A DNA stretch of 64,000 nucleotides, from the NCBI RefSeq assembly GCF_011927665.1, contig NZ_JAATJA010000002.1, positions 992,001 through 1,056,000 of the forward strand, given 5' to 3'. The stretch is from Desulfobaculum xiamenense. GTDB taxonomy: Bacteria > Desulfobacterota > Desulfovibrionia > Desulfovibrionales > Desulfovibrionaceae. How positions within the stretch are numbered: position 1 is the first letter of the stretch; the number at the start of each line of letters is the position of its first letter. The position numbers and the translations under genes are program-made. The notes beneath the pieces were generated by a model. The model did no database searches, was not told where the DNA came from, and was given only the letters and a program-made list of their open reading frames with translations. Shown here in pieces: positions 1-64,000 of the stretch.

Positions 1-472
1 CGTTCAGCCATTCTGCGGAGGCCCAGTCGCTGTGCTCCTCGAAGCCCTTGCAGTGCGGTTCGCGCACGATGAAGAAGCGTTCGGCCACGTTGCCGTTCTC
101 GTCCTTGCGGGTGGCGCGGCCGAGGGGGTAAGTGCGGCAGGCGGCGGGGCGGTTGGGGTACACGGTGCAGCCCTTGTCGCTCACGAAGGGACAGCGCTTG
201 CGGGCGTCGTCGCACATGCGCAGGCGGAAGAGCGGGAAGCCGGTGTCCGGGGCCATGCCGACGACGGCGTGGTTCTGGATGAATTCCCGGCTACTGTAGC
301 CCAGCGCTCGGCGCAGACGCAGAACGTCGTACGGGGTGAGCATGAGGTTCAGGTCGCTGCAGCAGGCGTTGAAGCAGGGAACGCCGGGATGGCATGCGAA
401 GCGGAATTTCTGGCCTGCGGCGAGTTCGGGCAGGCTTTCGAGGAACTGTTGTGTGGCGTCGTGATCGGACAT
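1..472 (-). CDS. YkgJ-family cysteine-cluster protein (3' end cut by window edge)
   Basis: The reading frame is open from an ATG at 472 to the window edge, about 157 codons, so the C-terminus is missing. Cysteines are clustered as in the YkgJ/CxxCxxCC family of putative Zn or Fe-S chelating proteins: an early block (ACHPGVPCFNACCSD) and a later one (MCDD, KRCPF, GCTVYPNRPAACRTYP). The spacing and the YPNRPAACR segment are typical of the family. Its exact biochemical role is not known. It is transcribed away from the lipoprotein gene at 609, so the 136-bp gap between them should hold both promoters; I see no strong promoter consensus there. Confidence 0.8.
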   Translation of the reverse strand, partial: MSDHDATQQFLESLPELAAGQKFRFACHPGVPCFNACCSDLNLMLTPYDVLRLRRALGYSSREFIQNHAVVGMAPDTGFPLFRLRMCDDARKRCPFVSDKGCTVYPNRPAACRTYPLGRATRKDENGNVAERFFIVREPHCKGFEEHSDWASAEWLN

Positions 473-608
473 GGCGAACTCCGTTGAAATGTTGCATGGG
501 GAAATCCCACGCGGTGGCGGCAAAGTCAAGGCGCGCCCCGGCGGGGTTCTTGCGTAGCGCTGCGCACTCGGGTAGCGTGCCCCAAAACGCCTTTGCGGGA
601 GATTCGAC

Positions 609-1160
609 ATGAAATGGAAATTTCTGGCCGCAACTGTGGCCGCGTTCTGTCTGTTTGTCGTCGCGGGATGCGCGTCCCGCGGCATGGTCAGTCTCTGGTA
701 CGATCCGGACCGCTGGGCGACCGCCTGCCCTGCGGAGGTCTCGGTGGTTCCCCTCGCCGACGCACGCGGCCAGTCGTGGCTCGTCATGCGCGACGGCGTG
801 GAGCAGTCCACGGACCGGCAGGTGTCCGAGTGGATGACCGATGCCCTCCGCGCCGAGCTTGCGGCCCGTGGCATGACCGTCACCAACGGTGGAGCGGATT
901 CGCCCTTTGCGGCGGATACGGTTCTGTCCGGCGAGATTCTGCGTGCGTCCATGGCCGTGAACCGCATGGAGCACAAGCTGGATTTCGAGGTGCGCATCGT
1001 GTTGCGCCGGGGCGAGGGCACCGTGCTCGACAAGACCTACACCGGAAGCTTCGAGGCGACTCAGCTGCCCACGGGCGAGAAGGCATCCGCCATGCTCGAA
1101 AGCGGACTGTCCGACCTCTATGCCAACGTCATGCGCGACGTTTGCGCCCGGTTGCAATAG
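609..1160 (+). CDS. Putative lipoprotein, YajG-like
   Basis: The product is 183 residues. The N-terminus has two lysines, a hydrophobic stretch and a lipobox ending VVAGC, so it should be a lipid-anchored envelope protein with Cys at about residue 21. The rest alternates short strands (VSVVPLADARG, LSGEILRAS, FEVRIVL) and resembles the general shape of YajG-type outer-membrane lipoproteins, but I do not recognise a specific family with certainty. The gene stands alone between a divergent YkgJ gene and a strong terminator. The start at 609 is chosen because it directly precedes the signal peptide. Confidence 0.75.
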   Translation: MKWKFLAATVAAFCLFVVAGCASRGMVSLWYDPDRWATACPAEVSVVPLADARGQSWLVMRDGVEQSTDRQVSEWMTDALRAELAARGMTVTNGGADSPFAADTVLSGEILRASMAVNRMEHKLDFEVRIVLRRGEGTVLDKTYTGSFEATQLPTGEKASAMLESGLSDLYANVMRDVCARLQ

Positions 1161-1185
1161 ACTGGCGCAACGTGTTCTCCTTTTG

Positions 1186-1215
1186 GGGCCGTCGGGAAAC
1201 CGGCGGCCCTTTTTT
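1186..1215 (+). terminator. Rho-independent terminator after the lipoprotein gene
   Basis: A GC-rich stem of about 10 bp (GGGCCGTCGG paired with CCGGCGGCCC, one G-U pair) with a GAAA-type loop is followed directly by six Ts. It lies 26 bp after the lipoprotein stop codon. Confidence 0.9.
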
Positions 1216-1428
1216 ATGACGCGAAAGCGCCCCGAGGCGATCGCGAAAGTGTCCAGAATGGTTGCCGGGTTTGTACGACGAAAGTCCGAGCGTGTCTCTG
1301 GCAGGCCGAAAAACACGGGCCCGAGGAACGCTCTCGGCCGGGCTTTGGGCTTGCAATGCTGCGTCCGGCGGTGCACAAAGGATAGTGGGGCAGAGTTCCA
1401 CAACACCGCACCACGGGCTGGAGGCTGC

Positions 1429-3927
1429 ATGAAGAACCACGACGTCGCCGGGCGCATGGCCGATTCGCCGAGCCGGGAAGGGCTACGGGAAGCCGTTCGA
1501 CGCCAGATACTGAGCTACACGGGAAGCGACCCCGACCGGGCTGGCGTGCGCGATGTCTATCGCGGGTTGGCCTTTGCGCTACGGGAATATCTGGCCGAGA
1601 AGTGGATCGAGACACAGCGCGCCTACTACGAGAGCGGGGCGAAGCGTATCTACTACCTGTCCCTCGAATTCCTCGTGGGGCGCTCGCTCATGAGCAACAT
1701 CCTGAGCCTTGGGCTGGAGGACGATGCACGGGCCGTGGTGGAGTCGTACGGGCATTCACTCGATGACATCGAGGAGATGGAGTGGGATGCCGGTCTCGGC
1801 AACGGCGGCCTTGGTCGCCTGGCCTCGTGCTTCATGGATTCGCTGGCGACGCAGGGCTTCGCGGCCTACGGCTACGGTATTCGCTATGATTTTGGCATAT
1901 TCTGGCAGGTCATTGAGAATGGGGCGCAGACGGAGCGTCCGGACAACTGGATGCGTTTTGGCTGCCCGTGGCAGTTTGAACGGCAGGGACACCTGTATCC
2001 CGTCCAGTTCGGCGGCTCTGTGCGCATCCTGCACGACGAGCAGGGCAACGAGCGGCGCATATGGGTCGGCTCCGAACATGTGCTGGCCGTGGCCTGCGAC
2101 ATGCTCGTGCCGGGCTACCGCAATGGCAAGGTCATCAACATGCGGCTGTGGAACGCCAAGGCCAGCCGCGAGTTCGCCCTCGACTACTTCCAGCGCGGCG
2201 ACTACGTGGGCGCGGTGGAGGAGAAGGCCAAGAGCGAGAACATCTCCAAGGTCCTCTACCCGGACGACTCGCGGGTGCAGGGGCAGGAGCTGCGCCTCAA
2301 GCAGCAGTATTTCTTCGTTGCAGCGACCATTCAGGATATCGTGCGCCGTTCGCGCAAGCAGTCTGGCGGGCTGGCGGGTATGCCGGACCGGGTGGCGGTG
2401 CAGCTCAACGACACGCATCCGGCCATTGCCATTCCCGAACTGATGCGCGTGTTGGTCGACGAGGAAGAATTGAACTGGGATGACGCATGGAGCATCTGCG
2501 TGCGTACTTTCGCCTACACCAATCACACCATTCTGCCCGAGGCGCTGGAGCATTGGCCCGTGGAGACCATGCAGCGCGTGCTGCCCCGGCACATGGAGAT
2601 CATCTACGAGATCAACGCGCGGTTCCTGCAGCTTGTGCGTAGGCTTCATCCCGGTGACGACGCCCTTGCCGCGCGGCTGTCCATTATCGACGAGGACCAC
2701 GGACGCAGGGTGCGCATGGCGCATCTGGCGCTGGTCGGCAGTCACATGGTCAACGGCGTGAGCGCACTGCACACCGACCTGCTGCGTTCGAGCGTGTTCC
2801 AGGATTTCCACGACATGTATCCGCGCCGTTTCGTGAACATGACCAATGGCGTCACACCACGGCGGTGGATGTTGCAGGCCAACCCGCTGCTGTCGGACCT
2901 CATTACCGAGGCTATCGGTCCCGGTTGGGAGACGGACCTTGCCCGCCTGCGCGACCTGCGGCCGTTGGCGGAGGATGCGCAATTTCGCCAGCGCTGGCGC
3001 GAGGTGAAGTTCGAGAACAAGAAGCGGCTGTCGGCCTACATGCTGCCGAGGGCGCGGGTGCTGGCTCCGCCGGAATTCATGTTCGATGTGCATGTGAAGC
3101 GCATTCACGAGTACAAGCGCCAACTGCTGAACGTTTTGCATGTTGTGACGCTCTACAATCGCCTGCGCGGCGCACCGCCCGGAGAGTGCCCGTTGCCCTG
3201 CGTGCCGCGTGTGGCGATTTTTGGTGGCAAGGCCGCCCCTGCCTATGCCATGGCCAAGCTGACCATCCGGCTCATCCATGCCGTGGCCAGCGTGGTCAAT
3301 GGCGATCCGCACGTCAGCAACTATCTGCGCGTGGCCTTCGTGCCGAACTATTGCGTGTCCAACGCTGAGAAGATCATCCCCGGAACGGACCTTTCGGAGC
3401 AGATTTCCACGGCGGGGACCGAGGCATCCGGAACCGGCAACATGAAATTCGCCATGAATGGCGCACTAACCATCGGAACCATGGACGGGGCGACCGTGGA
3501 GATGGCGAAGGAGATTGGCGATGAGCACTTCTTCATTTTCGGCCTGCATACGCCGGAGGTGGCGGCGCTCAAAGCGCGGGGCTACGATCCCCGGCGGATC
3601 TACGACGCGGACCGGGAGTTGCGGCTGGCGGTGGACATGATCGCCAATGGACACTTCTCCCCGCGCGAGCCGGGGCTTTTCGAGCCGATTCGTCAATCGT
3701 GGCTGGACGACGGGGACAAGTACATGGTCATGGCGGATTACCGCTCCTATGTCGAGGCGCAGGAGCGGGCGGCGCACCTGTATCAGGACCGCGAGGAATG
3801 GACACGGGTGTCTATCCTCAACACGGCGGGTATGGGGTATTTTTCGAGCGACAGGACCATCGCGCAGTATGCCCGGGAAATCTGGGGGGCCGAGCCGGTG
3901 ACCGGGAGCGGCGCGCGCAAGAAATGA
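1429..3927 (+). CDS. glgP: Glycogen/starch phosphorylase
   Basis: The 832-residue product has the usual length for bacterial alpha-glucan phosphorylases, which release glucose-1-phosphate from glycogen using pyridoxal phosphate. The PLP-binding motif EASGTGNMKFAMNG is intact, with the Schiff-base lysine near residue 673. Other family blocks are present: SLEFLVGRSL near the N-terminus, NDTHPAIAIPELMRVL, and VHVKRIHEYKRQLLN. The frame is open further upstream to about 1120, but the ATG at 1429 has a GGAGG-like site just before it and gives the family's N-terminus; the upstream part runs through the previous terminator. Desulfovibrios store polyglucose, so a role in reserve mobilisation is likely (inference). 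Confidence 0.95.
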   Translation: MKNHDVAGRMADSPSREGLREAVRRQILSYTGSDPDRAGVRDVYRGLAFALREYLAEKWIETQRAYYESGAKRIYYLSLEFLVGRSLMSNILSLGLEDDARAVVESYGHSLDDIEEMEWDAGLGNGGLGRLASCFMDSLATQGFAAYGYGIRYDFGIFWQVIENGAQTERPDNWMRFGCPWQFERQGHLYPVQFGGSVRILHDEQGNERRIWVGSEHVLAVACDMLVPGYRNGKVINMRLWNAKASREFALDYFQRGDYVGAVEEKAKSENISKVLYPDDSRVQGQELRLKQQYFFVAATIQDIVRRSRKQSGGLAGMPDRVAVQLNDTHPAIAIPELMRVLVDEEELNWDDAWSICVRTFAYTNHTILPEALEHWPVETMQRVLPRHMEIIYEINARFLQLVRRLHPGDDALAARLSIIDEDHGRRVRMAHLALVGSHMVNGVSALHTDLLRSSVFQDFHDMYPRRFVNMTNGVTPRRWMLQANPLLSDLITEAIGPGWETDLARLRDLRPLAEDAQFRQRWREVKFENKKRLSAYMLPRARVLAPPEFMFDVHVKRIHEYKRQLLNVLHVVTLYNRLRGAPPGECPLPCVPRVAIFGGKAAPAYAMAKLTIRLIHAVASVVNGDPHVSNYLRVAFVPNYCVSNAEKIIPGTDLSEQISTAGTEASGTGNMKFAMNGALTIGTMDGATVEMAKEIGDEHFFIFGLHTPEVAALKARGYDPRRIYDADRELRLAVDMIANGHFSPREPGLFEPIRQSWLDDGDKYMVMADYRSYVEAQERAAHLYQDREEWTRVSILNTAGMGYFSSDRTIAQYAREIWGAEPVTGSGARKK

Positions 3928-3970
3928 GGCAGAACCGGGCCGGGGAGCGCGGTCCGGATAGGGGGGACGC

Positions 3971-4576
3971 ATGGCACAGCAGACACAGGGCGTGTCCGGT
4001 CAGTATTTGAGCTTCGTCCTGGCGGGCGAACTCTACGCGCTGGACATCTCCAAGGTGAGGGAAGTGCTGGAGGTGCAGGAGGTCACGCGCATTCCGCGCA
4101 CGCCGGAATTCCTGCGCGGGGTCATCAACCTACGCGGCAGCGCGGTGCCCGTGGTGGATATGCGCCGCAAGTTCGGCATGTCGGCCACGGAGTATACGGT
4201 CAACACCTGCATCATCATCGTGGAGGTGAACCTCGAAGGCGAGGAGCTGATTCTCGGCGCATTGGCGGATTCCGTGCGAGAGGTCATCGAGTTGACCCCG
4301 GACGAGATCAAGCCGCCGCCGCGCATGGGCACCACCATTGACACCAACTTCATAAGCGGCATGTCCAAGCAGGACGAGCAGTTCATCATGCTGCTCGAAA
4401 TCGACACCGTGTTTTCGGCGGAAGAGCTTCAGGCCGTGCGCATCGCGGACGCCACCGCCCCCGTGGAGGCCGCGGCGGCGGCCAGCAGACGAGAGCAGGC
4501 ACCGGATGCCGTCGCGTCTGCTGGCGCGGCGGAGAGCATGGAGCAGGGAGAAGCGCAGGCCGGACCTGCGTCCTAG
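3971..4576 (+). CDS. cheW: CheW-like chemotaxis coupling protein
   Basis: This 201-residue protein has one CheW domain, roughly residues 10-150. It carries the hallmark segments LDISKVREVLEVQEVTRIP, GVINLRGSAVPVVDMRRKFG and LGALADSVREVIEL. CheW links chemoreceptors to the CheA kinase. The C-terminal 50 residues are Ala/Glu-rich and look disordered, which makes it longer than a minimal CheW (about 160 residues). A run of Gs before the ATG gives the ribosome site. No other chemotaxis gene is adjacent, so its partners must be elsewhere. Its last 4 bp overlap the convergent ferredoxin-type gene. Confidence 0.93.
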   Translation: MAQQTQGVSGQYLSFVLAGELYALDISKVREVLEVQEVTRIPRTPEFLRGVINLRGSAVPVVDMRRKFGMSATEYTVNTCIIIVEVNLEGEELILGALADSVREVIELTPDEIKPPPRMGTTIDTNFISGMSKQDEQFIMLLEIDTVFSAEELQAVRIADATAPVEAAAAASRREQAPDAVASAGAAESMEQGEAQAGPAS

Positions 4577-5553
4577 CGTGTTTCGCTGGGCGGGGTGGTC
4601 GCGCTTCGAGACGCGGCCGCCTCGTTCAGGAGCTTTTCGATTTCGAGCGGTTCGGGCCGGTTCTCGGCCCGTTCTAGCCTGATGGCCCCACGCGGGCATT
4701 TCCCTTCGCAGACGCCGCAACCCATGCAGGCCTGCGTGTCCACGTGTGCGCGCTTGCCGACGACCGTGAGCGCGTCGAACTGGCAGTTCTTGGCGCACAG
4801 TCCGCACCCCACACATTGTTCCTCGTCGATGATGGCGACGAATCCGGACGAGCACAGCATCTGGATGCCGTTCCGTTGCGCTTGCATCGCGCCGCAGCAG
4901 CAACTGCAGCAGTTGCAGATGGCGTAGAAGCGTTCCAGCATGGCTTCCTTGAAGAACACGTGGTGCACGTGTCCGCGCTCGTCCTCGGCGCGCAGGATGT
5001 CCACGGCCTCGTCGGGCGTGATCCAGCGCGAGGTGTCGGGGTGGTGTTCGCGCATGAAACTCGCGAACGGCTCGCCGATGATAAGGCATACGTCGAGGGG
5101 CAGGCAGGGATTCTCGGCCATGCTGCGACAGGGGCAGTTCAGCGCGACGATGTGGTCCGGGTTGCGCAGAACGATGTCGCGTGCCCTGGCGTAGGGGATG
5201 ACCTTTTCGAGGTCGTGGATTTCGATGTCCCGGCCGATCTGGACGAGCTTCACCGCGTCGTCGAGGGGCACGGCCTTGCCGTGGTAGGAATCGGCCCACG
5301 AGAAGCGCGGGGTGTCCTGCTTGTCCGGGTGCAGGGGATAGAGCCTGTCCATGATCCAGACGAGCGGGGTGGCCAGTCTGGCCAGTGGGTGGCGGCCCGT
5401 GCCGACGCCGATGTAGAAGTAGCACCAGCGGCCGTAGACGTAGCCGTGGAGTTTCTCCAGCCACGAGTAACCGGGGATGCGTTCTGCCTCGCGCATGAAG
5501 GCGAGGGTGGAGCGCCTGACGGGAAACTTGGCGAGCAGGTCGAGGAAATTCAT
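4573..5553 (-). CDS. 4Fe-4S ferredoxin-type protein with a Cys-rich cluster
   Basis: The product is 326 residues and soluble. It has a CPC motif at about 140-142, a very dense cysteine block (CNCCSCCC) at 213-220, and two C-terminal CxxCxxCxxxCP-type 4Fe-4S motifs at about 247-257 and 276-286. It resembles the uncharacterised ferredoxin-domain proteins common in sulfate reducers, so an electron-transfer or metal-sensing role is likely but unproven. The start codon immediately follows the stop of the DUF429 gene (TGATG overlap), which indicates translational coupling in a MarR-led operon. Its 3' end overlaps cheW on the other strand. Confidence 0.8.
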   Translation of the reverse strand: MNFLDLLAKFPVRRSTLAFMREAERIPGYSWLEKLHGYVYGRWCYFYIGVGTGRHPLARLATPLVWIMDRLYPLHPDKQDTPRFSWADSYHGKAVPLDDAVKLVQIGRDIEIHDLEKVIPYARARDIVLRNPDHIVALNCPCRSMAENPCLPLDVCLIIGEPFASFMREHHPDTSRWITPDEAVDILRAEDERGHVHHVFFKEAMLERFYAICNCCSCCCGAMQAQRNGIQMLCSSGFVAIIDEEQCVGCGLCAKNCQFDALTVVGKRAHVDTQACMGCGVCEGKCPRGAIRLERAENRPEPLEIEKLLNEAAASRSATTPPSETR

Positions 5554-6296
5554 CAGAACCAGATCTCCATGCGTAGCCCGCGCGAGTCCGTGGGAACTGC
5601 GTCGTGCGGGAGCCTGCGCGATTGAGGGTGGGAACGGTCGGCGACCGTTGCGAGGTGGGCGGCGGTGGACAGGCCGACGAGGGCGTCCAGAACGTCATCG
5701 AGCATGACGGGGGAGAAGTTTGGCGGAACGGCGAGACGGGCGACGTCCGGGATGTGGTCGCAAAGTGTGGCCAGCCTGCGCATGGCTCCTGCGGCGGTGT
5801 GCTTGGAGGGCAGAACCTCGCCCGCGAGGTGGGCGAAGGCCAGCTCCGGATGGAATTCGACGATGCGTTCCTGAAGCGATGGATCAGTGCCGAGGGCGTC
5901 ATCGACCTCGATGATCTTCGGCACGATGCCCCAGACCGGCAACCCCGCGCCGACGCCCCTGTGCAGGCGGTGGAGCCTCTGGAATTCCGCCGGGTCGCCA
6001 TGGCTGGCGCATATGGCCTCGCGCGGGGGAACCATGAACAGGCGCGATGGCGCCTTGATGTCCTGTGGGCTTCGTCTGGCAAGTTCGCTGCGTGCGCACA
6101 TATCGCATGCGCGGACGTCGCTCCCGCAAGGAAGGCCGATGGGCATGTCGAGGGCGACGGCGGCGCACTGCTTCGTGAGGGCGACGACCGCTGCGAAGTC
6201 CGGGGCGAGGTGCAGGGTGGGCGGCGTGGGGGAGGGCCAGTCGTCGGCGAGGGCTACCACCCATCCGCCCCGCGCTCCGTCCACGCCAGCGATCAC
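5553..6296 (-). CDS. DUF429 domain protein (predicted RNase H-like fold)
   Basis: The 247-residue protein starts IAGVDGARGGWVV, the DUF429 signature in which the Asp is expected to be a metal ligand of an RNase H-like fold. Further family features are ALDMPIGLP, DIKAPSRLFMVPPREA and, later, VLDALVGLSTAAH. No DUF429 function is established. It overlaps the MarR gene upstream by 4 bp (ATGA) and touches the ferredoxin gene downstream, so the three are one transcription unit. Confidence 0.85.
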   Translation of the reverse strand: MIAGVDGARGGWVVALADDWPSPTPPTLHLAPDFAAVVALTKQCAAVALDMPIGLPCGSDVRACDMCARSELARRSPQDIKAPSRLFMVPPREAICASHGDPAEFQRLHRLHRGVGAGLPVWGIVPKIIEVDDALGTDPSLQERIVEFHPELAFAHLAGEVLPSKHTAAGAMRRLATLCDHIPDVARLAVPPNFSPVMLDDVLDALVGLSTAAHLATVADRSHPQSRRLPHDAVPTDSRGLRMEIWF

Positions 6297-6787
6297 GCCA
6301 GCGCCTCGCGCATTCGCGTCAAAAGCGAGGCGAGTGTGTCGCGCCGGGACATGGGCAGCGCCGTGCCGATGTCCTCCAGCAGTTCGTAGAACGAGGGCAG
6401 GATGCCGACGAGGAATTCGCGGCCGCGTTCGGTGAGGCTCACGGCGAGCTTTCGCCGATCGCCATCGAAGTTCTGCCGCTCCACGTGGCCTTCGCGTTCG
6501 AGGCCGTCGATGAGTCCGGTGATGGTGGCGCGGGTGACTCCGGCTCCGCAGGCGAGTTCGGAGGGTGTCATTCGGCCTTCGGGGGCGTCGAACAGGAGCG
6601 CAAGCACGGTGAAGCGTCCCTCGGAGACCACGCTGCGAAAGAAGCGCTCCTCAAGGCAGCGGGCCATGGCTGAGGCTGTCTCCATGAGGTCGATGGCCGC
6701 CTGAATGGCGGTGGTGTCCAGCGAGGGAAAGAAGGAGACGAGCGACTGTATGGCGTCGAACTTTGGTGCTTGATCGTGATCGGACAT
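6293..6787 (-). CDS. MarR-family transcriptional regulator
   Basis: The 164-residue product has a winged helix-turn-helix with the MarR pattern: MTPSELACGAGVTRATITGLIDGLEREGHVER followed by a DRRKLAVSLTERGREF wing. It is first in an operon with DUF429 and the ferredoxin-type gene (4-bp overlap), and it diverges from the glutamate dehydrogenase gene. MarR proteins usually repress their own operon and often a divergent gene, so this operon, and possibly gdh, are the likely targets (inference). Confidence 0.92.
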   Translation of the reverse strand: MSDHDQAPKFDAIQSLVSFFPSLDTTAIQAAIDLMETASAMARCLEERFFRSVVSEGRFTVLALLFDAPEGRMTPSELACGAGVTRATITGLIDGLEREGHVERQNFDGDRRKLAVSLTERGREFLVGILPSFYELLEDIGTALPMSRRDTLASLLTRMREALA

Positions 6788-6976
6788 GGCAGACGGCTCC
6801 GTGCGAATGTTGTGGGTCGATTGTAAGGGTGCTAACTTGTTGCGTCAATCCTTGTCGGTGTTGAGGTCGCGGCTTTGTTGTGCAATTATGTAATGGGGAT
6901 GTGTGCGCAGCGCAGAACGGGCGGTGTGCGCAGCGAACCCCGGCGGTCGCGACACGGCAACAGTGGGAGGCGCAAC
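6788..6976. promoter_or_regulatory. Divergent marR / gdh control region
   Basis: This 189-bp gap lies between two divergently transcribed genes. It holds an 11-bp direct repeat (TGTGCGCAGCG, near 6901 and 6927) just before the gdh start. I did not find a convincing long palindrome of the MarR-operator type, so the operator is unassigned. Confidence 0.4.
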
Positions 6977-9958
6977 GTGAGCGAGCTTTCTTCCGGTGGC
7001 GGACTGGGCGGTGATGCGCGGGAGGTCGGGACCATCGTCGCCCGCGGGCTGGTACGCGGCACGCGCGAGACAGTGCCATGGTTCTACGCGAACATGCCCG
7101 AGTATTATTTCCGCACGCACGACAGGGACGAGCAGGTCCGGCATCTGCAGGCCATCGTTTCCGCCGGGGTGGTGGGCGATAGGCATGTATTGGCCATTCG
7201 AAGCCCCTGCGGAACGCGGGTCACGCTGATTTCCCCGGGGGGCGGCACGGCGGAACTCGTGGCCGCCCTTGGTACGCTGGCCGGGGATGAGGTGCTCAAC
7301 GCCCGGTTGTATGCCACGCTCGATGGTCGCATGCGGCTGGATTCCTTCGTCCTCGCGCCACAGGGCGCAGTGGACCGGGCTGATCAATCTTTCGTGGACG
7401 CCGTGCGCAGTGTCGAGTTGAGCGGACTGTTGCGTGCGGACGAGACCGAGGGCTTTGGCGATTTTCTTTCCTGCGGCACCTGCGACTGTGTCGCGCGCTT
7501 CGAGGTGGAGCGGGCGGTGCGGCATTACCACATGTATCGGGACGTGCTCGATGACGACAGGGTCCATGTGCGGCGCGAGGACGAGGTCTACCCCGGTCAG
7601 TCGCGGATCATGGTCGCCATGAGCGCGCCGCCGGAACGCGGCCTCATGCTGGAGATGGCCAAGCTGCTACATCGCAGCGGATGCGCCGTGCGCCGGGCCT
7701 ATGGCGATGTGTACGCCACGCCCGGCGGAAGCTTCGGGGTGTGTAGCTTCTACCTCTCGGCGTGCGACAGTCCGGCGCTTGGGAACAGGGAATCGTGGGA
7801 GAAGCTGGAGGCGCAACTCGCGCGGCTTAAGTGGTATGCCGGTGGGCATCCGCTGGAGTGGTTCGCGGACGCCGAGGGTATGAGCGTGTCGCAGGTGATG
7901 TTCATGCAGGCGGCTGCGGCCTTTGCTCACCAGTTCCTCGCCGGGGCGGACCCGCATGCCTTCACCGCGCACAACATCGTGCAGTCCATGCTGACGCATC
8001 CCGCCATTTCGCGGGGGCTGGTGGAGGCCTTCGAGGCGCGGTTCGACCCTGACGGCCATGGGCGCGACCGGGCGCAGCTCGACGTCCTGCGGCGCGTCCG
8101 GGGGCAGGTCGCCGAGCTTTCTGACGAGGTGGAGCGCCAGACCTTTCGCGTCATCGAACTCTTCATCACCAACACCCTGCGGACCAACTACTTCCTGCCC
8201 GACCGCTTCGGGCTGTCCTTCCGGATGGACCCGGCGATCCTCGCGCACATTCCCCCTGCGCCGGGAACGGTGAAGGACGACCCGCCCTACGGATTCTTCT
8301 TTTTCTACGGCGCGCATTTCCGGGGATTCCACGTTCGCCATCGCGAGATGGCCCGTGGCGGCGTGCGCGTGGTGCCAACGGTGAGCCGCGAGAATTTCGA
8401 GATGGAATCGAACAGGCTCTTTGCCGAGGTCACCGCGCTGGCCCGCACCCAGCAGCACAAGAACAAGGACATTCCCGAGGGCGGGTCAAAGGCCGTCATC
8501 CTCGTGGGACCGCAGGGCGACATCGACCGGGCCGTGAAGTCCGTGGCGGATTCGCTGCTTGACATCATCGTGCCCGGACAGGACGGACCGAGTCTGCCGC
8601 AGGTGGTTGACTATCTGGGACGGGAGGAAGTCATCTACCTCGGCCCGGACGAGCACATCACGCCGTCGCACATCGAGTGGATCGTGGAGCGGGCACGGCG
8701 GCGGGGCTTCCGCTGGCCGTCGGCCTTCATGAGTTCCAAGCCGTCCACGGGCATAAACCACAAGCGCTATGGCGTGACCTCGCTCGGGGTCATCGTCTTC
8801 GCCGAGGAAATGCTCGGCATGCTCGGCATCGATCCGAAGCGCGACGCATTCCGGGTGAAGCTCACCGGCGGACCGCGCGGCGACGTGGCCGGAAACGCCA
8901 TGCTCCTGCTCATGCGCCAGTACGGGACGAACGCGCGTATCGTCGCCGTCACCGACGGGCACGGTGCGGCCTTCGACCCGCAGGGGCTCGACCATGGCGA
9001 GCTGGAGCACCTCGTGCGCGAGGAGCGCGGCATCGCCGAGTTCAATCCCGAAAGACTTGGCGCGGGCGGGACCGTTGCCGGGGCTGGAACTCCAGAGGGT
9101 GTGCGCCTGCGCGACACCCTGCACAATACGGCCGAGGCGGATCTGTTCATTCCCGCGGGAGGGCGGCCGGAGACCATAAACGACGGCAACTGGCGGCAAT
9201 TCCTGTTGCCGGACGGCAGTCCCTCGGCCCGCGCCGTAGTGGAAGGGGCGAACATCTTCTTCTCGCCACAGGCACGGACGGAACTCGAACGGCACGGCGT
9301 GCTCATCGCGCAGGGGGCGAGCGCCAACAAGACGGGCGTCATCTGCTCGTCCTACGAGGTGCTGGCCGGGCTGACGCTCTCCGACGAGGAATTCCTCGCG
9401 GTGAAGGACGAATACGTGGCCGAGGTGCTGGACATCCTGCGGATTCGGGCGCGCAGCGAGGCGCGGCTCATGCTGCGCGAATACCGCCGCTGTGGCGCGG
9501 CGCGGCCGCTCACGGCCATCACCACGGAGCTTTCGCGCGAGATCAACGCGCTTGCCGACGGCATCGCCGCCGAGTTGGGGCAGGGCGGGGCTGTTGCGAA
9601 TGATCCGCTGCTGCGGGCGTTGGTTCTCGAATACTGCCCGCCGCTTCTGTCCGCGCGCTATGAGGACCGCATCTTCACGCGCATTCCGGAGGAGCACCTG
9701 CGGGCGCTGGTGGCCGCCTATGCGGCGTCGCGCATCGTGTACGCGGAGGGGCTTGGCTGGATGTCGCGCGTGGGAGCGCGCGGCGGGCTGGTGGAGGCCG
9801 TGCGCAGTTACCTGCGGCAGGAGGCGGTGGTCGCCGCATACAGGGCGGAGCTTCGTGCGGCTGGGTTGACACATGTGCGCGAATTGCTGGGCATTCTCGA
9901 TGCCACGGCATGCAAGTTCCTGACGGAGCGCGACATGGGGATTGAAGCGGAGCGTTAG
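6977..9958 (+). CDS. Large NAD-type glutamate dehydrogenase
   Basis: The product is about 993 residues from the GTG at 6977. It belongs to the large, roughly 115-kDa group of NAD-dependent glutamate dehydrogenases rather than the 450-residue GdhA type. The catalytic half carries GGVRVVPTVSRENFEMESNR, KNKDIPEGGSKAV and, in the nucleotide-binding part, GGPRGDVAGNAM and ANKTGVICSSYEVLAGL. The N-terminal 400 residues are the regulatory-type extension. An ATG at 6875 is in frame, but the GTG at 6977 has a GGGAGG site six bases upstream. It converts glutamate to 2-oxoglutarate and ammonium. A strong terminator follows, so it is monocistronic. Confidence 0.85.
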   Translation: MSELSSGGGLGGDAREVGTIVARGLVRGTRETVPWFYANMPEYYFRTHDRDEQVRHLQAIVSAGVVGDRHVLAIRSPCGTRVTLISPGGGTAELVAALGTLAGDEVLNARLYATLDGRMRLDSFVLAPQGAVDRADQSFVDAVRSVELSGLLRADETEGFGDFLSCGTCDCVARFEVERAVRHYHMYRDVLDDDRVHVRREDEVYPGQSRIMVAMSAPPERGLMLEMAKLLHRSGCAVRRAYGDVYATPGGSFGVCSFYLSACDSPALGNRESWEKLEAQLARLKWYAGGHPLEWFADAEGMSVSQVMFMQAAAAFAHQFLAGADPHAFTAHNIVQSMLTHPAISRGLVEAFEARFDPDGHGRDRAQLDVLRRVRGQVAELSDEVERQTFRVIELFITNTLRTNYFLPDRFGLSFRMDPAILAHIPPAPGTVKDDPPYGFFFFYGAHFRGFHVRHREMARGGVRVVPTVSRENFEMESNRLFAEVTALARTQQHKNKDIPEGGSKAVILVGPQGDIDRAVKSVADSLLDIIVPGQDGPSLPQVVDYLGREEVIYLGPDEHITPSHIEWIVERARRRGFRWPSAFMSSKPSTGINHKRYGVTSLGVIVFAEEMLGMLGIDPKRDAFRVKLTGGPRGDVAGNAMLLLMRQYGTNARIVAVTDGHGAAFDPQGLDHGELEHLVREERGIAEFNPERLGAGGTVAGAGTPEGVRLRDTLHNTAEADLFIPAGGRPETINDGNWRQFLLPDGSPSARAVVEGANIFFSPQARTELERHGVLIAQGASANKTGVICSSYEVLAGLTLSDEEFLAVKDEYVAEVLDILRIRARSEARLMLREYRRCGAARPLTAITTELSREINALADGIAAELGQGGAVANDPLLRALVLEYCPPLLSARYEDRIFTRIPEEHLRALVAAYAASRIVYAEGLGWMSRVGARGGLVEAVRSYLRQEAVVAAYRAELRAAGLTHVRELLGILDATACKFLTERDMGIEAER

Positions 9959-10068
9959 GGCGCGCGCATGCATTGATGTGGTGCTGACATATCAAGTATG
10001 CATGATGCGTACGCACTAATGGTATGCGTCATTGTGCTGATCGCGGGATTCGTGAGCGGAAAAAATGT

Positions 10069-10117
10069 GGCCGGTGAGGAAACTTGATGCCTTGGGCTGT
10101 TTCCTCCCGGCCTTTTT
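10069..10117 (+). terminator. Rho-independent terminator after gdh
   Basis: The stem pairs GGCCGG(T)GAGGAAAC with GTTTCCTCCCGGCC (14 bp, one bulged base) and is followed by five Ts. Confidence 0.88.
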
Positions 10118-10222
10118 CGTGGTAACTGTCGGCATTCCTTGAAGGATTGAACGCCGTGCCCGGAGCGCGGGGTCCGGGCTGTGCGGCGGTGGTGCCAACC
10201 CTCAAGAAGCAAGGCTTGGAAC

Positions 10223-12319
10223 ATGCTGCTCAACGAACATCAAAGCAAGCGACTGTTTGCGGAGGCTGGCGTTGCCGTTCCCGAGGGCGTGCCGGTGTCT
10301 GCTACGAATCTCGAATCGGTGAAGCCCAAGTGGCCGCTGCCATGGTTCCTCAAGGCGCAGGTGCTGGCCGGTGGGCGGGGCAAGGCCGGGGGCATTCTGC
10401 GCATCGACGATCCCGACGATCTGGTGCCCTACGCGCGAAAGCTTTTCGCCATGACCATCCGTGGGCGCAGCGTGCCGCTTCTGCGGCTGGAGCGCTCGAA
10501 GGCGTACGAGCGCGAGTTCTACTGCTCGTTCGCCGTTTCGCGGGAACTGGGCTGCCTCGCCTTTTCCGTAGGGCGCAAGGGCGGCATCGACGTGGAGAGT
10601 CAGAGTCAGGACCTGCACAACATCCTCGTGCAGCGCGTGTCCATGACCAGCGGGCTGGAGAACTACCACATTCGGGCCGCGTTCTTCCATCTCGACGTGG
10701 ACAAGGAGCACTGGCCCACCTTCTCCGAATTCGTGCGCAGGATGCATCGCGCCGTCATCGACTACGGCCTGCTGCTGGCCGAGATCAATCCGCTGGTCCT
10801 CGATGCCGACGGCGTGTGGACGGCGCTGGATGGCAAGGTGGAGATGGACGACAACGTCCTGCTCCAGCATTCGGACTTCGAGCGGTTCTACACGCCGGAG
10901 CATGCCTCGCGCGAGGAGAACCGCGCGCGGGAGGTGGGGCTGTCCTACCATTCCCTCGGCGGGCGCATCGGGCTTATGGTCAACGGTGCCGGGCTGGCCA
11001 TGGCCACCATGGATCTTCTGAATCTGTCGGGGCTTGCCGCGGCGAATTTCATGGACCTTGGCGGTGCGGCCGACCTCGACCGCACGCGCACGGCCATGTC
11101 GCTCCTCTTCGAGGACGAGTCCGTGACGAGCGTGTTTATCAATATCTTCGGTGGAGTGCTCTCCTGCGAGAAAGTCGCGCTGGCGCTGGCCGAGGCGTTG
11201 GACGGGCGCGAGCCTCGAAAGCCGCTGGTGGTGCGGCTGTCCGGCAATCAGTCGCCTCGCGGGCGTGAGATTCTCGAAGCCCTCGGCTGTCGCAACATGT
11301 TCATCGTTTCCGAGATGCACGACGCCATCGCCCAGCTCAAGCGCAACGAGGGCATGCGCCTTGGCGAGACGCCGGAGCTGGCCGTGCAGCACGAGATCGT
11401 GCCGTCCGTTCCCGCTGCGTTTCCGCGCAGCTTGCCCTTCGAGAAGGGGCTGCCCGTGCTCGTGCAGGGCATCACCGGGCGCACCGCCCAGTTCCACACC
11501 CGCCTCATGCTGGACTACGGCACGAACATCGTCGCCGGGGTCACGCCCTTCAAGGGCGGGCAGTACGCGCAGGGCATTCCCGTCTACAACAGCATCACCG
11601 AGGCGCTGGAACTCAACAGCATCCGCGCCAGCATCATCTTCGTGCCCGCGGCCTTCGCGCCGGACGCCATCCTCGAAGCCGCGCAGAACGGCATCGAGTG
11701 GGTGATCTGCATCACTGACGGCCTGAAGCAGCAGGACATGCTGCGCGTGCGCGAACAGTTGCGCGGCAGCGGAACGCGCCTCGTGGGGCCGAACTGCCCC
11801 GGACTCATCGCACCGGGCCGTACCAAGATCGGCATCATGCCCGATCACGTGTTCATGCCCGGTCCCGTGGCCATCCTTTCGCGCAGCGGAACCCTGACCT
11901 ACGAGGCCGCCACTCGGCTCACGCGCGTGGGCATCGGGCAGTCGCTGTGCGTGGGCATCGGCGGCGATCCGTTCATCGGCACGTCCTTCAGCGACATGCT
12001 CGGTCCGCTCGAAGAGGACGAAAATACCAAGGCGCTGGTCATCCTCGGAGAGATCGGCGGCACCGCCGAGGAGGAACTGGCCGAACACGTCCGCCGGACG
12101 GGATTTTCCAAGCCCATCGTGGCCTTCGTGGCCGGGCAGACCGCCCCGCCCGGAAAGCGCCTCGGTCACGCCGGGGCCATCCTCGAATCCGGGCGCGGGG
12201 TGGAGGACAAGCTGATGGCCATGGCCAAGGCCGGGTTCGCCATCTGTCCTGACCTGTCGAGCCTGCCACGGCTGGTGGCTCATGCCTTGAGCCGCTGCGA
12301 AGTTCCCGTCTCCGCATAG
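10223..12319 (+). CDS. Fused acyl-CoA ligase, SucC-SucD (beta-alpha) type
   Basis: The 698-residue product joins two proteins that are usually separate. Residues 1 to about 385 match the succinyl-CoA ligase beta subunit (start LLNEHQSKRLFAEAGV, ATP-grasp AGGRGKAGG, GLMVNGAGLAMATMD). Residues from about 400 match the alpha subunit (SGTLTYEAATRLTRVGIGQS, GEIGGTAEEE), with the phosphorylated histidine in GHAGAI at about residue 649. It should couple an acyl-CoA to ADP or GDP phosphorylation. Succinate is the default substrate, but acetate- or malate-CoA ligase activity is possible. The start at 10223 is chosen from the family's N-terminus; the ribosome site is weak. Confidence 0.85.
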   Translation: MLLNEHQSKRLFAEAGVAVPEGVPVSATNLESVKPKWPLPWFLKAQVLAGGRGKAGGILRIDDPDDLVPYARKLFAMTIRGRSVPLLRLERSKAYEREFYCSFAVSRELGCLAFSVGRKGGIDVESQSQDLHNILVQRVSMTSGLENYHIRAAFFHLDVDKEHWPTFSEFVRRMHRAVIDYGLLLAEINPLVLDADGVWTALDGKVEMDDNVLLQHSDFERFYTPEHASREENRAREVGLSYHSLGGRIGLMVNGAGLAMATMDLLNLSGLAAANFMDLGGAADLDRTRTAMSLLFEDESVTSVFINIFGGVLSCEKVALALAEALDGREPRKPLVVRLSGNQSPRGREILEALGCRNMFIVSEMHDAIAQLKRNEGMRLGETPELAVQHEIVPSVPAAFPRSLPFEKGLPVLVQGITGRTAQFHTRLMLDYGTNIVAGVTPFKGGQYAQGIPVYNSITEALELNSIRASIIFVPAAFAPDAILEAAQNGIEWVICITDGLKQQDMLRVREQLRGSGTRLVGPNCPGLIAPGRTKIGIMPDHVFMPGPVAILSRSGTLTYEAATRLTRVGIGQSLCVGIGGDPFIGTSFSDMLGPLEEDENTKALVILGEIGGTAEEELAEHVRRTGFSKPIVAFVAGQTAPPGKRLGHAGAILESGRGVEDKLMAMAKAGFAICPDLSSLPRLVAHALSRCEVPVSA

Positions 12320-12328
12320 CCACAACGA

Positions 12329-12357
12329 AAAGGGGGCCGGATGTTCCGGCCCCCTTT
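12329..12357. terminator. Bidirectional terminator between the CoA ligase and thioesterase genes
   Basis: An 11-bp perfect stem (AAGGGGGCCGG with CCGGCCCCCTT) is flanked by As on one side and Ts on the other. It sits between convergent genes, 10 bp after one stop and 5 bp after the other, so it can serve both. Confidence 0.85.
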
Positions 12358-12361
12358 CGCG

Positions 12362-12781
12362 TCAGCCCTTTTGGGCGAACAGGTCGCGCAGCCAGTCCGG
12401 CACGCCCACGGGGCGGCCTTCGGCATTGACGCAGGCGTGCTGGGTCATGCCCGTGGCATGCAGCACGCTGCGGTCCTCGCTTCGTATCTCGTAGGAAAAG
12501 GTGATGGAGGCCCGTCCCCAGTCGCTCACGGTGACGTGGACATTGACGAGGTCGTCGAAGCGAATGGGGCGGCGGTAGCGGGCCGAGGCTTCGCGTACGG
12601 GCAGGTACAGGCCGCGTTCTTCCACGGTGCTGTAGCTCATGCCGTATTCGCGGATCAGGTGGCTGCGGGCGCGCTCGAAGAGGTGCAGGTATTCGGCGTA
12701 GTACAGCACCTGCATGGCGTCGGTTTCGCCGTAGGAGACGCGGTGCGCGTACCACGCCTCGGGAGAGGGAATGGCGTTCAT
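12362..12781 (-). CDS. Acyl-CoA thioesterase, YbgC/4HBT family
   Basis: This 139-residue hot-dog fold protein has the YbgC/4-hydroxybenzoyl-CoA thioesterase signature: RVSYGETDAMQVLYYAEYLHLFE, with the catalytic Asp in ETDAMQ. It hydrolyses an acyl-CoA; the substrate cannot be told from sequence. It overlaps the phosphoglycerate mutase gene by 4 bp (ATGA), so the two are co-translated although their functions have no obvious link. Confidence 0.9.
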   Translation of the reverse strand: MNAIPSPEAWYAHRVSYGETDAMQVLYYAEYLHLFERARSHLIREYGMSYSTVEERGLYLPVREASARYRRPIRFDDLVNVHVTVSDWGRASITFSYEIRSEDRSVLHATGMTQHACVNAEGRPVGVPDWLRDLFAQKG

Positions 12782-13980
12782 GGGCGGATGATCTCCAGAA
12801 TCCGGCGTACGATGTCGTGGCCGGGGCTGATGGTGAATCCCGTGGCGGCCGCGTGGGCCTCGCTGAAGCCGGGCAGGCCGTGTGCGGTGGCCGAGGCGTG
12901 GTGCAGCAGGAAGGGGACGGGATCGGTGGTGTGCGTGCGGCAGGCGAGAGGGGTGAAGTGGTCGCAGGTCACGACGATGGCCGTGTCCGTGCCCGCCAGC
13001 GCCTGTGTCAGCGGCCCCACGATGCGCTCGTCGAAGCGCCGCACGGCTTCCACCTTGTCCGCGACGATGCCGCTATGGCCGCATTCGTCCGGTCCCTCCA
13101 GATGCACGAAGGCGAACTGGCCGCCAGTATTCAGGAAATCGAGAGCCGCCGCAACCTTGCCCGCGTAGTTCGTGTCGAGAAGTCCTGTCGCCCCCGGCAC
13201 GTCGATGACCGCCATGCCCGAGGCCCTGCCCAGTCCCTTTACGAGGTCCACGGCGGAGATGACCGCCCCACGCAGTCCGTAGGCGTCGGAAAAGTCCGGC
13301 AGCGCGAGGGGGCGGCCCTGTCCCCACGGCCAGATGCCGGTGGCGCGGGTGGCGTTTGCGGGCGTATTCAGACGTTCTGCGGCGGCGTGGAACAGGGCGA
13401 GGAGCCGCGGGCTCGTGGCCAAGGTCGCCATGTCCTGCGCGATGGACTGTCCGGTGATGTCGTGGGGTGGGCGGACGGCGAACGCTGCCTCCGGCGAGTT
13501 GGCACCTCCCCGCTGGACGAGCAGATGCCGATACTGGATGCCGGGCACGAAGGTGAAGGTGTCGTCCCCGAGGTGGTGCTCAAGGTCCTCCACGAGCGGG
13601 AGCGAGGATGCGGTGTCGATGTGCCCGGCGGAGTAGTCGAGCATGGTTCCCATGGCGTCGGGGGCGGTGAGGGAGACGAGATTGAGCCGCCAGACGAGGT
13701 CGTCCGGTCGCAACTTCAGCCCCTGCGCGGCCGCCTCGATGGGACCACGCCCGGTGTGATGCGCGGCGGGGTCGAAGCCGATGAGGCTCATGTTCGCCAC
13801 GTCGGACCCCGGCGGCATGCCGGAGGGGACCGTGGAGATGGTCCCGGCGATGCAGCGCGATGCCAAGCTGTCCATGTTGGGCGTAGGCGCGGCTTCAAGC
13901 GGCGTTCTGCCGCCTAGTCCATCCACGCGCCAATCGCCCATTCCGTCGGCAACGAGGAAGAGAATCTTCGTGTCGGCCAT
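12778..13980 (-). CDS. apgM: Cofactor-independent phosphoglycerate mutase, archaeal type
   Basis: The product has 400 residues from the ATG at 13980. It starts ADTKILFLVADGMGDW and continues GGRTPLEAAPTPNMDSLA, which is the metal-binding start of the alkaline-phosphatase-like ApgM family; later ligands appear in HLEGPDECGHSGIV and VVTCDHFTPL. It interconverts 3- and 2-phosphoglycerate without 2,3-bisphosphoglycerate. A longer in-frame start exists at 14097, but it would overlap the upstream terminator, and the 13980 start has an AAAGGA site. The family also contains phosphonopyruvate decarboxylase-like members, so glycolytic activity is likely but not certain. Confidence 0.9.
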   Translation of the reverse strand: MADTKILFLVADGMGDWRVDGLGGRTPLEAAPTPNMDSLASRCIAGTISTVPSGMPPGSDVANMSLIGFDPAAHHTGRGPIEAAAQGLKLRPDDLVWRLNLVSLTAPDAMGTMLDYSAGHIDTASSLPLVEDLEHHLGDDTFTFVPGIQYRHLLVQRGGANSPEAAFAVRPPHDITGQSIAQDMATLATSPRLLALFHAAAERLNTPANATRATGIWPWGQGRPLALPDFSDAYGLRGAVISAVDLVKGLGRASGMAVIDVPGATGLLDTNYAGKVAAALDFLNTGGQFAFVHLEGPDECGHSGIVADKVEAVRRFDERIVGPLTQALAGTDTAIVVTCDHFTPLACRTHTTDPVPFLLHHASATAHGLPGFSEAHAAATGFTISPGHDIVRRILEIIRP

Positions 13981-14097
13981 GGTTGTGCATCCTTTGTCAT
14001 GCCCATCCGTCACTGAATGGATGGTACGCATCTTCATGTCGTGTCCGCAGAAAATCAAGTCAAATGATGATGCTGCAACAGATTGGCGATGATGCAT

Positions 14098-14136
14098 CGA
14101 AAAGGCGGCCCGTCCTGATGGAGCGGGCCGCCTTTC
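14098..14136 (-). terminator. Terminator after homoserine dehydrogenase
   Basis: The minus-strand transcript forms AAAGGCGGCCCG / CGGGCCGCCTTT with an 11-base loop and ends in TTTT. It lies 28 bp beyond the hom stop codon. Confidence 0.85.
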
Positions 14137-14163
14137 AAAGCGTACTCGGAACGTGTGCGCGGA

Positions 14164-15450
14164 CTACAGGATGCGGAAGTGCATCGTGCGGGCCAGCGTC
14201 AATCCCATGTTTTCGATCTCTCGCATCGCGGAGTGGATATCTCCGGCCTTTGCCTCGTGGCTCAGGAAGACGAGCGGAACGCCGCCGCCGTCCACTGCCG
14301 GTTTCTGCGTGACCTGCTGGATGCTGATGTTCCTGTCTGCCATCACTCCGGCGATGTCGCGCAGGACACCCGCGCGGTCCGGAACGATGAAGCGCAGATA
14401 ATGCAGGGACACCGCGTCGTCGAGGTCGAGGATGTCGGCCTCGGGTAGCACGGGATTCACGAAGCCCAGATTGTTGGGCGCGGCGTGGCGGGCGATGGCC
14501 ATGATGTCGGCCAGCACTGCGCTTCCGGTAGGTCTGTCCCCGGCCCCCCGACCGTGGAGGACCACCGGGCCCGCAATGCCTTCAAGGCGGATCGCGTTGA
14601 AGGGGCCGTTGACGGAAGCGAGCAGATTGTCTTCGGGCACGAGGGCCGGATAGACGCCTGCCTCGACCTTGCCGTCCACGAGCCGGGCCTGTGCCAACAG
14701 CTTGATACGGTAGCCGAATTCCTGCGCGAACCGGATGTCCATGGGGGTGACCACGGTGATGCCGGTAACGGGCAGCTTGGCGAAGGGGTAGTTGCACCCG
14801 AAGGCCAGACGAATGAGCAGGGTGAGCTTGTGCGCGGTGTCGATACCCTCGATGTCGAGGGTGGGATCGGCCTCGGCGTAGCCCTTGGCCTGCGCGTCGG
14901 AGAGAGCGGTCTCGAAGTCGAGACCTTTGTCGGTCATCTCGGTGAGGATGTAGTTGGCCGTGCCGTTGAGAATGCCCAGAATCTTGCGGATGCTGTTGCC
15001 CGCAAGGGATTCCCGGAGCGGTCGGACCACGGGGATGCCCCCCGCGACGCTGGCTTCGAAGCCCAGATGCACACCCTTTTCGGCGGCGAGGGCAAAAAGC
15101 CTCATGCCGTCCTCGGCGAGGAGCGCCTTGTTGGCGGTCACGGCATGCTTGCCGGCCTGGAGCGCCTCGGTGATGAGTGTGCGAGGGAATTCGATGCCGC
15201 CGGTCAGCTCCACCACGATGTCGATGTCGGGGTCGTCGATGAGTGCCCGGTAATCGGTAACCGGGGTCGCACCGATGGCCTCAACTTCGGCCCTGCGGCG
15301 GTCGCTGCGGATGAGCACGGATTTGATGCGGATGTCGCTCCCCGTGCGTCGGCGGATGACGTCGCGGCTTTCCTCGATAACATCGGCCAGACCATGTCCG
15401 ACGGTGCCGAAACCGGCCAGTCCGATGTTGATGACCTTGTTCTCTAGCAC
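14164..15450 (-). CDS. hom: Homoserine dehydrogenase
   Basis: The 428-residue product has the three expected parts: an NAD(P)-binding domain ([15 protein letters not shown]), the catalytic domain ([28 protein letters not shown]), and a C-terminal ACT domain from about residue 350 ([21 protein letters not shown]). It reduces aspartate semialdehyde to homoserine on the way to threonine and methionine. The ACT domain suggests feedback control by threonine. Its start overlaps the end of the upstream aminotransferase gene by 7 bp, so the two are co-transcribed. Confidence 0.96.
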
Positions 15451-16631
15451 TTCCTGGCTCCTTCCAGAACCTTCTTGATGCCTCGGATGGCCTGCTGGGT
15501 GCGCTGCTTGTTTTCTATGAGCGCGAAGCGGACGTGGTCGTCACCGTAGTGGCCGAAGCCCAGACCCGGAGACACGGCCACATGGCCTTCCTGAAGGAGC
15601 ATCTTGGAGAATTCCACGGAACCCATTTCGCGGAACGGCTCGGGAATCTTGGCCCATGCGAACATGGTGGCCTTGGGCGGCTCGATCTCCCAACCCACGC
15701 GGTTGAGACCTTCGCAGAGCACGTCGCGGCGTTCCTTGTACACGTTCACGATTTCCTTCACGCACTCCTGCGGGCCGTTGAGGGCCACGGTGGCGGCGAT
15801 CTGGATGGGCTGGAAGATGCCGTAGTCGAGGTAGCTCTTGATGCGGGTCAGCGCCTGCACCATTTCGCGGTTGCCAGAGCAGAAGCCCATGCGCCATCCG
15901 GCCATGGAGTAGCTCTTGGACATGGAGAAGAACTCGACGCCCACATCCTTCGCACCCTCGGCCTGCAGGAAGCTCGGAGCCTCGTATCCGTCGAACACGA
16001 AGTCGGCATAGGCGAGGTCGTGGATGACGTAGATGCCGTTTTCCTTGGCGAAGTCGACGATCTTCTGGTGGAAGGAGAGGTCCACGACTTCCGTGGTGGG
16101 GTTGTGGGGGTAGCAGTAGATGAGAAGCTTGGGCTTGGGCCAGGTCTGGCGCATGGCGAGTTCGAGGTCGGCGATGAAGTCGCGTCCGCCGCCCATGGGA
16201 ATTCGTCTGACGTCCGCACCCGCGATCACCGCCGAATAGGGGTGGATGGGGTACGTGGGGTCCTGGGTGAAGACGACATCGCCGGGCTGAAGCATGGCCA
16301 GCGCGAGGTGCGAGAGGCCTTCCTTCGCGCCCATGGTCGCCACGGTTTCCTGCTCCGGATCGAGATACACGCCGTAGCGGCGGGCGTACCAGTCGCAGAT
16401 GGCGGCGCGCAGGTTCGGGATGCCGCGGGATGCGGAATAGCGGTGGTTGACCGGCTTCTGGGCCGCTTCGATCATCTTGTCGACGATGTGCTGGGGCGTG
16501 GGCGTGTCAGGATTGCCCATGCCAAGGTCGACGATGTCCACGTTCTGCCGCCGAAGCTTCATCTTCAGCTGGTTGACCACCGCGAACACATAGGGCGGAA
16601 GGCGGTGCATGCGTGGGAATTGGTTGCTCAT
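15444..16631 (-). CDS. alaC: Class I/II aminotransferase, AlaC (alanine) type
   Basis: This 395-residue PLP enzyme starts [22 protein letters not shown], typical of AlaC/AlaA-like aminotransferases. The PLP lysine lies in [15 protein letters not shown], and the Asp and Tyr contacts in HDLAYADF. In many Desulfovibrio genomes this gene directly precedes hom, as here, so it may serve aspartate-family synthesis as well as alanine synthesis (inference). The ATG at 16631 has an AAGGAG site; the frame upstream of it lacks family similarity. Confidence 0.92.
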
Positions 16632-16775
16632 GCGACAAATGCTCCTTGATGAATGACTGTCAGCGCCCTTTGAGGGGGCGCGATGCGCCGGCATTTCCGG
16701 GCTGCGCGCAACGTTACGGGAGCTTGTGCGCCCTGTAAAGCGGCGAACCTGCGAAGGAGCGGAGGGGGGAGGGGG

Positions 16776-16811
16776 TCCGGTTCCCCCGCCCGAGTCGCAG
16801 GGAGAACCGGA
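16776..16811 (-). terminator. Long hairpin after the 175-residue secreted protein gene
   Basis: Arms at 16776-16787 and 16800-16811 pair over 12 bp (11 matches). It lies just past the stop at 16830 on the minus strand. There is no T tract, so termination is plausible rather than clear. Confidence 0.4.
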
Positions 16812-16829
16812 AATGGTCGGCAGGGCCTG

Positions 16830-17357
16830 CTACTCGAACAGATAGGCGTACTGTGCCGCCACGGCATCGGTACGCCCTGCGAGGGCCTCTGCGGTTGCTG
16901 CCACGTCGGCAGCGGAAACGACCCCTACCTCGGAGGCGAGGTAGTGGTTCAGCACGTTTTCGCTTGCGGAGAAAATCCACGTCACACTGTACACGGACCC
17001 GAGACCGGGCCTGCCGGGAAACTCCTCGCGAGTGCGTACGACGAGCTTGATCTTCTTCTCGTCGGCGGCGGAAAGGGAAAACAGCGACGACTTGTTCAGA
17101 ACTTCCTTGAGGTGGAAGACGAGGCGGGTGCCGACGTTGTCGATGTCCGTGTGGACGATGGCAACGGGCGTTGCGCGCAGGGCTTCCGCCGGGGTGGGCT
17201 TGTCCGGAATCTCGGTGGCTGTGGCGTTGTCGGTGGCGGCGTCGGCGGGGGCGTCGGGCGTGGCCGGGCCTTCTGCGGCAAGCGCGGGCGCGGCGCACAG
17301 GGCGGCCAGCATGAGGGTCGCCACGAGCATGTGGAGCAGTCGTCTGATGGGTGCCAT
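16830..17357 (-). CDS. Secreted protein of unknown function
   Basis: The 175-residue product starts with a clear signal peptide (hydrophobic run MLVATLMLAALCAAPALA, cleavage after ALA), followed by an Ala/Pro/Thr-rich linker to about residue 60 and a compact domain (VAIVHTDIDNVGTRLVFHLKE, IKLVVRTREEF, YSVTWIFSASEN). The domain alternates beta-strands and helices, but I do not recognise a family. It would act in the periplasm. It is read towards alaC from its own upstream region and is probably monocistronic. Confidence 0.7.
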   Translation of the reverse strand: MAPIRRLLHMLVATLMLAALCAAPALAAEGPATPDAPADAATDNATATEIPDKPTPAEALRATPVAIVHTDIDNVGTRLVFHLKEVLNKSSLFSLSAADEKKIKLVVRTREEFPGRPGLGSVYSVTWIFSASENVLNHYLASEVGVVSAADVAATAEALAGRTDAVAAQYAYLFE

Positions 17358-17414
17358 TATCCGTTCCTCGATTCGTCTGGTGGAGAATCCACATCGTGTG
17401 ACTGAAGCGAGGGA

Positions 17415-17894
17415 TCAGATTTGCGAGCTAAAGGCCGTCTTGTCAAGAGGTGTCTTGTCATCGAGGAAGCTGTCGACGCGCTCTCTATCCGCAGCGATGA
17501 CGCGCAGATCGGCCACGGGCAGCGGTGCCGCACGTCTGCCATGCAGCCGCAGGGCGCGGTCCACGAATTCCGCGAGGACGAGGGCGCAGCGTATGCGTTT
17601 GGTCACGGGTGGTATGCCCCACACCACGCCGAGTTCCAGCAGGTAGTCCCGGTCTGGCCCGCTGGTGATGAGGTTGCCGGTGCGCATGAGGGCATCCTCA
17701 GCCGTGTCGGGAAACATGCCGCCCCATTCGGCCATGCGGTGGATGAACGCTGGCATGACCGCAAGATAGTAGTTGGGGTCGATCTTCACGGCGATGGACA
17801 TGCCGGGAATGCCGAGAATGGAGGGGGAGCGCATGTAGGCCCTGCCAAGTCCCATCTGGAGCCTGTCCAGGGTTTGCGTATAGTCCTTGAGCAT
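17415..17894 (-). CDS. Conserved protein of unknown function paired with the ComFB gene
   Basis: The true gene begins at the ATG at 17894, which has a perfect AGGAGG site six bases upstream; the much longer open frame above it overlaps the ComFB gene and is not coding. The 159-residue product shows no signal peptide or membrane segment. It contains KIDPNYYLAVMPAFIHRMAEWGG and a predicted helical C-terminus. I do not recognise the family. It follows the ComFB-like gene by 26 bp, so the two form an operon and probably act together. Confidence 0.75.
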   Translation of the reverse strand: MLKDYTQTLDRLQMGLGRAYMRSPSILGIPGMSIAVKIDPNYYLAVMPAFIHRMAEWGGMFPDTAEDALMRTGNLITSGPDRDYLLELGVVWGIPPVTKRIRCALVLAEFVDRALRLHGRRAAPLPVADLRVIAADRERVDSFLDDKTPLDKTAFSSQI

Positions 17895-17920
17895 CGGCGG
17901 CCTCCTGCGGGGCGATGGAC

Positions 17921-18229
17921 TCAGGCTTCGTAGTTCGGACGGGTGCGGACGGTTTCGATGGCTTCCCGGACGGTCTGTTCGACCTGATCGGGGCGGACGG
18001 GTTCGCGCAGTACGATGCTGCCGCGCTGGACATAGCGCGGGGGCAGGTTGTTGAGGCTCAGCGCGTAGATGTCCTCGATGTCGATGGTCGTCGGCGCGAA
18101 ATCGGGCACCTCGGCGAGTAGACGTTCCATGCATTCTGCCACGCGCTTTTCGTTGCGGTTGCGGACATGGTAGAGCGCCATTCCGTTTACGACGAGGCTA
18201 TCGGCGATATCCTGAAGCTTCTTGTCCAT
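17921..18229 (-). CDS. ComFB-like late competence development protein
   Basis: The 102-residue product carries the ComFB pattern: a helical N-terminus with NEKRVAECMERLLAEVP, then DIEDIYALSLNNLPPRYV, which matches the family's conserved DIxALALNxLPPRYV core. The cysteine pair found in many ComFB proteins before this core is missing. In cyanobacteria, ComFB-type proteins have been linked to cyclic-di-nucleotide signalling and natural competence; the role here is unknown. A good promoter lies directly upstream. Confidence 0.85.
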   Translation of the reverse strand: MDKKLQDIADSLVVNGMALYHVRNRNEKRVAECMERLLAEVPDFAPTTIDIEDIYALSLNNLPPRYVQRGSIVLREPVRPDQVEQTVREAIETVRTRPNYEA

Positions 18230-18255
18230 GTTCGCTCCTTGGCTTGTATCCGTGT

Positions 18256-18284
18256 TTCATAACACGCTGCAATGATGAGTTCAA
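18256..18284 (-). promoter_or_regulatory. Sigma-70-type promoter of the ComFB operon
   Basis: On the minus strand, TTGAAC (18284-18279) and TATGAA (18261-18256) are 17 bp apart. A start about 7 bases later leaves a leader of some 20 bases before the ATG at 18229. A 6-bp inverted repeat (CGTGTT/AACACG, 18251-18266) overlaps the -10 box and could be an operator. Confidence 0.6.
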
Positions 18285-18345
18285 ACATGCCGGGTTCATT
18301 GCGTCCAGGTGTACTGTCGCGAAGCGGACGACGCGGCGCGTTCGG

Positions 18346-19131
18346 TCAGAAATCGAGCACCACCGGGCCTGCCGCGTCACGGTGTTTGCGTTTGATCCAT
18401 GCGAGGAATTTGCGGGACATTTCGTGATCCGGATTGATGGCCAGCGACATTTCCAGATATTTGATGGCGCTTTTGATATCTCGCTTCTCGTAGTGGGCGC
18501 GTGCGATGTTGTGCAGGAGGTTTTCGTCGTCGTGGGCCAGTTCCAGCGCGCGCATGTAGTGCTTGAGGGCCGTGTCGAAGAGGTTCTGCCTGCGCAGGGA
18601 CACCCCGAAGTCGTTGAACATGTGCTTGTGCTCGGGCTGAAAGTCGGCCTGCATGTCGGCGAGGCGTTCGAAGACGTCCTCGGCGCGTTGCAGGTTGCCG
18701 CGCTTGAGGTAGGTGAGGCCGATGCCGAAGCTCGCGCGGGCGCTGCGCTCCATCTCCTCCGGCGAACCGGAGATTTCGAAGCCCTCTATGGTCTCGGGCT
18801 GGCGCGGCGGCGCACCGGGAGCGGCACCCTCGTCCGTCGCGATTTCGCCTTCGGGCGGCTGCGGGGCGAAGGACTTGTGGACGAAGAAGTCCGGTTCCGG
18901 CTGAAAGCGTTCCAGCACGTCGTCCAGCGAGACGACGCGCTTCTTGCCGATGGGGATGAGATTTTCGTTGATGGGCTGGACTTCGGCCTTGCCGCCCTCG
19001 ATTTCGTTGACCAGCCAGTACTGCTTGACCTTGGTCCTCTGGGTGGTGGCGCCGGAGCCGGTCTTCTTGACCTCCATGGTGGAGAAGACGCCCTTGATGG
19101 GAGCGCGCGGAGAGCTGTCGGGTGAGGGCAT
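18346..19131 (-). CDS. TPR-repeat protein
   Basis: The product has 261 residues. Residues 1 to about 115 are charged and low in predicted structure. From about 130 onward there are three to four tetratricopeptide repeats (ASFGIGLTYLKRGNLQRAEDVF, FNDFGVSLRRQNLFDTALKHY, LLHNIARAHYEKRDIKSAIKY), so it is a protein-protein interaction scaffold in the cytoplasm. It starts 12 bp after the HD-domain gene stops, so the two are co-transcribed. Its partner is unknown. Confidence 0.85.
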   Translation of the reverse strand: MPSPDSSPRAPIKGVFSTMEVKKTGSGATTQRTKVKQYWLVNEIEGGKAEVQPINENLIPIGKKRVVSLDDVLERFQPEPDFFVHKSFAPQPPEGEIATDEGAAPGAPPRQPETIEGFEISGSPEEMERSARASFGIGLTYLKRGNLQRAEDVFERLADMQADFQPEHKHMFNDFGVSLRRQNLFDTALKHYMRALELAHDDENLLHNIARAHYEKRDIKSAIKYLEMSLAINPDHEMSRKFLAWIKRKHRDAAGPVVLDF

Positions 19132-19143
19132 GGATGCCTGCGG

Positions 19144-20073
19144 CTATGCGGAGGGGGTGAGCGACCTGACGATGCCCCCGCGATTGAGCTTGGTCAGGTA
19201 GGCCTCGGGACCTACGCGCAGGACTTCGTTCAGGTAGTTCATGTTGCGCTTTGTCGATTCGCTGTACATGTCCCGATCGAGTCCCCATCGGTTCCTGAAA
19301 TGGCGTAACATGGAAGCATCCACGCCGCCAAGTGGGCCTTCGATGCGGGCGCGGGCCATGGCGTAGAAGCCGTGGGTCCGCGAGAGCAGATCGAACATGG
19401 ACTCGTAGGCGAATCCGGCCTCGGCGAATTCCCCATACAAATAGAGCAGCTTTTCGAGGTACTCGCGCCCGGATAGCTGGGCCAGCAGGTCCGCCGCGCC
19501 GAGGATGCGCCCGGCCAGCATGTGCTCTGGGCTGGTGAATGGGATGACGTCCGGCGTGATGCCGAGGCAGGTGGTCAGGATGACCGAGGCGCAGTAGTCG
19601 GCGTCGCGCCTGGGCTGTCCGGTGGTGTCGAAGTAGGCGTGCACGAAGGCTCCGCTTCGCTCCTCGTGTCCTCGCGTGTACTTGGCACCAGTGCCCTCGT
19701 TGTCGCTATCGCTCTGGATCAGCCCCGCGTCATGGAACAGAGCGGCGATGAGCGTGAGGGTGCAGTCGCGAACGGACAGGGTGCGTCCGGCAAGAGTGTG
19801 GCCATGCAGAAGACGCGCAGCGCACAGGAAGACCTCCATGGTGTGCTGGAGATCGTGGTAGCGTGTGCTGCAGCATTTGTAGCCGGGATATTCGCCGTGA
19901 AACAGGGCGACGGTGTCCGCATGGGCCGTGCGCAGGAAATGCGTGTCAGCGTCCTCGTGGATGAGGGAAAAGATGGTCAGCACTTCTCCTAGCACGGCAC
20001 GAGGATTTCTGTGATCGACGAGATCGTGGAGCAGTGTGTTGGCGAGGGGCCGACAGTCGGGACGGTCGAACAT
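19144..20073 (-). CDS. HD-domain metal-dependent phosphohydrolase-like protein
   Basis: The 309-residue product has an HD/PDEase-type core: a metal-binding His in YHDLQHT at about 72-78 and the HD pair in ALFHDAGL at about 112-118. Such domains hydrolyse phosphate esters, often cyclic nucleotides, but the substrate cannot be read from sequence. The ATG at 20073 has a CAGGAG site; 17 extra codons upstream are in frame but lack one. A good promoter sits 50 bases above. It heads an operon with the TPR gene. Confidence 0.85.
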   Translation of the reverse strand: MFDRPDCRPLANTLLHDLVDHRNPRAVLGEVLTIFSLIHEDADTHFLRTAHADTVALFHGEYPGYKCCSTRYHDLQHTMEVFLCAARLLHGHTLAGRTLSVRDCTLTLIAALFHDAGLIQSDSDNEGTGAKYTRGHEERSGAFVHAYFDTTGQPRRDADYCASVILTTCLGITPDVIPFTSPEHMLAGRILGAADLLAQLSGREYLEKLLYLYGEFAEAGFAYESMFDLLSRTHGFYAMARARIEGPLGGVDASMLRHFRNRWGLDRDMYSESTKRNMNYLNEVLRVGPEAYLTKLNRGGIVRSLTPSA

Positions 20074-20123
20074 GTTCGCTCCTGATCCATTCTGGAGAAT
20101 GGTTTTATCGAGGGGTGCAGACA

Positions 20124-20152
20124 ATCATAAATTCAACAAAACAAATATGCAA
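20124..20152 (-). promoter_or_regulatory. Sigma-70-type promoter of the HD-domain gene
   Basis: On the minus strand TTGCAT (20152-20147) and TATGAT (20129-20124) are separated by 17 bp in an AT-rich stretch that stands out from the GC-rich surroundings. Confidence 0.6.
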
Positions 20153-20307
20153 CATCCAAATGAAGCGATGGGTAGTGGCATGCTGTGGCCGCAGTATGGA
20201 GAGCAATGGAGCGGTGTGGATTGATAATGCGTTTGGTTGGTGCGCATTTTAGCGCGAAGTGGAATTGCGTATGTCTTGTGTCGTGGTGAAATACGTAGCT
20301 GTTTCGT

Positions 20308-21018
20308 TCAGGCGATGTCGGAAAAGCCGGATACTGCTTCGCGAATGAAGGTTTTGACGAGATCGGCGCGTTTGCGTCCGTCCGGCCCCTCGACGCCGGT
20401 GTGCGCGTCCACGGCGGCCGGGCGCGCGGCGCGGATGGCGGCGCGGACGTTGGTCGGATTGAGACCGCCAGCGATGATGACCGGGATGGGCGAGGCCTCG
20501 ACGATGGCGCGGTCTAGCCGCCAGTCGTGGATGCGCCCCGTGGCGCCCGTTGCACCGGTCGTAGGGTCCGTGGAATCGGTGAGGAAGGCGTCCACGTGCG
20601 GGGCGAAGGCGTTGATGCGCTCAACGATGGAATTCGGAAGCGCGTCGTCGCAGCCGTGCGGAATGACGAGGCTCTTGATGATGCGCAAATCCGGCCGGAG
20701 CGCCCGCAAGGCTGCCGGAACCGCAGGCGGGACGTCGGCGTGGAGCTGGACGCGCGCGGTGCCGAGCGCGTCGCACAGGGCGATGATCTCGTCCGGATTC
20801 GTGAGGTAGGTGATGACGACCGCCGCGACATGGGGCGGCAGGCTGGCGATGACGTGGGCCGCGTCGGCGTCGGAGATGTCCGGGGCATGCACGGCGAGGC
20901 GCAGGGGAAAGCCGAGGCTGTCCACGCCGAGGCGGACCAGCAGGTCGGCCTCCTCGCGGTCGATGATTCCCGCAATCTGAATGCGGGGGCAGATGGGGGC
21001 GAGGTCCGTGCGGGGCAT
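20308..21018 (-). CDS. Phosphoribosylanthranilate isomerase-like protein (TrpF fold)
   Basis: The 236-residue product aligns with TrpF along its length: a first strand RIQIAGIIDREEADLLVRLGVDSLGF, the VIIAGGLNPTNV phosphate-binding segment, and DAHTGVEGPDGRK at the end. However, the catalytic cysteine of the usual KICG start is alanine here (QIAG), while the candidate general acid Asp (FLTDST) is kept. It is also away from other trp genes. It may be a TrpF paralogue with another reaction. An AGGA site precedes the ATG, and the lipoprotein gene ends only 20 bp upstream. Confidence 0.75.
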   Translation of the reverse strand: MPRTDLAPICPRIQIAGIIDREEADLLVRLGVDSLGFPLRLAVHAPDISDADAAHVIASLPPHVAAVVITYLTNPDEIIALCDALGTARVQLHADVPPAVPAALRALRPDLRIIKSLVIPHGCDDALPNSIVERINAFAPHVDAFLTDSTDPTTGATGATGRIHDWRLDRAIVEASPIPVIIAGGLNPTNVRAAIRAARPAAVDAHTGVEGPDGRKRADLVKTFIREAVSGFSDIA

Positions 21019-21038
21019 GGGCGTTCCTGTTTCGTGGG

Positions 21039-22622
21039 TCAGAGGTCGGTGGAGCGAATCCCCGCCACCTGTGCGGCCTGTCGCACACGGTGCATCAGGC
21101 TGTGGGCCACTTCCTCGCGGGAGAGGGAGGCCAGCCCCATGGCGTCGAAGCCCTCGCCGGGATGCACCGGAGCGGGCGCGGCGGGATCGGCCTGCGTCAT
21201 GAGACGGCAGGCGCGGGTATACTCGCCGTCATCCCATGCGGCAAGGGCCTGATCGAGTAGCGCAAGATCGGCCGAGATGGGCGTCGAGTCGGCAGGGAGC
21301 GCCAGAAGCTGGGAGCCATTCGCGCCGAGAAGGGGAGCCACGGCACCCGCGAGTCTTGCGGGCCATGCGCTCATGCCTGCGTTGGCTACGGTGAAGACCG
21401 CGTCTCGCACGGGAACGGTCGGTTCTGCGAGCCTGCGCGTGAGGAAGGCGCATTGGCTCTCCAGTGCGAGGATGGCCCTGCGCAGGCGGGTGGCTTCTGG
21501 GCGCAACGCCTTGGTTTGGGCGCGCAGCTGGTCTTCGCGCAACAAAAACAGGTTCAGTTCGAGGGCAATGGTGGTGCGTTCGAAGTCGCGGATTCTGGCG
21601 CGTTGGCGGGCGATATCGTTGCCGAGCACCTCGTGGTGCGCCACCAGCGTCACGGCGTCGGCGAGGCGTCCCTCGCGGTTGGCGGCGCTTATGGCATCGG
21701 CCACGGCGGCGCGGCGGGTGAGGAGCACATCCAGCACGTCCTGCTGTGCGGCGTGCTCAAGGGCCTGATCGCAGGTGTCGAGGCGCGAGAGGACGGTGTG
21801 CAGGGACAGCCGGGTGGAGTCAAGTTCGCGCCGGGCTATGTCGAGCGCGGAGCGCAGCCGCTCGCGGCGGGTGGATTCTGGTTCGAGGTCCATGACGCTG
21901 ACCACTGTGCGCAGGGCGTCCGGGTTGCCCGGAGCGGGGGAGATGTTGCCGTAGACGAGGAACCGCGCCCCGAGAAGCCGCGCGGTGCGCAGGGCGTGCT
22001 CGCGCTGTGGAATCAGGAGGTCCGCCCCGCACTCCATCTCGTAGGCGCGGGCCAGATCGCGCGGGATCACGGCGAAGCCTGCGTCGGCGAGGATTTGGAT
22101 GGACCGCTCGCGCAGGGCGCGGGCAATAGAGCCGCATGGCGCGTTGGGGTGGTCCTCGGCGCTGGCGCGGCAGTCGAAGCGCGCGACGAGGATGCGGTCG
22201 GGCTCGATGGGAGGATATGTGCCGAGGGCTTCGTCCGCCACGGCGCGCCGCGCGCGTAGGCGATGGGCGAGCAGTTCGAGGGCGAGGCCCATGGAGTCGA
22301 GCTCGCGCGCCAACTGCGGGGGAAAGTTCGTCGCGCTGGTCTGCCACAGGCTTCTTGTTGCTTCGGGTGCACCGGAGAACCACTGCGCGAGGCCGAGGTA
22401 CACCGTCGCCATGAAATGGTTTGGGCGGTCGGCGAGAACGCGCTCGAAGTGCGCGGCTGCAGCGTCGTCGCGGCCGGATTCGAGACAGCGCAGGCCGATG
22501 CGGTAGGCGCGTTCGGTGGAGACGCTACGTCCGGTCATGTCCTGCGGATCGGCATGCGGCAGGGCCGGGGCGCAGGCGGAAACGAGAAGCAGGACCAGCG
22601 TGAGAAGGAGAAGTGGACGCAT
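21039..22622 (-). CDS. Large lipoprotein with TPR-like N-terminus
   Basis: This 527-residue protein has a lipobox (LLLVSAC, Cys near residue 17). Residues 35-90 form a TPR-like helical pair (AYRIGLRCLESGRDDAAAAHFERVL), followed by a segment with ILVARFDCRA and VYGNISPAPG that resembles lipoproteins scoring a response sum (CsgG/TolB-like strands). From about 250 to 400 it is strongly helical, probably coiled coil, with many Arg and Leu residues. I cannot name the family. It is expected in the outer or inner membrane. It is the gene just upstream of the TrpF-like gene. Confidence 0.75.
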   Translation of the reverse strand: MRPLLLLTLVLLLVSACAPALPHADPQDMTGRSVSTERAYRIGLRCLESGRDDAAAAHFERVLADRPNHFMATVYLGLAQWFSGAPEATRSLWQTSATNFPPQLARELDSMGLALELLAHRLRARRAVADEALGTYPPIEPDRILVARFDCRASAEDHPNAPCGSIARALRERSIQILADAGFAVIPRDLARAYEMECGADLLIPQREHALRTARLLGARFLVYGNISPAPGNPDALRTVVSVMDLEPESTRRERLRSALDIARRELDSTRLSLHTVLSRLDTCDQALEHAAQQDVLDVLLTRRAAVADAISAANREGRLADAVTLVAHHEVLGNDIARQRARIRDFERTTIALELNLFLLREDQLRAQTKALRPEATRLRRAILALESQCAFLTRRLAEPTVPVRDAVFTVANAGMSAWPARLAGAVAPLLGANGSQLLALPADSTPISADLALLDQALAAWDDGEYTRACRLMTQADPAAPAPVHPGEGFDAMGLASLSREEVAHSLMHRVRQAAQVAGIRSTDL

Positions 22623-22694
22623 TGGCGCACGCCTGTTGCAGGTTGTGGGGCCTGCGTTCGTATATCAGAGCCTGCGCCGTCCGTGAAGAGCCTG

Positions 22695-24212
22695 TCAGGG
22701 CAGAAGCGATGCTGGGGAGCCGAGGTCGTCGATGCGGCCGCAGCAGTGGATGCGCCCTTCGTCGAGGACGAGGACGTGGGTCATGCCGTCTGGCAGTTCC
22801 TCCGGTGCGTGGGAGATGAAGACCATGGACATTTCCGCTTCGCATAGCAACGACGTCGTGCGCAGGAAGGACGCGCGGGAGACGGCGTCCAGCCCGGTGC
22901 ACGGTTCGTCGAGGAGCAACAGGTCCGGGCGCGGGGCAAGTGCGCGGGCAATGAGAAGCCGCCGGAGCTGGCCATAGGACAGGCTGCGGATGTGGCGATT
23001 TTCGAAGGCCGCCATGCCCACGAGGTTCATGAGGCTCCGTGCGCGGGCGGTTTCTTCCGGCGAAGGTTCGCACCACAGGCCGATGCTGTGGAAGAAGCCG
23101 CTTTGAACAAGCTCCAGCGCGGGGACGTCGTAGCGGTAGGCGGCCTGCAATTCCGGCGAGACGAGGCCTATCCGCTGGCGCACGGCCGCGATGTCCGTAG
23201 GGCCGGACGCCCCGAACCAGTCGACCCGGCCATTTGCCATGCAGCGCATTTCGGCGGTCATGAGCCGCACGAGGGTGCTTTTGCCCGCGCCGTTGCGGCC
23301 TAGGACGGCCCAACGCTCTCCGGGGCGGATGGTCCAGTCCACGCCGGACAGGATATGCCGCCCGGCGCGAAGCACGGTAGCGTTTCGCATGCGCACGAGG
23401 AATTCCGGAGTTTCGCCGTGTGGCGCGAGGTCCGTGGCAGAGCATCCGTTCCATTGCGGAACCTCTTCGTCCTCGGCTGCGCGGCGAGCTTCGTCGAGCA
23501 CCACGGATCGCGGTCCCTGCCGGACCAGACGTCCGGATTCCATGATGCCCGCGTGCGTGATGAAGTCGGGGATTTCGCCCTTGCGGTGGGTGCAGAACAC
23601 GATCTGCATCCCCTGCGTCGCGGCGGTTTCCACAGCCGCATTCACGCGTTTGGCCGAGTGGCGGTCCAGCCCGTCCAGCGCCTCGTCGAGGAGTAGCACG
23701 CGCGGGCGGGCGGCAAGGGCGCGGATGATGAGCACAAGCCGCGCCTGACCGCGCGACATGGCGGTCAGATTCGTGTCGGCGAGGTGGGCGGCGTCGAATT
23801 CCGCCAGCAGTTCGCGGGCGGTGGCGAGTTCCTCGGGGGTGGCGGGGCTGAAGAGGTCCGTCGTTCCGCGTAGCCCGCTGACGACCACCTCCGTGCCGCA
23901 GAGCTCGCGTCCGAGGCGGGTGTACTGGTCCTGATCGTCGGCGGAGACGATGAGCATGGCCTGGCGCGCCTCGGCTGGCCCGCCCCCTTGGCCGTCGAGC
24001 ACCCACTCGACATGGCCCATGCCCTGCGCGGGGTGTTGCTCCGCGCGCGCCACACGCATGAAGGTGGTCTTTCCCGCGCCGTTGCGGCCTACGATGGCCC
24101 AGTGCTCGTTCGGGGCGAGGGCCCAGTCCACATGTTCGAGGGCCATGGTCTGCCCTGTGCGGACACTGACGTCGACAAGGCGGACCAACGGCTGTTTGAT
24201 CGCGGTATGCAT
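22695..24212 (-). CDS. ABC protein with two fused ATPase domains (ModF-like)
   Basis: The 505-residue protein has two nucleotide-binding domains in one chain. Walker A motifs are GRNGAGKTT (about 42-50) and GRNGAGKST (about 305). Walker B motifs are RVLLLDEALDGLD and LLLLDEPCTGLD. Signature motifs are degenerate: MSRGQ in the first domain and LSYGQ in the second. This is the layout of ModF/PhrA-type proteins, which lack a membrane domain and whose function is unclear. No permease is adjacent, so it should not simply be called a transporter ATPase. Confidence 0.85.
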   Translation of the reverse strand: MHTAIKQPLVRLVDVSVRTGQTMALEHVDWALAPNEHWAIVGRNGAGKTTFMRVARAEQHPAQGMGHVEWVLDGQGGGPAEARQAMLIVSADDQDQYTRLGRELCGTEVVVSGLRGTTDLFSPATPEELATARELLAEFDAAHLADTNLTAMSRGQARLVLIIRALAARPRVLLLDEALDGLDRHSAKRVNAAVETAATQGMQIVFCTHRKGEIPDFITHAGIMESGRLVRQGPRSVVLDEARRAAEDEEVPQWNGCSATDLAPHGETPEFLVRMRNATVLRAGRHILSGVDWTIRPGERWAVLGRNGAGKSTLVRLMTAEMRCMANGRVDWFGASGPTDIAAVRQRIGLVSPELQAAYRYDVPALELVQSGFFHSIGLWCEPSPEETARARSLMNLVGMAAFENRHIRSLSYGQLRRLLIARALAPRPDLLLLDEPCTGLDAVSRASFLRTTSLLCEAEMSMVFISHAPEELPDGMTHVLVLDEGRIHCCGRIDDLGSPASLLP

Positions 24213-24242
24213 GGCGGGACAGTTACACCGGCTGCGTCGACA

Positions 24243-25259
24243 TTAAAAGCCCGAAGCTGGCATGCCGGAGAGCGCCATGGCGTAGAACCTGCGCAACATG
24301 GTCAGCGGCATGGTGCTGTCCCAGTGTCCCGTGCTCACGCCCCAGACGTGGAAGCCAGCCAGCAGAAGCGCCGCCGCCAGCGCGGGCAGGAGTGGGTTCA
24401 GTCGACCGACTACGGGCAGCGCCGGGGCGAGGCATCCCTTGGCCGGGCAGGCCTCCACGCACTGCATGCAGCCCACGCATTCGGGCGAGTTGACGCGGAC
24501 CTTTTCCTGTACGCGGATGCCGCCGGGACACACGCGCGAGCAGCGGCCGCAGCCCGTGCAGGCCGAGGCGTCGCGCGTGATGGCCAGTGGCGAGGCCAGC
24601 GAGAACAGGCCGAGCATTGCGCCGTAGGGACACATGTAGCGGCACCAGAAATAGGGCACCACCAGTCCGAGCAGAGCGAGCGTGGTCACGACGATGAGCG
24701 TCGCCGTCGAGGGATACAGGAAGAACGCGAGCATGTGCGCGTCGGCCGAGATGTTGTAGGACGAGAACAGGAAGCTCTCGATCTCTGGTACGCCCATGCG
24801 CAGCACGGTTAGCGCGAAGGGCGCGAACAGCATGTATTTGAAGACGAACAAGCCCTTGTGCATCCAGCGCGGCGGCTCATGGCTGATGCCGAGGCGGCGG
24901 CCTGCGGCGGCGAGCATGCGCGAGGCCAGCCCCACCGGGCAGATGTGCCCGCAGAAGCCCTTGCGCACCACCAGCGCCATTACGATGGCCATGATGAGGA
25001 TGGTCAGCCCCGCAGGATGCACCGCGTCCCAAAGCCCCGTCACGAGCAGGCGCTTGAGAGCCATGAAGGCGCTGAGGGGTAGGAAGGCTTCCACTGAGGC
25101 CGGGCGTGCGACGGCTTCAGTCGTGTGTCCGGCGGCCCAGCTGGTGAAAAGGTAGAAGCGCCAGCCAGCGTACAGGCACAGCGCCGCACATCCGAACTGT
25201 ACGGCGAGCCTGACGCGTGACGGACGCATGATGGCTTTCGAGAGGTGACGTATATCCAT
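24243..25259 (-). CDS. Membrane polyferredoxin, NapH/CcoG-like
   Basis: The 338-residue product has about five membrane segments. Two membrane-edge motifs of the NapH type are present (GFCGHICPVG and FWCRYMCPYGA), followed by two 4Fe-4S ferredoxin motifs (CTGCGRCSRVCPGG and CVGCMQCVEACPAKGC). Such proteins pass electrons between quinol and a periplasmic or cytoplasmic partner. The start at 25259 has a GGGAG site; the open frame upstream of it runs into a repeat element. It precedes the twin-ATPase gene by 30 bp, so the two are probably co-transcribed. Confidence 0.85.
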   Translation of the reverse strand: MDIRHLSKAIMRPSRVRLAVQFGCAALCLYAGWRFYLFTSWAAGHTTEAVARPASVEAFLPLSAFMALKRLLVTGLWDAVHPAGLTILIMAIVMALVVRKGFCGHICPVGLASRMLAAAGRRLGISHEPPRWMHKGLFVFKYMLFAPFALTVLRMGVPEIESFLFSSYNISADAHMLAFFLYPSTATLIVVTTLALLGLVVPYFWCRYMCPYGAMLGLFSLASPLAITRDASACTGCGRCSRVCPGGIRVQEKVRVNSPECVGCMQCVEACPAKGCLAPALPVVGRLNPLLPALAAALLLAGFHVWGVSTGHWDSTMPLTMLRRFYAMALSGMPASGF

Positions 25260-25373
25260 GATGAAACTCCCGTTTCCGGTTGGGTCCGGTAGGCGGCTCA
25301 AGTTCGTGCCCGCCGGAAGGGGGGCTTGGCTACAACAGCAGCGCCGCAGGCGCAAGTTTGTGCACATGTGCAT

Positions 25374-25600
25374 GGCGCTGTGGCCGGGCGTATCGTTCAC
25401 TGCCCAATGCAAGACGTAGGCTCCGCCGGCCAAGGGGCCGCTGGTCCCTTGGAACCCCGATATGCGCTATACGTGGGTGCCCTTGGCGGACCATTCGGCT
25501 TTGCACGACGAAGCCCTAGTTGGGATTGTTAAGGGCCCACGGCCCTTGACCGGGTCCGGGGCAGCGCCCAGGTCGCCGAAGGCCATGCCCCGCGTAGCGG
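25374..25600 (+). repeat. Intergenic repeat element, copy A
   Basis: This is one of seven copies in the window of a ~230-bp element (others at 28.3, 34.2-35.0 and 51.7-52.2 kb). It contains three hairpins in order: H1 from the CCAAGGGGCC region (10 bp, one G-U pair), H2 AAGGGCC-CAC-GGCCCTT, and H3 CCGGGGC-AGC, whose right arm is imperfect here. It fills most of the gap between the polyferredoxin start and the glnQ terminator. Confidence 0.9.
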
Positions 25601-25620
25601 TCATCAGCCGTGGTGATGGC

Positions 25621-25667
25621 AAAAACGCAAGGGCCGGGCCTCCCGCGTGGGGAGGCCCGGCCCTTTT
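25621..25667 (-). terminator. Terminator after the amino-acid ABC operon
   Basis: A stem of about 14 bp (AAGGGCCGGGCCTCCC with its complement) and a short loop lie 22 bp past the glnQ stop. On the minus strand it is followed by GCGTTTTT. A TTTT on the other side makes it potentially bidirectional. Confidence 0.88.
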
Positions 25668-25688
25668 GATGCACAAGAAGGGGACGCG

Positions 25689-26429
25689 CTACAGAATCTG
25701 CTTCATGAACAGCTGGGCGCGTTCGTTGGTCGGCGACTGGAAGAAGTGTTCCGGCGTGCCGATTTCGAGGATGCGTCCTGCGTCCATGAACACGACGCGG
25801 TCGGCGACCTCGCGAGCGAAGCCCATTTCGTGGGTGACCACGACCATGGTCATGCCTTCGCGGGCGAGGGTGACCATGACGTCGAGCACTTCGCCGATCA
25901 TTTCGGGGTCGAGGGCTGAGGTCGGCTCGTCGAAGAGCATGATCTTCGGCTTCATGGCCAGCGCACGGGCGATAGCCACGCGCTGCTGCTGACCGCCGGA
26001 GAGCATGGCCGGATACACGCCCGCCTTGTTGGGGATGCCGACCTTGGTCAGCAGTTCCATGGCGGTCTGCTCGGCTTCGTGCTTGGGCACGCGCTTGAGA
26101 CGCATGGGGGCCATGGTGAGGTTTTCGAGCACGGTCTTATGGGGGAAGAGGTTGAAGCTCTGGAAGACCATGCCCAGTTCCTGACGGATGGCGTTGATGT
26201 TGTTGGAGCGGTCGTTCACGTCGAGTCCGTCAACGATGATGCTGCCACCGTCAATGGTTTCGAGGCGGTTCATGGAGCGCAGCAGCGTGGACTTGCCCGA
26301 TCCACTGGGGCCGATGATGACGACCTTCTCGCCGCGCGCCACGTCGAGGCTGACGTTGTCGAGGGCGCGCAGTGCGCCATAATTCTTGTGAACGCCCTGT
26401 ATGCGGATGATGGGATCAGTCGCGGTCAT
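25689..26429 (-). CDS. glnQ: Polar amino-acid ABC transporter ATP-binding protein
   Basis: The 246-residue ATPase has Walker [16 protein letters not shown], the Q-loop in [10 protein letters not shown], signature [15 protein letters not shown], Walker [15 protein letters not shown] and switch His in VVTHEMGFA, all intact. It belongs to the GlnQ/HisP group. Its start lies 14 bp inside the permease gene, so translation is coupled. It is the last gene of a three-gene operon (binding protein, permease, ATPase). Confidence 0.95.
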
Positions 26430-27213
26430 AGTAGTGCAACCTCGCTTCCATGTGGCTTACGGCCTTGGACAGGACAAGCGTGATGACCAGATAGACCAGC
26501 GCGACCATCGTGTAGGCCTCGAAGTAGTAGAACGATTCGCTGGCGAATTCGCGGCCTCGGCGCAGCAGGTCCGCCACGGCGAGGATGGACACAAGCGAGG
26601 AGTCCTTGAGCAGAGCGATGAATTCGTTGCCCACCGGAGGCAGGATGGTGCGCCATGCCTGCGGCAGGATGACGAGGAACATGGTCTGGCGGCTGTCGAA
26701 ACCGAGCGAGCGGGCCGCTTCGGTCTGCCCCTTGTCGATGGCTTCGATGCCTGCGCGGAACACTTCGCCCATGTATGCGCCGTAGCAGATGCCCATGGCG
26801 ATGACCGCGGCGGCCAGCGGCGGCAGGTTGCTGAATATCTCCAGCCTGCCGAGGGCGTAGTAGATGTAGAACAGCTGCACCAGAAGTGGGATGCCGCGCA
26901 CCACCTCGACGTAGGTCGAGGCGATGAGGTTGAAAGCCCTGTTCTTGGAGAGGCGGCCCAGTCCGGTGATGAGTCCGAGCACCAGCGACAGCAGGATCGA
27001 CAGCACGGTGACCTCGAAGGTCACGAGCACGCCGTCCGGGATGAACTTCAGAATGCGCAGGTAGGGCTCGGGGCTGACGGAGCAGAGATAAACGATAATG
27101 GCGATGGCGCCGATGAAGGCGAGCCACCAGGCACTGAAAAGCCCGATGTCGCGCTTGCGGGGTATGGCCGCGCCGTCGCCAATGTCAATGGTGACATGCT
27201 TGCGATGAGACAT
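26416..27213 (-). CDS. Polar amino-acid ABC transporter permease
   Basis: The 265-residue membrane protein has about five membrane segments and the HisM/GlnP family loop ([21 protein letters not shown], later [24 protein letters not shown]). The EAARSLG-type loop contacts the ATPase. Only one permease gene is present, so it should work as a homodimer. An 8-bp stem-loop lies between it and the binding-protein gene. Confidence 0.95.
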
Positions 27214-27240
27214 GATGGTGCCTTGCGAAATGTTGAAGCC

Positions 27241-27268
27241 GGCCGGAACCGCGTGGGCGATTCCGGCC
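27241..27268 (-). other. Stem-loop between binding-protein and permease genes
   Basis: Perfect 8-bp arms (GGCCGGAA and TTCCGGCC) enclose a 12-base loop. Such hairpins after a binding-protein gene commonly protect its mRNA and let it be made in excess over the membrane parts. Confidence 0.65.
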
Positions 27269-27293
27269 TTCTGTCATGATATGGGGCGGCCTG

Positions 27294-28034
27294 CTAGTTG
27301 GTGGGGAACCACTTCTTGAAGATGCGGTCGTATTCCCCGCTTTCGCGGACAGCCTTCAGCGAGGCGTTGAGGATCTCGATGACCTCACGGTTGCCCTTCT
27401 TCACGGCAAAGCCGAGGTACTCGGGCTTTTCCGGAACGATGAGGAAAGCGAGGGCAAGCTTGCCGGAGTAGTTGGGATTGGTCAGCGCGAAGTCGGCGGC
27501 CACGGCGTCGTCACAGATGACGGCATCGAGACGGCCATTGAACAGGTCCTCAATGGCGAGGCCCACTTCGTCATAGGACTTGGGCGTCGCGCCCTCGGCC
27601 TTCTTGGCGGTGAAGTAGCCGGAGGTGCCGATCTGCGCGCCCACGGTCTTGCCGGACAGGTCCGCGAAGGACTTGATGTCGGAACCGGCGCGGACCACCA
27701 CGCCCTGCTTCACCTCAAAATAGGGATCGGAGAAATCCATGGCGCGCTTGCGCTCCTCGGTGATGGACACCGAAGAGGCGATGACGTCGTACTTGCCCGC
27801 AGCCAGTCCGGCAAAGATGCCGTCCCACGCGGTGCTCTTGATGTCGGCCTCGAAGCCGCCAGCCTTGGCCATGGCGCGAACCACCTCGGGGCAGAAGCCG
27901 ACGACGTTCTTTTCGGCGTCCAGCATTTCCATGGGCGGCCACGTCGCGTCGGACGCGAAATGAATGGTTCTGGCCTGCGCGGCACCGGCCATGAGCGCAA
28001 CGGCGCACAGAGCCATGACGAATCTCTTCAACAT
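27294..28034 (-). CDS. Periplasmic amino-acid-binding protein
   Basis: The 246-residue product has a signal peptide (KRFVMALCAVALMAGAAQA) and a type II solute-binding fold of the polar amino-acid group: IHFASDATWPPMEML, VIASSVSITEERKRAMDFSDPY, and VGAQIGTSGYF. The pattern WPPME near the start and the Arg in ERKRAMDFS are typical ligand contacts, but the exact amino acid cannot be told. The ATG at 28034 has a GGAGG site; the 78 codons upstream do not look like a signal sequence. It heads the operon with the permease and ATPase. Confidence 0.94.
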   Translation of the reverse strand: MLKRFVMALCAVALMAGAAQARTIHFASDATWPPMEMLDAEKNVVGFCPEVVRAMAKAGGFEADIKSTAWDGIFAGLAAGKYDVIASSVSITEERKRAMDFSDPYFEVKQGVVVRAGSDIKSFADLSGKTVGAQIGTSGYFTAKKAEGATPKSYDEVGLAIEDLFNGRLDAVICDDAVAADFALTNPNYSGKLALAFLIVPEKPEYLGFAVKKGNREVIEILNASLKAVRESGEYDRIFKKWFPTN

Positions 28035-28273
28035 GCGAAACCTCCATTGTGCGGGGGCGGCGGCGGACACCGCGTTCCCCTGTGACGTGTGATTGGACAA
28101 TGCAGGGCGGGAGTGTTGCGACGCGACTTCCTGTTGTGTCCCTGCTGTAAACCGGAGGAATTCAACTACTATGCTTTGGTCCGGATTGACAAGTACCGGA
28201 AATGCGTGACGCGTTTTTTCGATGTTGAAGCGAAAAAAAGTTGCAAATGTGTCAAAGGCTGGCGGCAAATGCG
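28035..28273 (-). promoter_or_regulatory. Promoter region of the amino-acid ABC operon
   Basis: This AT-richer stretch (about 28130-28260) precedes the binding-protein gene and stands out from the surrounding composition. I see TTGTCA near 28190 on the minus strand but no good -10 at the right spacing, so the promoter is not resolved. Confidence 0.35.
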
Positions 28274-28499
28274 GCGCAGTGGCGAGGCGGATCGTTCATT
28301 GAGATATGCAAGCCGTAGGCTCCGCCGGCCAAGGGGCCGCTGGCCCCCTGGACCCCCTATATGCGATCTGCGTGGGTGCCCTTTGTGAACCGGTCGGCTT
28401 TGCGCGACAAAGCCCTAGTGGGGATTGTCAAGGGAGTCACTCCCTTGACCGGGTCCGGGGCAGCGCCCCGGTCGCCGAAGGCCATGCCCCGCGCAGCGG
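28274..28499 (+). repeat. Intergenic repeat element, copy B
   Basis: This copy has the same order of hairpins as the others, but the H2 stem reads CAAGGGAG-TCA-CTCCCTTG, a compensated variant. It lies 48 bp from the tatD stop codon. No separate terminator is visible there, so its hairpins may end tatD transcription. Confidence 0.9.
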
Positions 28500-28546
28500 A
28501 TGTGCGCGAGGCGAGGCGTGGCGTTGCAAAGCGTAATGTTGGCGGG

Positions 28547-29371
28547 CTAGTTGTCGAGTCCGAAGAAGCGGCGGGCGTTGTCGCCGCAGGCGGTCCACAG
28601 TTCTGCGGGGTCCATGCCACGCAGTTTGGCGACCTTGACGGCGGTGAAGCCGATGAAGGCGGGTTCGTTGCGCTTGCCGCGCCACGGTTCGGGGGCGAGA
28701 TAGGGGCAGTCGGTCTCCAGCACGAGACGATCAAGGGGAATCTGTGCCACGGCGTCCTGCACGGCCTCGTTGCGGGCGTAGGTCACAGGACCGGGGATGG
28801 AAAGATGCCAGCCGTGGGAGAGGAGTTCGTGGGCAAAGGCGATGTCGCTCCCGAAGCAGTGCCACAGGAGCGGGCGGTCGTGGAAGCCCTCGTCGAGAAG
28901 GATGCGCACGGCGTCCTCGTGGGAGTCGCGGGAATGGATGACCACCGGGCGGTCCAGTTCGCGGGCCATGGCCAGCTGCGCGCGAAACGCTGCGTCCTGC
29001 ACGTCTCGCGGGGAGTATTCGTAGTGGTAGTCGAGCCCGATTTCGCCGACGGCACGGACGCGCGGATCGGCGGCGATGGCTTCACGCATGGCGTTGAGGC
29101 GTGCGGGGGTGAGATCCTTGGCGTCCTGCGGGTGAACACCGAGGATGAAGAACACTTCGGGATGCGCGGCAAACAGAGGCTGTCCGTCGCGGTAGTCCTC
29201 GGGGCCGAGAAACACGTGGCCGATGCGGCTCACGCCGCAGGCATGGGCGCGGGCGATGACGGTCTCGATGTCCTCGGCGAAATCCTCGTGGTCGAGATGG
29301 GCGTGCGTCTCCACGCCACCTGCGGGCAGCCCCAGCGATTCGGGCAGCGCCCGTTCCTTCTTCTTGGCCAT
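28547..29371 (-). CDS. TatD-family metal-dependent hydrolase
   Basis: The 274-residue TIM-barrel protein has all TatD metal ligands in order: HAHLDHEDF near residue 20, EIGLDYHY, HSRDSHEDA, WHCFGSD and ETDCPYL. TatD enzymes are 3'-5' exonucleases/deoxyribonucleases linked to DNA repair. The ATG at 29371 has a GGAGGAATG context; ten more codons upstream are in frame but unlikely. It follows the NAPRTase region on the same strand with a gap of about 165 bp. Confidence 0.93.
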   Translation of the reverse strand: MAKKKERALPESLGLPAGGVETHAHLDHEDFAEDIETVIARAHACGVSRIGHVFLGPEDYRDGQPLFAAHPEVFFILGVHPQDAKDLTPARLNAMREAIAADPRVRAVGEIGLDYHYEYSPRDVQDAAFRAQLAMARELDRPVVIHSRDSHEDAVRILLDEGFHDRPLLWHCFGSDIAFAHELLSHGWHLSIPGPVTYARNEAVQDAVAQIPLDRLVLETDCPYLAPEPWRGKRNEPAFIGFTAVKVAKLRGMDPAELWTACGDNARRFFGLDN

Positions 29372-29452
29372 GAAATCATTCCTCCGCGCGCGTCGTACCA
29401 TCGGGGGGCGCGCAAGACAATCCCGGACTCTGAACGGCCCGTCATGATGAGG

Positions 29453-29521
29453 TCAGGCGGATTCGGCGACTGTGGCGTGGGTGCGCGCCGTGATGTCGAC
29501 GATGACGAGTGCCCTGTTCAT
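29453..29521 (-). pseudogene. Possible nicotinamidase start (22-codon stump)
   Basis: Sixteen bases after the NAPRTase stop, an AGAAGGTG site precedes an ATG encoding MNRALVIVDIT, which looks like the first strand of isochorismatase/nicotinamidase proteins (xxALVIVDMQNDF). The frame stops after 22 codons, and I find no continuation in the other two frames before tatD. It may be a remnant of a pncA gene that would suit the neighbouring NAPRTase. The match is only about 10 residues, so chance is possible. Confidence 0.3.
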
Positions 29522-29537
29522 GACGGCACCTTCTGCC

Positions 29538-30638
29538 CTAGAGCACGCGCCTGAGCCGGGGATTCGGATGCAGGCCGCGGCCCGCCTTCGCAATGTCCCG
29601 GCCTTCGATGCGAACGATATCCGCCGTGGCGAAGCGCGCCGGGAACAGGCTCCCGATGCCGATGGATTCGAACAGGCGGCCGTATCGCGCCTCGCCTTCC
29701 TTGAAGGCGGCGATCTTTTCGAGGTCGCCGAAGCCGCTGGACAGGACGATGTTCACGTCATTGTGCCCTGCGGCGTCGAGCTGTTCGCGGACGTTGCGGA
29801 CGAGCTCCACGGTGACGCCGTTGCCGGTCCAGTGGGTGCGTCCGTCGAAGGGCGTTCCGCCCTGACCGAGGTTTTCGCCGGCGGTGTCGAGGCGCACGCC
29901 CCATAGGCGGCTTCCAAGGGCCTCGGCGGTGGCGATGGAATCGGTCACTTCGCGGTTGAAGGTGTCCACCAGCGCGATGCGGGCGATGGACGGGTCCATG
30001 TGGCGATCGAAGGCCAGCGTAGCTTCGGCGGTGGCGCGCTCCATGCCCACGCGGTGGGCGAAGGTGAGCACAAGGGCGTGCGGAATGGTGCCCACGCCGC
30101 CGGACAGGCCGGAGGCCGTCGCGCCAGCGTCGGTGGCGCAGGAGTCGAAGCCGCCGCGAATGGCGGCGCGGGTGATCTCCTCGTCGTAGGTCCAGTGCCA
30201 GTGGCGGGACCCGAAGTACATGAGCTGCTTGTCGGGCAGCATCTCGCGGATGGCGGCGGCGCGGCGTTCCACGGCCGAAGGGTCCGGGAGCGGATCGCCG
30301 TTGCGCTCCGAGGTAGCCGAGGCGATGACGCCGAGATAGAGGGTCTCAAGCTCGATGAAGTCTTGAATTGGGCCTTCGATGAGCATGAGCGTTTCGAGAG
30401 GGGCGTATTCGGCCCCTTCGGGCAGGGCATGCACGGTGAGGTTGCGCCCACCGTTTCCGGCGAAGCTGCCGATGATGCCGACGGCCTCGTCGATGCCGTG
30501 GATGCGGCCCGGACCCTGCCGGAGGAAAATTTGCATGGTGACGCGGGGATTGAGGTCCTCGCGTTCGAGAATGTGGCGCGAACGCAGAAAGTAGGCGTCC
30601 GTATAGGGGCGGTGGCTCTCGGGCAGCCTGTAGCGCAT
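29538..30638 (-). CDS. Nicotinate phosphoribosyltransferase-like protein
   Basis: The 366-residue product fits the NAPRTase fold: YTDAYFLRSRHILE at the start, SRHWHWTYDEEI with the likely phosphorylated-loop region, AGATASGLSGGVGTIPHALVL, and a C-terminal IVLSSGFGDLEKIAAF ribose-phosphate site. It should convert nicotinate plus PRPP to nicotinate mononucleotide in NAD salvage. It is shorter than PncB of E. coli (400 residues) and closer to archaeal-type members. Close relatives can be quinolinate or nicotinamide enzymes, so substrate is moderately certain. Confidence 0.85.
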   Translation of the reverse strand: MRYRLPESHRPYTDAYFLRSRHILEREDLNPRVTMQIFLRQGPGRIHGIDEAVGIIGSFAGNGGRNLTVHALPEGAEYAPLETLMLIEGPIQDFIELETLYLGVIASATSERNGDPLPDPSAVERRAAAIREMLPDKQLMYFGSRHWHWTYDEEITRAAIRGGFDSCATDAGATASGLSGGVGTIPHALVLTFAHRVGMERATAEATLAFDRHMDPSIARIALVDTFNREVTDSIATAEALGSRLWGVRLDTAGENLGQGGTPFDGRTHWTGNGVTVELVRNVREQLDAAGHNDVNIVLSSGFGDLEKIAAFKEGEARYGRLFESIGIGSLFPARFATADIVRIEGRDIAKAGRGLHPNPRLRRVL

Positions 30639-30778
30639 TGTCGTGTCCTTGTCGTCTGTTCAGGCCATGCGGTGCGGATCGGCCCGCCTCGCGTCCTATG
30701 ATGGATATAACCGTTCATACGCCGATGCGGAAAGCATTGGCGGAAAAAAACGGTGAACTGTCGCTTTTGGGGAGATGG

Positions 30779-31783
30779 TCAGCTGGAGAGCTGCTGCCAG
30801 AGGGCGGCGGCGCTTCGGCGTTGGGTTTCTATGCCGTAGTGGTGGGCTGTGTCCAGCGCGGCGGCGAGACAATTCGTAACGCGGGGATCATGCGAGGCCA
30901 CGGCGGTAACGGCGGTTTCGAGGGCGTTGACGGCCGCCATGACGTCGGCGTCGGCCACCCAGAGGCCGTTTCCAGTCCACGGCGTGGGGCGCAGGGGGAA
31001 CCATGGCTCAGCCGCGCCGGGGAACGTGGCGGCGTTTCGCATGTAGTCGAATCCGCCAAGTCCGGCAAAGCCGACGCAGAGCGCGCCGCAGGCCATGGCT
31101 TCCAGCGGCGGCAGCGGGCAGCCCTCGGGATAGCCGGTGACGAGGAAGACGTGGCTTTCGCGAAGGGTGCGGGCCACGCCTTCGGGCGGAAGGCCGTCGA
31201 TGGCGACCCATTCCACGGGCGGCATGGCACGGCGGGCGGCTCTGGCTTCGAATCCGGCCCTGATCTGCGCGGCCAGCGCCTTGTTCTTGCGCGGCATAAA
31301 GGCGATGCGCACGGGCGAGTCCGGCCGCTCAGTCGGTGGCGTGAAGAGCGAGAGGTCGATGCCGGGGCGCAGGACCGGGGCTTCCACGCCGATGGTTTCG
31401 CGCATGAACCACGCCACGGGATCGGAGACGGCGATGAAGGAGACCGGGAGCCGGTCCCACGTGACGCCTTCGGGCAGGGCTGAGAAGAGATACGCCCAGT
31501 TCTGCACATAGACGACGCAACGCGCCCCGGCGGAAAGGCCGGGGGCGAGACCATTGACCCAGCCCTCGGGTACGAGCCAGATGTCGTCCGGCGCAAGGTG
31601 CAGATCGGCCCATGGCGTGACGGGGACCGCAGCCGAGAGCGCGGGTGCCCAGTACGCGGCCTCGCGCGGGACGAGACGGACCGGGAAGCCTTCGGCGTGC
31701 AGATGTGCGGCCACCTGATGCAGCACGGCGAGCCCGCCGGTGGGCTTGCGCAACGGCGGCAGAAAGATGTGGGTGACGCTCAT
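30779..31783 (-). CDS. Glycosyltransferase, family 1 (GT-B fold)
   Basis: The 334-residue product starts VTHIFLPPLRKPTGGLAVLHQ and has the C-terminal donor-binding pattern of GT4-type enzymes (VFLVTGYPEGCPLPPLEAMACGALCVGF). The E-x7-E motif is partly present (EGCPLPPLE). Donor and acceptor are unknown. The start at 31783 overlaps the end of the membrane-protein gene by 4 bp (ATGA), so they are coupled. The long open frame above 31783 is not coding. Confidence 0.85.
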   Translation of the reverse strand: MSVTHIFLPPLRKPTGGLAVLHQVAAHLHAEGFPVRLVPREAAYWAPALSAAVPVTPWADLHLAPDDIWLVPEGWVNGLAPGLSAGARCVVYVQNWAYLFSALPEGVTWDRLPVSFIAVSDPVAWFMRETIGVEAPVLRPGIDLSLFTPPTERPDSPVRIAFMPRKNKALAAQIRAGFEARAARRAMPPVEWVAIDGLPPEGVARTLRESHVFLVTGYPEGCPLPPLEAMACGALCVGFAGLGGFDYMRNAATFPGAAEPWFPLRPTPWTGNGLWVADADVMAAVNALETAVTAVASHDPRVTNCLAAALDTAHHYGIETQRRSAAALWQQLSS

Positions 31784-32325
31784 GCCTCGGCCTCGGTTTC
31801 GTTTGTGGAGCCGGAAGCCATGGCCGGGGCGAACCGCCGGTTCAGGACCATGCGCATAATCGCCAGCGTGGCGAAGGGGAGCACGAGGGCCAGCATATGG
31901 CTGTCGCGAAACAGGAAGGCCCAGTTCAGCGCCACGAATTCGGTAAGGAGCAGCCGCAGGGCGCGCCGCTGGCTGCACGTGTCGGCATGCTTGGAACGCA
32001 GAAGTAGAAGGAAATCCGCCACGCCCACGGCAACGACCCATGCGAGAATGCCTGCCGCTTGCAGGCGGGCATACAGCCCGAGCATGGGGAACCATTGCAC
32101 GGCATAGGCGGCCGCTCCGCTGGCGAGATAGAGGTTCACGCCAAGAAGTAGCCTGTCCACGGGCAGACGGAGTCCGAGGCATGCCGCGGTGACGGACACA
32201 GCGGCAAGGCCGCCCCATTCGAAGGCGAGCTGCCAATCCGTTCCGCCCGCTCCTGCACTGAATATGTGGAACAGGAAGGCCATGAACGGCAGAAGTTGCA
32301 TTGATGCGGAGATGTTGCGGCGCAT
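31780..32325 (-). CDS. Small integral membrane protein of unknown function
   Basis: The 181-residue product has about five hydrophobic helices (for example LLPFMAFLFHIFSAGAG, AAVSVTAACLGLRLP, AWVVAVGVADFLLLL, MLALVLPFATLAIMR). No family is recognised. The start at 32325 is the best compromise; no strong ribosome site is visible, and a start at 32301 is also possible. It overlaps the glycosyltransferase by 4 bp, so it may flip or modify a lipid-linked sugar (speculation). Confidence 0.65.
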   Translation of the reverse strand: MRRNISASMQLLPFMAFLFHIFSAGAGGTDWQLAFEWGGLAAVSVTAACLGLRLPVDRLLLGVNLYLASGAAAYAVQWFPMLGLYARLQAAGILAWVVAVGVADFLLLLRSKHADTCSQRRALRLLLTEFVALNWAFLFRDSHMLALVLPFATLAIMRMVLNRRFAPAMASGSTNETEAEA

Positions 32326-32914
32326 GGCAGGGACATACCCTGTCACGCGCTGCGGCGCAACATGCGCGGCGGTGGCGGGTGGCGAGTCGAGGGGGGGCAT
32401 TCGGATGGCAATTCGCATCGCAGGGCGTGGAACGGGCCGTCGTTTTGCTCCGGCGGTCCACCGTTGGTCGCAGGGGCGTGCCCCGCGCGCAATCGTCGAA
32501 ACGTGGTTGAATGACATGCAACTGGCGGGAACGGATTCATCTTGCGCATCGTTCTCATGTCGGATGATGCGTCGATACCGTATGAATCGGCATGTCGATG
32601 ACGCGTCATGCGTGATCGGCCTATCGGACGAAGCCGCATTGCGTCGCCTTATGACGCAATGAACCGTAGTTGCGCAAACAATGCCCGCCAGGCAAGGAAT
32701 TCCGGCCTTGACGCAGTGCGTTTGGGGTGCCAAGAGACCTGTGCCCCTCGCGCATGCGTGGGGAATGTGTGTGCCATGTTGCCAGCGGTCTTATCGTGCG
32801 GACGAAATTTTCCCATCCGCATCGCCGTTCCTTCGCGAGCGGTCCGCTTCCTCGCGCTTGCCTCGAAACGCGCAGGATCGAGCCGCGCCTCACCTTACCA
32901 ACCCACTCGGAACA
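32326..32914. promoter_or_regulatory. 589-bp divergent region before the aromatic amino-acid permease
   Basis: No gene is convincing here. It contains a 12-bp palindrome ATGACGCGTCAT (32598-32609) and a 9-bp inverted repeat CATTGCGTC-N7-GACGCAATG (32637-32661), both built on TGACGC. A 63-codon frame at 32727-32918 overlaps the permease start but has no family likeness. The palindromes are candidate operators for the permease or the membrane-protein operon. Confidence 0.5.
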
Positions 32915-34099
32915 ATGAATACGTCAGCATCAAGAGAAATCGGAGCCGCATGCATTGTGGCGGGGACAGCCATCGGCGCGGGCATGCTTGGCCTGCCGAT
33001 GGTCATCGGCGAAATGGGGTTTGCGACGGGAGCGCTTCTGCTTCTGCTGGTCTGGGGACTTGCCGTGTATTCCGCGCTCTTGCTCCTTGAGGTCAACCTC
33101 AGGATCGGCGCAGGAGAAAATTTCAACAACATGGCCAGAAAGGTCCTTGGGCGCGGCGGTCAGATCGTGGCCACGGGCAGCATGGTCTTTCTGCATTATG
33201 CGCTGCTGGTCGCGTATCTCACCGGCGCTGGCGAGCTTGCCACGCGCGTGGTCAGCAGCGTTGGTCTCGATATCGCCGCTCAGAATGGCACGCTGTATTT
33301 CGCGGTGCTTGGCGGACTGGTCGTCGTTCTCGGAACCGGCATGATCGTTCGCGTGAACCAGCTCCTGTTCTTCGTGATGGTCGGAGCCATGGTCGCGGCG
33401 CTGGCGAGTCTCGTGCCCGGCGTGCAGACCGCCAATCTCGCTGGAGCCAGCGTTTCCGGCGGCATCAGCTGGAGCCTGATTCTGGCTGCACTGCCCGTGC
33501 TGTTCACCTCTTTTGGCTTCCACGCCAGCATTCCCAGCATTGTCCGCTATCTGGACGCACCCGCAGCGCGGTTGCGCAAGGTGGCGGTGTTCGGGAGCGT
33601 GCTGCCTTTCATCTGTTACCTGCTGTGGGTCATGGCGTCCCTCGGGCGGACATCGGCTGGCGAATTGAGCAGCATGGGCGGCAGTGTCGAGATGCTCGTG
33701 AATACGCTGGCTGGTGGGTCCGCGTGGCTTGGCACGGTGCTTTCCACCTTCGCCGCGCTGGCCCTTCTGACCTCGTTTCTCGGCGTGTCTCTCGCCCTGT
33801 TCGATCTGCTGGCCGAGGTCTTCGGATTGGGCAACTCTCGGCTCCATCGCTTCTTCACCATGCTGCTGGTCTTCGCGCCGCCGCTCGGTGCCGCTCTGGT
33901 CTGTCCCGGACGCTTCATTCAGGCACTGGCGCACGCTGGCGCAGCGCTGGCCATCCTCGCCATCTTCCTGCCCTGCGCCATGGCGTGGAAGCTCAGGCGC
34001 GACGGAAAGCCGCAGACCTATCAGGTCTTCGGCGGAACGCCCGCTCTCGTCCTCGCCTCGCTGATTGGACTGCTCATCGTGACGGCCAGCTACATCTAG
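32915..34099 (+). CDS. Aromatic amino-acid permease (TyrP/Mtr family)
   Basis: The 394-residue product has eleven or so membrane helices and the hydroxy/aromatic amino-acid permease signature at the start (GAACIVAGTAIGAGMLGLP). ITSFGFHASIPSI-like text appears as VLFTSFGFHASIPSIVRYL, typical of TyrP and Mtr. It imports tyrosine or tryptophan with protons. The ATG at 32915 is chosen from the family's start; the ribosome site is weak, and the frame above is longer but hydrophilic. Confidence 0.9.
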   Translation: MNTSASREIGAACIVAGTAIGAGMLGLPMVIGEMGFATGALLLLLVWGLAVYSALLLLEVNLRIGAGENFNNMARKVLGRGGQIVATGSMVFLHYALLVAYLTGAGELATRVVSSVGLDIAAQNGTLYFAVLGGLVVVLGTGMIVRVNQLLFFVMVGAMVAALASLVPGVQTANLAGASVSGGISWSLILAALPVLFTSFGFHASIPSIVRYLDAPAARLRKVAVFGSVLPFICYLLWVMASLGRTSAGELSSMGGSVEMLVNTLAGGSAWLGTVLSTFAALALLTSFLGVSLALFDLLAEVFGLGNSRLHRFFTMLLVFAPPLGAALVCPGRFIQALAHAGAALAILAIFLPCAMAWKLRRDGKPQTYQVFGGTPALVLASLIGLLIVTASYI

Positions 34100-34123
34100 C
34101 CAACCGCATAGCGATTCTTCACG

Positions 34124-34159
34124 GCCCGCTCCCGCCATATCGGCAGGGGCGGGCTTTTT
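34124..34159 (+). terminator. Terminator after the aromatic permease gene
   Basis: GCCCGCTCC pairs with GGGGCGGGC across a 13-base loop, followed by five Ts, 24 bp after the stop codon. Confidence 0.85.
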
Positions 34160-34208
34160 CGTGCGCTGTCGCTGGTGAAACGGCAGGACATGGCGATGAG
34201 GCGGAAAC

Positions 34209-34466
34209 CGCTGCGCGGGGCATGGCCTTCGGCGACCGGCGGGACAAAAGGATGCCTTCGGCGACCGGGGCGCTGCCCCGGACCCGGTCAAGGGCCGTGG
34301 GCCCTTGACAATCCCAACTAGGGCTTTGTCGTGCAAAGCCGACCGGCTTGCCAAGGGCACCCACGGATATCGCATATTGGGGGTCCAGGGGGCCAGCGGC
34401 CCCTTGGCTGGCGGAGCCTACGTCTTGCATGTGGTGGTGAACGATACGCCTCGGCCACAGCGACGA
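34209..34466 (-). repeat. Intergenic repeat element, copy C (internal duplication)
   Basis: First of three tandem copies, inverted relative to copies A and B. Near its left end a segment with GCCTTCGGCGACCG occurs twice about 30 bp apart, separated by GGGACAAAAG, so this copy is longer (258 bp). Its H2 hairpin is CAAGGGCC with its exact complement around GTG. Confidence 0.9.
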
Positions 34467-34492
34467 AACGACGCGGCGAAACCGCGATACGT

Positions 34493-34722
34493 GCTGCGCG
34501 GGGTATGGCCTTCGGCGACCGGGGCGCTGCCCCGGACCCGGTCAAGGGCCGTGGGCCCTTAACAATCCCAACTAGGGCTTTGTCGTGCAAAGCCGAACGG
34601 TTTGCCATGGGCACCCACGCAGATCGCATATCGGGGGTCCAGGGGGCCAGCGGCCCCTTGGCTGGCGGAGCCTACGTCTTGCATGGGGCAGTGAACGATA
34701 CAGCTGGGCACAGCGACGAGGC
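34493..34722 (-). repeat. Intergenic repeat element, copy D
   Basis: Second tandem copy, 230 bp, same orientation as C and E. The three hairpins are kept. It joins copy E with only six bases between them. Confidence 0.9.
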
Positions 34723-34728
34723 GGAAAC

Positions 34729-34962
34729 CGCTGCGCGGGGCATGGCCTTCGGCGACCGTGGCTCTGCCCCGGCCCCGGTCAAGGGCCGTGGGCCCTTAAC
34801 AATCCCAACTAGGGCTTCGTCGTGCAAAGCCGACCGGCTTGCCAAGGGCACCCACGGATATCGCATATCGGGGGTCCAGGGGGCCAGCGGCCCCTTGGCT
34901 GGCGGAGCCTACGTCTTGCATGGGGCAGTGAACGATACAGCTAGGCACAGCGACGAGGCGGA
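34729..34962 (-). repeat. Intergenic repeat element, copy E
   Basis: Third tandem copy, 234 bp. H1 and H2 are intact; H3 has one mismatch. It ends 6 bp before the qmoD terminator. Confidence 0.9.
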
Positions 34963-34967
34963 AGACG

Positions 34968-35001
34968 AAAAAAGGCCCGGATCGCAAAGCGATCCGGGCC
35001 T
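34968..35001 (-). terminator. Terminator of the apr-qmo gene string
   Basis: A 13-bp perfect stem (AGGCCCGGATCGC with its complement, AAA/TTT loop) is followed on the minus strand by six Ts. It sits 27 bp past the qmoD stop and closes the aprBA-qmoABCD cluster. Confidence 0.95.
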
Positions 35002-35027
35002 GAAGCAACGGAATTGGCTGTGGCGAA

Positions 35028-35705
35028 TTAGAAGCCGAAGCCGTCGCCGCCGTCGGTACCGAAACCGAAGTCGGCGGAGACTTCGCCGGGGGAGTCGACG
35101 GCACCTGCGTCGGCAGCGCCGGAGGCAGCGGCCTCACCGGCGGCACCTGCGGCACCTGCGGCGGTGGTGACCACGCCGTGCTTGATGACTTCCTCGATCT
35201 TGGCGAGCAGGCTGTCGACCTTACCGACGTAGGAGTCGATCTGGCCTTCGGAGACCTGGAGTTTCTTCTCGCCAGCGCCGAGCTGGGCCTCGTAGGTGGT
35301 GACCTTGGCGGAGGCTTCCTTCAACTTGGCCTGCGTGTCGGAGAGCTGCTTCTGAAGATCGGAGATCTTGGAGGCCTGCTCCTTGTTCTTGGCCTGCACG
35401 TCCTGCAGCTGAGCCACGACCTTGGCGAGCATGTCGCAGGTGTCGGCGGGCAGGGGCAGCACGGAAACGTGGGAGCCGAACTTGTCGGCGTGGCCCTTGA
35501 TTCCGGTCAGCTCGGGATTCTGTTCGTAGATCCAAGCCTTGGCCATTGCGGCGGCGAAGGGCTCGGACGTGGCGTCGATGGACATTCCGGTCATGAAGCC
35601 CAGAAGCTCGCGGATACCGGAACGGTTGGCATCATACTCTTCGCCGGTGAGGTACGCGGCGAACGTGGACATGGGGAAAACCTTGCGGTCAACGCTCTCA
35701 GCCAT
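35028..35705 (-). CDS. qmoD: QmoD-type protein (promoter-distal gene of the qmo operon)
   Basis: The 225-residue product corresponds by position and general form to the conserved gene after qmoC in Desulfovibrio (DVU0851-type). It has a globular N-terminal half (DRKVFPMSTFAAYLTGEEYDANRSGIRELLGFM), a predicted coiled coil at about 100-165 (QLQDVQAKNKEQASKISDLQKQ and following), and a low-complexity tail rich in Ala, Gly and Asp ending FGFGTDGGDGFGF. No signal peptide. The function is not established, though its conservation in the operon suggests a role in AprAB-Qmo electron transfer. The ATG at 35705 has a perfect AGGAGG site. Confidence 0.88.
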   Translation of the reverse strand: MAESVDRKVFPMSTFAAYLTGEEYDANRSGIRELLGFMTGMSIDATSEPFAAAMAKAWIYEQNPELTGIKGHADKFGSHVSVLPLPADTCDMLAKVVAQLQDVQAKNKEQASKISDLQKQLSDTQAKLKEASAKVTTYEAQLGAGEKKLQVSEGQIDSYVGKVDSLLAKIEEVIKHGVVTTAAGAAGAAGEAAASGAADAGAVDSPGEVSADFGFGTDGGDGFGF

Positions 35706-35768
35706 GATAGCCTCCTTATGTGTCAAGGAAAGTCGTCTTTCTTTGGTTTAGTCAGTCAAGTCTGGAAC

Positions 35769-36944
35769 CTAGCTCAGCGGCACTCGCCCGATGCGCCTGG
35801 CGTAGATCAGGGCCACGGTGCGGTAGACCACGTGACCGAGCTTGGACCAGGGGAGGTAGGCGAAGAGCATCCACACGACCACCAGATGCAGGAAGTACAT
35901 CGGGTAGGCAAGGGTGGCGACGTCGGCCAGACGGAGCAGCTCGCTGAAGATGCCGGTGAGGCCGATGGCCCAGATGAGGCCGAGGAGGAACCAGTCGTAG
36001 TAGGAGGACTTGGTCTTCTTCTCGTCCTGATTCATGCGACGGCGGGTGAGCAGGGTCAGGCCGATGATCATCATCACGGCGCCAACGTTTGCGACCAGCT
36101 TGTGGGGAGCCCACAGCGGCAGCGGGGTGTGGCCGGCCGGGGAGATGAACTCGATGACCTTGCCGCCCCAGTGGCAGGTAGCGATGATGCCGGTGACGAC
36201 GGCCAGAGCCACGAAGCTGTAGAACAGCAGGAGGTGACCCTTGAACTTGTCCTTGTCGGCCTCGGTCTCTTCACCGCAGCTGGTGAAGTTGGTGTGACGA
36301 CCGATTTCGTTGAAAAGGACGTCCTTGATGCAGTCGATGATGCCGGGCTTTTCGTGAGCGCCGACGTAGTAGGTTCCCGGGATGGACTGGAAGGACTTGA
36401 TGAGCTTCGAGCAACCGAGAACGAACGAGGTGACCATGAAGAAGAAGGTCGTGCACATGATCGGGTCGATGGTGTAGTCGCCGGGGAAGACCTTGCCGAA
36501 GACGATGGTGCCTTCGGGGATGGTCAGGCCCGTGGTCAGGGACCACACGAACAGCCACAGCGCGACCGGGATGGCCACGAGGATGGGCAGGTACTTGGAG
36601 GAGCTCATCCACGTGCCGAGGATCTTCGGTTCGACGAGGTTCTTGTATGCCATGTTGCGCAGCGCGGAGAGCAGGTCACCGGGCTTGGCGCCACGGGGAC
36701 ACAGGTCCGAGCAGGTTCCGCAGTTGTGGCAGAGCCAGATGTCGATGTCGTTGACCAGCTTGTCCTTGAGGCCCCACTGCGCCCAGATCATTTCCTTGCG
36801 AGGATAGGGGGCGTCGGCCGGCGACAGGGGGCAGGCCACAGAGCAGGTTGCGCACTGATAGCACTTTTTGAGGGTGTCGCCACCCACCGACTGCAGCTCC
36901 TTGATGAACTGCACATCGGGTTCAATCCGTACAGCTTTCGACAT
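35769..36944 (-). CDS. qmoC: QmoC, membrane subunit of the quinone-interacting complex
   Basis: The 391-residue product fuses an HdrC-like ferredoxin part (CYQCATCSVACPLS and CHNCGTCSDLCPRGAKPGDLLSALRN, about residues 28-95) with an HdrE/cytochrome b-like membrane part of about six helices with several His (for example TCHWGGKVIEF, APHKLVANVGAV), which should bind heme b. It takes electrons from menaquinol and passes them to QmoAB. It lies 14 bp from qmoB and 63 bp from qmoD. A GGAGGAG site precedes the ATG. Confidence 0.96.
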   Translation of the reverse strand: MSKAVRIEPDVQFIKELQSVGGDTLKKCYQCATCSVACPLSPADAPYPRKEMIWAQWGLKDKLVNDIDIWLCHNCGTCSDLCPRGAKPGDLLSALRNMAYKNLVEPKILGTWMSSSKYLPILVAIPVALWLFVWSLTTGLTIPEGTIVFGKVFPGDYTIDPIMCTTFFFMVTSFVLGCSKLIKSFQSIPGTYYVGAHEKPGIIDCIKDVLFNEIGRHTNFTSCGEETEADKDKFKGHLLLFYSFVALAVVTGIIATCHWGGKVIEFISPAGHTPLPLWAPHKLVANVGAVMMIIGLTLLTRRRMNQDEKKTKSSYYDWFLLGLIWAIGLTGIFSELLRLADVATLAYPMYFLHLVVVWMLFAYLPWSKLGHVVYRTVALIYARRIGRVPLS

Positions 36945-36957
36945 GACGTATCTCCTC

Positions 36958-39213
36958 CTAGTAGCCCTTGAACGGGTTGGGGCCCTTTTCCAGAATCATG
37001 TTCTGGAACTCTTCGATCATCGCAGGAAGCTTGTCGTATTCGTCGATGGCGACCTGGTACTGTTCGACGCGGTCAGGCTCGACACCAAGGCGTTCGAGGG
37101 TTTCGGCGATGTTTTCCTTGCGGCGGTTGCAGATCTCGGAGCCCTTGACGAAGTGGCACTGGTAGTCGTCGCCGTACTTGCAGCCGAGCATCATCACGCC
37201 GTCAATGCCCTTGGACATCGCGTCGGCGACCCAGATGGCGTTGACGGAACCCAGGCAGCGCACGGGGAGGATACGGACGTAGGGGCTCCAAGTCTTTCCG
37301 CGCATGGCGGCCATGTCGAGGGCCGGGTATGCGTCGTTCTCGCAGGCGAGAACCACGATGCGGGGACCACCGGCATCCATGTCGTCCGGAACGTTGATGG
37401 CTTTGATCATGGAGCCGATCTGGTCGACGTTGTAGTTGTCGAAGCTGATGACGCGCTCCGGGCAGGCGCCCATGCAGGTGCCGCAGCGACGGCAACGGGT
37501 CGGGTTGGGCTTCGGCGTTCCGGTCTCGTCGTCGTCGAGTGCGCCGAAGGGGCATTCCTCGGTGCAGCGCTTGCACTGGGTGCAGCGCACGAAGTTGAAG
37601 ACCGGGTAGGTCAGGTCGCCCGAGCGGGGATGCACGGCCACGCCGCGGTTGGCGGACTCAATGCACTGGATCGCCTTGAGGGCGGCGCCAGCGGCGTCAT
37701 CCTCGGCGTTGTCCATGAACATGGGCTGACGCACGCAACCCGCTGCGTACACGCCGGTGCGGCGGGTCTCGTAGGGGAAGCAGATGTAGTTGGAGTCGCA
37801 GAAGCCGTCGAAGAGGTCGAGGTCCGGGAAGGCCGGGCCCTGACGGTACTTGAAGTTCATCACCGGATTCTTTGCCGTGGTGGGCACGATACCGGTGGGA
37901 ACGACGACCATGTCGACCTTCAGCTCGAAGTCCTGTCCGAGAAGGGTGTTGGCCACGGTGACCAGCAGGCTGCCATCGGTGTCTTCCTCGACGGAGACGA
38001 TGGTACCCTTGGTCAGCATCACGCCGGGGTTGTCCTGCGCGGCCTTGTAGTACTTCTCGTGGATGCCCTGAACGAGCATATCCTTGTAGATGATGTAGGC
38101 CTGACCGTCCGTGTACTGCTCGGTGACGTATCCGGCCTCCTTGAGGGAGATCACGGAGTTGACCGCGCTGGAGTAGGGCAGGTGGCGGGCGCTTTCGAGG
38201 TCAACGTGCTTGTGGGCCTTCTTGTCCTCGCCTTCTTCCTTGGCCTCATCCTCGACGGGTGCGGCGGGAGCCTTGGGCTTGAAGAGGTCGCTCGGCTCGG
38301 CCTTCTCAGTATTGAGCAGGAAGGCGACGCGCTTGGCGGGCTTGCCGTCGGAGGGGCGCAGCAGCTGGCCGTTCTTGGCCATTTCCTCGACGTCCCAAGT
38401 GGTGACGACGTTCTTGAAGCGTCCGTATCCGAGGGGTTCGAGGATGGAGGCATCCTGCGGCACCCAGCCGGTGGCCAGAACCACGGCACCGATCTTGTCC
38501 TCGGAGCCGTTGGAGAACTTGGCGGTGTAGGAACCCGGAGCGCCTTCCAGTGCGGCAATGGTGGTGCCGGTCATCACCTTGATGCGCGACTCGGCCTGCA
38601 CATCGGCGATGAGCTTCTCGATGCCGGTCTCGTGCGCTTCGGTGTAGGGATGGCAGAGCGGGATGGTCTTGTGCAGCTTCGCGGCGTGGCCGCCAAGCTC
38701 GGCTTCCTTCTCGATGAGAATGGTGTTGTAGCCAGCGCGCGCCGCGTGCAGCGCGGCATGCAGGCCGGTCCAGCCGCCGCCGACCACGAGGACGGTCTTC
38801 ACGGTCTCGATCTGCTCCGGCGCGGGGACACGCGTCTTCTGGAGCTTGATCACGCCCATGTTGATGTAGTCCTTGGCCATGAGCACCTTGGTCTCCTCGC
38901 CAGCTTCGGCGGGGCAGCACAGGGCACACTGTTCGCGAAGGTTCACGCGCTCGGAGGGGACGCTCTTTCCGAAGTCGAAGAACTCCCAGTCGATGCGGGG
39001 AGACGATCCGCAGACGAGCACGGCATCAATGGTGCCGGCTTCGATGTCCGCCTTGATCATCTTCACACCGTCCTCACCCGGCAGTACGGGGTGGGACGTG
39101 ACCACGGGGCATGCGGTAGCCCAGCGGGTCTTCACGAACTCGACCAGCGCCTCGATGTCGAAGTACTGGCCGATGCTTGATTCGTCGAAATAGACACCAA
39201 TTTTTTCGGCCAT
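36958..39213 (-). CDS. qmoB: QmoB, HdrA/MvhD-like flavin-iron-sulfur subunit
   Basis: The 751-residue product has an HdrA-like flavin domain (VLVVGGGWTGLHAALHAA at about 140), two 4Fe-4S motifs at about 543-585 (CTQCKRCTEECPFG and CRRCGTCMGACPERV) and a C-terminal MvhD-like domain (RCLGSVNAIWVADAM, LGCKYGDDYQCHF). A charged linker rich in Glu, Lys and Ala lies near residue 310. It works with QmoA and QmoC as the electron donor side to AprAB. It begins 7 bp after qmoA. Confidence 0.96.
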   Translation of the reverse strand: MAEKIGVYFDESSIGQYFDIEALVEFVKTRWATACPVVTSHPVLPGEDGVKMIKADIEAGTIDAVLVCGSSPRIDWEFFDFGKSVPSERVNLREQCALCCPAEAGEETKVLMAKDYINMGVIKLQKTRVPAPEQIETVKTVLVVGGGWTGLHAALHAARAGYNTILIEKEAELGGHAAKLHKTIPLCHPYTEAHETGIEKLIADVQAESRIKVMTGTTIAALEGAPGSYTAKFSNGSEDKIGAVVLATGWVPQDASILEPLGYGRFKNVVTTWDVEEMAKNGQLLRPSDGKPAKRVAFLLNTEKAEPSDLFKPKAPAAPVEDEAKEEGEDKKAHKHVDLESARHLPYSSAVNSVISLKEAGYVTEQYTDGQAYIIYKDMLVQGIHEKYYKAAQDNPGVMLTKGTIVSVEEDTDGSLLVTVANTLLGQDFELKVDMVVVPTGIVPTTAKNPVMNFKYRQGPAFPDLDLFDGFCDSNYICFPYETRRTGVYAAGCVRQPMFMDNAEDDAAGAALKAIQCIESANRGVAVHPRSGDLTYPVFNFVRCTQCKRCTEECPFGALDDDETGTPKPNPTRCRRCGTCMGACPERVISFDNYNVDQIGSMIKAINVPDDMDAGGPRIVVLACENDAYPALDMAAMRGKTWSPYVRILPVRCLGSVNAIWVADAMSKGIDGVMMLGCKYGDDYQCHFVKGSEICNRRKENIAETLERLGVEPDRVEQYQVAIDEYDKLPAMIEEFQNMILEKGPNPFKGY

Positions 39214-39219
39214 TGTGAA

Positions 39220-40458
39220 TTACCTCCCTCTCACGGTCTGGATGGCCTTCATGGCGGCGCCAGTGCCAGACTGAGCAGATTTCATGACGTCAAGCGGCTT
39301 CTTGGCGCAACCTGCCACGAAGATGCCTTTCTCTTCGTTGCCGGCGGCAAAGCCGTCTTCGTCCACGGAAACATCAAAGGGCAGCTGCTCTTCGGACAGG
39401 GTGGGCTGCATGCCGGTGGCAAGGACGACCATGTCGAAGGTCTCGTGGGACTTGGTACCCGCCACGGCATCCTCGACGGTGAGAATCACGCTTCCGTTCT
39501 CGCCCTGAACCGCATCGGCGACTTTGCCCTTGACCGTGTGGATATTCTCGTCTTCCAGCACACGGTTGCGGAACTTCTGGTAGCGGTCGGGGGTGCGCAG
39601 GTCGATGTAGAAGATGGTGACCTGGCAGTCGGGGTGCTGCTCGCGGACATAGGTGGCCTGCTTGAGGGAGGCCATGCAGCAGATGTAGGAGCAGTAGTTC
39701 AGGTGATTCTCGTCGCGGGAACCGGCACACTGCACGAATGCCACGCGCTTGGGTGCCTTGCCGTCGGAGGGGCGAACAATCTGGCCGCCGGTGGGACCAC
39801 TGGCGGAGGCCATGCGCTCCATCTGCATGTTGGAGACGCAGTTGACCAACTGGCCGGCACCGAGATTGGTCAGCTTGCTCATGTCGTAGGGCTTCCAACC
39901 GGTTGCGACGACGATGGAACCGACGGAGAGATCCACGGTCCTTTCCTCATCCTCGAGGTTGATGCCGTCGACTTCGGCCAGCTCTTCGAGCTCGGCCTTG
40001 GAACATTCGCCCTTTTCGAGGACGTAGCGGCTCGGGTATGCGAATGGCATATCCATATGCAGCGGCTTGCGCTTGCCAATGCCGAATTCGAAGTCGCTGG
40101 GAGTGGAGGCGGTGAGTTCGCCTGCGGCTTCGCTGAGGTCCACGCTGTTGGGAGCGGTGTAACGGGGCTTGATCTTCACGGTAACCGTGTAGTCGCCCTT
40201 GGAGCCGGAAACGGAAACCACTTCCGCCAGGGTGAAGATCTTGACCAGGGGGTTTTTCTTGATGCGCTGGAACTGAATCTCGAGACCGCAGGAAGGCGGG
40301 CAGAGCTTCGGAAAGTATTTATTGAGCTGAGAGACCCTTCCACCGAGGAACGGGGTTTTCTCGACAAGAAAAACCTCGTGGCCGACTTCTGCGGCTTCAA
40401 GGGCGGCCGTAATGCCGCTGAACCCGCCACCGACAACGAGCACGCTGTTGTTTGGCAT
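39220..40458 (-). CDS. qmoA: QmoA, HdrA-like flavoprotein subunit
   Basis: The 412-residue product is an HdrA-like FAD protein: NSVLVVGGGFSGITAALEAA at the start, LGGRVSQLNKYFPKLCPPSCG, and FVQCAGSRDENHLNYCSYICC, with FVAGCAKKPLDVMKS near the end. It belongs to the membrane-bound Qmo complex. A GGGAGG site precedes the ATG. It starts 148 bp after aprA; that gap holds two strong hairpins, so aprBA and qmo may be read in different amounts. Confidence 0.96.
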   Translation of the reverse strand: MPNNSVLVVGGGFSGITAALEAAEVGHEVFLVEKTPFLGGRVSQLNKYFPKLCPPSCGLEIQFQRIKKNPLVKIFTLAEVVSVSGSKGDYTVTVKIKPRYTAPNSVDLSEAAGELTASTPSDFEFGIGKRKPLHMDMPFAYPSRYVLEKGECSKAELEELAEVDGINLEDEERTVDLSVGSIVVATGWKPYDMSKLTNLGAGQLVNCVSNMQMERMASASGPTGGQIVRPSDGKAPKRVAFVQCAGSRDENHLNYCSYICCMASLKQATYVREQHPDCQVTIFYIDLRTPDRYQKFRNRVLEDENIHTVKGKVADAVQGENGSVILTVEDAVAGTKSHETFDMVVLATGMQPTLSEEQLPFDVSVDEDGFAAGNEEKGIFVAGCAKKPLDVMKSAQSGTGAAMKAIQTVRGR

Positions 40459-40495
40459 TTCAATCCTCCCTACGAAATCAGGTTCGGGCCAGTTT

Positions 40496-40558
40496 GAAAA
40501 ATGGCCTAACCCTGAACAAGGAAACCATTCGCAGCTGCTCAGGCTTAGACCATTTTTC
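40496..40558 (-). terminator. 20-bp stem-loop before qmoA (terminator-like, leaky)
   Basis: Arms at 40496-40515 and 40539-40558 pair over 20 positions with two imperfect pairs and a 23-base loop. On the minus strand the stem core is followed by ATTTTTC and preceded by GAAAAAT, as in an intrinsic terminator. One of the imperfect pairs is a G-U wobble only in the apr-qmo direction. Confidence 0.6.
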
Positions 40559-40565
40559 TGAGCAA

Positions 40566-40592
40566 GCGGCCGCGGGCAATGCCCGCGGCCGC
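40566..40592 (-). other. 12-bp perfect GC hairpin after aprA
   Basis: GCGGCCGCGGGC pairs with its exact complement around a 3-base loop, 14 bp after the aprA stop. No T tract follows directly, so it may be an mRNA 3'-end stabiliser or processing site rather than a terminator. Confidence 0.8.
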
Positions 40593-40606
40593 CGTTTCAG
40601 TAGTGT

Positions 40607-42601
40607 TTAGTCGGGGATGATCTGGTAGTAGGGCTTCTTGAACAGCACGGTCTCCTTCTTCTCGGGATCGTACTTGGAGTTCACGAAGCACTTCCACTTG
40701 GTGTCGTCCAGGCCCAGGAAGTCGCCGCGGTAGTAGAAGCCGGGGTAGCGGGACTCCTCGCGGAACCGGATGTGCTGCATGTGCAGGCGCACGGTCCACA
40801 GGCGGTGGTAGTTCTCCCAGCAGCGGAGCAGTTCGTGCAGGTCACGTGCGGCCAGCTTGAGGGAGTCCTCTTCCATCATCTGGAGCAGCCAGAAGCCGGT
40901 GTCCAGAAGAGCCTGAGAGGTGGTGTAGTAGGTGCCAACGCCACCGCCGTACTCATCGGTGCACTTAACGAGGCGCATCATGAAGTTCTTCGGGGTGATG
41001 TACTCGGGGTTCACCACGGGATCGGTGGAGGCGTCCTTGCCAGCCATGTAGTTGTAGTAAGGACGGTAGATCTCCTTCTTCAGGTCTTCAGCGGTCTCCT
41101 TGAGAGAGGGCTTGAAGTCCTTGTGATCCACGTACCAGCGCACCATCTGCTTGCCGACGATACGGCCTTCAGCGTGGGAGCCGGAGGAGAACTTGTGGCC
41201 GGAGGCGCCAACGCCATCAGCGCAGGTGAACAGGCCGTTGACGGTGGTCATGCGGTTGTAGACCTTGCCGTTGTCGGCGCGGACCTTGTAGTCCTCGGGC
41301 ACCCAAGCCTCGTCCGGACCGGAAACCCAGATGCCGCAGCAGCCGGAGTGGGAACCGAGCAGGTAAGGCTCGGTGGGCATGATCTCGGAGCCGCGCTCTT
41401 CAGGAGCGCAGTTCATGGCAGCCCACAGGTTGGCCTGGCCAACACACATGTCGAGGAAGTCTTCCCAAGCTTCGGCCTCGAGGTGCTTCTGCTCGGCGGG
41501 GGACATGGTGGCGAAGGAGGTCTGAAGGGCGGTCTTGGTGTCCATGAAGATGGGGCCGCGGCCTTCGCGCATTTCGCGGAGCATCATGTGGTTGCGCAGG
41601 CAGGTCGGGATGACGTTGCCCTTGGCGTAGCCACGATCCTCGTAGGGCTTGAGCATGGCGCGGTTGGTGGCGCAGTAGTCTTCACCCTTGTAGTTGGTAG
41701 CCTTGGCCTTGAAGAGCAGGAACCATGCGCCAACCGGGCCGTAGCCGTCCTTGAAGCGGGCGGGGACGAAGCGGTTTTCCATCATGGTCATTTCGGCGCC
41801 AACCTGAGCACACATGGTGTAGGTGGAACCGGCGTTCCAAACGGGGTACCAAGCGCGGCCCATGCCCTCACCAGTGGAGCGGGGGCGGTACACGTTAACG
41901 GCGCCGCCGCAGGCAACCACGGCGCAGTTGCACTTGAAGATGTGGACCTTGTTCTCGCGGGCGTTCAGAGCAACGGCGCCGGCGATGCGGTTGGGCTGGT
42001 TGGCGTCGAGGAGCATCTTCACGACGAAGATGCGCTCCATGTAGCGCTCCTCACCAAGGGCATTCTTCGCAGCCTCGGCCACGATGCACTTGTAGGACTC
42101 ACCGTTGATCATGATCTGCCAACGGCCGGAACGAACGGGCTTGGAGCCGGAACGGATGGAGCGGCCAGCGGCCTTGGCAGCGGCGCCGTCCATGTTCTTC
42201 TCGTTGTCGTCCTTGCACCACACGGGAAGGCCCCACTCTTCAAAGAGATGGACGGAGTCGTCGACGTGGCGGCCGAGGTCGTAGATCAGGTCTTCGCGGA
42301 CCAGGCCCATGAGGTCGGTGCGGACCATGCGGACGTAGTCGTCAGCATCGTTGTCACCGAGGTAGGTATTGATGGCGGACAGGCCCTGCGCAACGGCGCC
42401 GGAACGCTCGAGAGCGGCCTTGTCGAGGAGCAGGATCTTGGCTTCGGGGGCGAACTTGTCGGCCCAGGCAACGGCTTCGAACGCAGCGCCGCAGTTACCC
42501 ATGCCACCACCGATCAGGAGAATATCAACGTCACGTTCCTCAATGGTCGGCTCGGCAAGAGCGATTCCACGAGGGGCTTCTTTAACGGGAATCTTAGGCA
42601 T
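40607..42601 (-). CDS. aprA: Adenylylsulfate reductase alpha subunit
   Basis: The 664-residue product is the FAD-containing subunit of dissimilatory APS reductase, which reduces APS to sulfite and AMP. The flavin fold is clear (VDILLIGGGMGNCGAAFEA), and family blocks are present (SGAVAQGLSAINTYLG, CGIWVSGPDEAWVPEDY, SGHKFSSGSHAEGRIVGKQM). Full length, with no breaks. It follows aprB by 60 bp and has an AAGGAG site. It acts in the cytoplasm with AprB and receives electrons from Qmo. Confidence 0.98.
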   Translation of the reverse strand: MPKIPVKEAPRGIALAEPTIEERDVDILLIGGGMGNCGAAFEAVAWADKFAPEAKILLLDKAALERSGAVAQGLSAINTYLGDNDADDYVRMVRTDLMGLVREDLIYDLGRHVDDSVHLFEEWGLPVWCKDDNEKNMDGAAAKAAGRSIRSGSKPVRSGRWQIMINGESYKCIVAEAAKNALGEERYMERIFVVKMLLDANQPNRIAGAVALNARENKVHIFKCNCAVVACGGAVNVYRPRSTGEGMGRAWYPVWNAGSTYTMCAQVGAEMTMMENRFVPARFKDGYGPVGAWFLLFKAKATNYKGEDYCATNRAMLKPYEDRGYAKGNVIPTCLRNHMMLREMREGRGPIFMDTKTALQTSFATMSPAEQKHLEAEAWEDFLDMCVGQANLWAAMNCAPEERGSEIMPTEPYLLGSHSGCCGIWVSGPDEAWVPEDYKVRADNGKVYNRMTTVNGLFTCADGVGASGHKFSSGSHAEGRIVGKQMVRWYVDHKDFKPSLKETAEDLKKEIYRPYYNYMAGKDASTDPVVNPEYITPKNFMMRLVKCTDEYGGGVGTYYTTSQALLDTGFWLLQMMEEDSLKLAARDLHELLRCWENYHRLWTVRLHMQHIRFREESRYPGFYYRGDFLGLDDTKWKCFVNSKYDPEKKETVLFKKPYYQIIPD

Positions 42602-42661
42602 TGTAGTGCTCCTTAAGCTTTTTGTCTTTGTGAGGACAGCGCGTATCGCACTTGAACCTGA

Positions 42662-43147
42662 TTACAGGACGTCCTTGACGACGAAGGTCTTGTCGGCATC
42701 GGTCACGTCGAACTTCTTGCCGAGAGCTTCCTTAGGATCGGTCAGAGCGGTCTCGGTGAAGAGGAACTCGGTGTCCAGATCGCCGGTCACGGGCTTGCCG
42801 TCGAAGGGCTTGATGGAGCCTTCAGGGGTGGTGCGGATGGGGAACTTGAAGCGCTTCACGGAACCATTGCGGAACTTGACGGTCCACATGATGTCCTCGG
42901 AGGAGCGCAGCGGAATGGAGGTGCCGCCCATGGGAGCGAAGTCGGCGTAGGGGCGTGCGGTGATGGCGCCCTGGGGGCAGATCTTCACGCAGGAGTAGCA
43001 CTCCCAGCAAGCGTCGGGTTCCTGGTTGTAGGCCCTCATCTCCTCGGGGTCGAGGATCATCAGGTCGTTGGGGCAGATGTACATGCAAGCGGTCTTTTCG
43101 CCGCCTTTGCATCCATCGCACTTTGAGGGATCGACATAAGTAGGCAT
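42662..43147 (-). CDS. aprB: Adenylylsulfate reductase beta subunit
   Basis: The 161-residue ferredoxin subunit carries the two APS-reductase cluster motifs: CDGCKGGEKTACMYICPND (about 10-28) and CWECYSCVKICPQGAI (about 47-62). The C-terminal arm that wraps AprA follows. A GGAGG site precedes the ATG. It is the first gene of the aprBA-qmoABC-qmoD string, after a leader of up to about 290 bases with terminator-like structure. Confidence 0.98.
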   Translation of the reverse strand: MPTYVDPSKCDGCKGGEKTACMYICPNDLMILDPEEMRAYNQEPDACWECYSCVKICPQGAITARPYADFAPMGGTSIPLRSSEDIMWTVKFRNGSVKRFKFPIRTTPEGSIKPFDGKPVTGDLDTEFLFTETALTDPKEALGKKFDVTDADKTFVVKDVL

Positions 43148-43228
43148 AGTGAATCCTCCAACAAATTAGGGTTGAAACAACAACCATTCCTAAAACATCC
43201 CCACCGTAAGCGGAGGAGAATGAAAAAC

Positions 43229-43248
43229 AGGGAAGCACCGAGCCTCCC
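43229..43248 (-). promoter_or_regulatory. Terminator-like hairpin in the aprBA leader (attenuator candidate)
   Basis: The minus-strand RNA pairs GGGAGGC with GCUUCCC (one G-U) around UCGGU, followed by UGUUUUU. The plus-strand equivalent has an A-C mismatch, so the sense of aprBA is the better one. An upstream GCCTCCC (43380-43374) is exactly complementary to the 5' arm. Confidence 0.5.
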
Positions 43249-43996
43249 CGCTTTTTTTCGGTATGACCGGCGCACTGGAGCGTCCTTGTGTGACGCTGTC
43301 TGTTCTCAGAGAGCCTGCCCACACGCTACGGTGGGTCGTTTGCAGCTTGCCATCTGTCGAGCTGGGAGGCATTCGCCTTTCCCATCAAACACCGGGGATT
43401 AGTGTCTTTTTCGACGCTTGTGATGGAATGAACAAGCAGGGCAATCACTAGCAAGCCCCCGATAAACTGTCAAGACGAAAGTGAATAATATCCCAAGCTG
43501 CGGTTCGATTGGCCAATGCCGCGCTCTTGCGGGCGAATTCGGGGCTTTGTGTCAAAGGGCGGCTTGGTCCTTGAAAATGCACAGAACCCTATACATTCAT
43601 TGAATTCTCATTGCAAGGGGTGTCGGTCGGGTGCGGCGGCGAACCGTGCGCGCCGTTGTCGGATTTTCCCTCTAATATGTATTGGGGGACGTGGATGGCG
43701 TTCGATCGTCGTGAAAGATTGCGCAATTCGCGTCCGGAATTGCCCTTGATCCATGCCTGAAGCCGCTTGGCGAAAAAAAAGGAAAAGCCTCGGGAACCGC
43801 CCAGTGGCTGGCCCTACGTGGGAATTGTCGAAAATGGGGCGTTAGGGGGTACTTGACATTTGCGCATTTTTTTCACAAACCCCAACGAACGGGCTTCATG
43901 CAAAGCTTTTTGACTGAGTTCGGCCGCCCTGCGCATCTGTGCGACACCCCTTTCTGGGCTGAAACAGGGCCGACCGCTGGAAAGGCTAAGGCTGAG

Positions 43997-44015
43997 TTTG
44001 TGAAATTTCAATCAA
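43997..44015 (+). promoter_or_regulatory. Rex-like palindromic site before sat
   Basis: TTTGTGAAATTTCAATCAA contains a perfect 10-bp palindrome TGAAATTTCA in a TTGTGAAA context. The redox repressor Rex is reported to control sat in Desulfovibrio vulgaris; this match is by eye only. It lies 23 bp before the sat start. Confidence 0.45.
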
Positions 44016-44038
44016 CAATAGGTAAAGGAGTCCACAAC

Positions 44039-45325
44039 ATGTCCAAGCTGTTGCCCCCTCATGGTGGAAAGGGCCTCGTCTGCTGCCTGCTGAAAGGTTC
44101 TGAGCTGGAAGCTGAAGTCAAGAAGGCCGAAGGCCTCAAGAAGATTGAAATCTCCAACCGCGTGAAGGGCGACCTCATCATGATGGGCATCGGCGGTTTC
44201 TCTCCGCTGAATGGCTTCATGGGCAAGGCCGACTGGAAGAGCGTCTGCGAGAAGATGATGCTGTCCGACGGCACCTTCTGGCCCGTACCTGTCGTTTGCG
44301 ACACCAATGACGAAGCCGTTGCCGCTGGCGACGAGATCGCTCTGGTCGGCAAGGACGGTATCGTCTACGCCACCATGAAGGTCGAAGAGAAGTACGAGCT
44401 TTCCCAGGACGAGAAGAAGTGGGAATGCGAGACCGTTTTCAAGGGTGAAGGCGAAGACTCCAAGCGCTTCTGGGATGTGGCTCTCGAAGACCATCCCGGC
44501 GTGAAAATGGTCATGGCTCAGGGCCGCTTCAACCTGGCCGGCCCGGTGAAGGTCCTCTCCGAGGGCACCTACCGTGACCGTTTCCCGGGCGTCTACCTGA
44601 CCCCCGCCGAGACCCGCGCCATGTTCGAGGAGCGTGGCTGGAGCCGCGTTGCCGCTCTGCAGCTGCGCAACCCCATGCACCGTTCCCACGAGTTCCTGGC
44701 CAAGATCGCCGTGGAAGTCTGCGACGGCGTGATCATCCACTCCCTCATCGGCAACCTGAAGCCCGGCGACATCCCGGCTGACGTGCGCATCAAGTGCATC
44801 CAGACCCTCATTGAGAAGTACTTCGTGAAGGAGAACATCATCAATGGCGGCTACCCGCTCGACATGCGCTACGCCGGTCCCCGCGAAGCCCTGCTGCACG
44901 CCACCTTCCGTCAGAACTACGGCGTCTCCCACATGATCATCGGTCGCGACCATGCCGGTGTGGGCGACTTCTACGGTCTGTTCGAGGCTCAGGAGATCTT
45001 TGATCGCATCCCCTACGCCACCTTCGAGGAAGCTTGCGCGGTGCCCGGAAAGGCTCTGCTCTGCAAGGCCATGAAGATCGACTGGACCTTCTACTGCTTC
45101 AAGTGCGACGGCATGGCCTCCCTGCGCACCTGCCCGCACACCAAGGAAGACCGCGTCATCCTGTCCGGCACCAAGCTGCGTAAGGCCCTTTCCGAGGGCG
45201 CCGTGGTTCCGGATCACTTCGGCCGTGACGAAGTCCTCGAGATCCTCCGCAGCTACTACGAGGGTCTGACCGAGAAGGTCGAGATCAAGATGCAGGGCGC
45301 CGCTTCCGGCGACCAGATGAAGTAG
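44039..45325 (+). CDS. sat: Sulfate adenylyltransferase (ATP sulfurylase), dissimilatory
   Basis: The 428-residue product activates sulfate with ATP to APS. It has the family blocks [16 protein letters not shown], the nucleotide-binding [17 protein letters not shown] near residue 210, [12 protein letters not shown], and a zinc-type cysteine set ([15 protein letters not shown]). The ATG at 44039 has an AAAGGAG site; the 62 codons upstream in frame lack family likeness and cover the regulatory region. It diverges from aprBA-qmo and ends in a strong terminator, so it is monocistronic. Confidence 0.97.
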
Positions 45326-45354
45326 GATTCTACTCTCTGACTCTCTGCTCTCAC

Positions 45355-45384
45355 GGGGAGGCGCCTGCGGGCGCCTCCCTTTTT
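45355..45384 (+). terminator. Terminator after sat
   Basis: GGGAGGCGCC pairs perfectly with GGCGCCTCCC around TGCG, followed by five Ts. Confidence 0.95.
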
Positions 45385-45788
45385 CTGTAAGTCGCCGATG
45401 TGCGCCGGGCGCAAATCCTGCGGAGCGCTGTGGTCCCGGCCGCTCTGCGGTGCCCGTGGTGCCAGCGCAGGACGAACGATTCCCGCGTCTGGCGAATCGC
45501 ATTAGGAATTTGACGAGACTTGGCGCGCTCACAATTGGACATGGGCACTTCACGAAGTGCTGCGCGAGCGCGTATAGTGGCGCAGTCGCATGTCCGGTTT
45601 CGTTCACCTCCTGACCTGCGGCGTAAGGGCTGTCCATGCCCGGACTTTGCGCCATGGGGGCCGCGTCGGCCGGTGCCTTGAGCGTACCACAGGCGCTGTC
45701 CGGTCGTGTAGCGGTGTCGCGCGGCACTTGCCCACCGGGTGGAGTTAGGATACGTAGGTGGACTTCCTTTCTGCATACCGGAAAAAAT
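45385..45788 (+). promoter_or_regulatory. Control region of the chorismate mutase/EPSPS-like gene
   Basis: A candidate promoter is TTCACG (45549-45554) and TATAGT (45573-45578) with an 18-bp spacer. A perfect inverted repeat GCACTTC-AC-GAAGTGC (45545-45560) covers the -35 box, as an operator would. The predicted leader is about 205 bases long, and I see no clear attenuator in it. Confidence 0.5.
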
Positions 45789-47456
45789 ATGAACGAAAAA
45801 AAGTACGACAAGAAATTCTCCAGACGTGACGGCGAAAGCCGCGAGGCTCGCCCCGCCGCGCGGGACCAGTGGTCTATTACAGAGGAACTGGTGGACATCG
45901 ACCGCCAGCTGACGCGCATTCTGGCCCGGCGCACGACGCTTTTGGCCAAGGCGGCAGGGTCGCGCAAGCGCAAGGGCAAGTCCCTTGTGGACCCCAGTCA
46001 GGAAAAATCCATGCGCGCGGTGTGGGAGGAACTGGTCAAGCGCCAGGGCTTCGACGCCACGACCGTCCGCAAGCTCTTCAACCTTTCCAACGGGCTCGCC
46101 TACGGTTACGCGCAGGCGGACGAGCAAGGCGAGAAGGCGTTTATCATGCGCCCCCGCCGCGAGACGCTCTCCCTCGACATGCCCGGTCCGCGCGCCCTTG
46201 TGGAAACCCGCATGTGGGCTGCGCTCGCCGCGGCCGCTGGCGTCGAGTGTACGCTTGAGCCGGTCGTGCTCAACGATCCCATCGTCGAACTGGTCAAGGC
46301 GCTCAATCAGGCTGGCGCGTCCATCTCTCGCGAGAAGGGCGTGGTCCGCTGCACTGGTGCCGTTCCGGACTTTTCCGGAAAGACCGTGTTCGCTGGCAGC
46401 GATGAGCTGAATTTTTACATGATGCTGGCCATGGCCATGCCCGAGCCGGGCATCTCCATGTTCTCGGGCGGTACGCCGCTCAAGGTCATGGATCTGCGCC
46501 CGGTCATTCACGTCCTGTCCGGACTGGGCATTCGCCTGACCACGCTTGAGCCGCAGTCCAACGGTGTGCCCGTACGCATGGAGAGCGGTGGCATGACCAC
46601 CAATCGCTTCCGCGTGCCCGAAGGGTTCCCCGCCGAGGCGGCCGCAGCCATGGCCCTCTTCGGTCCCACCTTCCCCGATGGCATTGAGTTCACCTGGGGT
46701 TCCGACTGGAACGATGGCGGGTTGCTTGGTCGTGTGGCGGCTGTGCTCAAGGAGTGTGGCATTCCCTGCACGCTGACTGAGGACTCGTTCTCCGTTGCCC
46801 GCGCCCGCTACGCAATGCCCAAGGCACCCCGGCTGGCCCTTGATCCCATGCTCTGCACGACGCTTCTCGCCGCCCCGCATTTTGGCAGCGGCAAGGTGCG
46901 CCTTGCGGGCGTCTGGCCCGCCGACAACGCTGTGGCCATGGCCGCCGTTGAGCTTCTCAAGGCTCTTGGCATGCGTGTCGAGGTCGGCAAGGATGCCATC
47001 GTCAGCGAGCTTGGCGAGCGTCCCGAACAGCTTGATCTCGACGTGACTGTCTGCCCGCGCTTCGCGCCCCTGGCGCTTGCCGCCGGTTTCGCGTCCCGCT
47101 CCGGCGCACGCGTGGCCGTGGGCGAGGGCTTCGACTCCGCCGCTGCCATGGAGCTTGGCGAACGTCTTGGCCGCTTTGTGCGTGTCAGCCCCGACAAGCT
47201 CGTCGTGGCGGCCGCTCCTCGCGGCAGCATGTGGGAAGAGGGTGCGTCGTGGGTCAGCCCCGCTCCGGAGTGGAGCCTCGGGCTTGCTCTCGCGTCGTAT
47301 GCCGCCCCCGGCATCGTGCTGGCCAACCCCGGCGATCTCGCCGCGCTGTGGCCGGAGTTCTGGCAGCTTTTCGTCAATGGTTTCACACCGAAAATCGAGA
47401 AGAAGGAACCCGATGACGATGGAGACAAGAAAGGACGACGTGTCCGTATCGGATGA
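45789..47456 (+). CDS. Chorismate mutase-like / EPSP synthase-like fusion
   Basis: The 555-residue product has an AroQ-like helical N-terminus at about 28-100 (ELVDIDRQLTRILARRTTLLAKAAG, then DPSQEKSMRAVWEEL) joined to an EPSP-synthase-like two-lobed domain (RETLSLDMPGPRALVETRM, FSGGTPLKVMDLRPVIHVLSGLG, RFRVPEGFPAEAAAAMALFG). The catalytic GNAGTAxR motif of true EPSP synthases is not recognisable; the matching place reads GSDELNFYM. So the shikimate role is uncertain, although aroA-like genes of this type occur in Desulfovibrio. The start at 45789 follows a weak ribosome site. Confidence 0.7.
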   Translation: MNEKKYDKKFSRRDGESREARPAARDQWSITEELVDIDRQLTRILARRTTLLAKAAGSRKRKGKSLVDPSQEKSMRAVWEELVKRQGFDATTVRKLFNLSNGLAYGYAQADEQGEKAFIMRPRRETLSLDMPGPRALVETRMWAALAAAAGVECTLEPVVLNDPIVELVKALNQAGASISREKGVVRCTGAVPDFSGKTVFAGSDELNFYMMLAMAMPEPGISMFSGGTPLKVMDLRPVIHVLSGLGIRLTTLEPQSNGVPVRMESGGMTTNRFRVPEGFPAEAAAAMALFGPTFPDGIEFTWGSDWNDGGLLGRVAAVLKECGIPCTLTEDSFSVARARYAMPKAPRLALDPMLCTTLLAAPHFGSGKVRLAGVWPADNAVAMAAVELLKALGMRVEVGKDAIVSELGERPEQLDLDVTVCPRFAPLALAAGFASRSGARVAVGEGFDSAAAMELGERLGRFVRVSPDKLVVAAAPRGSMWEEGASWVSPAPEWSLGLALASYAAPGIVLANPGDLAALWPEFWQLFVNGFTPKIEKKEPDDDGDKKGRRVRIG

Positions 47457-47688
47457 CATCGAAACCCTTTCCCGCGAATTCGAGGAGTTCAAGCTCCAGA
47501 AGGAAGCGGCGGAGGCTCAGGTGAAAAATCTCCGCAACGCTGAAGACCCCAAAAATGGGGTCTTCTATGCGCAGGAGATTTTTCACCTTCAGCAGGACAA
47601 GCTCCGACTCGACACGGAAATGGAAATCCGCAGGCGGCGTATGAACCGCCTGCGCATGGCCGAGGCTGACAACGGTTTCCTGTTCTAG
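47413..47688 (+). CDS. Small coiled-coil protein containing a nested palindrome
   Basis: The 91-residue product starts at an ATG with an AAGGA site, 44 bp inside the end of the previous gene. It is almost all charged helix (IETLSREFEEFKLQKEAAEA, LQQDKLRLDTEMEIRRRR), a likely coiled coil. Residues 37-58 are encoded by a 68-bp nested palindrome, so the minus strand of this stretch encodes a similar peptide. No family is recognised. Translational coupling to the upstream gene suggests they are used together. Confidence 0.75.
   Translation: MTMETRKDDVSVSDDIETLSREFEEFKLQKEAAEAQVKNLRNAEDPKNGVFYAQEIFHLQQDKLRLDTEMEIRRRRMNRLRMAEADNGFLF
47520..47587. repeat. Nested perfect inverted repeats inside a coding sequence
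   Basis: Outer 14-bp arms GGTGAAAAATCTCC (47520-47533) and its complement (47574-47587) enclose inner 9-bp arms GAAGACCCC (47542-47550) and its complement (47557-47565) with a 6-base loop. All pairs are perfect. Confidence 0.95.
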
Positions 47689-47702
47689 GATTCTGCACTT
47701 CA

Positions 47703-47722
47703 GGCGGCCCTGCGGGGCCGCC
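47703..47722 (+). other. Short GC hairpin before the aconitase gene
   Basis: GGCGGCCC pairs with GGGCCGCC across a 3-4 base loop, 15 bp after the coiled-coil gene. No T tract follows, so it is more likely an mRNA hairpin than a terminator. Confidence 0.5.
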
Positions 47723-47742
47723 ACAGCCCGAGAGGATTACGC

Positions 47743-49668
47743 ATGCCCCTGAACCTGACCCAGAAGATCATCGACGCCCACAGACTGAGCGGGGACATGG
47801 TCCCCGGCGCGGAAGTGGGCCTGCGCATCGACCAGACGCTGACACAGGACGCCACGGGTACCATGGCCCATCTCCAGTTCGAGGCCATGGGACTCGACAG
47901 GGTGCAGACAGAGCTTTCCGTGAGCTATGTCGACCACAACACCTTGCAGATGGGTTTTCGCAATCCGGATGACCATCGCTATCTGCGCACCGTCGCGGCA
48001 AGGTATGGCATCGTGTTTTCCCCTGCGGGCACAGGCATCTGCCACCAGCTTCATCTCGAAAACTTCGCCGTTCCCGGCAAGACGCTCATCGGCTCGGACA
48101 GCCACACCCCCACCGCGGGCGGTCTGGGCTGTCTGGCCATGGGCGCGGGCGGCCTCTCCGTCGCGCTGGCCATGGCTGGCGAACCCTACTTCATCTCCAT
48201 GCCCCGCGTTGTCCGTGTGCATCTCACCGGCGAACTGCGCGGCTGGGCCACCGCCAAGGACGTCATCCTCCACCTGCTCGGCCTTTTGAGCGTGAAGGGC
48301 GGCGTGGGACGCGTGATGGAATACTGCGGTCCCGGCGTGGCTACACTCTCGGTTCCTGAGCGCGCAACGATCACCAATATGGGCGCGGAGCTTGGCGCGA
48401 CCACGTCCATCTTCCCCAGCGACGAGCGCACCCGCGAATTCCTCGCCGCCATGGGACGCGAGGGCGACTGGACGCCGCTTTCCGCCGATGCCGACGCCGT
48501 CTACGACGAGACCGTCGAGATCGACCTGTCGAGCCTCGAACCGCTGGCCGCCCAGCCGCACATGCCCGACCGGGTGATTCCCGTGCGCGAGCTGGCCGGG
48601 TTGAAGGTCGATCAGGCCGCCATCGGCTCCTGCACCAACTCGTCCTATGCCGACCTCAAGACCGTTGCGCGGATGCTCGATGGCCGTCAGGTGAGCCGCA
48701 CCACCGACCTCATGATTTCTCCCGGCTCCAAGCAGGTTCTGACCATGCTTGCCGCCGAGGGCCTCGTCTCCCCGCTCATTTCCGCAGGCGCGCGTCTTCT
48801 CGAATGCACCTGCGGTCCGTGCATCGGCATGGGCGGTTCGCCCGTGAGCGGCGGCGTGTCTGCCCGCACCTTCAATCGCAATTTCGAAGGCCGCAGCGGC
48901 ACGCAGGATGCCAAGGTCTACCTCGTCAGCCCGCAGACCGCGGCCATGGCCGCACTGAACGGCGAGTTCACCGATCCCGCCACGTGGGGCGATGCTCCCG
49001 AAAAGCCCGTGCTGCCCGAGAGGACGCCGGACATTCGCCATCTGTTCATCTTCCCGCCCGCAGATGGGCGCGGCATGGACATCCAGCGCGGACCGAATAT
49101 CGTGCCGCTGGAGCAGTTTCCCGCATTGGCCGAGACCATCGAGACCGGCGTGCGGCTCAAGGTCGGCGACGACATCACCACGGACCACATCCTGCCCGCC
49201 GGTGCCCAGATCACCGCGCTGCGCTCCAACATCCCCGCCATCAGCGAGTATATTTTCTCGCGAGTGGACGCGGGATTCGTTTCGCGCATCCGCGAGGCCG
49301 GGCACGGCGTCATCGTCGGCGGCGAGAACTACGGTCAGGGCTCCAGCCGCGAGCATGCGGCCCTTGGCCCGCGCCACCTCGGCGTGCGCGCGGTCATCGT
49401 GAAGTCCCTTGCCCGCATCCATCGCGCCAACCTCGTCAATTTCGGCATTCTGCCGCTGATTTTCGCCGACAAGGACGACTATGAGCGCATCGCCGAAGGT
49501 GACTCCATTGTCATCGACACGCACCTCATCACCCCCGGCGGTATGTTCGAAGTGCTTGTCAACGGCGAGGAAAGCATTAAAGTTACAAATGATTTGACGG
49601 AAAAAGAGCTGGCTATTATTCAGGCAGGCGGCCTGTTGAACTCCGTTCGCCAGTCCCTTGGACGCTAA
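47743..49668 (+). CDS. acn: Aconitate hydratase
   Basis: The 641-residue product isomerises citrate to isocitrate. The three Fe-S cysteines lie in GSCTNSS and in CTCGPCIGMGG; the His/Asp region is GSDSHTPTAGGLG, and the C-terminal swivel domain has GGENYGQGSSREHAAL. The length matches the short mitochondrial-type or archaeal-like bacterial aconitases, not AcnA or AcnB of E. coli (about 890 and 865). An AGAGGA site precedes the ATG. PpiD follows 30 bp on. Confidence 0.96.
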   Translation: MPLNLTQKIIDAHRLSGDMVPGAEVGLRIDQTLTQDATGTMAHLQFEAMGLDRVQTELSVSYVDHNTLQMGFRNPDDHRYLRTVAARYGIVFSPAGTGICHQLHLENFAVPGKTLIGSDSHTPTAGGLGCLAMGAGGLSVALAMAGEPYFISMPRVVRVHLTGELRGWATAKDVILHLLGLLSVKGGVGRVMEYCGPGVATLSVPERATITNMGAELGATTSIFPSDERTREFLAAMGREGDWTPLSADADAVYDETVEIDLSSLEPLAAQPHMPDRVIPVRELAGLKVDQAAIGSCTNSSYADLKTVARMLDGRQVSRTTDLMISPGSKQVLTMLAAEGLVSPLISAGARLLECTCGPCIGMGGSPVSGGVSARTFNRNFEGRSGTQDAKVYLVSPQTAAMAALNGEFTDPATWGDAPEKPVLPERTPDIRHLFIFPPADGRGMDIQRGPNIVPLEQFPALAETIETGVRLKVGDDITTDHILPAGAQITALRSNIPAISEYIFSRVDAGFVSRIREAGHGVIVGGENYGQGSSREHAALGPRHLGVRAVIVKSLARIHRANLVNFGILPLIFADKDDYERIAEGDSIVIDTHLITPGGMFEVLVNGEESIKVTNDLTEKELAIIQAGGLLNSVRQSLGR

Positions 49669-49698
49669 CGCAATACACTTCGACTACCGGGAGAATCT

Positions 49699-51606
49699 AT
49701 GCTCGACGGAATGCGACAGCATGCCAGTTCCTGGATCGTGAAGATCCTGTTCGGCATCATCATTGTTGTCTTCGTCTTCGCCTTTGGCTCGGGTACCCTG
49801 AGCAACCGCGCGAATGGCGGTGCCGTTCTCGCCTACGTGAACGAGTCCCCCATCCTCATCAAGGACTTCGAGATGGCCTATCAGAGGGCCGTCGAGGCCC
49901 TGCGCCGTCAGAATCCCGGCATCTCCAGCGATGACCTTGCCAGCGCCGGATTCAAGAATCAGGTGCTTAACCGCATGATCAACGACTCGCTCCTCACTGC
50001 CGAGGCCGACAGGCTCGGCGTCACTGTGAGCAAGGACGAGATCCGTGCCCGCATCCTTGAAATCGAGGCCTTCCGCAACAAGGACAACGCCTTCGATACC
50101 CTGGTCTATCAGGCCGTTCTGCGCGGTAGCCACCTGCAGCCCGCCGAGTTTGAGGCTGACATGGCCGAGCAGATCCGTAGCGAGAAGCTGCGCAAGCACC
50201 TGAACCTCTCGGTCACCGTCACCGAAGAGGAAGCCTACGACATGTTCCGCTTCGCCGCCGAGCAGGCCCGCATTGAGTACTTGCTCTTCGGCTGGAAGGA
50301 CTTCGCCGATCAGGTGACCCCGGCCGACGCCGACATCGAGAACTTCTACAAGACCAACGAGGCGAACTTCCGCCGTCCCGCTACTGCGGACTTCGCCACC
50401 CTCACCTTCACCCCCCGCGCCCTTGCCGCCCGTCAGGACGTCACCGCCGAGGAGATGAAGGTCTACTACGACGCCAACATGTCGCAGTTCGAGCAGCCCG
50501 AGATGGTTTCCGCTCGCCACATCCTCATCAAGGTGGCCCCCGGCGCTTCCGCTGCCGAGGTTGAAACCGCCCGCAAGAAGCTTCTCGACATTCAGGGCCG
50601 TTTGTCCAAGGGCGAATCCTTCGCCCAGCTTGCCGAAAAGTATTCCGAGGGCCCCAGCTCCGTGCGCGGTGGCGACCTCGGCTGGTTCCCCCGTGGCGCC
50701 ATGGTCGAGCCTTTCGAGAAGGCCGCCTTCGCCCTTGAGGCTGGTCACGTTTCCGCCCCCGTGCGTACCGACTTCGGTTGGCATCTCATCCGCGTGGACG
50801 AGAAGCGCGCCGCTGGCGTCAAGACCTTCGACGAGGCCCGTGAGGAGATTCGTTCCCTCATCGCCGAGGAGAAGGCTTCCGAGCGCATTTCCGACGTTCT
50901 CGATCAGGCCCTCGAACAGATTCTCGCCGGTGACAAGATCGACAAGATCGCTGCCGATGCTGGTCTGACCGCTGTCCAGACCGGTCCCATGACCAAGGAT
51001 ATGCTCGCTTCCCGCCTCGGCGTGAGCGAAGAGGACGCCGACAGGCTCTTCTCCACCTCCCTTGGCACCGGAACCGACACTCCCGTCAGCGTCGATCAGG
51101 GCTACATGATCGCCTTCAAGGTCGCTGAGACCGAGGCGACCATCGCTCCTCTCGACGAGGTGCGCGAGCAGATCGTCGAGGCTCTCAAGCGTCAGGGCGC
51201 TACCGCCCTCGCGCAGGGCAAGGCCGATGCCGTGCTCGCCGAGCTTCGCGATGCCGACAAGGCCAAGGCCGCCATGGCCGAATACGGCAAGTCCATGGAG
51301 AAGAGCGCCGAGTTCGGCCGTCAGGGCTTCATCCCCGGACTGGGCATGAATCCCGGACTGGTCGAGGCCGCTTTCCTGACCGAAGTCAGCAACTGGCTGC
51401 CCCAGTCCTACACCGTCGGCGAAGGCGTCGTCATCGCCCGTATGGTCGAGCGCGTCATGCCTTCCGACAAGCTCTGGAATACCCAGAAGGACTACGTCCT
51501 CGACGCCCTTACCCGGACCAAGGAAAACGAAATGTTCCAGGCTTTCCTGAAGTCCCTGCGCGACAAGGCCGAGATTCGCGTCGCTGATAGCCGCGTTCTC
51601 GAATAG
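49699..51606 (+). CDS. ppiD: Membrane-anchored peptidyl-prolyl isomerase, PpiD-like
   Basis: The 635-residue product has one N-terminal membrane anchor (about 13-33, WIVKILFGIIIVVFVFAFG), a SurA-type N-terminal chaperone region, and a parvulin rotamase domain at about 270-365 (SARHILIKVAPG, GGDLGWFPRGAMVEPFEKAAF). A second parvulin-like helical part follows. PpiD sits at the inner membrane and helps newly exported proteins fold. GGGAGA precedes the ATG. It ends at a strong terminator and is probably co-transcribed with aconitase. Confidence 0.93.
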   Translation: MLDGMRQHASSWIVKILFGIIIVVFVFAFGSGTLSNRANGGAVLAYVNESPILIKDFEMAYQRAVEALRRQNPGISSDDLASAGFKNQVLNRMINDSLLTAEADRLGVTVSKDEIRARILEIEAFRNKDNAFDTLVYQAVLRGSHLQPAEFEADMAEQIRSEKLRKHLNLSVTVTEEEAYDMFRFAAEQARIEYLLFGWKDFADQVTPADADIENFYKTNEANFRRPATADFATLTFTPRALAARQDVTAEEMKVYYDANMSQFEQPEMVSARHILIKVAPGASAAEVETARKKLLDIQGRLSKGESFAQLAEKYSEGPSSVRGGDLGWFPRGAMVEPFEKAAFALEAGHVSAPVRTDFGWHLIRVDEKRAAGVKTFDEAREEIRSLIAEEKASERISDVLDQALEQILAGDKIDKIAADAGLTAVQTGPMTKDMLASRLGVSEEDADRLFSTSLGTGTDTPVSVDQGYMIAFKVAETEATIAPLDEVREQIVEALKRQGATALAQGKADAVLAELRDADKAKAAMAEYGKSMEKSAEFGRQGFIPGLGMNPGLVEAAFLTEVSNWLPQSYTVGEGVVIARMVERVMPSDKLWNTQKDYVLDALTRTKENEMFQAFLKSLRDKAEIRVADSRVLE

Positions 51607-51632
51607 CCCCATCGCCATATCGAGCCATCATC

Positions 51633-51665
51633 AAGCCCGCCGGAGTCCCTCCGGCGGGCTTTTTT
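51633..51665 (+). terminator. Terminator after ppiD
   Basis: AAGCCCGCCGGA pairs with TCCGGCGGGCTT around a 5-base loop and is followed by six Ts. Confidence 0.95.
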
Positions 51666-51699
51666 GTGGGCGTCAGTTGTGTCCTGCCGTATCGCGTGG

Positions 51700-51924
51700 G
51701 CGCTGTGGCTGGGCCGTATCGTTCTTTGACGGGTGCAAGCCGTAGGCTCCGCCGGCCAAGGGGCCGCTGGCCCCCTGGACCCCCGATATGCGATGGGCGT
51801 GGGTGCCCTTGGCGGGGCGTGCGGCTTATAGGGACGAAGCCCTAGTGAGGATTGTCAAGGGGGTCACCCCCTTGACCGGGTCCGGGCAGAGCCCGGCCGC
51901 CGGAGGCTGTGCTCCGCGCAGCGG
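51700..51924 (+). repeat. Intergenic repeat element, copy F
   Basis: This copy has H2 as CAAGGGGG-TCA-CCCCCTTG and H3 as CCGGGC-AGA-GCCCGG, both compensated variants of the stems in other copies. Its end reads GGCCGCCGGAGGC where copies A-E have GGTCGCCGAAGGC. It is followed directly by copy G. Confidence 0.9.
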
Positions 51925-51927
51925 CGA

Positions 51928-52153
51928 GCGCTGTGGCTGGGGCGTGTCGTTCGCTGCCACATGCAAGCCGTAGGCTCCGCCGGCCAAGGGGCCGCTGGCC
52001 CCAGGACCCCTGATATGCGATGGGCGTGGGTGCCCTTGGCGGGTCGTGTGGCTTATACGGACGAAGCCCTAGTTGGGATTGTTAAGGGCCCACGGCCCTT
52101 GACCGGGGTCCGGGGCTGGCCCCGGCCGCCGGAGGCTGTGCTCCGCGCTGCGG
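51928..52153 (+). repeat. Intergenic repeat element, copy G
   Basis: Tandem partner of copy F, with the GCC/GGC form of H2 and CCGGGGC-TG-GCCCCGG as H3. F and G share the GGCCGCCGGAGGC end, which marks them as a separate subgroup from A-E. Confidence 0.9.
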
Positions 52154-52202
52154 CTCGGCTGTGTGAGCGGCTCGTGCCGTGGCGGCCGGGCGACGTGGGC
52201 AT

Positions 52203-52234
52203 GAAAAAGCCCCACGGGGGGAGACCCGTGGGGC
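52203..52234 (-). terminator. Terminator after the DUF169 gene
   Basis: A 10-bp perfect stem (GCCCCACGGG with its complement) with a 6-base loop is followed on the minus strand by TTTTT. It lies 43 bp past the stop codon. Confidence 0.92.
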
Positions 52235-52276
52235 GCAGGATGAGACGAGGGGTGAAGTGTCCTTCGTCGGGCAGGG

Positions 52277-53068
52277 CTATTTTTCTTTCTTGAAGATGAT
52301 GAGCGGGCAGTTCTTGCAGATGTCCGCGCCGGGGAAGTGGTCGCCGGGGCGGGTGATGGAGCCGGAACCGTGCTGGGCCTTGCGGTCGAGCAGGCGGTTG
52401 ACGGTGGGCGCGATGTGCTCGCCGGGGATGATGACGTTGATCTCGCCGCGCTCGGTCTTTCCGGCGTTGTAGCTGCCGCTGCATGCGGGGAGCATGTTGA
52501 ACTTCTTCTGGGTGAAGGAGTAGACGTTGCCGCCGCAGGCCGAGGAATTGATGGTGATGTTGGTCTTGAGCGGATGGACGTCCATGGCGGCGGCGTAGTC
52601 CACGGCCAGGTGGTAGGCCTGCATGTTGTCACAGTAGAAATGGACGGTGTCGGGGTCGAAGAAGGTATCGCCCAGCGGGGAAACGACAACGGCCAGCAGC
52701 TCGTTTTCGGACAGGCGAGCCTTGGTGGAGATGAAGCGCTCGGCCTGATCCTTGTCTACACAGTACTTGGCGTGGCTCTTGATCTCGCCTTCGTCCATGG
52801 GCTTCCAGCCGAAGGCGAAGCAGGCGTTGGAGCAGCCGAGCTGTTCCTTGCCGGCCAGCACGGTCTGGCCCTTCATGCGTGCGGCAAGCTCCCACTGGCA
52901 GAAGGTCATGGGCTTCACGGCGGAGTAGTACTCCGGAGCGTTCTCCTGGAAATCCTTGAGTTCGGCTTCGTCGAAGATGAACTTCACGGCGATGGGGTAG
53001 TGCATCAGGCGGAGTTCATCCATGAGGGTGTGCTGAATGGACTTGTAGTCGTGGCTGAGTACGGCCAT
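52277..53068 (-). CDS. DUF169 domain protein
   Basis: The 263-residue product fits the DUF169 family (uncharacterised, frequent in sulfate reducers and methanogens). It starts DYKSIQHTLMDELRL and holds many cysteines (MTFCQW, LGCSNACFAFGW, KYCVD, INSSACGGNVYSFTQKK, MLPACSG) and a C-terminal ICKNCP. The Cys pattern suggests metal or Fe-S binding, but no function is established. A GGAGG site precedes the ATG at 53068. It is monocistronic, with a terminator and, about 150 bp upstream, a TTGTGAATTAAATAACA sequence resembling a Rex site. Confidence 0.85.
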   Translation of the reverse strand: MAVLSHDYKSIQHTLMDELRLMHYPIAVKFIFDEAELKDFQENAPEYYSAVKPMTFCQWELAARMKGQTVLAGKEQLGCSNACFAFGWKPMDEGEIKSHAKYCVDKDQAERFISTKARLSENELLAVVVSPLGDTFFDPDTVHFYCDNMQAYHLAVDYAAAMDVHPLKTNITINSSACGGNVYSFTQKKFNMLPACSGSYNAGKTERGEINVIIPGEHIAPTVNRLLDRKAQHGSGSITRPGDHFPGADICKNCPLIIFKKEK

Positions 53069-53382
53069 TGGTGTTTCCTCCGGAGTGTTGTCTTTCGCGG
53101 GGGAATGCGCACGAGCGCGCCCCACGTGGTGTGAACGATGTGCCTTGCGCACCTGCCTGGTGCGTTGCGAAGGACTGAATAGGCTTTAATCTCCGGGCTT
53201 GGAAGAAATTCCAGCCGAATGTTATTTAATTCACAATCAATAGGTGCGAAGACGAAAAATGGCGTACGGCGGGACGTGGACGGCGCGAGTGCTGTGTGTG
53301 GGCTACGCTTTGTTGGGGATGGGAATGTATTTTGATGTGGAAAAAAGCGGGGGCCGGGCGTTTTGGGATGAACTGGACGCGG
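53069..53382 (-). promoter_or_regulatory. Upstream region of the DUF169 gene
   Basis: The gap is AT-rich at 53180-53250. It contains TGTTATTTAATTCACAA (53220-53236), an imperfect palindrome (12 of 16 positions symmetric) of Rex/CRP type. No clear -35/-10 pair was resolved. Confidence 0.4.
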
Positions 53383-53742
53383 CTAGAGGCGGTCGAGCGG
53401 TTTGAAGTAGTGCCGCCAGAATTCCGTGGCGAGGGTGGCGATTTTCATGGGGACGTAGACGTAGGCGACGATCATGATGACTGCGTAGAGATAGCCGCCA
53501 TTCCACGGATTGCGCTTGTAGTAGATGTAGTCCGGATGGTTCCAGATGACGAAGAAGAGGAAGACGCCGCCGATGATGTGGATGAGGGAGCCGAATTTGT
53601 GGCTGCGTGTGAAGTAGATGAAGTAGATAAGGGCCATCGTTGCGATGTAGATGAGTATCGCAATGGGGGTCATGAGATCGGTGGAGACTTCCAGCGCTCT
53701 CATGACGAGGACGAGCAGGAGTTCGGTATACTCGCGGAGCAT
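53383..53742 (-). CDS. Small integral membrane protein
   Basis: The 119-residue product has about three membrane helices (IAILIYIATMALIYFIYF, LIHIIGGVFLFFVIW, YLYAVIMIVAYVYV). No family is recognised. The ATG at 53742 has a strong GGGAGG site, but that site lies within a long stem-loop (53748-53790), so its translation may be controlled. It follows the first EamA gene on the same strand with a 75-bp gap. Confidence 0.75.
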   Translation of the reverse strand: MLREYTELLLVLVMRALEVSTDLMTPIAILIYIATMALIYFIYFTRSHKFGSLIHIIGGVFLFFVIWNHPDYIYYKRNPWNGGYLYAVIMIVAYVYVPMKIATLATEFWRHYFKPLDRL

Positions 53743-53747
53743 GGTTT

Positions 53748-53790
53748 GCCTCCCAGTGTGTCTGCGTAATGCATAACACACTGGGCAGGC
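53748..53790 (-). promoter_or_regulatory. Stem-loop that covers a ribosome binding site
   Basis: In minus-strand RNA, GCCU(G)CCCAGUGUGU pairs with ACACACUGGGAGGC: 14 bp with one bulged base and a 14-base loop. The GGGAGG Shine-Dalgarno of the small membrane protein is inside the 3' arm. Confidence 0.7.
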
Positions 53791-53817
53791 AATGCAATGC
53801 GCGCGTGCGCGTGAAGG

Positions 53818-54708
53818 CTAGGCGGGGTGGGCTTCGGCGAGGGCCATGCGGATGAACTTGAGGTTCGGCCACACAATGCCGGTGAGAATGAGCGCCGCAC
53901 CGAATATCTGCCATGCGACGAGCGGTTCGCCGAGCAGCAGCCATGCGCAGAACACGGTGGTGATCGGCTCCACGCAGGAGAAAATGGACGTGTAGGTGCC
54001 GCCGACGGTGTCGATGGCGAGATACATGAACACGATGGCGAACACGGTGGGCACCAGGCCGAGGCTCAGCGCGAGGATGACGCCGGTGCGGTCAAGCTCG
54101 AAGAAGTGCGTGGGCACTCCGGCGATGCACGAGAAGAACGCGCCCGCGAAGAACAGCACGTAGAGCGTGACGGCAAGCGGATTTTCGCCCTTGAGCAGCA
54201 CCTGCGCCAGGAGCATGTTCACGGTGATGCCGAGCATGCAGCTAATGGCGTAGGCGATGCCGCGGATGTCCGCCTCGTGCTGGAAGGCATCGAAGAAGAC
54301 GAGGGCGCAGCCCGCAAAGATGAGCACGAGGGAGGTCGTGAGGCTGCGGGTGATGCGCTCCTTGAAGATCAGCGCGGAGAGGATGGTCACCAGCGCCGGA
54401 TAGCCGTAGATGATGAGCGCGGTGGTGGACGCGGGGATGTACTTCACCGCGCCGATGTATCCGGTGCTCTGCATGGGGTAGGCGATGAAGCCGAGGGCCG
54501 CCGCCTTGATCAGCGATTTTCTGCTGATGCGGAAGAGGGACGGATTGGTGACGGCGAAATATCCGGCCAGCATGAGGAAGCCGAAGACGAAACGGTACTG
54601 GAGAATCTCGAAAGTATCCATACCGTGAGCATAGCCGATCTTGCCGAAGACGGGCAAAAGGCCGAACGCGCACGCCGAGATGATGGCATAAATGATACCA
54701 CGGGCCAC
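53818..54708 (-). CDS. EamA-family (DMT) transporter, copy 1
   Basis: The 296-residue protein has ten predicted membrane helices in two EamA halves. It starts at a GTG (54708) with a GGAGG site. Family segments include IISACAFGLLPVFGKIGYAHG, FEILQYRFVFGFLML, YIPASTTALIIYGYPALVTIL and EPITTVFCAWLLLGE. EamA proteins export amino acids or related metabolites, but the substrate is unknown. It is closely related to the next gene, with the same length and start context. Confidence 0.93.
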   Translation of the reverse strand: MARGIIYAIISACAFGLLPVFGKIGYAHGMDTFEILQYRFVFGFLMLAGYFAVTNPSLFRISRKSLIKAAALGFIAYPMQSTGYIGAVKYIPASTTALIIYGYPALVTILSALIFKERITRSLTTSLVLIFAGCALVFFDAFQHEADIRGIAYAISCMLGITVNMLLAQVLLKGENPLAVTLYVLFFAGAFFSCIAGVPTHFFELDRTGVILALSLGLVPTVFAIVFMYLAIDTVGGTYTSIFSCVEPITTVFCAWLLLGEPLVAWQIFGAALILTGIVWPNLKFIRMALAEAHPA

Positions 54709-54819
54709 GGGAAGTCCTCCGAAGACGAGTTTGTAGGAGGAGATGTCTAACGCTGCCCGGAGGTTACGGCAAGGGATTTCGGCTAATAATGGGGGTTCTC
54801 AGCGATTGTGCCGATAAAT

Positions 54820-54853
54820 CGAAGGGATGCGGGTGATTGCTCGCATCCCTTCG
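54820..54853 (-). terminator. Terminator after EamA copy 2
   Basis: CGAAGGGATGCG pairs with CGCATCCCTTCG (12 bp) around a 10-base loop, 33 bp past the stop; the following T tract is short (ATTTATC). Confidence 0.65.
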
Positions 54854-54886
54854 TGATGTGATCGGATGGGGTGGTGGGGCGCTACG

Positions 54887-55777
54887 TCAGGCGGGGTGCG
54901 TTGCGCCGTGTCCCTGTCGCAGAAGGTCGATGTTGGGCCAGACGATGCCGATGATGATGAGCAGACCACCGGCGACCTGCCACGGCGCGATGGGGTCGCC
55001 GAGGATGATCCACGAGGCGATGACCGTGGTCACCGGTTCGAGGGTCGAAAAGACGGATGTGTAGGAACTGCCGATGGTTCCGATGGCCATGTACAGGAGC
55101 GTCACGGCGAGGACCGTGGGCACGAGGCCGAGAGCGAGGGCGATGAGCACGCCGTCGCGTCCGTAGTTCAGCAGAGTGGCCGGACCGCCCGCCACAGCGC
55201 AAAAGGCGACGGATGCGAAACTGATGACGTAGAAGGTGATGGTCAGCGGGTTCTCGTCGCGCAGGAAACACTGCACGGCGACGAGATACATCGAGAAGAG
55301 GAACATGGAGGTGACGGCGAGCAGGATGCCGCGAATATCGGCCTGCTTCATGAACGCATCGCAGAAGACGATGGCGCAGCCAGCGACGACCAGCGCCAGC
55401 GACGAGGCCTGCCTGCGCGACACGCGTTCCTTGAGGAAGAAGGCGGCGAGCAGCGTGACCGTGACCGGGTAGAAGTAGAGAATGAGCGAGGTCGTCGAGG
55501 CGGGGATGTATTTGACGGACCCCATGAAGCACGCGCTTTCGATGGGGTAGGGGATCAGCCCGAGCAGCGCGGCTTTGGCCAGTGAGCGCGGCCTGATGCG
55601 CAGCAGTTGCGGGCGGGTTACCGCGTAGAATGCGCCAAGGATGAGCGCGCCGAACAGGAAGCGGTACTGGAGAATTTCGAAGGTGCCCATGCCGTGGGCA
55701 TAGGCGATCTTGCCGAGGATGGGCAGAAAGCCAAACGAGCAGGCGGAGATAATGGCGTAAATGAGACCACGAAGCAC
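54887..55777 (-). CDS. EamA-family (DMT) transporter, copy 2
   Basis: The 296-residue protein has the same number of codons as copy 1 and starts with GTG at 55777 in the same context (GGAGGATTTCCC). Shared blocks include LIYAIISACSFGFLPILGKIAYAHG, YRFLFGALILG, KYIPASTTSLILYFYPVTVTLL and EPVTTVIASWIILGD. The differences are spread along the protein, so the duplication is not recent. The open frame continues far upstream into the transglycosylase gene, but the GTG with its ribosome site marks the start. Confidence 0.93.
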   Translation of the reverse strand: MLRGLIYAIISACSFGFLPILGKIAYAHGMGTFEILQYRFLFGALILGAFYAVTRPQLLRIRPRSLAKAALLGLIPYPIESACFMGSVKYIPASTTSLILYFYPVTVTLLAAFFLKERVSRRQASSLALVVAGCAIVFCDAFMKQADIRGILLAVTSMFLFSMYLVAVQCFLRDENPLTITFYVISFASVAFCAVAGGPATLLNYGRDGVLIALALGLVPTVLAVTLLYMAIGTIGSSYTSVFSTLEPVTTVIASWIILGDPIAPWQVAGGLLIIIGIVWPNIDLLRQGHGATHPA

Positions 55778-55851
55778 GGGAAATCCTCCACGATGGAATT
55801 TGTGAGACTGATACTCCCGTGCTCCTGGTCGAACAAGTGAATAATGCGCCG

Positions 55852-56943
55852 CTAGACCATGCGCTTGACGATTTCGTGGTGGTTGATGAACACGCGGTTC
55901 ACGTAGGTGATGGTTTCGCCGAAGGTGGGCACGCGGCCGTAACGGTCGTAGATCAGTTCGCCGGTGCTCGTGTTGCCGAGGCCTGCGTTGTATCCGGCCG
56001 TGGCGGCCATGATGTTGCCGTTTCGGGCCTTGAGGTTCTTCGCGATCATCCGGACCATGGCCGGAATGGACGTGCGGTACATCACACGTTGGTCGAAGCC
56101 CATCAGGAACTGCGCGTCCTTCTCGTCGAAGATGTCGCGCCCGGCGAGGTTCTCCTCGATGTAGGCGCGGAACTTCTGGCGTGCGTCCTTGACCTGCGCG
56201 TCGAATTCCTGAACCCGTGCGTGGAGCTGCAGGTACTTTTCGGCCATGGGTAGGCGCTTGCCGGATTTGGCGGCCTGAAGCGCGGTGATGAGGAGGGTGT
56301 CCCTGTCGCCGCCCACCTTGCGCATTTCGGCGCGGGTGGACTTCCATTTTTCGCGCAGCGCCCTGTAGCTGTCTATCTCGCGCGCCCATTCGGTGCGGCG
56401 GTAGGGTGCGCGGCGGTGCTCGGGCAGGTCTCCGGCGCACAGCATTTTGTAGTCGTGCGCGGTTTCGGGCATGAGCTGGCAGGGGCCGACAGCGAAGGCC
56501 CGCGACACGGCGAATTCGCAGAAGAAGGATTCCGCGGTGATCTGGGCGACAACCCATGCCGGATCGACGGGATAGATGTGCTCATTCTCGCGTACGCCCT
56601 GCACGATCCAGTGGCAGGCGTTGACCACGCGCTTTTCCAGATCGACCTCGGCGTAGGGACGTTTCCAGATGGGCAGCTTGCGGCCCCGGAAATGTGCGTC
56701 GGCAAAATCGAGCATGGCCCGCGAGAGACGCCGGGCGTAGAGCGCGGCGGATTCGCCTTGCACGGGCGGGGCGTACTCCGTGGGGATGATGACGTTGACG
56801 GGCGGCTCGGTCCGCAGGGGCACGGAAGCCTGTGCCGTACGGGCCGAGAGCGCTCCCGCCAGAGGCAGAAGCGCGGACGCGATGAGAGCTTTCATGGCCT
56901 TGCGGCGTGCGGGATCCATGACGGATTGCGATGGCGAAAACAT
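55852..56943 (-). CDS. Lytic transglycosylase, SLT-type
   Basis: The 363-residue product cleaves peptidoglycan strands. The SLT domain starts at about residue 125: the catalytic Glu is in AQITAESFFCEFAVSRAFAVGPCQLMPETA, and the second motif in ATAGYNAGLGNT. The N-terminus is an export signal with ARRKAMKALIASALLPLAG, possibly Tat-like (RR-x-A-M-K), so it would be periplasmic. A helical insert (about 200-290) separates the SLT motifs, which makes it longer than MltE/Slt minimal domains. The start at 56943 is in front of the signal; the longer frame above is not supported. Confidence 0.85.
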   Translation of the reverse strand: MFSPSQSVMDPARRKAMKALIASALLPLAGALSARTAQASVPLRTEPPVNVIIPTEYAPPVQGESAALYARRLSRAMLDFADAHFRGRKLPIWKRPYAEVDLEKRVVNACHWIVQGVRENEHIYPVDPAWVVAQITAESFFCEFAVSRAFAVGPCQLMPETAHDYKMLCAGDLPEHRRAPYRRTEWAREIDSYRALREKWKSTRAEMRKVGGDRDTLLITALQAAKSGKRLPMAEKYLQLHARVQEFDAQVKDARQKFRAYIEENLAGRDIFDEKDAQFLMGFDQRVMYRTSIPAMVRMIAKNLKARNGNIMAATAGYNAGLGNTSTGELIYDRYGRVPTFGETITYVNRVFINHHEIVKRMV

Positions 56944-57115
56944 GGTTGCCAGCTTACCAGAATGGTTTGGTTGGGGTGAAGGGAATCTTTGTCGTGTTGT
57001 TTCGAGCCCATGCCGAAGGCTGCCGCGAATGGGCAGGAAGAACGGTGGCTTCGGCCGGGGAAATGTATGGTGGCGTTCTGGTGTGGCGCGAGGCGAAGGG
57101 ACCGCCTGCGCCGGG

Positions 57116-59473
57116 TCAGCTCCGTTTGAGAAGGCGCATGCCGTAATCGGCCTGTCCAAGGGAGATGCATGCGTCGCCGGGAGAGGTCTGGCGATGCGAG
57201 AGCGGGGTCAGCCCGCGTGCCGCCAGAAGGCGCGGCAGACTTTCGGCGAGGGTCACGTTGTGCATGACACCGCCGGACAGGCCCACCGTGTCCACACCGT
57301 GTCTCGCGGCGATGGTCGCGGCGGCGTCGGCCAGAGCGTGGGCGAGGCCGAGGTGGAATCGACGGCTGATGACACCAGCGTCGACGCCTGCCTGCCAATC
57401 GTTATGGACCTGCCTGAACAGGGCGAGGGTGTCAAGCACATCCGCAGCGTCGGCGCGCTGCGTTAGACCGCACTCGTAGATGTGGGATTCGTCCATGGCC
57501 TGAATCGCCTCCAGCCGGATGGCGGCCTGCGCCTCGTAGTCCACGCACAGCGAGACGTCGAGCATGGCGGCCACGGCGTCGAACAGGCGTCCGCAACTGG
57601 TGCTGACGGGGCTGTTCAGCCCGCGTTCGAGCATGACGGCACACATGCGCGAGGCCGGGGCGTGGGCGTCGAGCCATGGCCACGGGCGGTTCTGCGGCGC
57701 GGTGATGCCCAGCTCGTGCAGATAGGCCTGCGCAATGCGCCACGGCTCGCGGATGGCGGCTTCGCCGCCGGGCAAGCGCACGGGCGAGAAATGCGCGAGG
57801 CGCTGGTGGGTCAGAGCGATGTTGTCTACGAGCAGGAATTCGCCGCCCCACAGCGTTGCGTCCTCGCCGTAGCCGGTGCCGTCCAGCGCGAGGACCAGCG
57901 CGCGGCCTTCGTGGCGGTTTTCGGCCATCACGGCGTGGGCGTGCGCCATGTGATGTTGCAGGGTATGCACGGGCAGTCCGGATTCCTCGTCGGCCCAGCG
58001 CGAGGTCATGTAGTCCGGGTGCAGATCGCGCACCACGGCTTGCGGGGACGTCTGGAGGATGTCTGTGAGGTGCGCGGCGATTTCACGGTAGAAGCCGAAG
58101 GTTTCGAGGTTCTCCATGGTGCCGATGTGCTGGCTCACAAAGGCCTGATTGCCCTTGGTCACGCACAGGGTGGTCTTGAGCTCCGGTCCGGTGCCGAACA
58201 CACTGGGTCCATCCTCGGCGAGGAAGACCGGGCGCGGCGTGAAGCCGCGCGCGCGGCGCATGAAGAGCGGGGCCGGACCGTCGCCGGGATCGATGATGCG
58301 CACCACGGAGTCGTCGCAGCGGATGAGGATGTCGCGGTTGTGCAGCAGGAAGAGGTCCGCGATGCCGCCGAGGCGGGCGAGGGCCTCGCGGTTGCCGATG
58401 CTGATCGGTTCGGAGCTCATGTTGCCGGAGGTGGCGACCAGCGCCGGGATGCGGCCGTCGGGCGCGAATTCGCGGTAGTGGACGAACAGCACGTGATGCA
58501 GCGGCGTGTAGGGCAGCATGATGCCGATGTCCGACGTGTCCGGTGCGAGTCCGGGGGCGAGCGCTGCACTGTCGTCCCGGCGGCGCAGGATGACGATGGG
58601 TCGCTCGATGCCGGAGAGCCATTTGGCCTCGGCGGGGGAAACATGGGCCACGGCGCTTGCGGTGTCGAGGTCCGGCACCATGACGGCCAGCGGCTTGCCG
58701 TAGCGGTTCTTGCGTTCGCGTAGCCGCGCCACGGCCTCGGCATTGGTCGCGTCGCACACGAGGTGGAAGCCGCCAAGGCCCTTTACGGCCATGATGCGCC
58801 CTTCGGCGAGGGCGCGCGCCGCCTCGCGCATGGCCTGCGGGCCTCGCGAACGCTCCGCTCCGGCGGCGTCGGTCATCCACACTTCCGGTCCGCACTGGGG
58901 GCAGGCGTTGGGCTGGGCGTGGAAGCGCCGGTCCAGCGGATTGGTGTATTCGGCCCGGCACATCTCGCACATGGGGAAGCAGGCCATGGAGGTCTTGTCC
59001 CGGTCGTAGGGGATGGAGCGGGTGATGGTGTAGCGCGGGCCGCAGTTGGTGCAGTTGGTGAACGGGTAGAGGTAGCGCGGATTTTCCGGATCGAGCATGT
59101 CGTGCAGGCAGTCCGGGCAGGTGGCCACGTCCGGGCTGATGAGCACGCTGTGTCCCTCGCCGCCGGTGGAGAGCAGAATCTCGAATGCCTCTTCGCCCTC
59201 GCGCGGGGTCAGAGGCTTTCGCTCGCAGGTGACGATGCTCGCCAGCGGCGGCAACCTGTGGTGCAGGTCGTGCTCGAAGGCGGCGGTCTGCTCCGACGTT
59301 CCCTGAATTTCCACCACCACGCCTTCGGGGGTGTTGCGCACGTTGCCGGTCAGCGTGTGGTCGAGGGCGATGCGGTAGATGAACGGGCGGAATCCGACGC
59401 CCTGAACGGCACCGGTGATGGTGAAGCGGATGCGGGATGATTCTGCGTCGATGGTGGCTGCGTGTTCGTTCAT
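57116..59473 (-). CDS. hypF: HypF, hydrogenase maturation carbamoyltransferase
   Basis: The 785-residue product makes the cyanide ligands of NiFe hydrogenase together with HypE. All domains are in order: acylphosphatase (ITGAVQGVGFRPFIYRIA, about 17-34), two zinc-type Cys pairs (CPDCLHDM and CTNCGPRYTITRSIPYDR, then CEMCRAEY and CPQCGPE, about 108-185), YrdC-like (AVKGLGGFHLVCDATN, KPLAVMVPD), and the Kae1-like carbamoyltransferase part (HHMAHAHAVMAE, LALDGTGYGEDATLWGGEF, VSTSCGRLFDAVAA, GLSGGVMHN). The ATG at 59473 matches the family start; no clear ribosome site. Confidence 0.97.
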   Translation of the reverse strand: MNEHAATIDAESSRIRFTITGAVQGVGFRPFIYRIALDHTLTGNVRNTPEGVVVEIQGTSEQTAAFEHDLHHRLPPLASIVTCERKPLTPREGEEAFEILLSTGGEGHSVLISPDVATCPDCLHDMLDPENPRYLYPFTNCTNCGPRYTITRSIPYDRDKTSMACFPMCEMCRAEYTNPLDRRFHAQPNACPQCGPEVWMTDAAGAERSRGPQAMREAARALAEGRIMAVKGLGGFHLVCDATNAEAVARLRERKNRYGKPLAVMVPDLDTASAVAHVSPAEAKWLSGIERPIVILRRRDDSAALAPGLAPDTSDIGIMLPYTPLHHVLFVHYREFAPDGRIPALVATSGNMSSEPISIGNREALARLGGIADLFLLHNRDILIRCDDSVVRIIDPGDGPAPLFMRRARGFTPRPVFLAEDGPSVFGTGPELKTTLCVTKGNQAFVSQHIGTMENLETFGFYREIAAHLTDILQTSPQAVVRDLHPDYMTSRWADEESGLPVHTLQHHMAHAHAVMAENRHEGRALVLALDGTGYGEDATLWGGEFLLVDNIALTHQRLAHFSPVRLPGGEAAIREPWRIAQAYLHELGITAPQNRPWPWLDAHAPASRMCAVMLERGLNSPVSTSCGRLFDAVAAMLDVSLCVDYEAQAAIRLEAIQAMDESHIYECGLTQRADAADVLDTLALFRQVHNDWQAGVDAGVISRRFHLGLAHALADAAATIAARHGVDTVGLSGGVMHNVTLAESLPRLLAARGLTPLSHRQTSPGDACISLGQADYGMRLLKRS

Positions 59474-59493
59474 GGCGTGCGTGGGGTTCGGGT

Positions 59494-60423
59494 TCAGCTG
59501 ATTTTTGCGTACAGGCGGCGCAGTGCCCCCCGTGCGAGGCGTGTGGGCCGGAAGGCGACCGGGTCGAGGATGCCGGGAACGACGAAGCCCGTGGCGTCGA
59601 AGGCCTCGGGCCTGTCCAGCGGATAGGCGATGTCGGCGGGGTCGGCTCCGGGCAGGGCGCGGGCGATGGCCTCGCGCCACAGGGCAATGTCCGCCGGGGA
59701 AAGTTTGAGCAGGCCGTAGAGTGCGGTGTCGAGGGCCTGCGGATTGGCCGAGGCGGCAAGCAGGCCGAGCGCGAAGGGCGAGCCGTCGCGCGGGCCGCTC
59801 TCGTGCATGGCGTTTACGCCGTCGAGCAGCGTAACCACCGGCGGCAGCGCCGCGCAGACCTCGGTGATCATGGCTTCGAAGCGGTTGTCGCATTCGCCGA
59901 AGCGGGTGTGGGCGATGGCCTTGCGCATGCCGCACACGCAGCCGAAGAGGTTCTTGACTGCGGCGGTGATGCGCATCTGGCAGTGGGCCTTGAGCCGGGG
60001 CAGGTTCAGGATGCGGTCCGCCTCCAGCGCGTCGCGCGAGAGACCGATGGATGCCCCGAAGGACAGGCGCAGCGCCTCGGGATTGCCGAGGGTGCGCACC
60101 GGGATGCCGAGGGGGGCCAGCGTCTGTGCGAGGCCGCATTTCCGGGCCACGCCGTCGGCTGTGCCAAAGGCGGGAGAGTCCGCCACCACCACGCGCGCAC
60201 CCAGATCGAGCAGGTAGGCGCAGACCGCGCGGGCCACGGCGGGTTCGGTGCAGGCCAGCGGATTGCCCGCCGCCACAAGGTTCGGCTTCACGAGCACCGT
60301 TTCGCCGGGGCGGAAGGCGACGCCCGTCGCGTCCAGAAGGCGCGGCACGAGAGCCGCAAGACGGTCCGGAGCATAGTCCGGGCATTGGGCGAGAGCCACT
60401 GGGACCGGGGACGAAACGGACAT
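59494..60423 (-). CDS. DUF362 family protein
   Basis: The 309-residue product has the DUF362 core: VLVKPNLVAAGNPLACTEPAVARAVCAYL, NLPRLKAHCQMRITAAVKNLFGCVCG and LLDGVNAMHESGP. Many DUF362 proteins carry ferredoxin motifs; this one has none, only scattered Cys. Function is unknown. It lies between hypF (20 bp) and lutC (109 bp), all on the minus strand. A longer start at 60459 is possible, but the one at 60423 gives the more usual N-terminus. Confidence 0.8.
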   Translation of the reverse strand: MSVSSPVPVALAQCPDYAPDRLAALVPRLLDATGVAFRPGETVLVKPNLVAAGNPLACTEPAVARAVCAYLLDLGARVVVADSPAFGTADGVARKCGLAQTLAPLGIPVRTLGNPEALRLSFGASIGLSRDALEADRILNLPRLKAHCQMRITAAVKNLFGCVCGMRKAIAHTRFGECDNRFEAMITEVCAALPPVVTLLDGVNAMHESGPRDGSPFALGLLAASANPQALDTALYGLLKLSPADIALWREAIARALPGADPADIAYPLDRPEAFDATGFVVPGILDPVAFRPTRLARGALRRLYAKIS

Positions 60424-60532
60424 GGCCGGTACCGTATACCGGGCAGCATGCGCTGGCAAGGCGCTTCGGCGGCTGGCTGCGGAAGCGGGGCTTCCGGTCG
60501 CCGCCGAAGCGTTGCGGGATGGCTGGGTAGGG

Positions 60533-61201
60533 TTATTCCCGGATGATGACGATCAGATCCTTGGGCCCGTGCACGCCGATGGTCAACTGCATTTCGATGT
60601 CCGCCGTGCGCGATGGGCCGGAGATGAGGATGGCGTTGGTCGGCATGCCGTCGGCCCATTTCTGCTTGTCCATGAGCTGGACGAAGTTGGCGTGGATGGT
60701 GTCCGCGTCGAGCACGGCGATGTGCACCGGCGGCACCAGCGACATGAGGCGTGGCTCGTCCGGCGTGGGCCACAGGGCGATGGCTCCCTGCTCGGCTATG
60801 GCGCCGATGGTGCCGGTAATGGCGGCGTCCACCGACGAGAACAGACGTTCCTTGTAGTCGGCAAGGTCGCCTTCCCATGTCTCCAGCGGGGGCAGGCCTT
60901 CGCCACCCGCCTTCCATGCCTTGGCCACGTCCTTGCCAATGGCGGTGCCCGGCGCGTGGAGCAGGGCATTCCATCCCCGGCCGGAAACGAGTTCGCGCAG
61001 CTTGTCGGCCCAGCCGTCGGTGGGCGTCACCAGCACTTCGGCCGCCGAAGCGGTGAGGAGCTTCTTCATGCGTTCCACGCGCTGCTTCGTGTTCCAGCGG
61101 GGAATGGGCATGGGCTCGGCGCGGGGCACGAAGCCCTTGGCCTTGCGGTTGGCGGCGACCAGCCGGGAAAGGATGCGTTCGCGGGAGCTTTCGTTAGACA
61201 T
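60533..61201 (-). CDS. lutC: LutC/YkgG-type lactate utilisation protein (LUD domain)
   Basis: The 222-residue product is a LUD-domain protein. Family text: AAITGTIGAIAEQGAIALWPTPDEPRLMSLVPPVHIAVLDA and ILISGPSRTADIEMQLTIGVHGPKDLIVI, ending with the conserved GVHGP. It works with LutA and LutB in an iron-sulfur L-lactate oxidising complex. It overlaps lutB by 8 bp. Confidence 0.92.
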   Translation of the reverse strand: MSNESSRERILSRLVAANRKAKGFVPRAEPMPIPRWNTKQRVERMKKLLTASAAEVLVTPTDGWADKLRELVSGRGWNALLHAPGTAIGKDVAKAWKAGGEGLPPLETWEGDLADYKERLFSSVDAAITGTIGAIAEQGAIALWPTPDEPRLMSLVPPVHIAVLDADTIHANFVQLMDKQKWADGMPTNAILISGPSRTADIEMQLTIGVHGPKDLIVIIRE

Positions 61202-62618
61202 CGTCCACTCCTTCCTCCCTGCAACGGCGGTGCAGGCTCTTGCGTGCGAGCTTGGGGCGCGTGCGCGCGCTCATCCATGCGCCGAGGGGCCCGACGGCGG
61301 GCAGTCTGTCACCAAGAAGCCCCGCCATGCGCGTGGCCAGTTCGTTAAGCTTCGGCGTGGTGTTGACGAGTTGCCAGCCCTTCCAGACCGCGGCCTCGGT
61401 GCACGAGCGTCCGGCTCCGTGGCCGCGCACCGTTCCCTCGCCGGACGGGGCGTTGAGTTCGCTACGCAGGCGGCGTAGCAGGTCCGGGATGGGAATCATG
61501 GCCGGGCAGACCTCTTCGCAGGCGTTGCATAGGCTGGAGGCGGTGGTCAGCTTGCCCGCCTCGTCCAGCCCGACCATCTGCGGGGTGAGAATCTTGCCGA
61601 TGGGGCCGGGGTAGACGTGGCCGTAGGCATGTCCGCCGATGCGCGTGTACACCGGGCAATGGTTCAGGCACGAGCCGCAGCGGATGCATTGCAGCGTCTG
61701 GCGCAGTTCCGGATCGGCGAGGATGTCGCTGCGTCCGTTGTCGAGCAGGATGAGGTGGATTTCGTCCGGACCGTCGCGCTCGCCCTTGCGGCGCGGCGAG
61801 GTGATCATGTTGAAATAGGTGGTGATGAGCTGGCCCGTGGCCGACGCGGTGAGCAGGCGATACACGGGGTGGATGTCCTCCAGCTTCTCGATGACCTTCT
61901 CGATGCCTGCCACGGCGATGTGCAGGGGCGGGGCCGTGGTGCACATGCGCCCGTTGCCCTCGTTCTCCACGAGGCACAGGGTGCCCGTCTCGGCTACGGC
62001 GAAGTTCACGCCCGAGAGGCCCGCATCGGCCTCCATGTACTTGCGGCGCAGGGTCTTTCGCGCGATGGCGTTGAGTTCCGGGATGTCCTCGGTGAGGGGG
62101 GTGTCCGGCAGGTGCTGGTGGAAGATTTCGCCCACCTGCCTACGGTTCTTGTGCACGGCGGGGACGATGATGTGCGAGGGCGGCTCCCCGGCGAGCTGGA
62201 TGATGAATTCCCCGAGGTCCGTCTCGGCCACCTCGATGCCGTGGGCTTCGAGGAAGTGGTTGAGGTGCATCTCCTCGGAGACCATGGACTTGCCCTTGAC
62301 CAGCCGCGTGGCGTTGTGGCTGCGCAGGATGGAGAGCACGAGGGCGTTGGCTTCGTCCGTGGTTTCGGCCCAGTGCACGTGGATGCCGTTCTTCGTGCAG
62401 TTTTCTTCCAGCTTCTGGAGCAACTTCGGGAGCTTGGCCAGCGTGCGGCGACGGATGGCCCGCACAGCCGCGCGCAGGCGTTCGGTTTCCTCCGGGTCGG
62501 ACAGCAGTGCCCTGCGCTTGAGGACGAATCCGCCCATGGCTGCGGCGAAATTGCCGCGCAATTGCTGGTCCGCCAGCGCCTTGTTCACGTTCGCCTTGAA
62601 ATCGAATGCCTTAGCCAT
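61194..62618 (-). CDS. lutB: LutB/YkgF-type iron-sulfur lactate oxidation protein
   Basis: The 474-residue product has an N-terminal LUD part (SHNATRLVKGKSMVSEEMHLNHFLE, VNFAVAETGTLCLVENEGNGRMCTTAPPLHI) and two 4Fe-4S motifs at about 310-370 (CIRCGSCLNHCPVYTRIGGHAYGHVYPGPIG and CNACEEVCPAMIPIPDLLRRLR). It is the electron-carrying centre of the LutABC complex. It overlaps lutA by 8 bp and lutC by 8 bp, so the three are translated together. Confidence 0.95.
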   Translation of the reverse strand: MAKAFDFKANVNKALADQQLRGNFAAAMGGFVLKRRALLSDPEETERLRAAVRAIRRRTLAKLPKLLQKLEENCTKNGIHVHWAETTDEANALVLSILRSHNATRLVKGKSMVSEEMHLNHFLEAHGIEVAETDLGEFIIQLAGEPPSHIIVPAVHKNRRQVGEIFHQHLPDTPLTEDIPELNAIARKTLRRKYMEADAGLSGVNFAVAETGTLCLVENEGNGRMCTTAPPLHIAVAGIEKVIEKLEDIHPVYRLLTASATGQLITTYFNMITSPRRKGERDGPDEIHLILLDNGRSDILADPELRQTLQCIRCGSCLNHCPVYTRIGGHAYGHVYPGPIGKILTPQMVGLDEAGKLTTASSLCNACEEVCPAMIPIPDLLRRLRSELNAPSGEGTVRGHGAGRSCTEAAVWKGWQLVNTTPKLNELATRMAGLLGDRLPAVGPLGAWMSARTRPKLARKSLHRRCREEGVDDV

Positions 62619-63360
62619 TGGTCCTCTCCCATATGAACTCGGCGATGTGCTTGCCGGTCATGGCCAGTCCCATGCGGTCCAGCGCGCCGGTGATGTTCAT
62701 GAGGCAACCGCAGTCCGCCGTAAGCAGAACCTGCGCGCCGGTGCGAAATGCCGCCTCGGCCTTGTCCCGAACCATCGCCGCCGAGATTTCCGGTTGCTTC
62801 ACGGAGAATGTGCCGCCGAAGCCGCAGCACTCGTATTCCTTTTCCAGCTCGACGAGGGTGACGTTTTCGAGTTGGCCGATGAGGTCCTTGCAGATGCCGA
62901 TGATGCCCATCTCGCGCATGGCGTGGCAGGAGGAGTGCCAGGTGACGGTGACGGGCGCGCCCTTGTCCGCGAGGCGGATGCCGCAGACGCGCACGAGGAA
63001 TTCCGTGAGTTCGAAAACGCGGTTGGAGAAGGCCTTGGCCCGGAAGTAGTCCGGGTCGCCCTCGAAGAGCTTCGGATAGTGGCGATGCATCATGCCTGCG
63101 CAGGAGCCGGAGGGCACAATGATGGGCCAGTCGCGCGGGAAGCTGTCCAGTTGCTTTCGCGCCACTTCGCGGGCCTCGTCCATGTAGCCAGAGTTGTAGG
63201 CGGGCTGCCCGCAGCAGCTCTGGTCCTGCGGATAGACGACGCGCAGGCCTTCGCGTTCGAGCAGCCGGATTCCGGCCATGCCCGCGTCCGGGTAGGCCAT
63301 GTCCACGAGGCAGGTGCCGAAGAAGTACACGTTCTTCGGCTTTTCCGGGTAGATGCGCAT
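62611..63360 (-). CDS. lutA: LutA/YkgE-type Cys-rich lactate oxidation protein
   Basis: The 249-residue product has two CCG domains that bind an unusual 4Fe-4S cluster, as in LutA, GlcF and HdrB: SCCGQPAYNSGY, SGSCAGMM, TWHSSCHAMREM, ECCGFGGTFSVKQPEISAAM and TADCGCLMNI. The ATG at 63360 has a GGAGG site, and family similarity begins there (VYFFGTCLVDMAYPDAGM). First gene of the lut set, so the promoter is expected at 63370-63500. Confidence 0.94.
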   Translation of the reverse strand: MRIYPEKPKNVYFFGTCLVDMAYPDAGMAGIRLLEREGLRVVYPQDQSCCGQPAYNSGYMDEAREVARKQLDSFPRDWPIIVPSGSCAGMMHRHYPKLFEGDPDYFRAKAFSNRVFELTEFLVRVCGIRLADKGAPVTVTWHSSCHAMREMGIIGICKDLIGQLENVTLVELEKEYECCGFGGTFSVKQPEISAAMVRDKAEAAFRTGAQVLLTADCGCLMNITGALDRMGLAMTGKHIAEFIWERTNG

Positions 63361-63526
63361 GATGCCTCCGCAGCTTGGTTCGAGTCCGCCGTCCGCGCGT
63401 GGCGGGCGGTATTCGGGGAGTGTCCAGCATAGCACGCGGGGGCGGCGATGAACAAGGCGGGGAGGCGGAAGAGTGGGCTGAAGGCGCACCCCTGCTAAGG
63501 GTGTATGGGGAAGAGCCAGCCGGGGG

Positions 63527-64000
63527 CTAGGAGCCGATGTGAGCGATGGGCAGTTCGTCCCAGTTGGTGGTGAAGCGCCGCGACAGGCGGGCCTGACGCA
63601 TGTCCCATTCGCGGGCGACGCCGGAGGCCGCGTACTGGACGGTATCGCGCCCCCACTTGGAATTGATGCCGTCGAGGGCCTTCATGAGCGCCTCGCCGCG
63701 CGGGTCCGTATCCACGATGGGGTCCGGGGCGATGGTCAGCAGGCTCAATTGGCGGGTGCCTGCGTCCTCAAGGCCCGTGAGGGTCACTCCGGCCTTGATG
63801 TAGGCGTATCCGGAGCGGAAGATGCCGTCCAGAATGCGCAGGGCGGCCTTGATGAGCGTTGGCGTGTGCGCTGTGGCCACGGGCAACTGCAAGGTGCGCG
63901 AGGCCGAATGCTGTGGTAGGTCCGGCCGGTGGGGATTGGTGGAGACGAAGACGCCGACGTGCGCGGCCACGAGGTGCTCCCGGCGCAACTTCTCCGCGGC
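63527..64000 (-). CDS. umuC: UmuC-like translesion DNA polymerase, C-terminal part (5' end outside)
   Basis: The frame is open to the window edge; 157 codons are visible. The text near the end (EALMKALDGINSKWGRDTVQYAASG, WDMRQARLSRRFTTNWDELPIA) matches the C-terminus of UmuC/DinP Y-family polymerases, including the usual final TTxWDELP. The catalytic palm domain lies outside the window. A umuD gene would be expected upstream, beyond the window. Expression is normally under LexA control. Confidence 0.88.
   Translation of the reverse strand, partial: AAEKLRREHLVAAHVGVFVSTNPHRPDLPQHSASRTLQLPVATAHTPTLIKAALRILDGIFRSGYAYIKAGVTLTGLEDAGTRQLSLLTIAPDPIVDTDPRGEALMKALDGINSKWGRDTVQYAASGVAREWDMRQARLSRRFTTNWDELPIAHIGS

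What the first reader, a model, noticed from the sequence alone, without database searches (positions are those of the whole stretch)
34209..34962. Family of seven ~230-bp intergenic repeats, three of them in tandem
The same element occurs at 25374-25600, 28274-28499, 34209-34466, 34493-34722, 34729-34962, 51700-51924 and 51928-52153. Shared landmarks are ATGCAAG(A/C)CGTAGGCTCC, a GAAGCCCTAGT(T/G)GGGATTGT box and a GCCATGCCCCGCGCAGCGG-type end. There are no spacers, so it is not CRISPR, and no transposase or flanking inverted repeats. C-E and F-G are tandem arrays with different junctions, so arrays arise repeatedly. The density (7 in 27 kb) suggests many more in the genome. Candidate: a non-autonomous mobile element or structured RNA family.
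Basis: seen in the sequence. Interest (0 to 1): 0.82.

Follow-up and report, generated by a model that had tools for sequence, protein, structure and literature searches.

The report
Hairpin-chain repeats scattered between bacterial genes
A sulfate-reducing bacterium carries about 80 copies of a hairpin-rich DNA repeat in the gaps between genes; its twin-hairpin heart recurs, in lineage-specific versions, in many genera of its family, so it looks like an old class of miniature repeat whose way of spreading is unknown.

Summary
All seven copies are real, and the family is genome-wide: 80 near-full copies aligned, 76 core-motif matches with 0 in the reversed control, 95 matches of the 5' module with 1. 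It is a modular, non-coding chain of hairpins. Its heart is a twin hairpin plus a GCCGRAGGC tail, whose stems change by compensation (98.8% of cells paired; 197 double changes against 61 in shuffles). A covariance model finds that heart in 84 of 139 genomes of the same family (30 of 44 genera), and in 4 of 297 across the phylum, all four of that family. A congeneric genome has its own 430-bp version, 170 core matches.

Copies avoid genes and favour convergent junctions (30 of 62 arrays against 23 of 214 background), often beyond intrinsic terminators (39 of 88 facing gene ends). No target duplication, Y1/RAYT transposase or Rfam match was found.

Best reading: a non-autonomous, REP/BOX-like interspersed repeat, spread by an unidentified machinery and surviving where harmless. 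It fails defining tests for REPIN-RAYT, MITE and CRISPR. A chromosome-organising role is not excluded.

The parts
25374..25600 (+). Repeat copy A
28274..28499 (+). Repeat copy B, beside the 3' end of a TatD-type nuclease gene
34253..34466 (-). Repeat copy C
34209..34252 (-). Duplicated 3' end attached to copy C (second GCCGAAGGC tail)
34493..34722 (-). Repeat copy D
34729..34962 (-). Repeat copy E
51700..51924 (+). Repeat copy F
51928..52153 (+). Repeat copy G
25527..25583 (+). Twin-hairpin core of A (model R1)
   Evidence: 65.4 bits
28426..28482 (+). Twin-hairpin core of B
   Evidence: 75.7 bits
34254..34310 (-). Twin-hairpin core of C
   Evidence: 73.9 bits
34508..34564 (-). Twin-hairpin core of D
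   Evidence: 71.9 bits
34745..34801 (-). Twin-hairpin core of E
   Evidence: 64.7 bits
51853..51907 (+). Twin-hairpin core of F
   Evidence: 69.6 bits
52080..52136 (+). Twin-hairpin core of G
   Evidence: 68.9 bits
34131..34160 (+). Terminator-like hairpin after the Trp/Tyr permease gene, before array C-E
34965..35002 (-). Terminator-like hairpin of the gene on the other side of array C-E
51632..51669 (+). Terminator-like hairpin to the left of array F-G
52201..52235 (-). Terminator-like hairpin to the right of array F-G
25630..25671 (.). Terminator-like palindrome between copy A and the ABC-transporter gene to its right

Best explanation
It is a non-autonomous, modular interspersed repeat of the REP/BOX style. 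Shown: about 80 near-full copies; a chain of hairpins with near-invariant linkers and compensating stems; placement outside genes, with a strong excess between convergent genes and often beyond their terminators; local tandem duplication; lineage-specific versions of one twin-hairpin heart across the family. Inferred: new copies arise when the folded single strand is copied or moved by an enzyme acting in trans that recognises the twin hairpin and leaves no target duplication; the compensating stems are kept because folding is needed for that step; copies in genes or promoters are lost, so survivors pile up in harmless gaps; tandem arrays grow by unequal exchange or slippage; each lineage amplifies its own current version.
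For: Copy number and dispersal. Constraint is uneven within copies: 97 of 208 columns at least 97% identical and 33 at most 70%, against 0.5 and 0.0 under a uniform model, so specific positions matter. Covariation across genera and within the genome. 0 of 80 copies lie more than half inside a called gene. Convergent junctions 30 of 62 arrays against 23 of 214, Fisher p 9e-10 (contexts, background). A terminator before the element at 39 of 88 facing gene ends, 1-2 in shuffles; 12 of 294 regions upstream of genes pass the same scan. PMC3049150 (passages read) reports the same convergent excess for BOX, RUP, SPRITE and IS elements in pneumococcus. 27 of 35 tandem copies are closest to a copy in their own array. 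Presence/absence at the same gene junction between two congeners. Family-wide distribution in lineage-specific versions.
Against: No mobilising enzyme was identified. No target duplication: longest shared flank word 5.09 against 4.85 (4.53-5.38) in re-paired flanks. No similarity of the two ends above shuffles. No within-species empty site was available. Copies are nearly absent from C1, 48% of the genome (6 of 95 matches), which plain dispersal does not predict. The deficit at divergent junctions, which loss from promoters predicts, is not significant (2 of 62 against 21 of 214, p 0.12).
Confidence: 0.6

Rival explanations
1. A structured RNA family: the twin hairpin is transcribed, from its own promoter or by read-through, and acts as a small RNA or 3'-end element (stability, termination, titration of an RNA-binding protein).
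For: Strong compensatory evolution with conserved linkers. Placement downstream of genes. In other genera 0 of 22 classifiable intergenic cores lie between divergent genes.
Against: Many copies lie beyond the neighbours' own terminators. G-U and A-C departures are balanced when each is counted once (G001 8 against 12; own stem 2 against 3). No Rfam family at gathering score in the window; the only weak match in the array is 20 bits against a cut-off of 58.6. Covariation is also expected from DNA hairpins and from template-switch correction of palindromes (known process, recalled).
Confidence: 0.15
2. A DNA-level device of chromosome organisation at convergent junctions: a supercoil sink or gyrase target, or a site read by a replication or segregation protein, kept by selection and homogenised within each genome.
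For: Convergent preference in two species. In the congener G001, 46 of 55 sampled copies, and 24 of 29 at convergent junctions, are oriented with GC skew. In the window's genome C1, nearly half the genome and holding a terminus-like skew switch, is almost free of copies. Four window-genome sites have a G001-type copy at the matching gene end in G001 or D. bizertense (B, C-E, F-G, and the L018 site).
Against: The two genome-scale patterns are not known to be shared: the own family has no skew orientation (38 agree, 45 disagree). G001 occupies 30 of 48 convergent junctions in stretches chosen around its copies, so shared sites may be independent hits. Of 23 orthologous junctions compared by gene pairs, 1 is occupied in both, 1 in the own genome only and 3 in G001 only.
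Confidence: 0.15
3. REP/REPIN sequences moved by a RAYT (Y1 tyrosine transposase).
For: High copy number, palindromes, extragenic placement, mosaic arrays.
Against: No Y1 transposase match in the own genome or in G001. Y1 matches occur in 7 of 17 genomes with a DNA match to the repeat and in 27 of 42 without. The unit is about 230 bp, with no terminal tag at a palindrome end.
Confidence: 0.04
4. A classical MITE derived from an insertion sequence of the DDE type.
For: Small, non-coding, dispersed, strong secondary structure.
Against: No terminal inverted repeats above shuffled ends and no target duplications.
Confidence: 0.06

Closest known systems
REP / BIME / REPIN sequences (E. coli, Pseudomonas)
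   Same: High copy number, extragenic, palindromic, mosaic and tandem arrangements, preference for convergent and tandem junctions (PMC3733652: start of abstract, passages).
   Different: REPs are 20-40 bp, most with a GTAG or CGTC end tag, and REPINs are doublets linked to RAYTs (PMC3733652 and PMC3116915, passages). This unit is about 230 bp (430 bp in G001), built round a covarying twin hairpin, with no Y1 match in the genome.
Pneumococcal BOX elements
   Same: Modular hairpin repeat with tandemly repeated modules; excess between convergent genes (PMC3049150, passages).
   Different: BOX is described from streptococci, with terminal inverted repeats likened to those of ISSpn2. Here the ends are not inverted repeats, and the matches over the phylum were in one family.
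MITEs
   Same: Small, non-coding, folded, dispersed.
   Different: No terminal inverted repeats and no target duplications found.
Intrinsic terminators
   Same: GC-rich hairpins near gene ends.
   Different: No T tract in the core consensus; separate terminators already lie between gene and repeat in many cases.

Membership tests
REP/REPIN-RAYT | 20-40 bp palindrome with GTAG or CGTC at one end | tested here: not met
   Unit about 230 bp; GTAG occurs inside it but not at the end of a palindrome (read by eye on the consensus; definition)
REP/REPIN-RAYT | RAYT (Y1 transposase) in the genome | tested here: not met
   PF01797: 0 in own genome, 5 of 14 control genomes ring; 0 in G001
REP/REPIN-RAYT | Extragenic, high copy number | tested here: met
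MITE | Terminal inverted repeats | tested here: not met
   End-to-end similarity 7.0 against shuffled mean 6.96
MITE | Target site duplication | tested here: not met
   45 solitary copies; the copy boundaries are not exact, so short duplications could be missed
MITE | Partner insertion sequence with the same ends | not tested
BOX elements | boxA/boxB/boxC modules | not tested
   No BOX models were run; similarity is of style only
CRISPR | Short identical repeats with regular unique spacers | tested here: not met
   Units about 230 bp, mostly dispersed copies, array copies in the window separated by 4 to about 30 bases
Described RNA family (Rfam 15) | Match at gathering score | tested here: not met
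   0 in the window; best weak match in the array 20 bits against a cut-off of 58.6
Structured RNA | Compensatory base pairs | tested here: met
   alignment fitted to the model, so it leans towards the structure; pairing falls to 69-70% when slid by one column
Structured RNA | Transcription | not testable with these tools
   No expression data on hand

The most novel reading that the evidence does not exclude
A family-wide, RAYT-independent repeat system tied to replication or chromosome topology: structured DNA units at convergent junctions that are copied or selected in step with the replication fork (fork-wise orientation in one species, near absence from C1 in another), with each lineage rewriting the stems while keeping the fold.
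Probability: 0.13. Interest if true: 0.8.

Novelty: new variant of a known kind. Interest (0 to 1): 0.5.

Why it matters
My searches found no description of it (papers; Rfam), yet the twin hairpin occurs in 30 of the 44 genera of its family that were sampled. It gives a second, apparently RAYT-free system for asking how hairpin repeats spread and why they gather between convergent genes. The congener with fork-wise orientation makes it testable whether copying is coupled to replication. Practically, the copies may confuse assemblies and could serve as typing markers for sulfate reducers.

Tried and rejected
RAYT/Y1 transposase: searched in own genome and 58 relatives; no match in own and G001, and no positive relation to the repeat (7 of 17 carriers, 27 of 42 others).

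Target duplications and terminal inverted repeats: none found.

Strand test for RNA (G-U against A-C): significant when all copies are counted (21 against 61 in G001, which on the opposite strand is an excess of G-U), but 8 against 12 when each event is counted once. In the model alignment G-U 19 against A-C 0, but the model itself favours G-U. Treated as inconclusive.

Orientation with replication in the own family: no signal. In G001: signal, with contigs C4 (5 and 4) and C6 (4 and 11) mixed among the 100 listed places.

Pattern search was wrongly written: it found nothing even in the own genome, so its zero result is disregarded.

Sharing of sites with G001 as proof of ancient, homogenised copies: not concluded, since G001 occupies 30 of 48 sampled convergent junctions.

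Phages, plasmids, viral contigs: no match for own copy D in plasmids and phages, nor for one exact core string in viral contigs. The G001 element matches no phage and one D. bizertense record called a plasmid, which has a 22.8-kb internal duplication.

Named loci around qmoC: the tool leaves out the window's own or very near genomes; no core match better than E 0.65 in those 80 loci.

First alignment counts for stem S7 were spoiled by gaps; counts for hairpins H1 and H3 of G001 in that call used wrong registers. S7 and H3 were looked at again, H3 to H5; H1 was not.

Full report
Observation. The third copy carries an extra, partial 3' end at 34209-34252. In the whole genome (3.64 Mb, 8 contigs) BLAST gave 57 matches although only 40 of 100 candidates were scored. 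The 20-base core with up to 3 mismatches occurs 76 times, 0 times in the reversed control; the 5' module 95 times, 1 in the control. I took stretches around most of these places and aligned 80 near-full copies; the stretch around one core match (C2:334979) was not fetched.

Anatomy. The unit runs from about CGC(A/T)GTGGC, through GTATCGTTC, ATGCAAG(A/C)CGTAGGCTCCGCC, GAAGCCCTAGTGAGGATTGT, a first hairpin, CGGG(G)TCC, a second hairpin, and CGCCG(G/A)AGGC; some copies go on to GCGCAGCGG. It is not part of called genes: 0 of 80 copies lie more than half inside one, 1 more than a tenth. Divergence is very uneven: 97 of 208 columns are at least 97% identical and 33 at most 70%, against 0.5 and 0.0 expected if changes fell evenly. 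Extra 5'-module pieces stand beside some copies, and some 3' flanks hold that module inverted. So it is a mosaic repeat.

Structure. In the own genome the first stem is TCAAGGGGG/CCCCCTTGA, TCAAGGGCC/GGCCCTTGA, TCAAGGGAA/TTCCCTTGA and others; the second changes length on both arms together. Cores from other genera keep the layout with other stems. On 56 matches (55 distinct) from 39 chosen sources 98.8% of 833 cells pair, 197 cells are changed on both sides (shuffles 60.6, sd 5.7), and sliding the partner by one column drops pairing to 69-70%. The alignment was fitted to the model, which favours the structure, but probably not by this margin. Covariation does not tell RNA from DNA hairpins; the wobble test was inconclusive.

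Distribution. A covariance model from 15 sequences finds the twin hairpin in 84 of 139 genomes of the GTDB family, own included, in 30 of 44 genera (at most about 40 candidates scored per genome), and in 4 of 297 genomes drawn over the phylum, all four of the same family (18 candidates scored per genome; at least 11 of the 297 are of that family, 273 without a match are not listed). By plain DNA, 17 of 59 genomes (own included) match; in the others the listed matches cover only the two hairpin modules. The congener G001 has its own version of about 430 bp, with 170 matches to its core and 0 in the control. Its other hairpins also change by compensation, and it shares the stretch TGAGGAT-hairpin-CGGGGTCC-hairpin with the own family. 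The G001 element is 84% identical over 91% to a copy in Desulfobaculum bizertense NZ_CP090010.1, where the (incomplete) gene table has no feature under it. I therefore take the genus to be Desulfobaculum, by inference.

Where copies sit. With a simple codon-based gene caller, 62 arrays lie between genes as 30 convergent, 30 tandem and 2 divergent. In 15 other stretches of the own genome the junctions are 23 convergent, 170 tandem and 21 divergent. Convergent excess: odds ratio 7.8, p 9e-10; divergent deficit: p 0.12. In G001 30 of 48 convergent junctions hold a copy against 27 of 229 others, in stretches chosen around copies. In other genera, of 26 loci chosen, 22 could be classified: 7 convergent, 15 tandem, 0 divergent; 1 core was inside a called gene and 3 lacked a gene on one side. 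An intrinsic terminator stands between gene and repeat at 39 of 88 facing gene ends in the own genome (shuffles 1-2) and at 22 of 77 in G001 (shuffles 0-3); the same scan passes 12 of 294 and 20 of 280 regions upstream of genes. Arrays C-E and F-G in the window lie between two facing terminators; none was found at B. In pneumococcus BOX, RUP, SPRITE and IS elements show the same convergent excess (PMC3049150, passages), which fits survival in harmless places.

Turnover. At the gene ends next to B, C-E and F-G, G001 also has a repeat, but of its own family; beside B nothing aligned on the other side. The same holds for one more site between the own genome (L018) and the D. bizertense record. 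A count over gene pairs adjacent in both found 23 orthologous junctions: 1 occupied in both (F-G), 1 in the own genome only (L033, a 54-bp gap in G001), 3 in G001 only (among them a 43-bp gap at window 12319-12362), 18 in neither; it did not catch B and C-E. So copies come and go, but shared occupancy may be independent, since G001 fills many of the sampled convergent junctions.

Two genome-scale patterns, not known to be shared. In the own genome contig C1, 48% of the sequence, holds 6 of 95 module matches. Ten sampled C1 stretches (199 kb) hold none; five C2 stretches, which I placed between known copies, hold none either. GC skew in those samples switches from plus to minus between 420 and 550 kb of C1, as at a terminus. 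Copy orientation shows no relation to skew (38 agree, 45 disagree). In G001, 46 of 55 copies, and 24 of 29 at convergent junctions, are oriented with GC skew after masking the copies themselves; by stretch 17 agree, 1 disagrees, 4 tie. All 32 C1 copies among the first 100 of 170 places point the same way, while C4 and C6 are mixed. Genes in those stretches are not leading-biased (139 against 160). I cannot explain either pattern.

How it works. Shown: dispersal, structure, placement, local tandem growth. Not shown: movement. Y1 transposases gave no match in the own genome and G001, and no target duplications or terminal inverted repeats were found. The most likely account is copying of a folded single strand by an enzyme acting in trans. 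IS91-type HUH transposases, reverse transcriptases and integrases were not searched.

Comparison with what is known. It works like REP/BIME or BOX repeats. It is not a REP/REPIN by size, tag and enzyme; BOX membership was not tested. Rfam has no family matching at its cut-off. Papers: the searches listed no title on such a repeat in Desulfovibrio; most listed papers were seen only as listings. PMC3733652, PMC2267715 and PMC3116915 have 0 occurrences of 'Desulfo' in the main text. PMC11124144, on noncoding RNAs of Oleidesulfovibrio alaskensis, has 0 of 'repeat'. PMC8069399 tells that REP-PCR and ERIC-PCR fingerprints were used to type D. desulfuricans strains, some of which did not contain these sequences (passages); the passages name no repeat of the present kind. 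PMC5317091 has its REP phrase in the reference list only. Only open-licence papers were searchable, so an older report may exist.

Limits. Gene calls are crude. One reading next to array F-G is open on both strands; the terminator supports the plus strand. Copy counts per genome are lower bounds. Covariance-model E-values are rough by the tool's own statement.

Noticed in passing
L044:865-3026 (own genome C3:83464-85625): One copy is interrupted by a low-GC insert of 2162 bp with ends GGTATTAAGTAGCAAA and its inverse, and two ORFs (137 and 483 aa); the larger matches PADLOC candidate defence family PDC-M36A (E 5e-11). Looks like a small transposon or island carrying a candidate defence gene.
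   Followed up: partly
G001 (L079, L082, L085-L104): The 430-bp repeat of the congener is oriented with GC skew in 46 of 55 sampled copies; the window's family is not.
   Followed up: partly
Own genome C1 (0-1.1 Mb): No pattern match in the first 1.1 Mb of the largest contig, which holds a terminus-like skew switch.
   Followed up: partly
L196 (own genome C1:1300000-1319900): GC 0.496 and only 8% called coding, against GC 0.61-0.67 in the other 14 sampled stretches; perhaps an island that the gene caller misreads.
   Followed up: no
L064:1479-1541, L222:1501-1564: The core's tail, with its GGAGG, ends 7-8 bases before a called start codon in two loci of another genus; the tail could act as a ribosome-binding site there.
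   Followed up: no
NZ_CP090010.1 (L235, L236): The D. bizertense 'plasmid' holds a 22.8-kb segment twice at 99.6% identity, possibly an assembly artefact, and two repeat copies 98% alike at different sites.
   Followed up: no
own genome C2:989466-990971 and C2:90794-92068: Two DnaA-like genes; the one over the family's cut-off lies 1 kb before the window.
   Followed up: no
window 49684-51618: A long reading is open on both strands (644 aa minus, 635 aa plus); the minus reading has no Pfam or NCBIfam match, and the simple caller chose the plus reading.
   Followed up: partly
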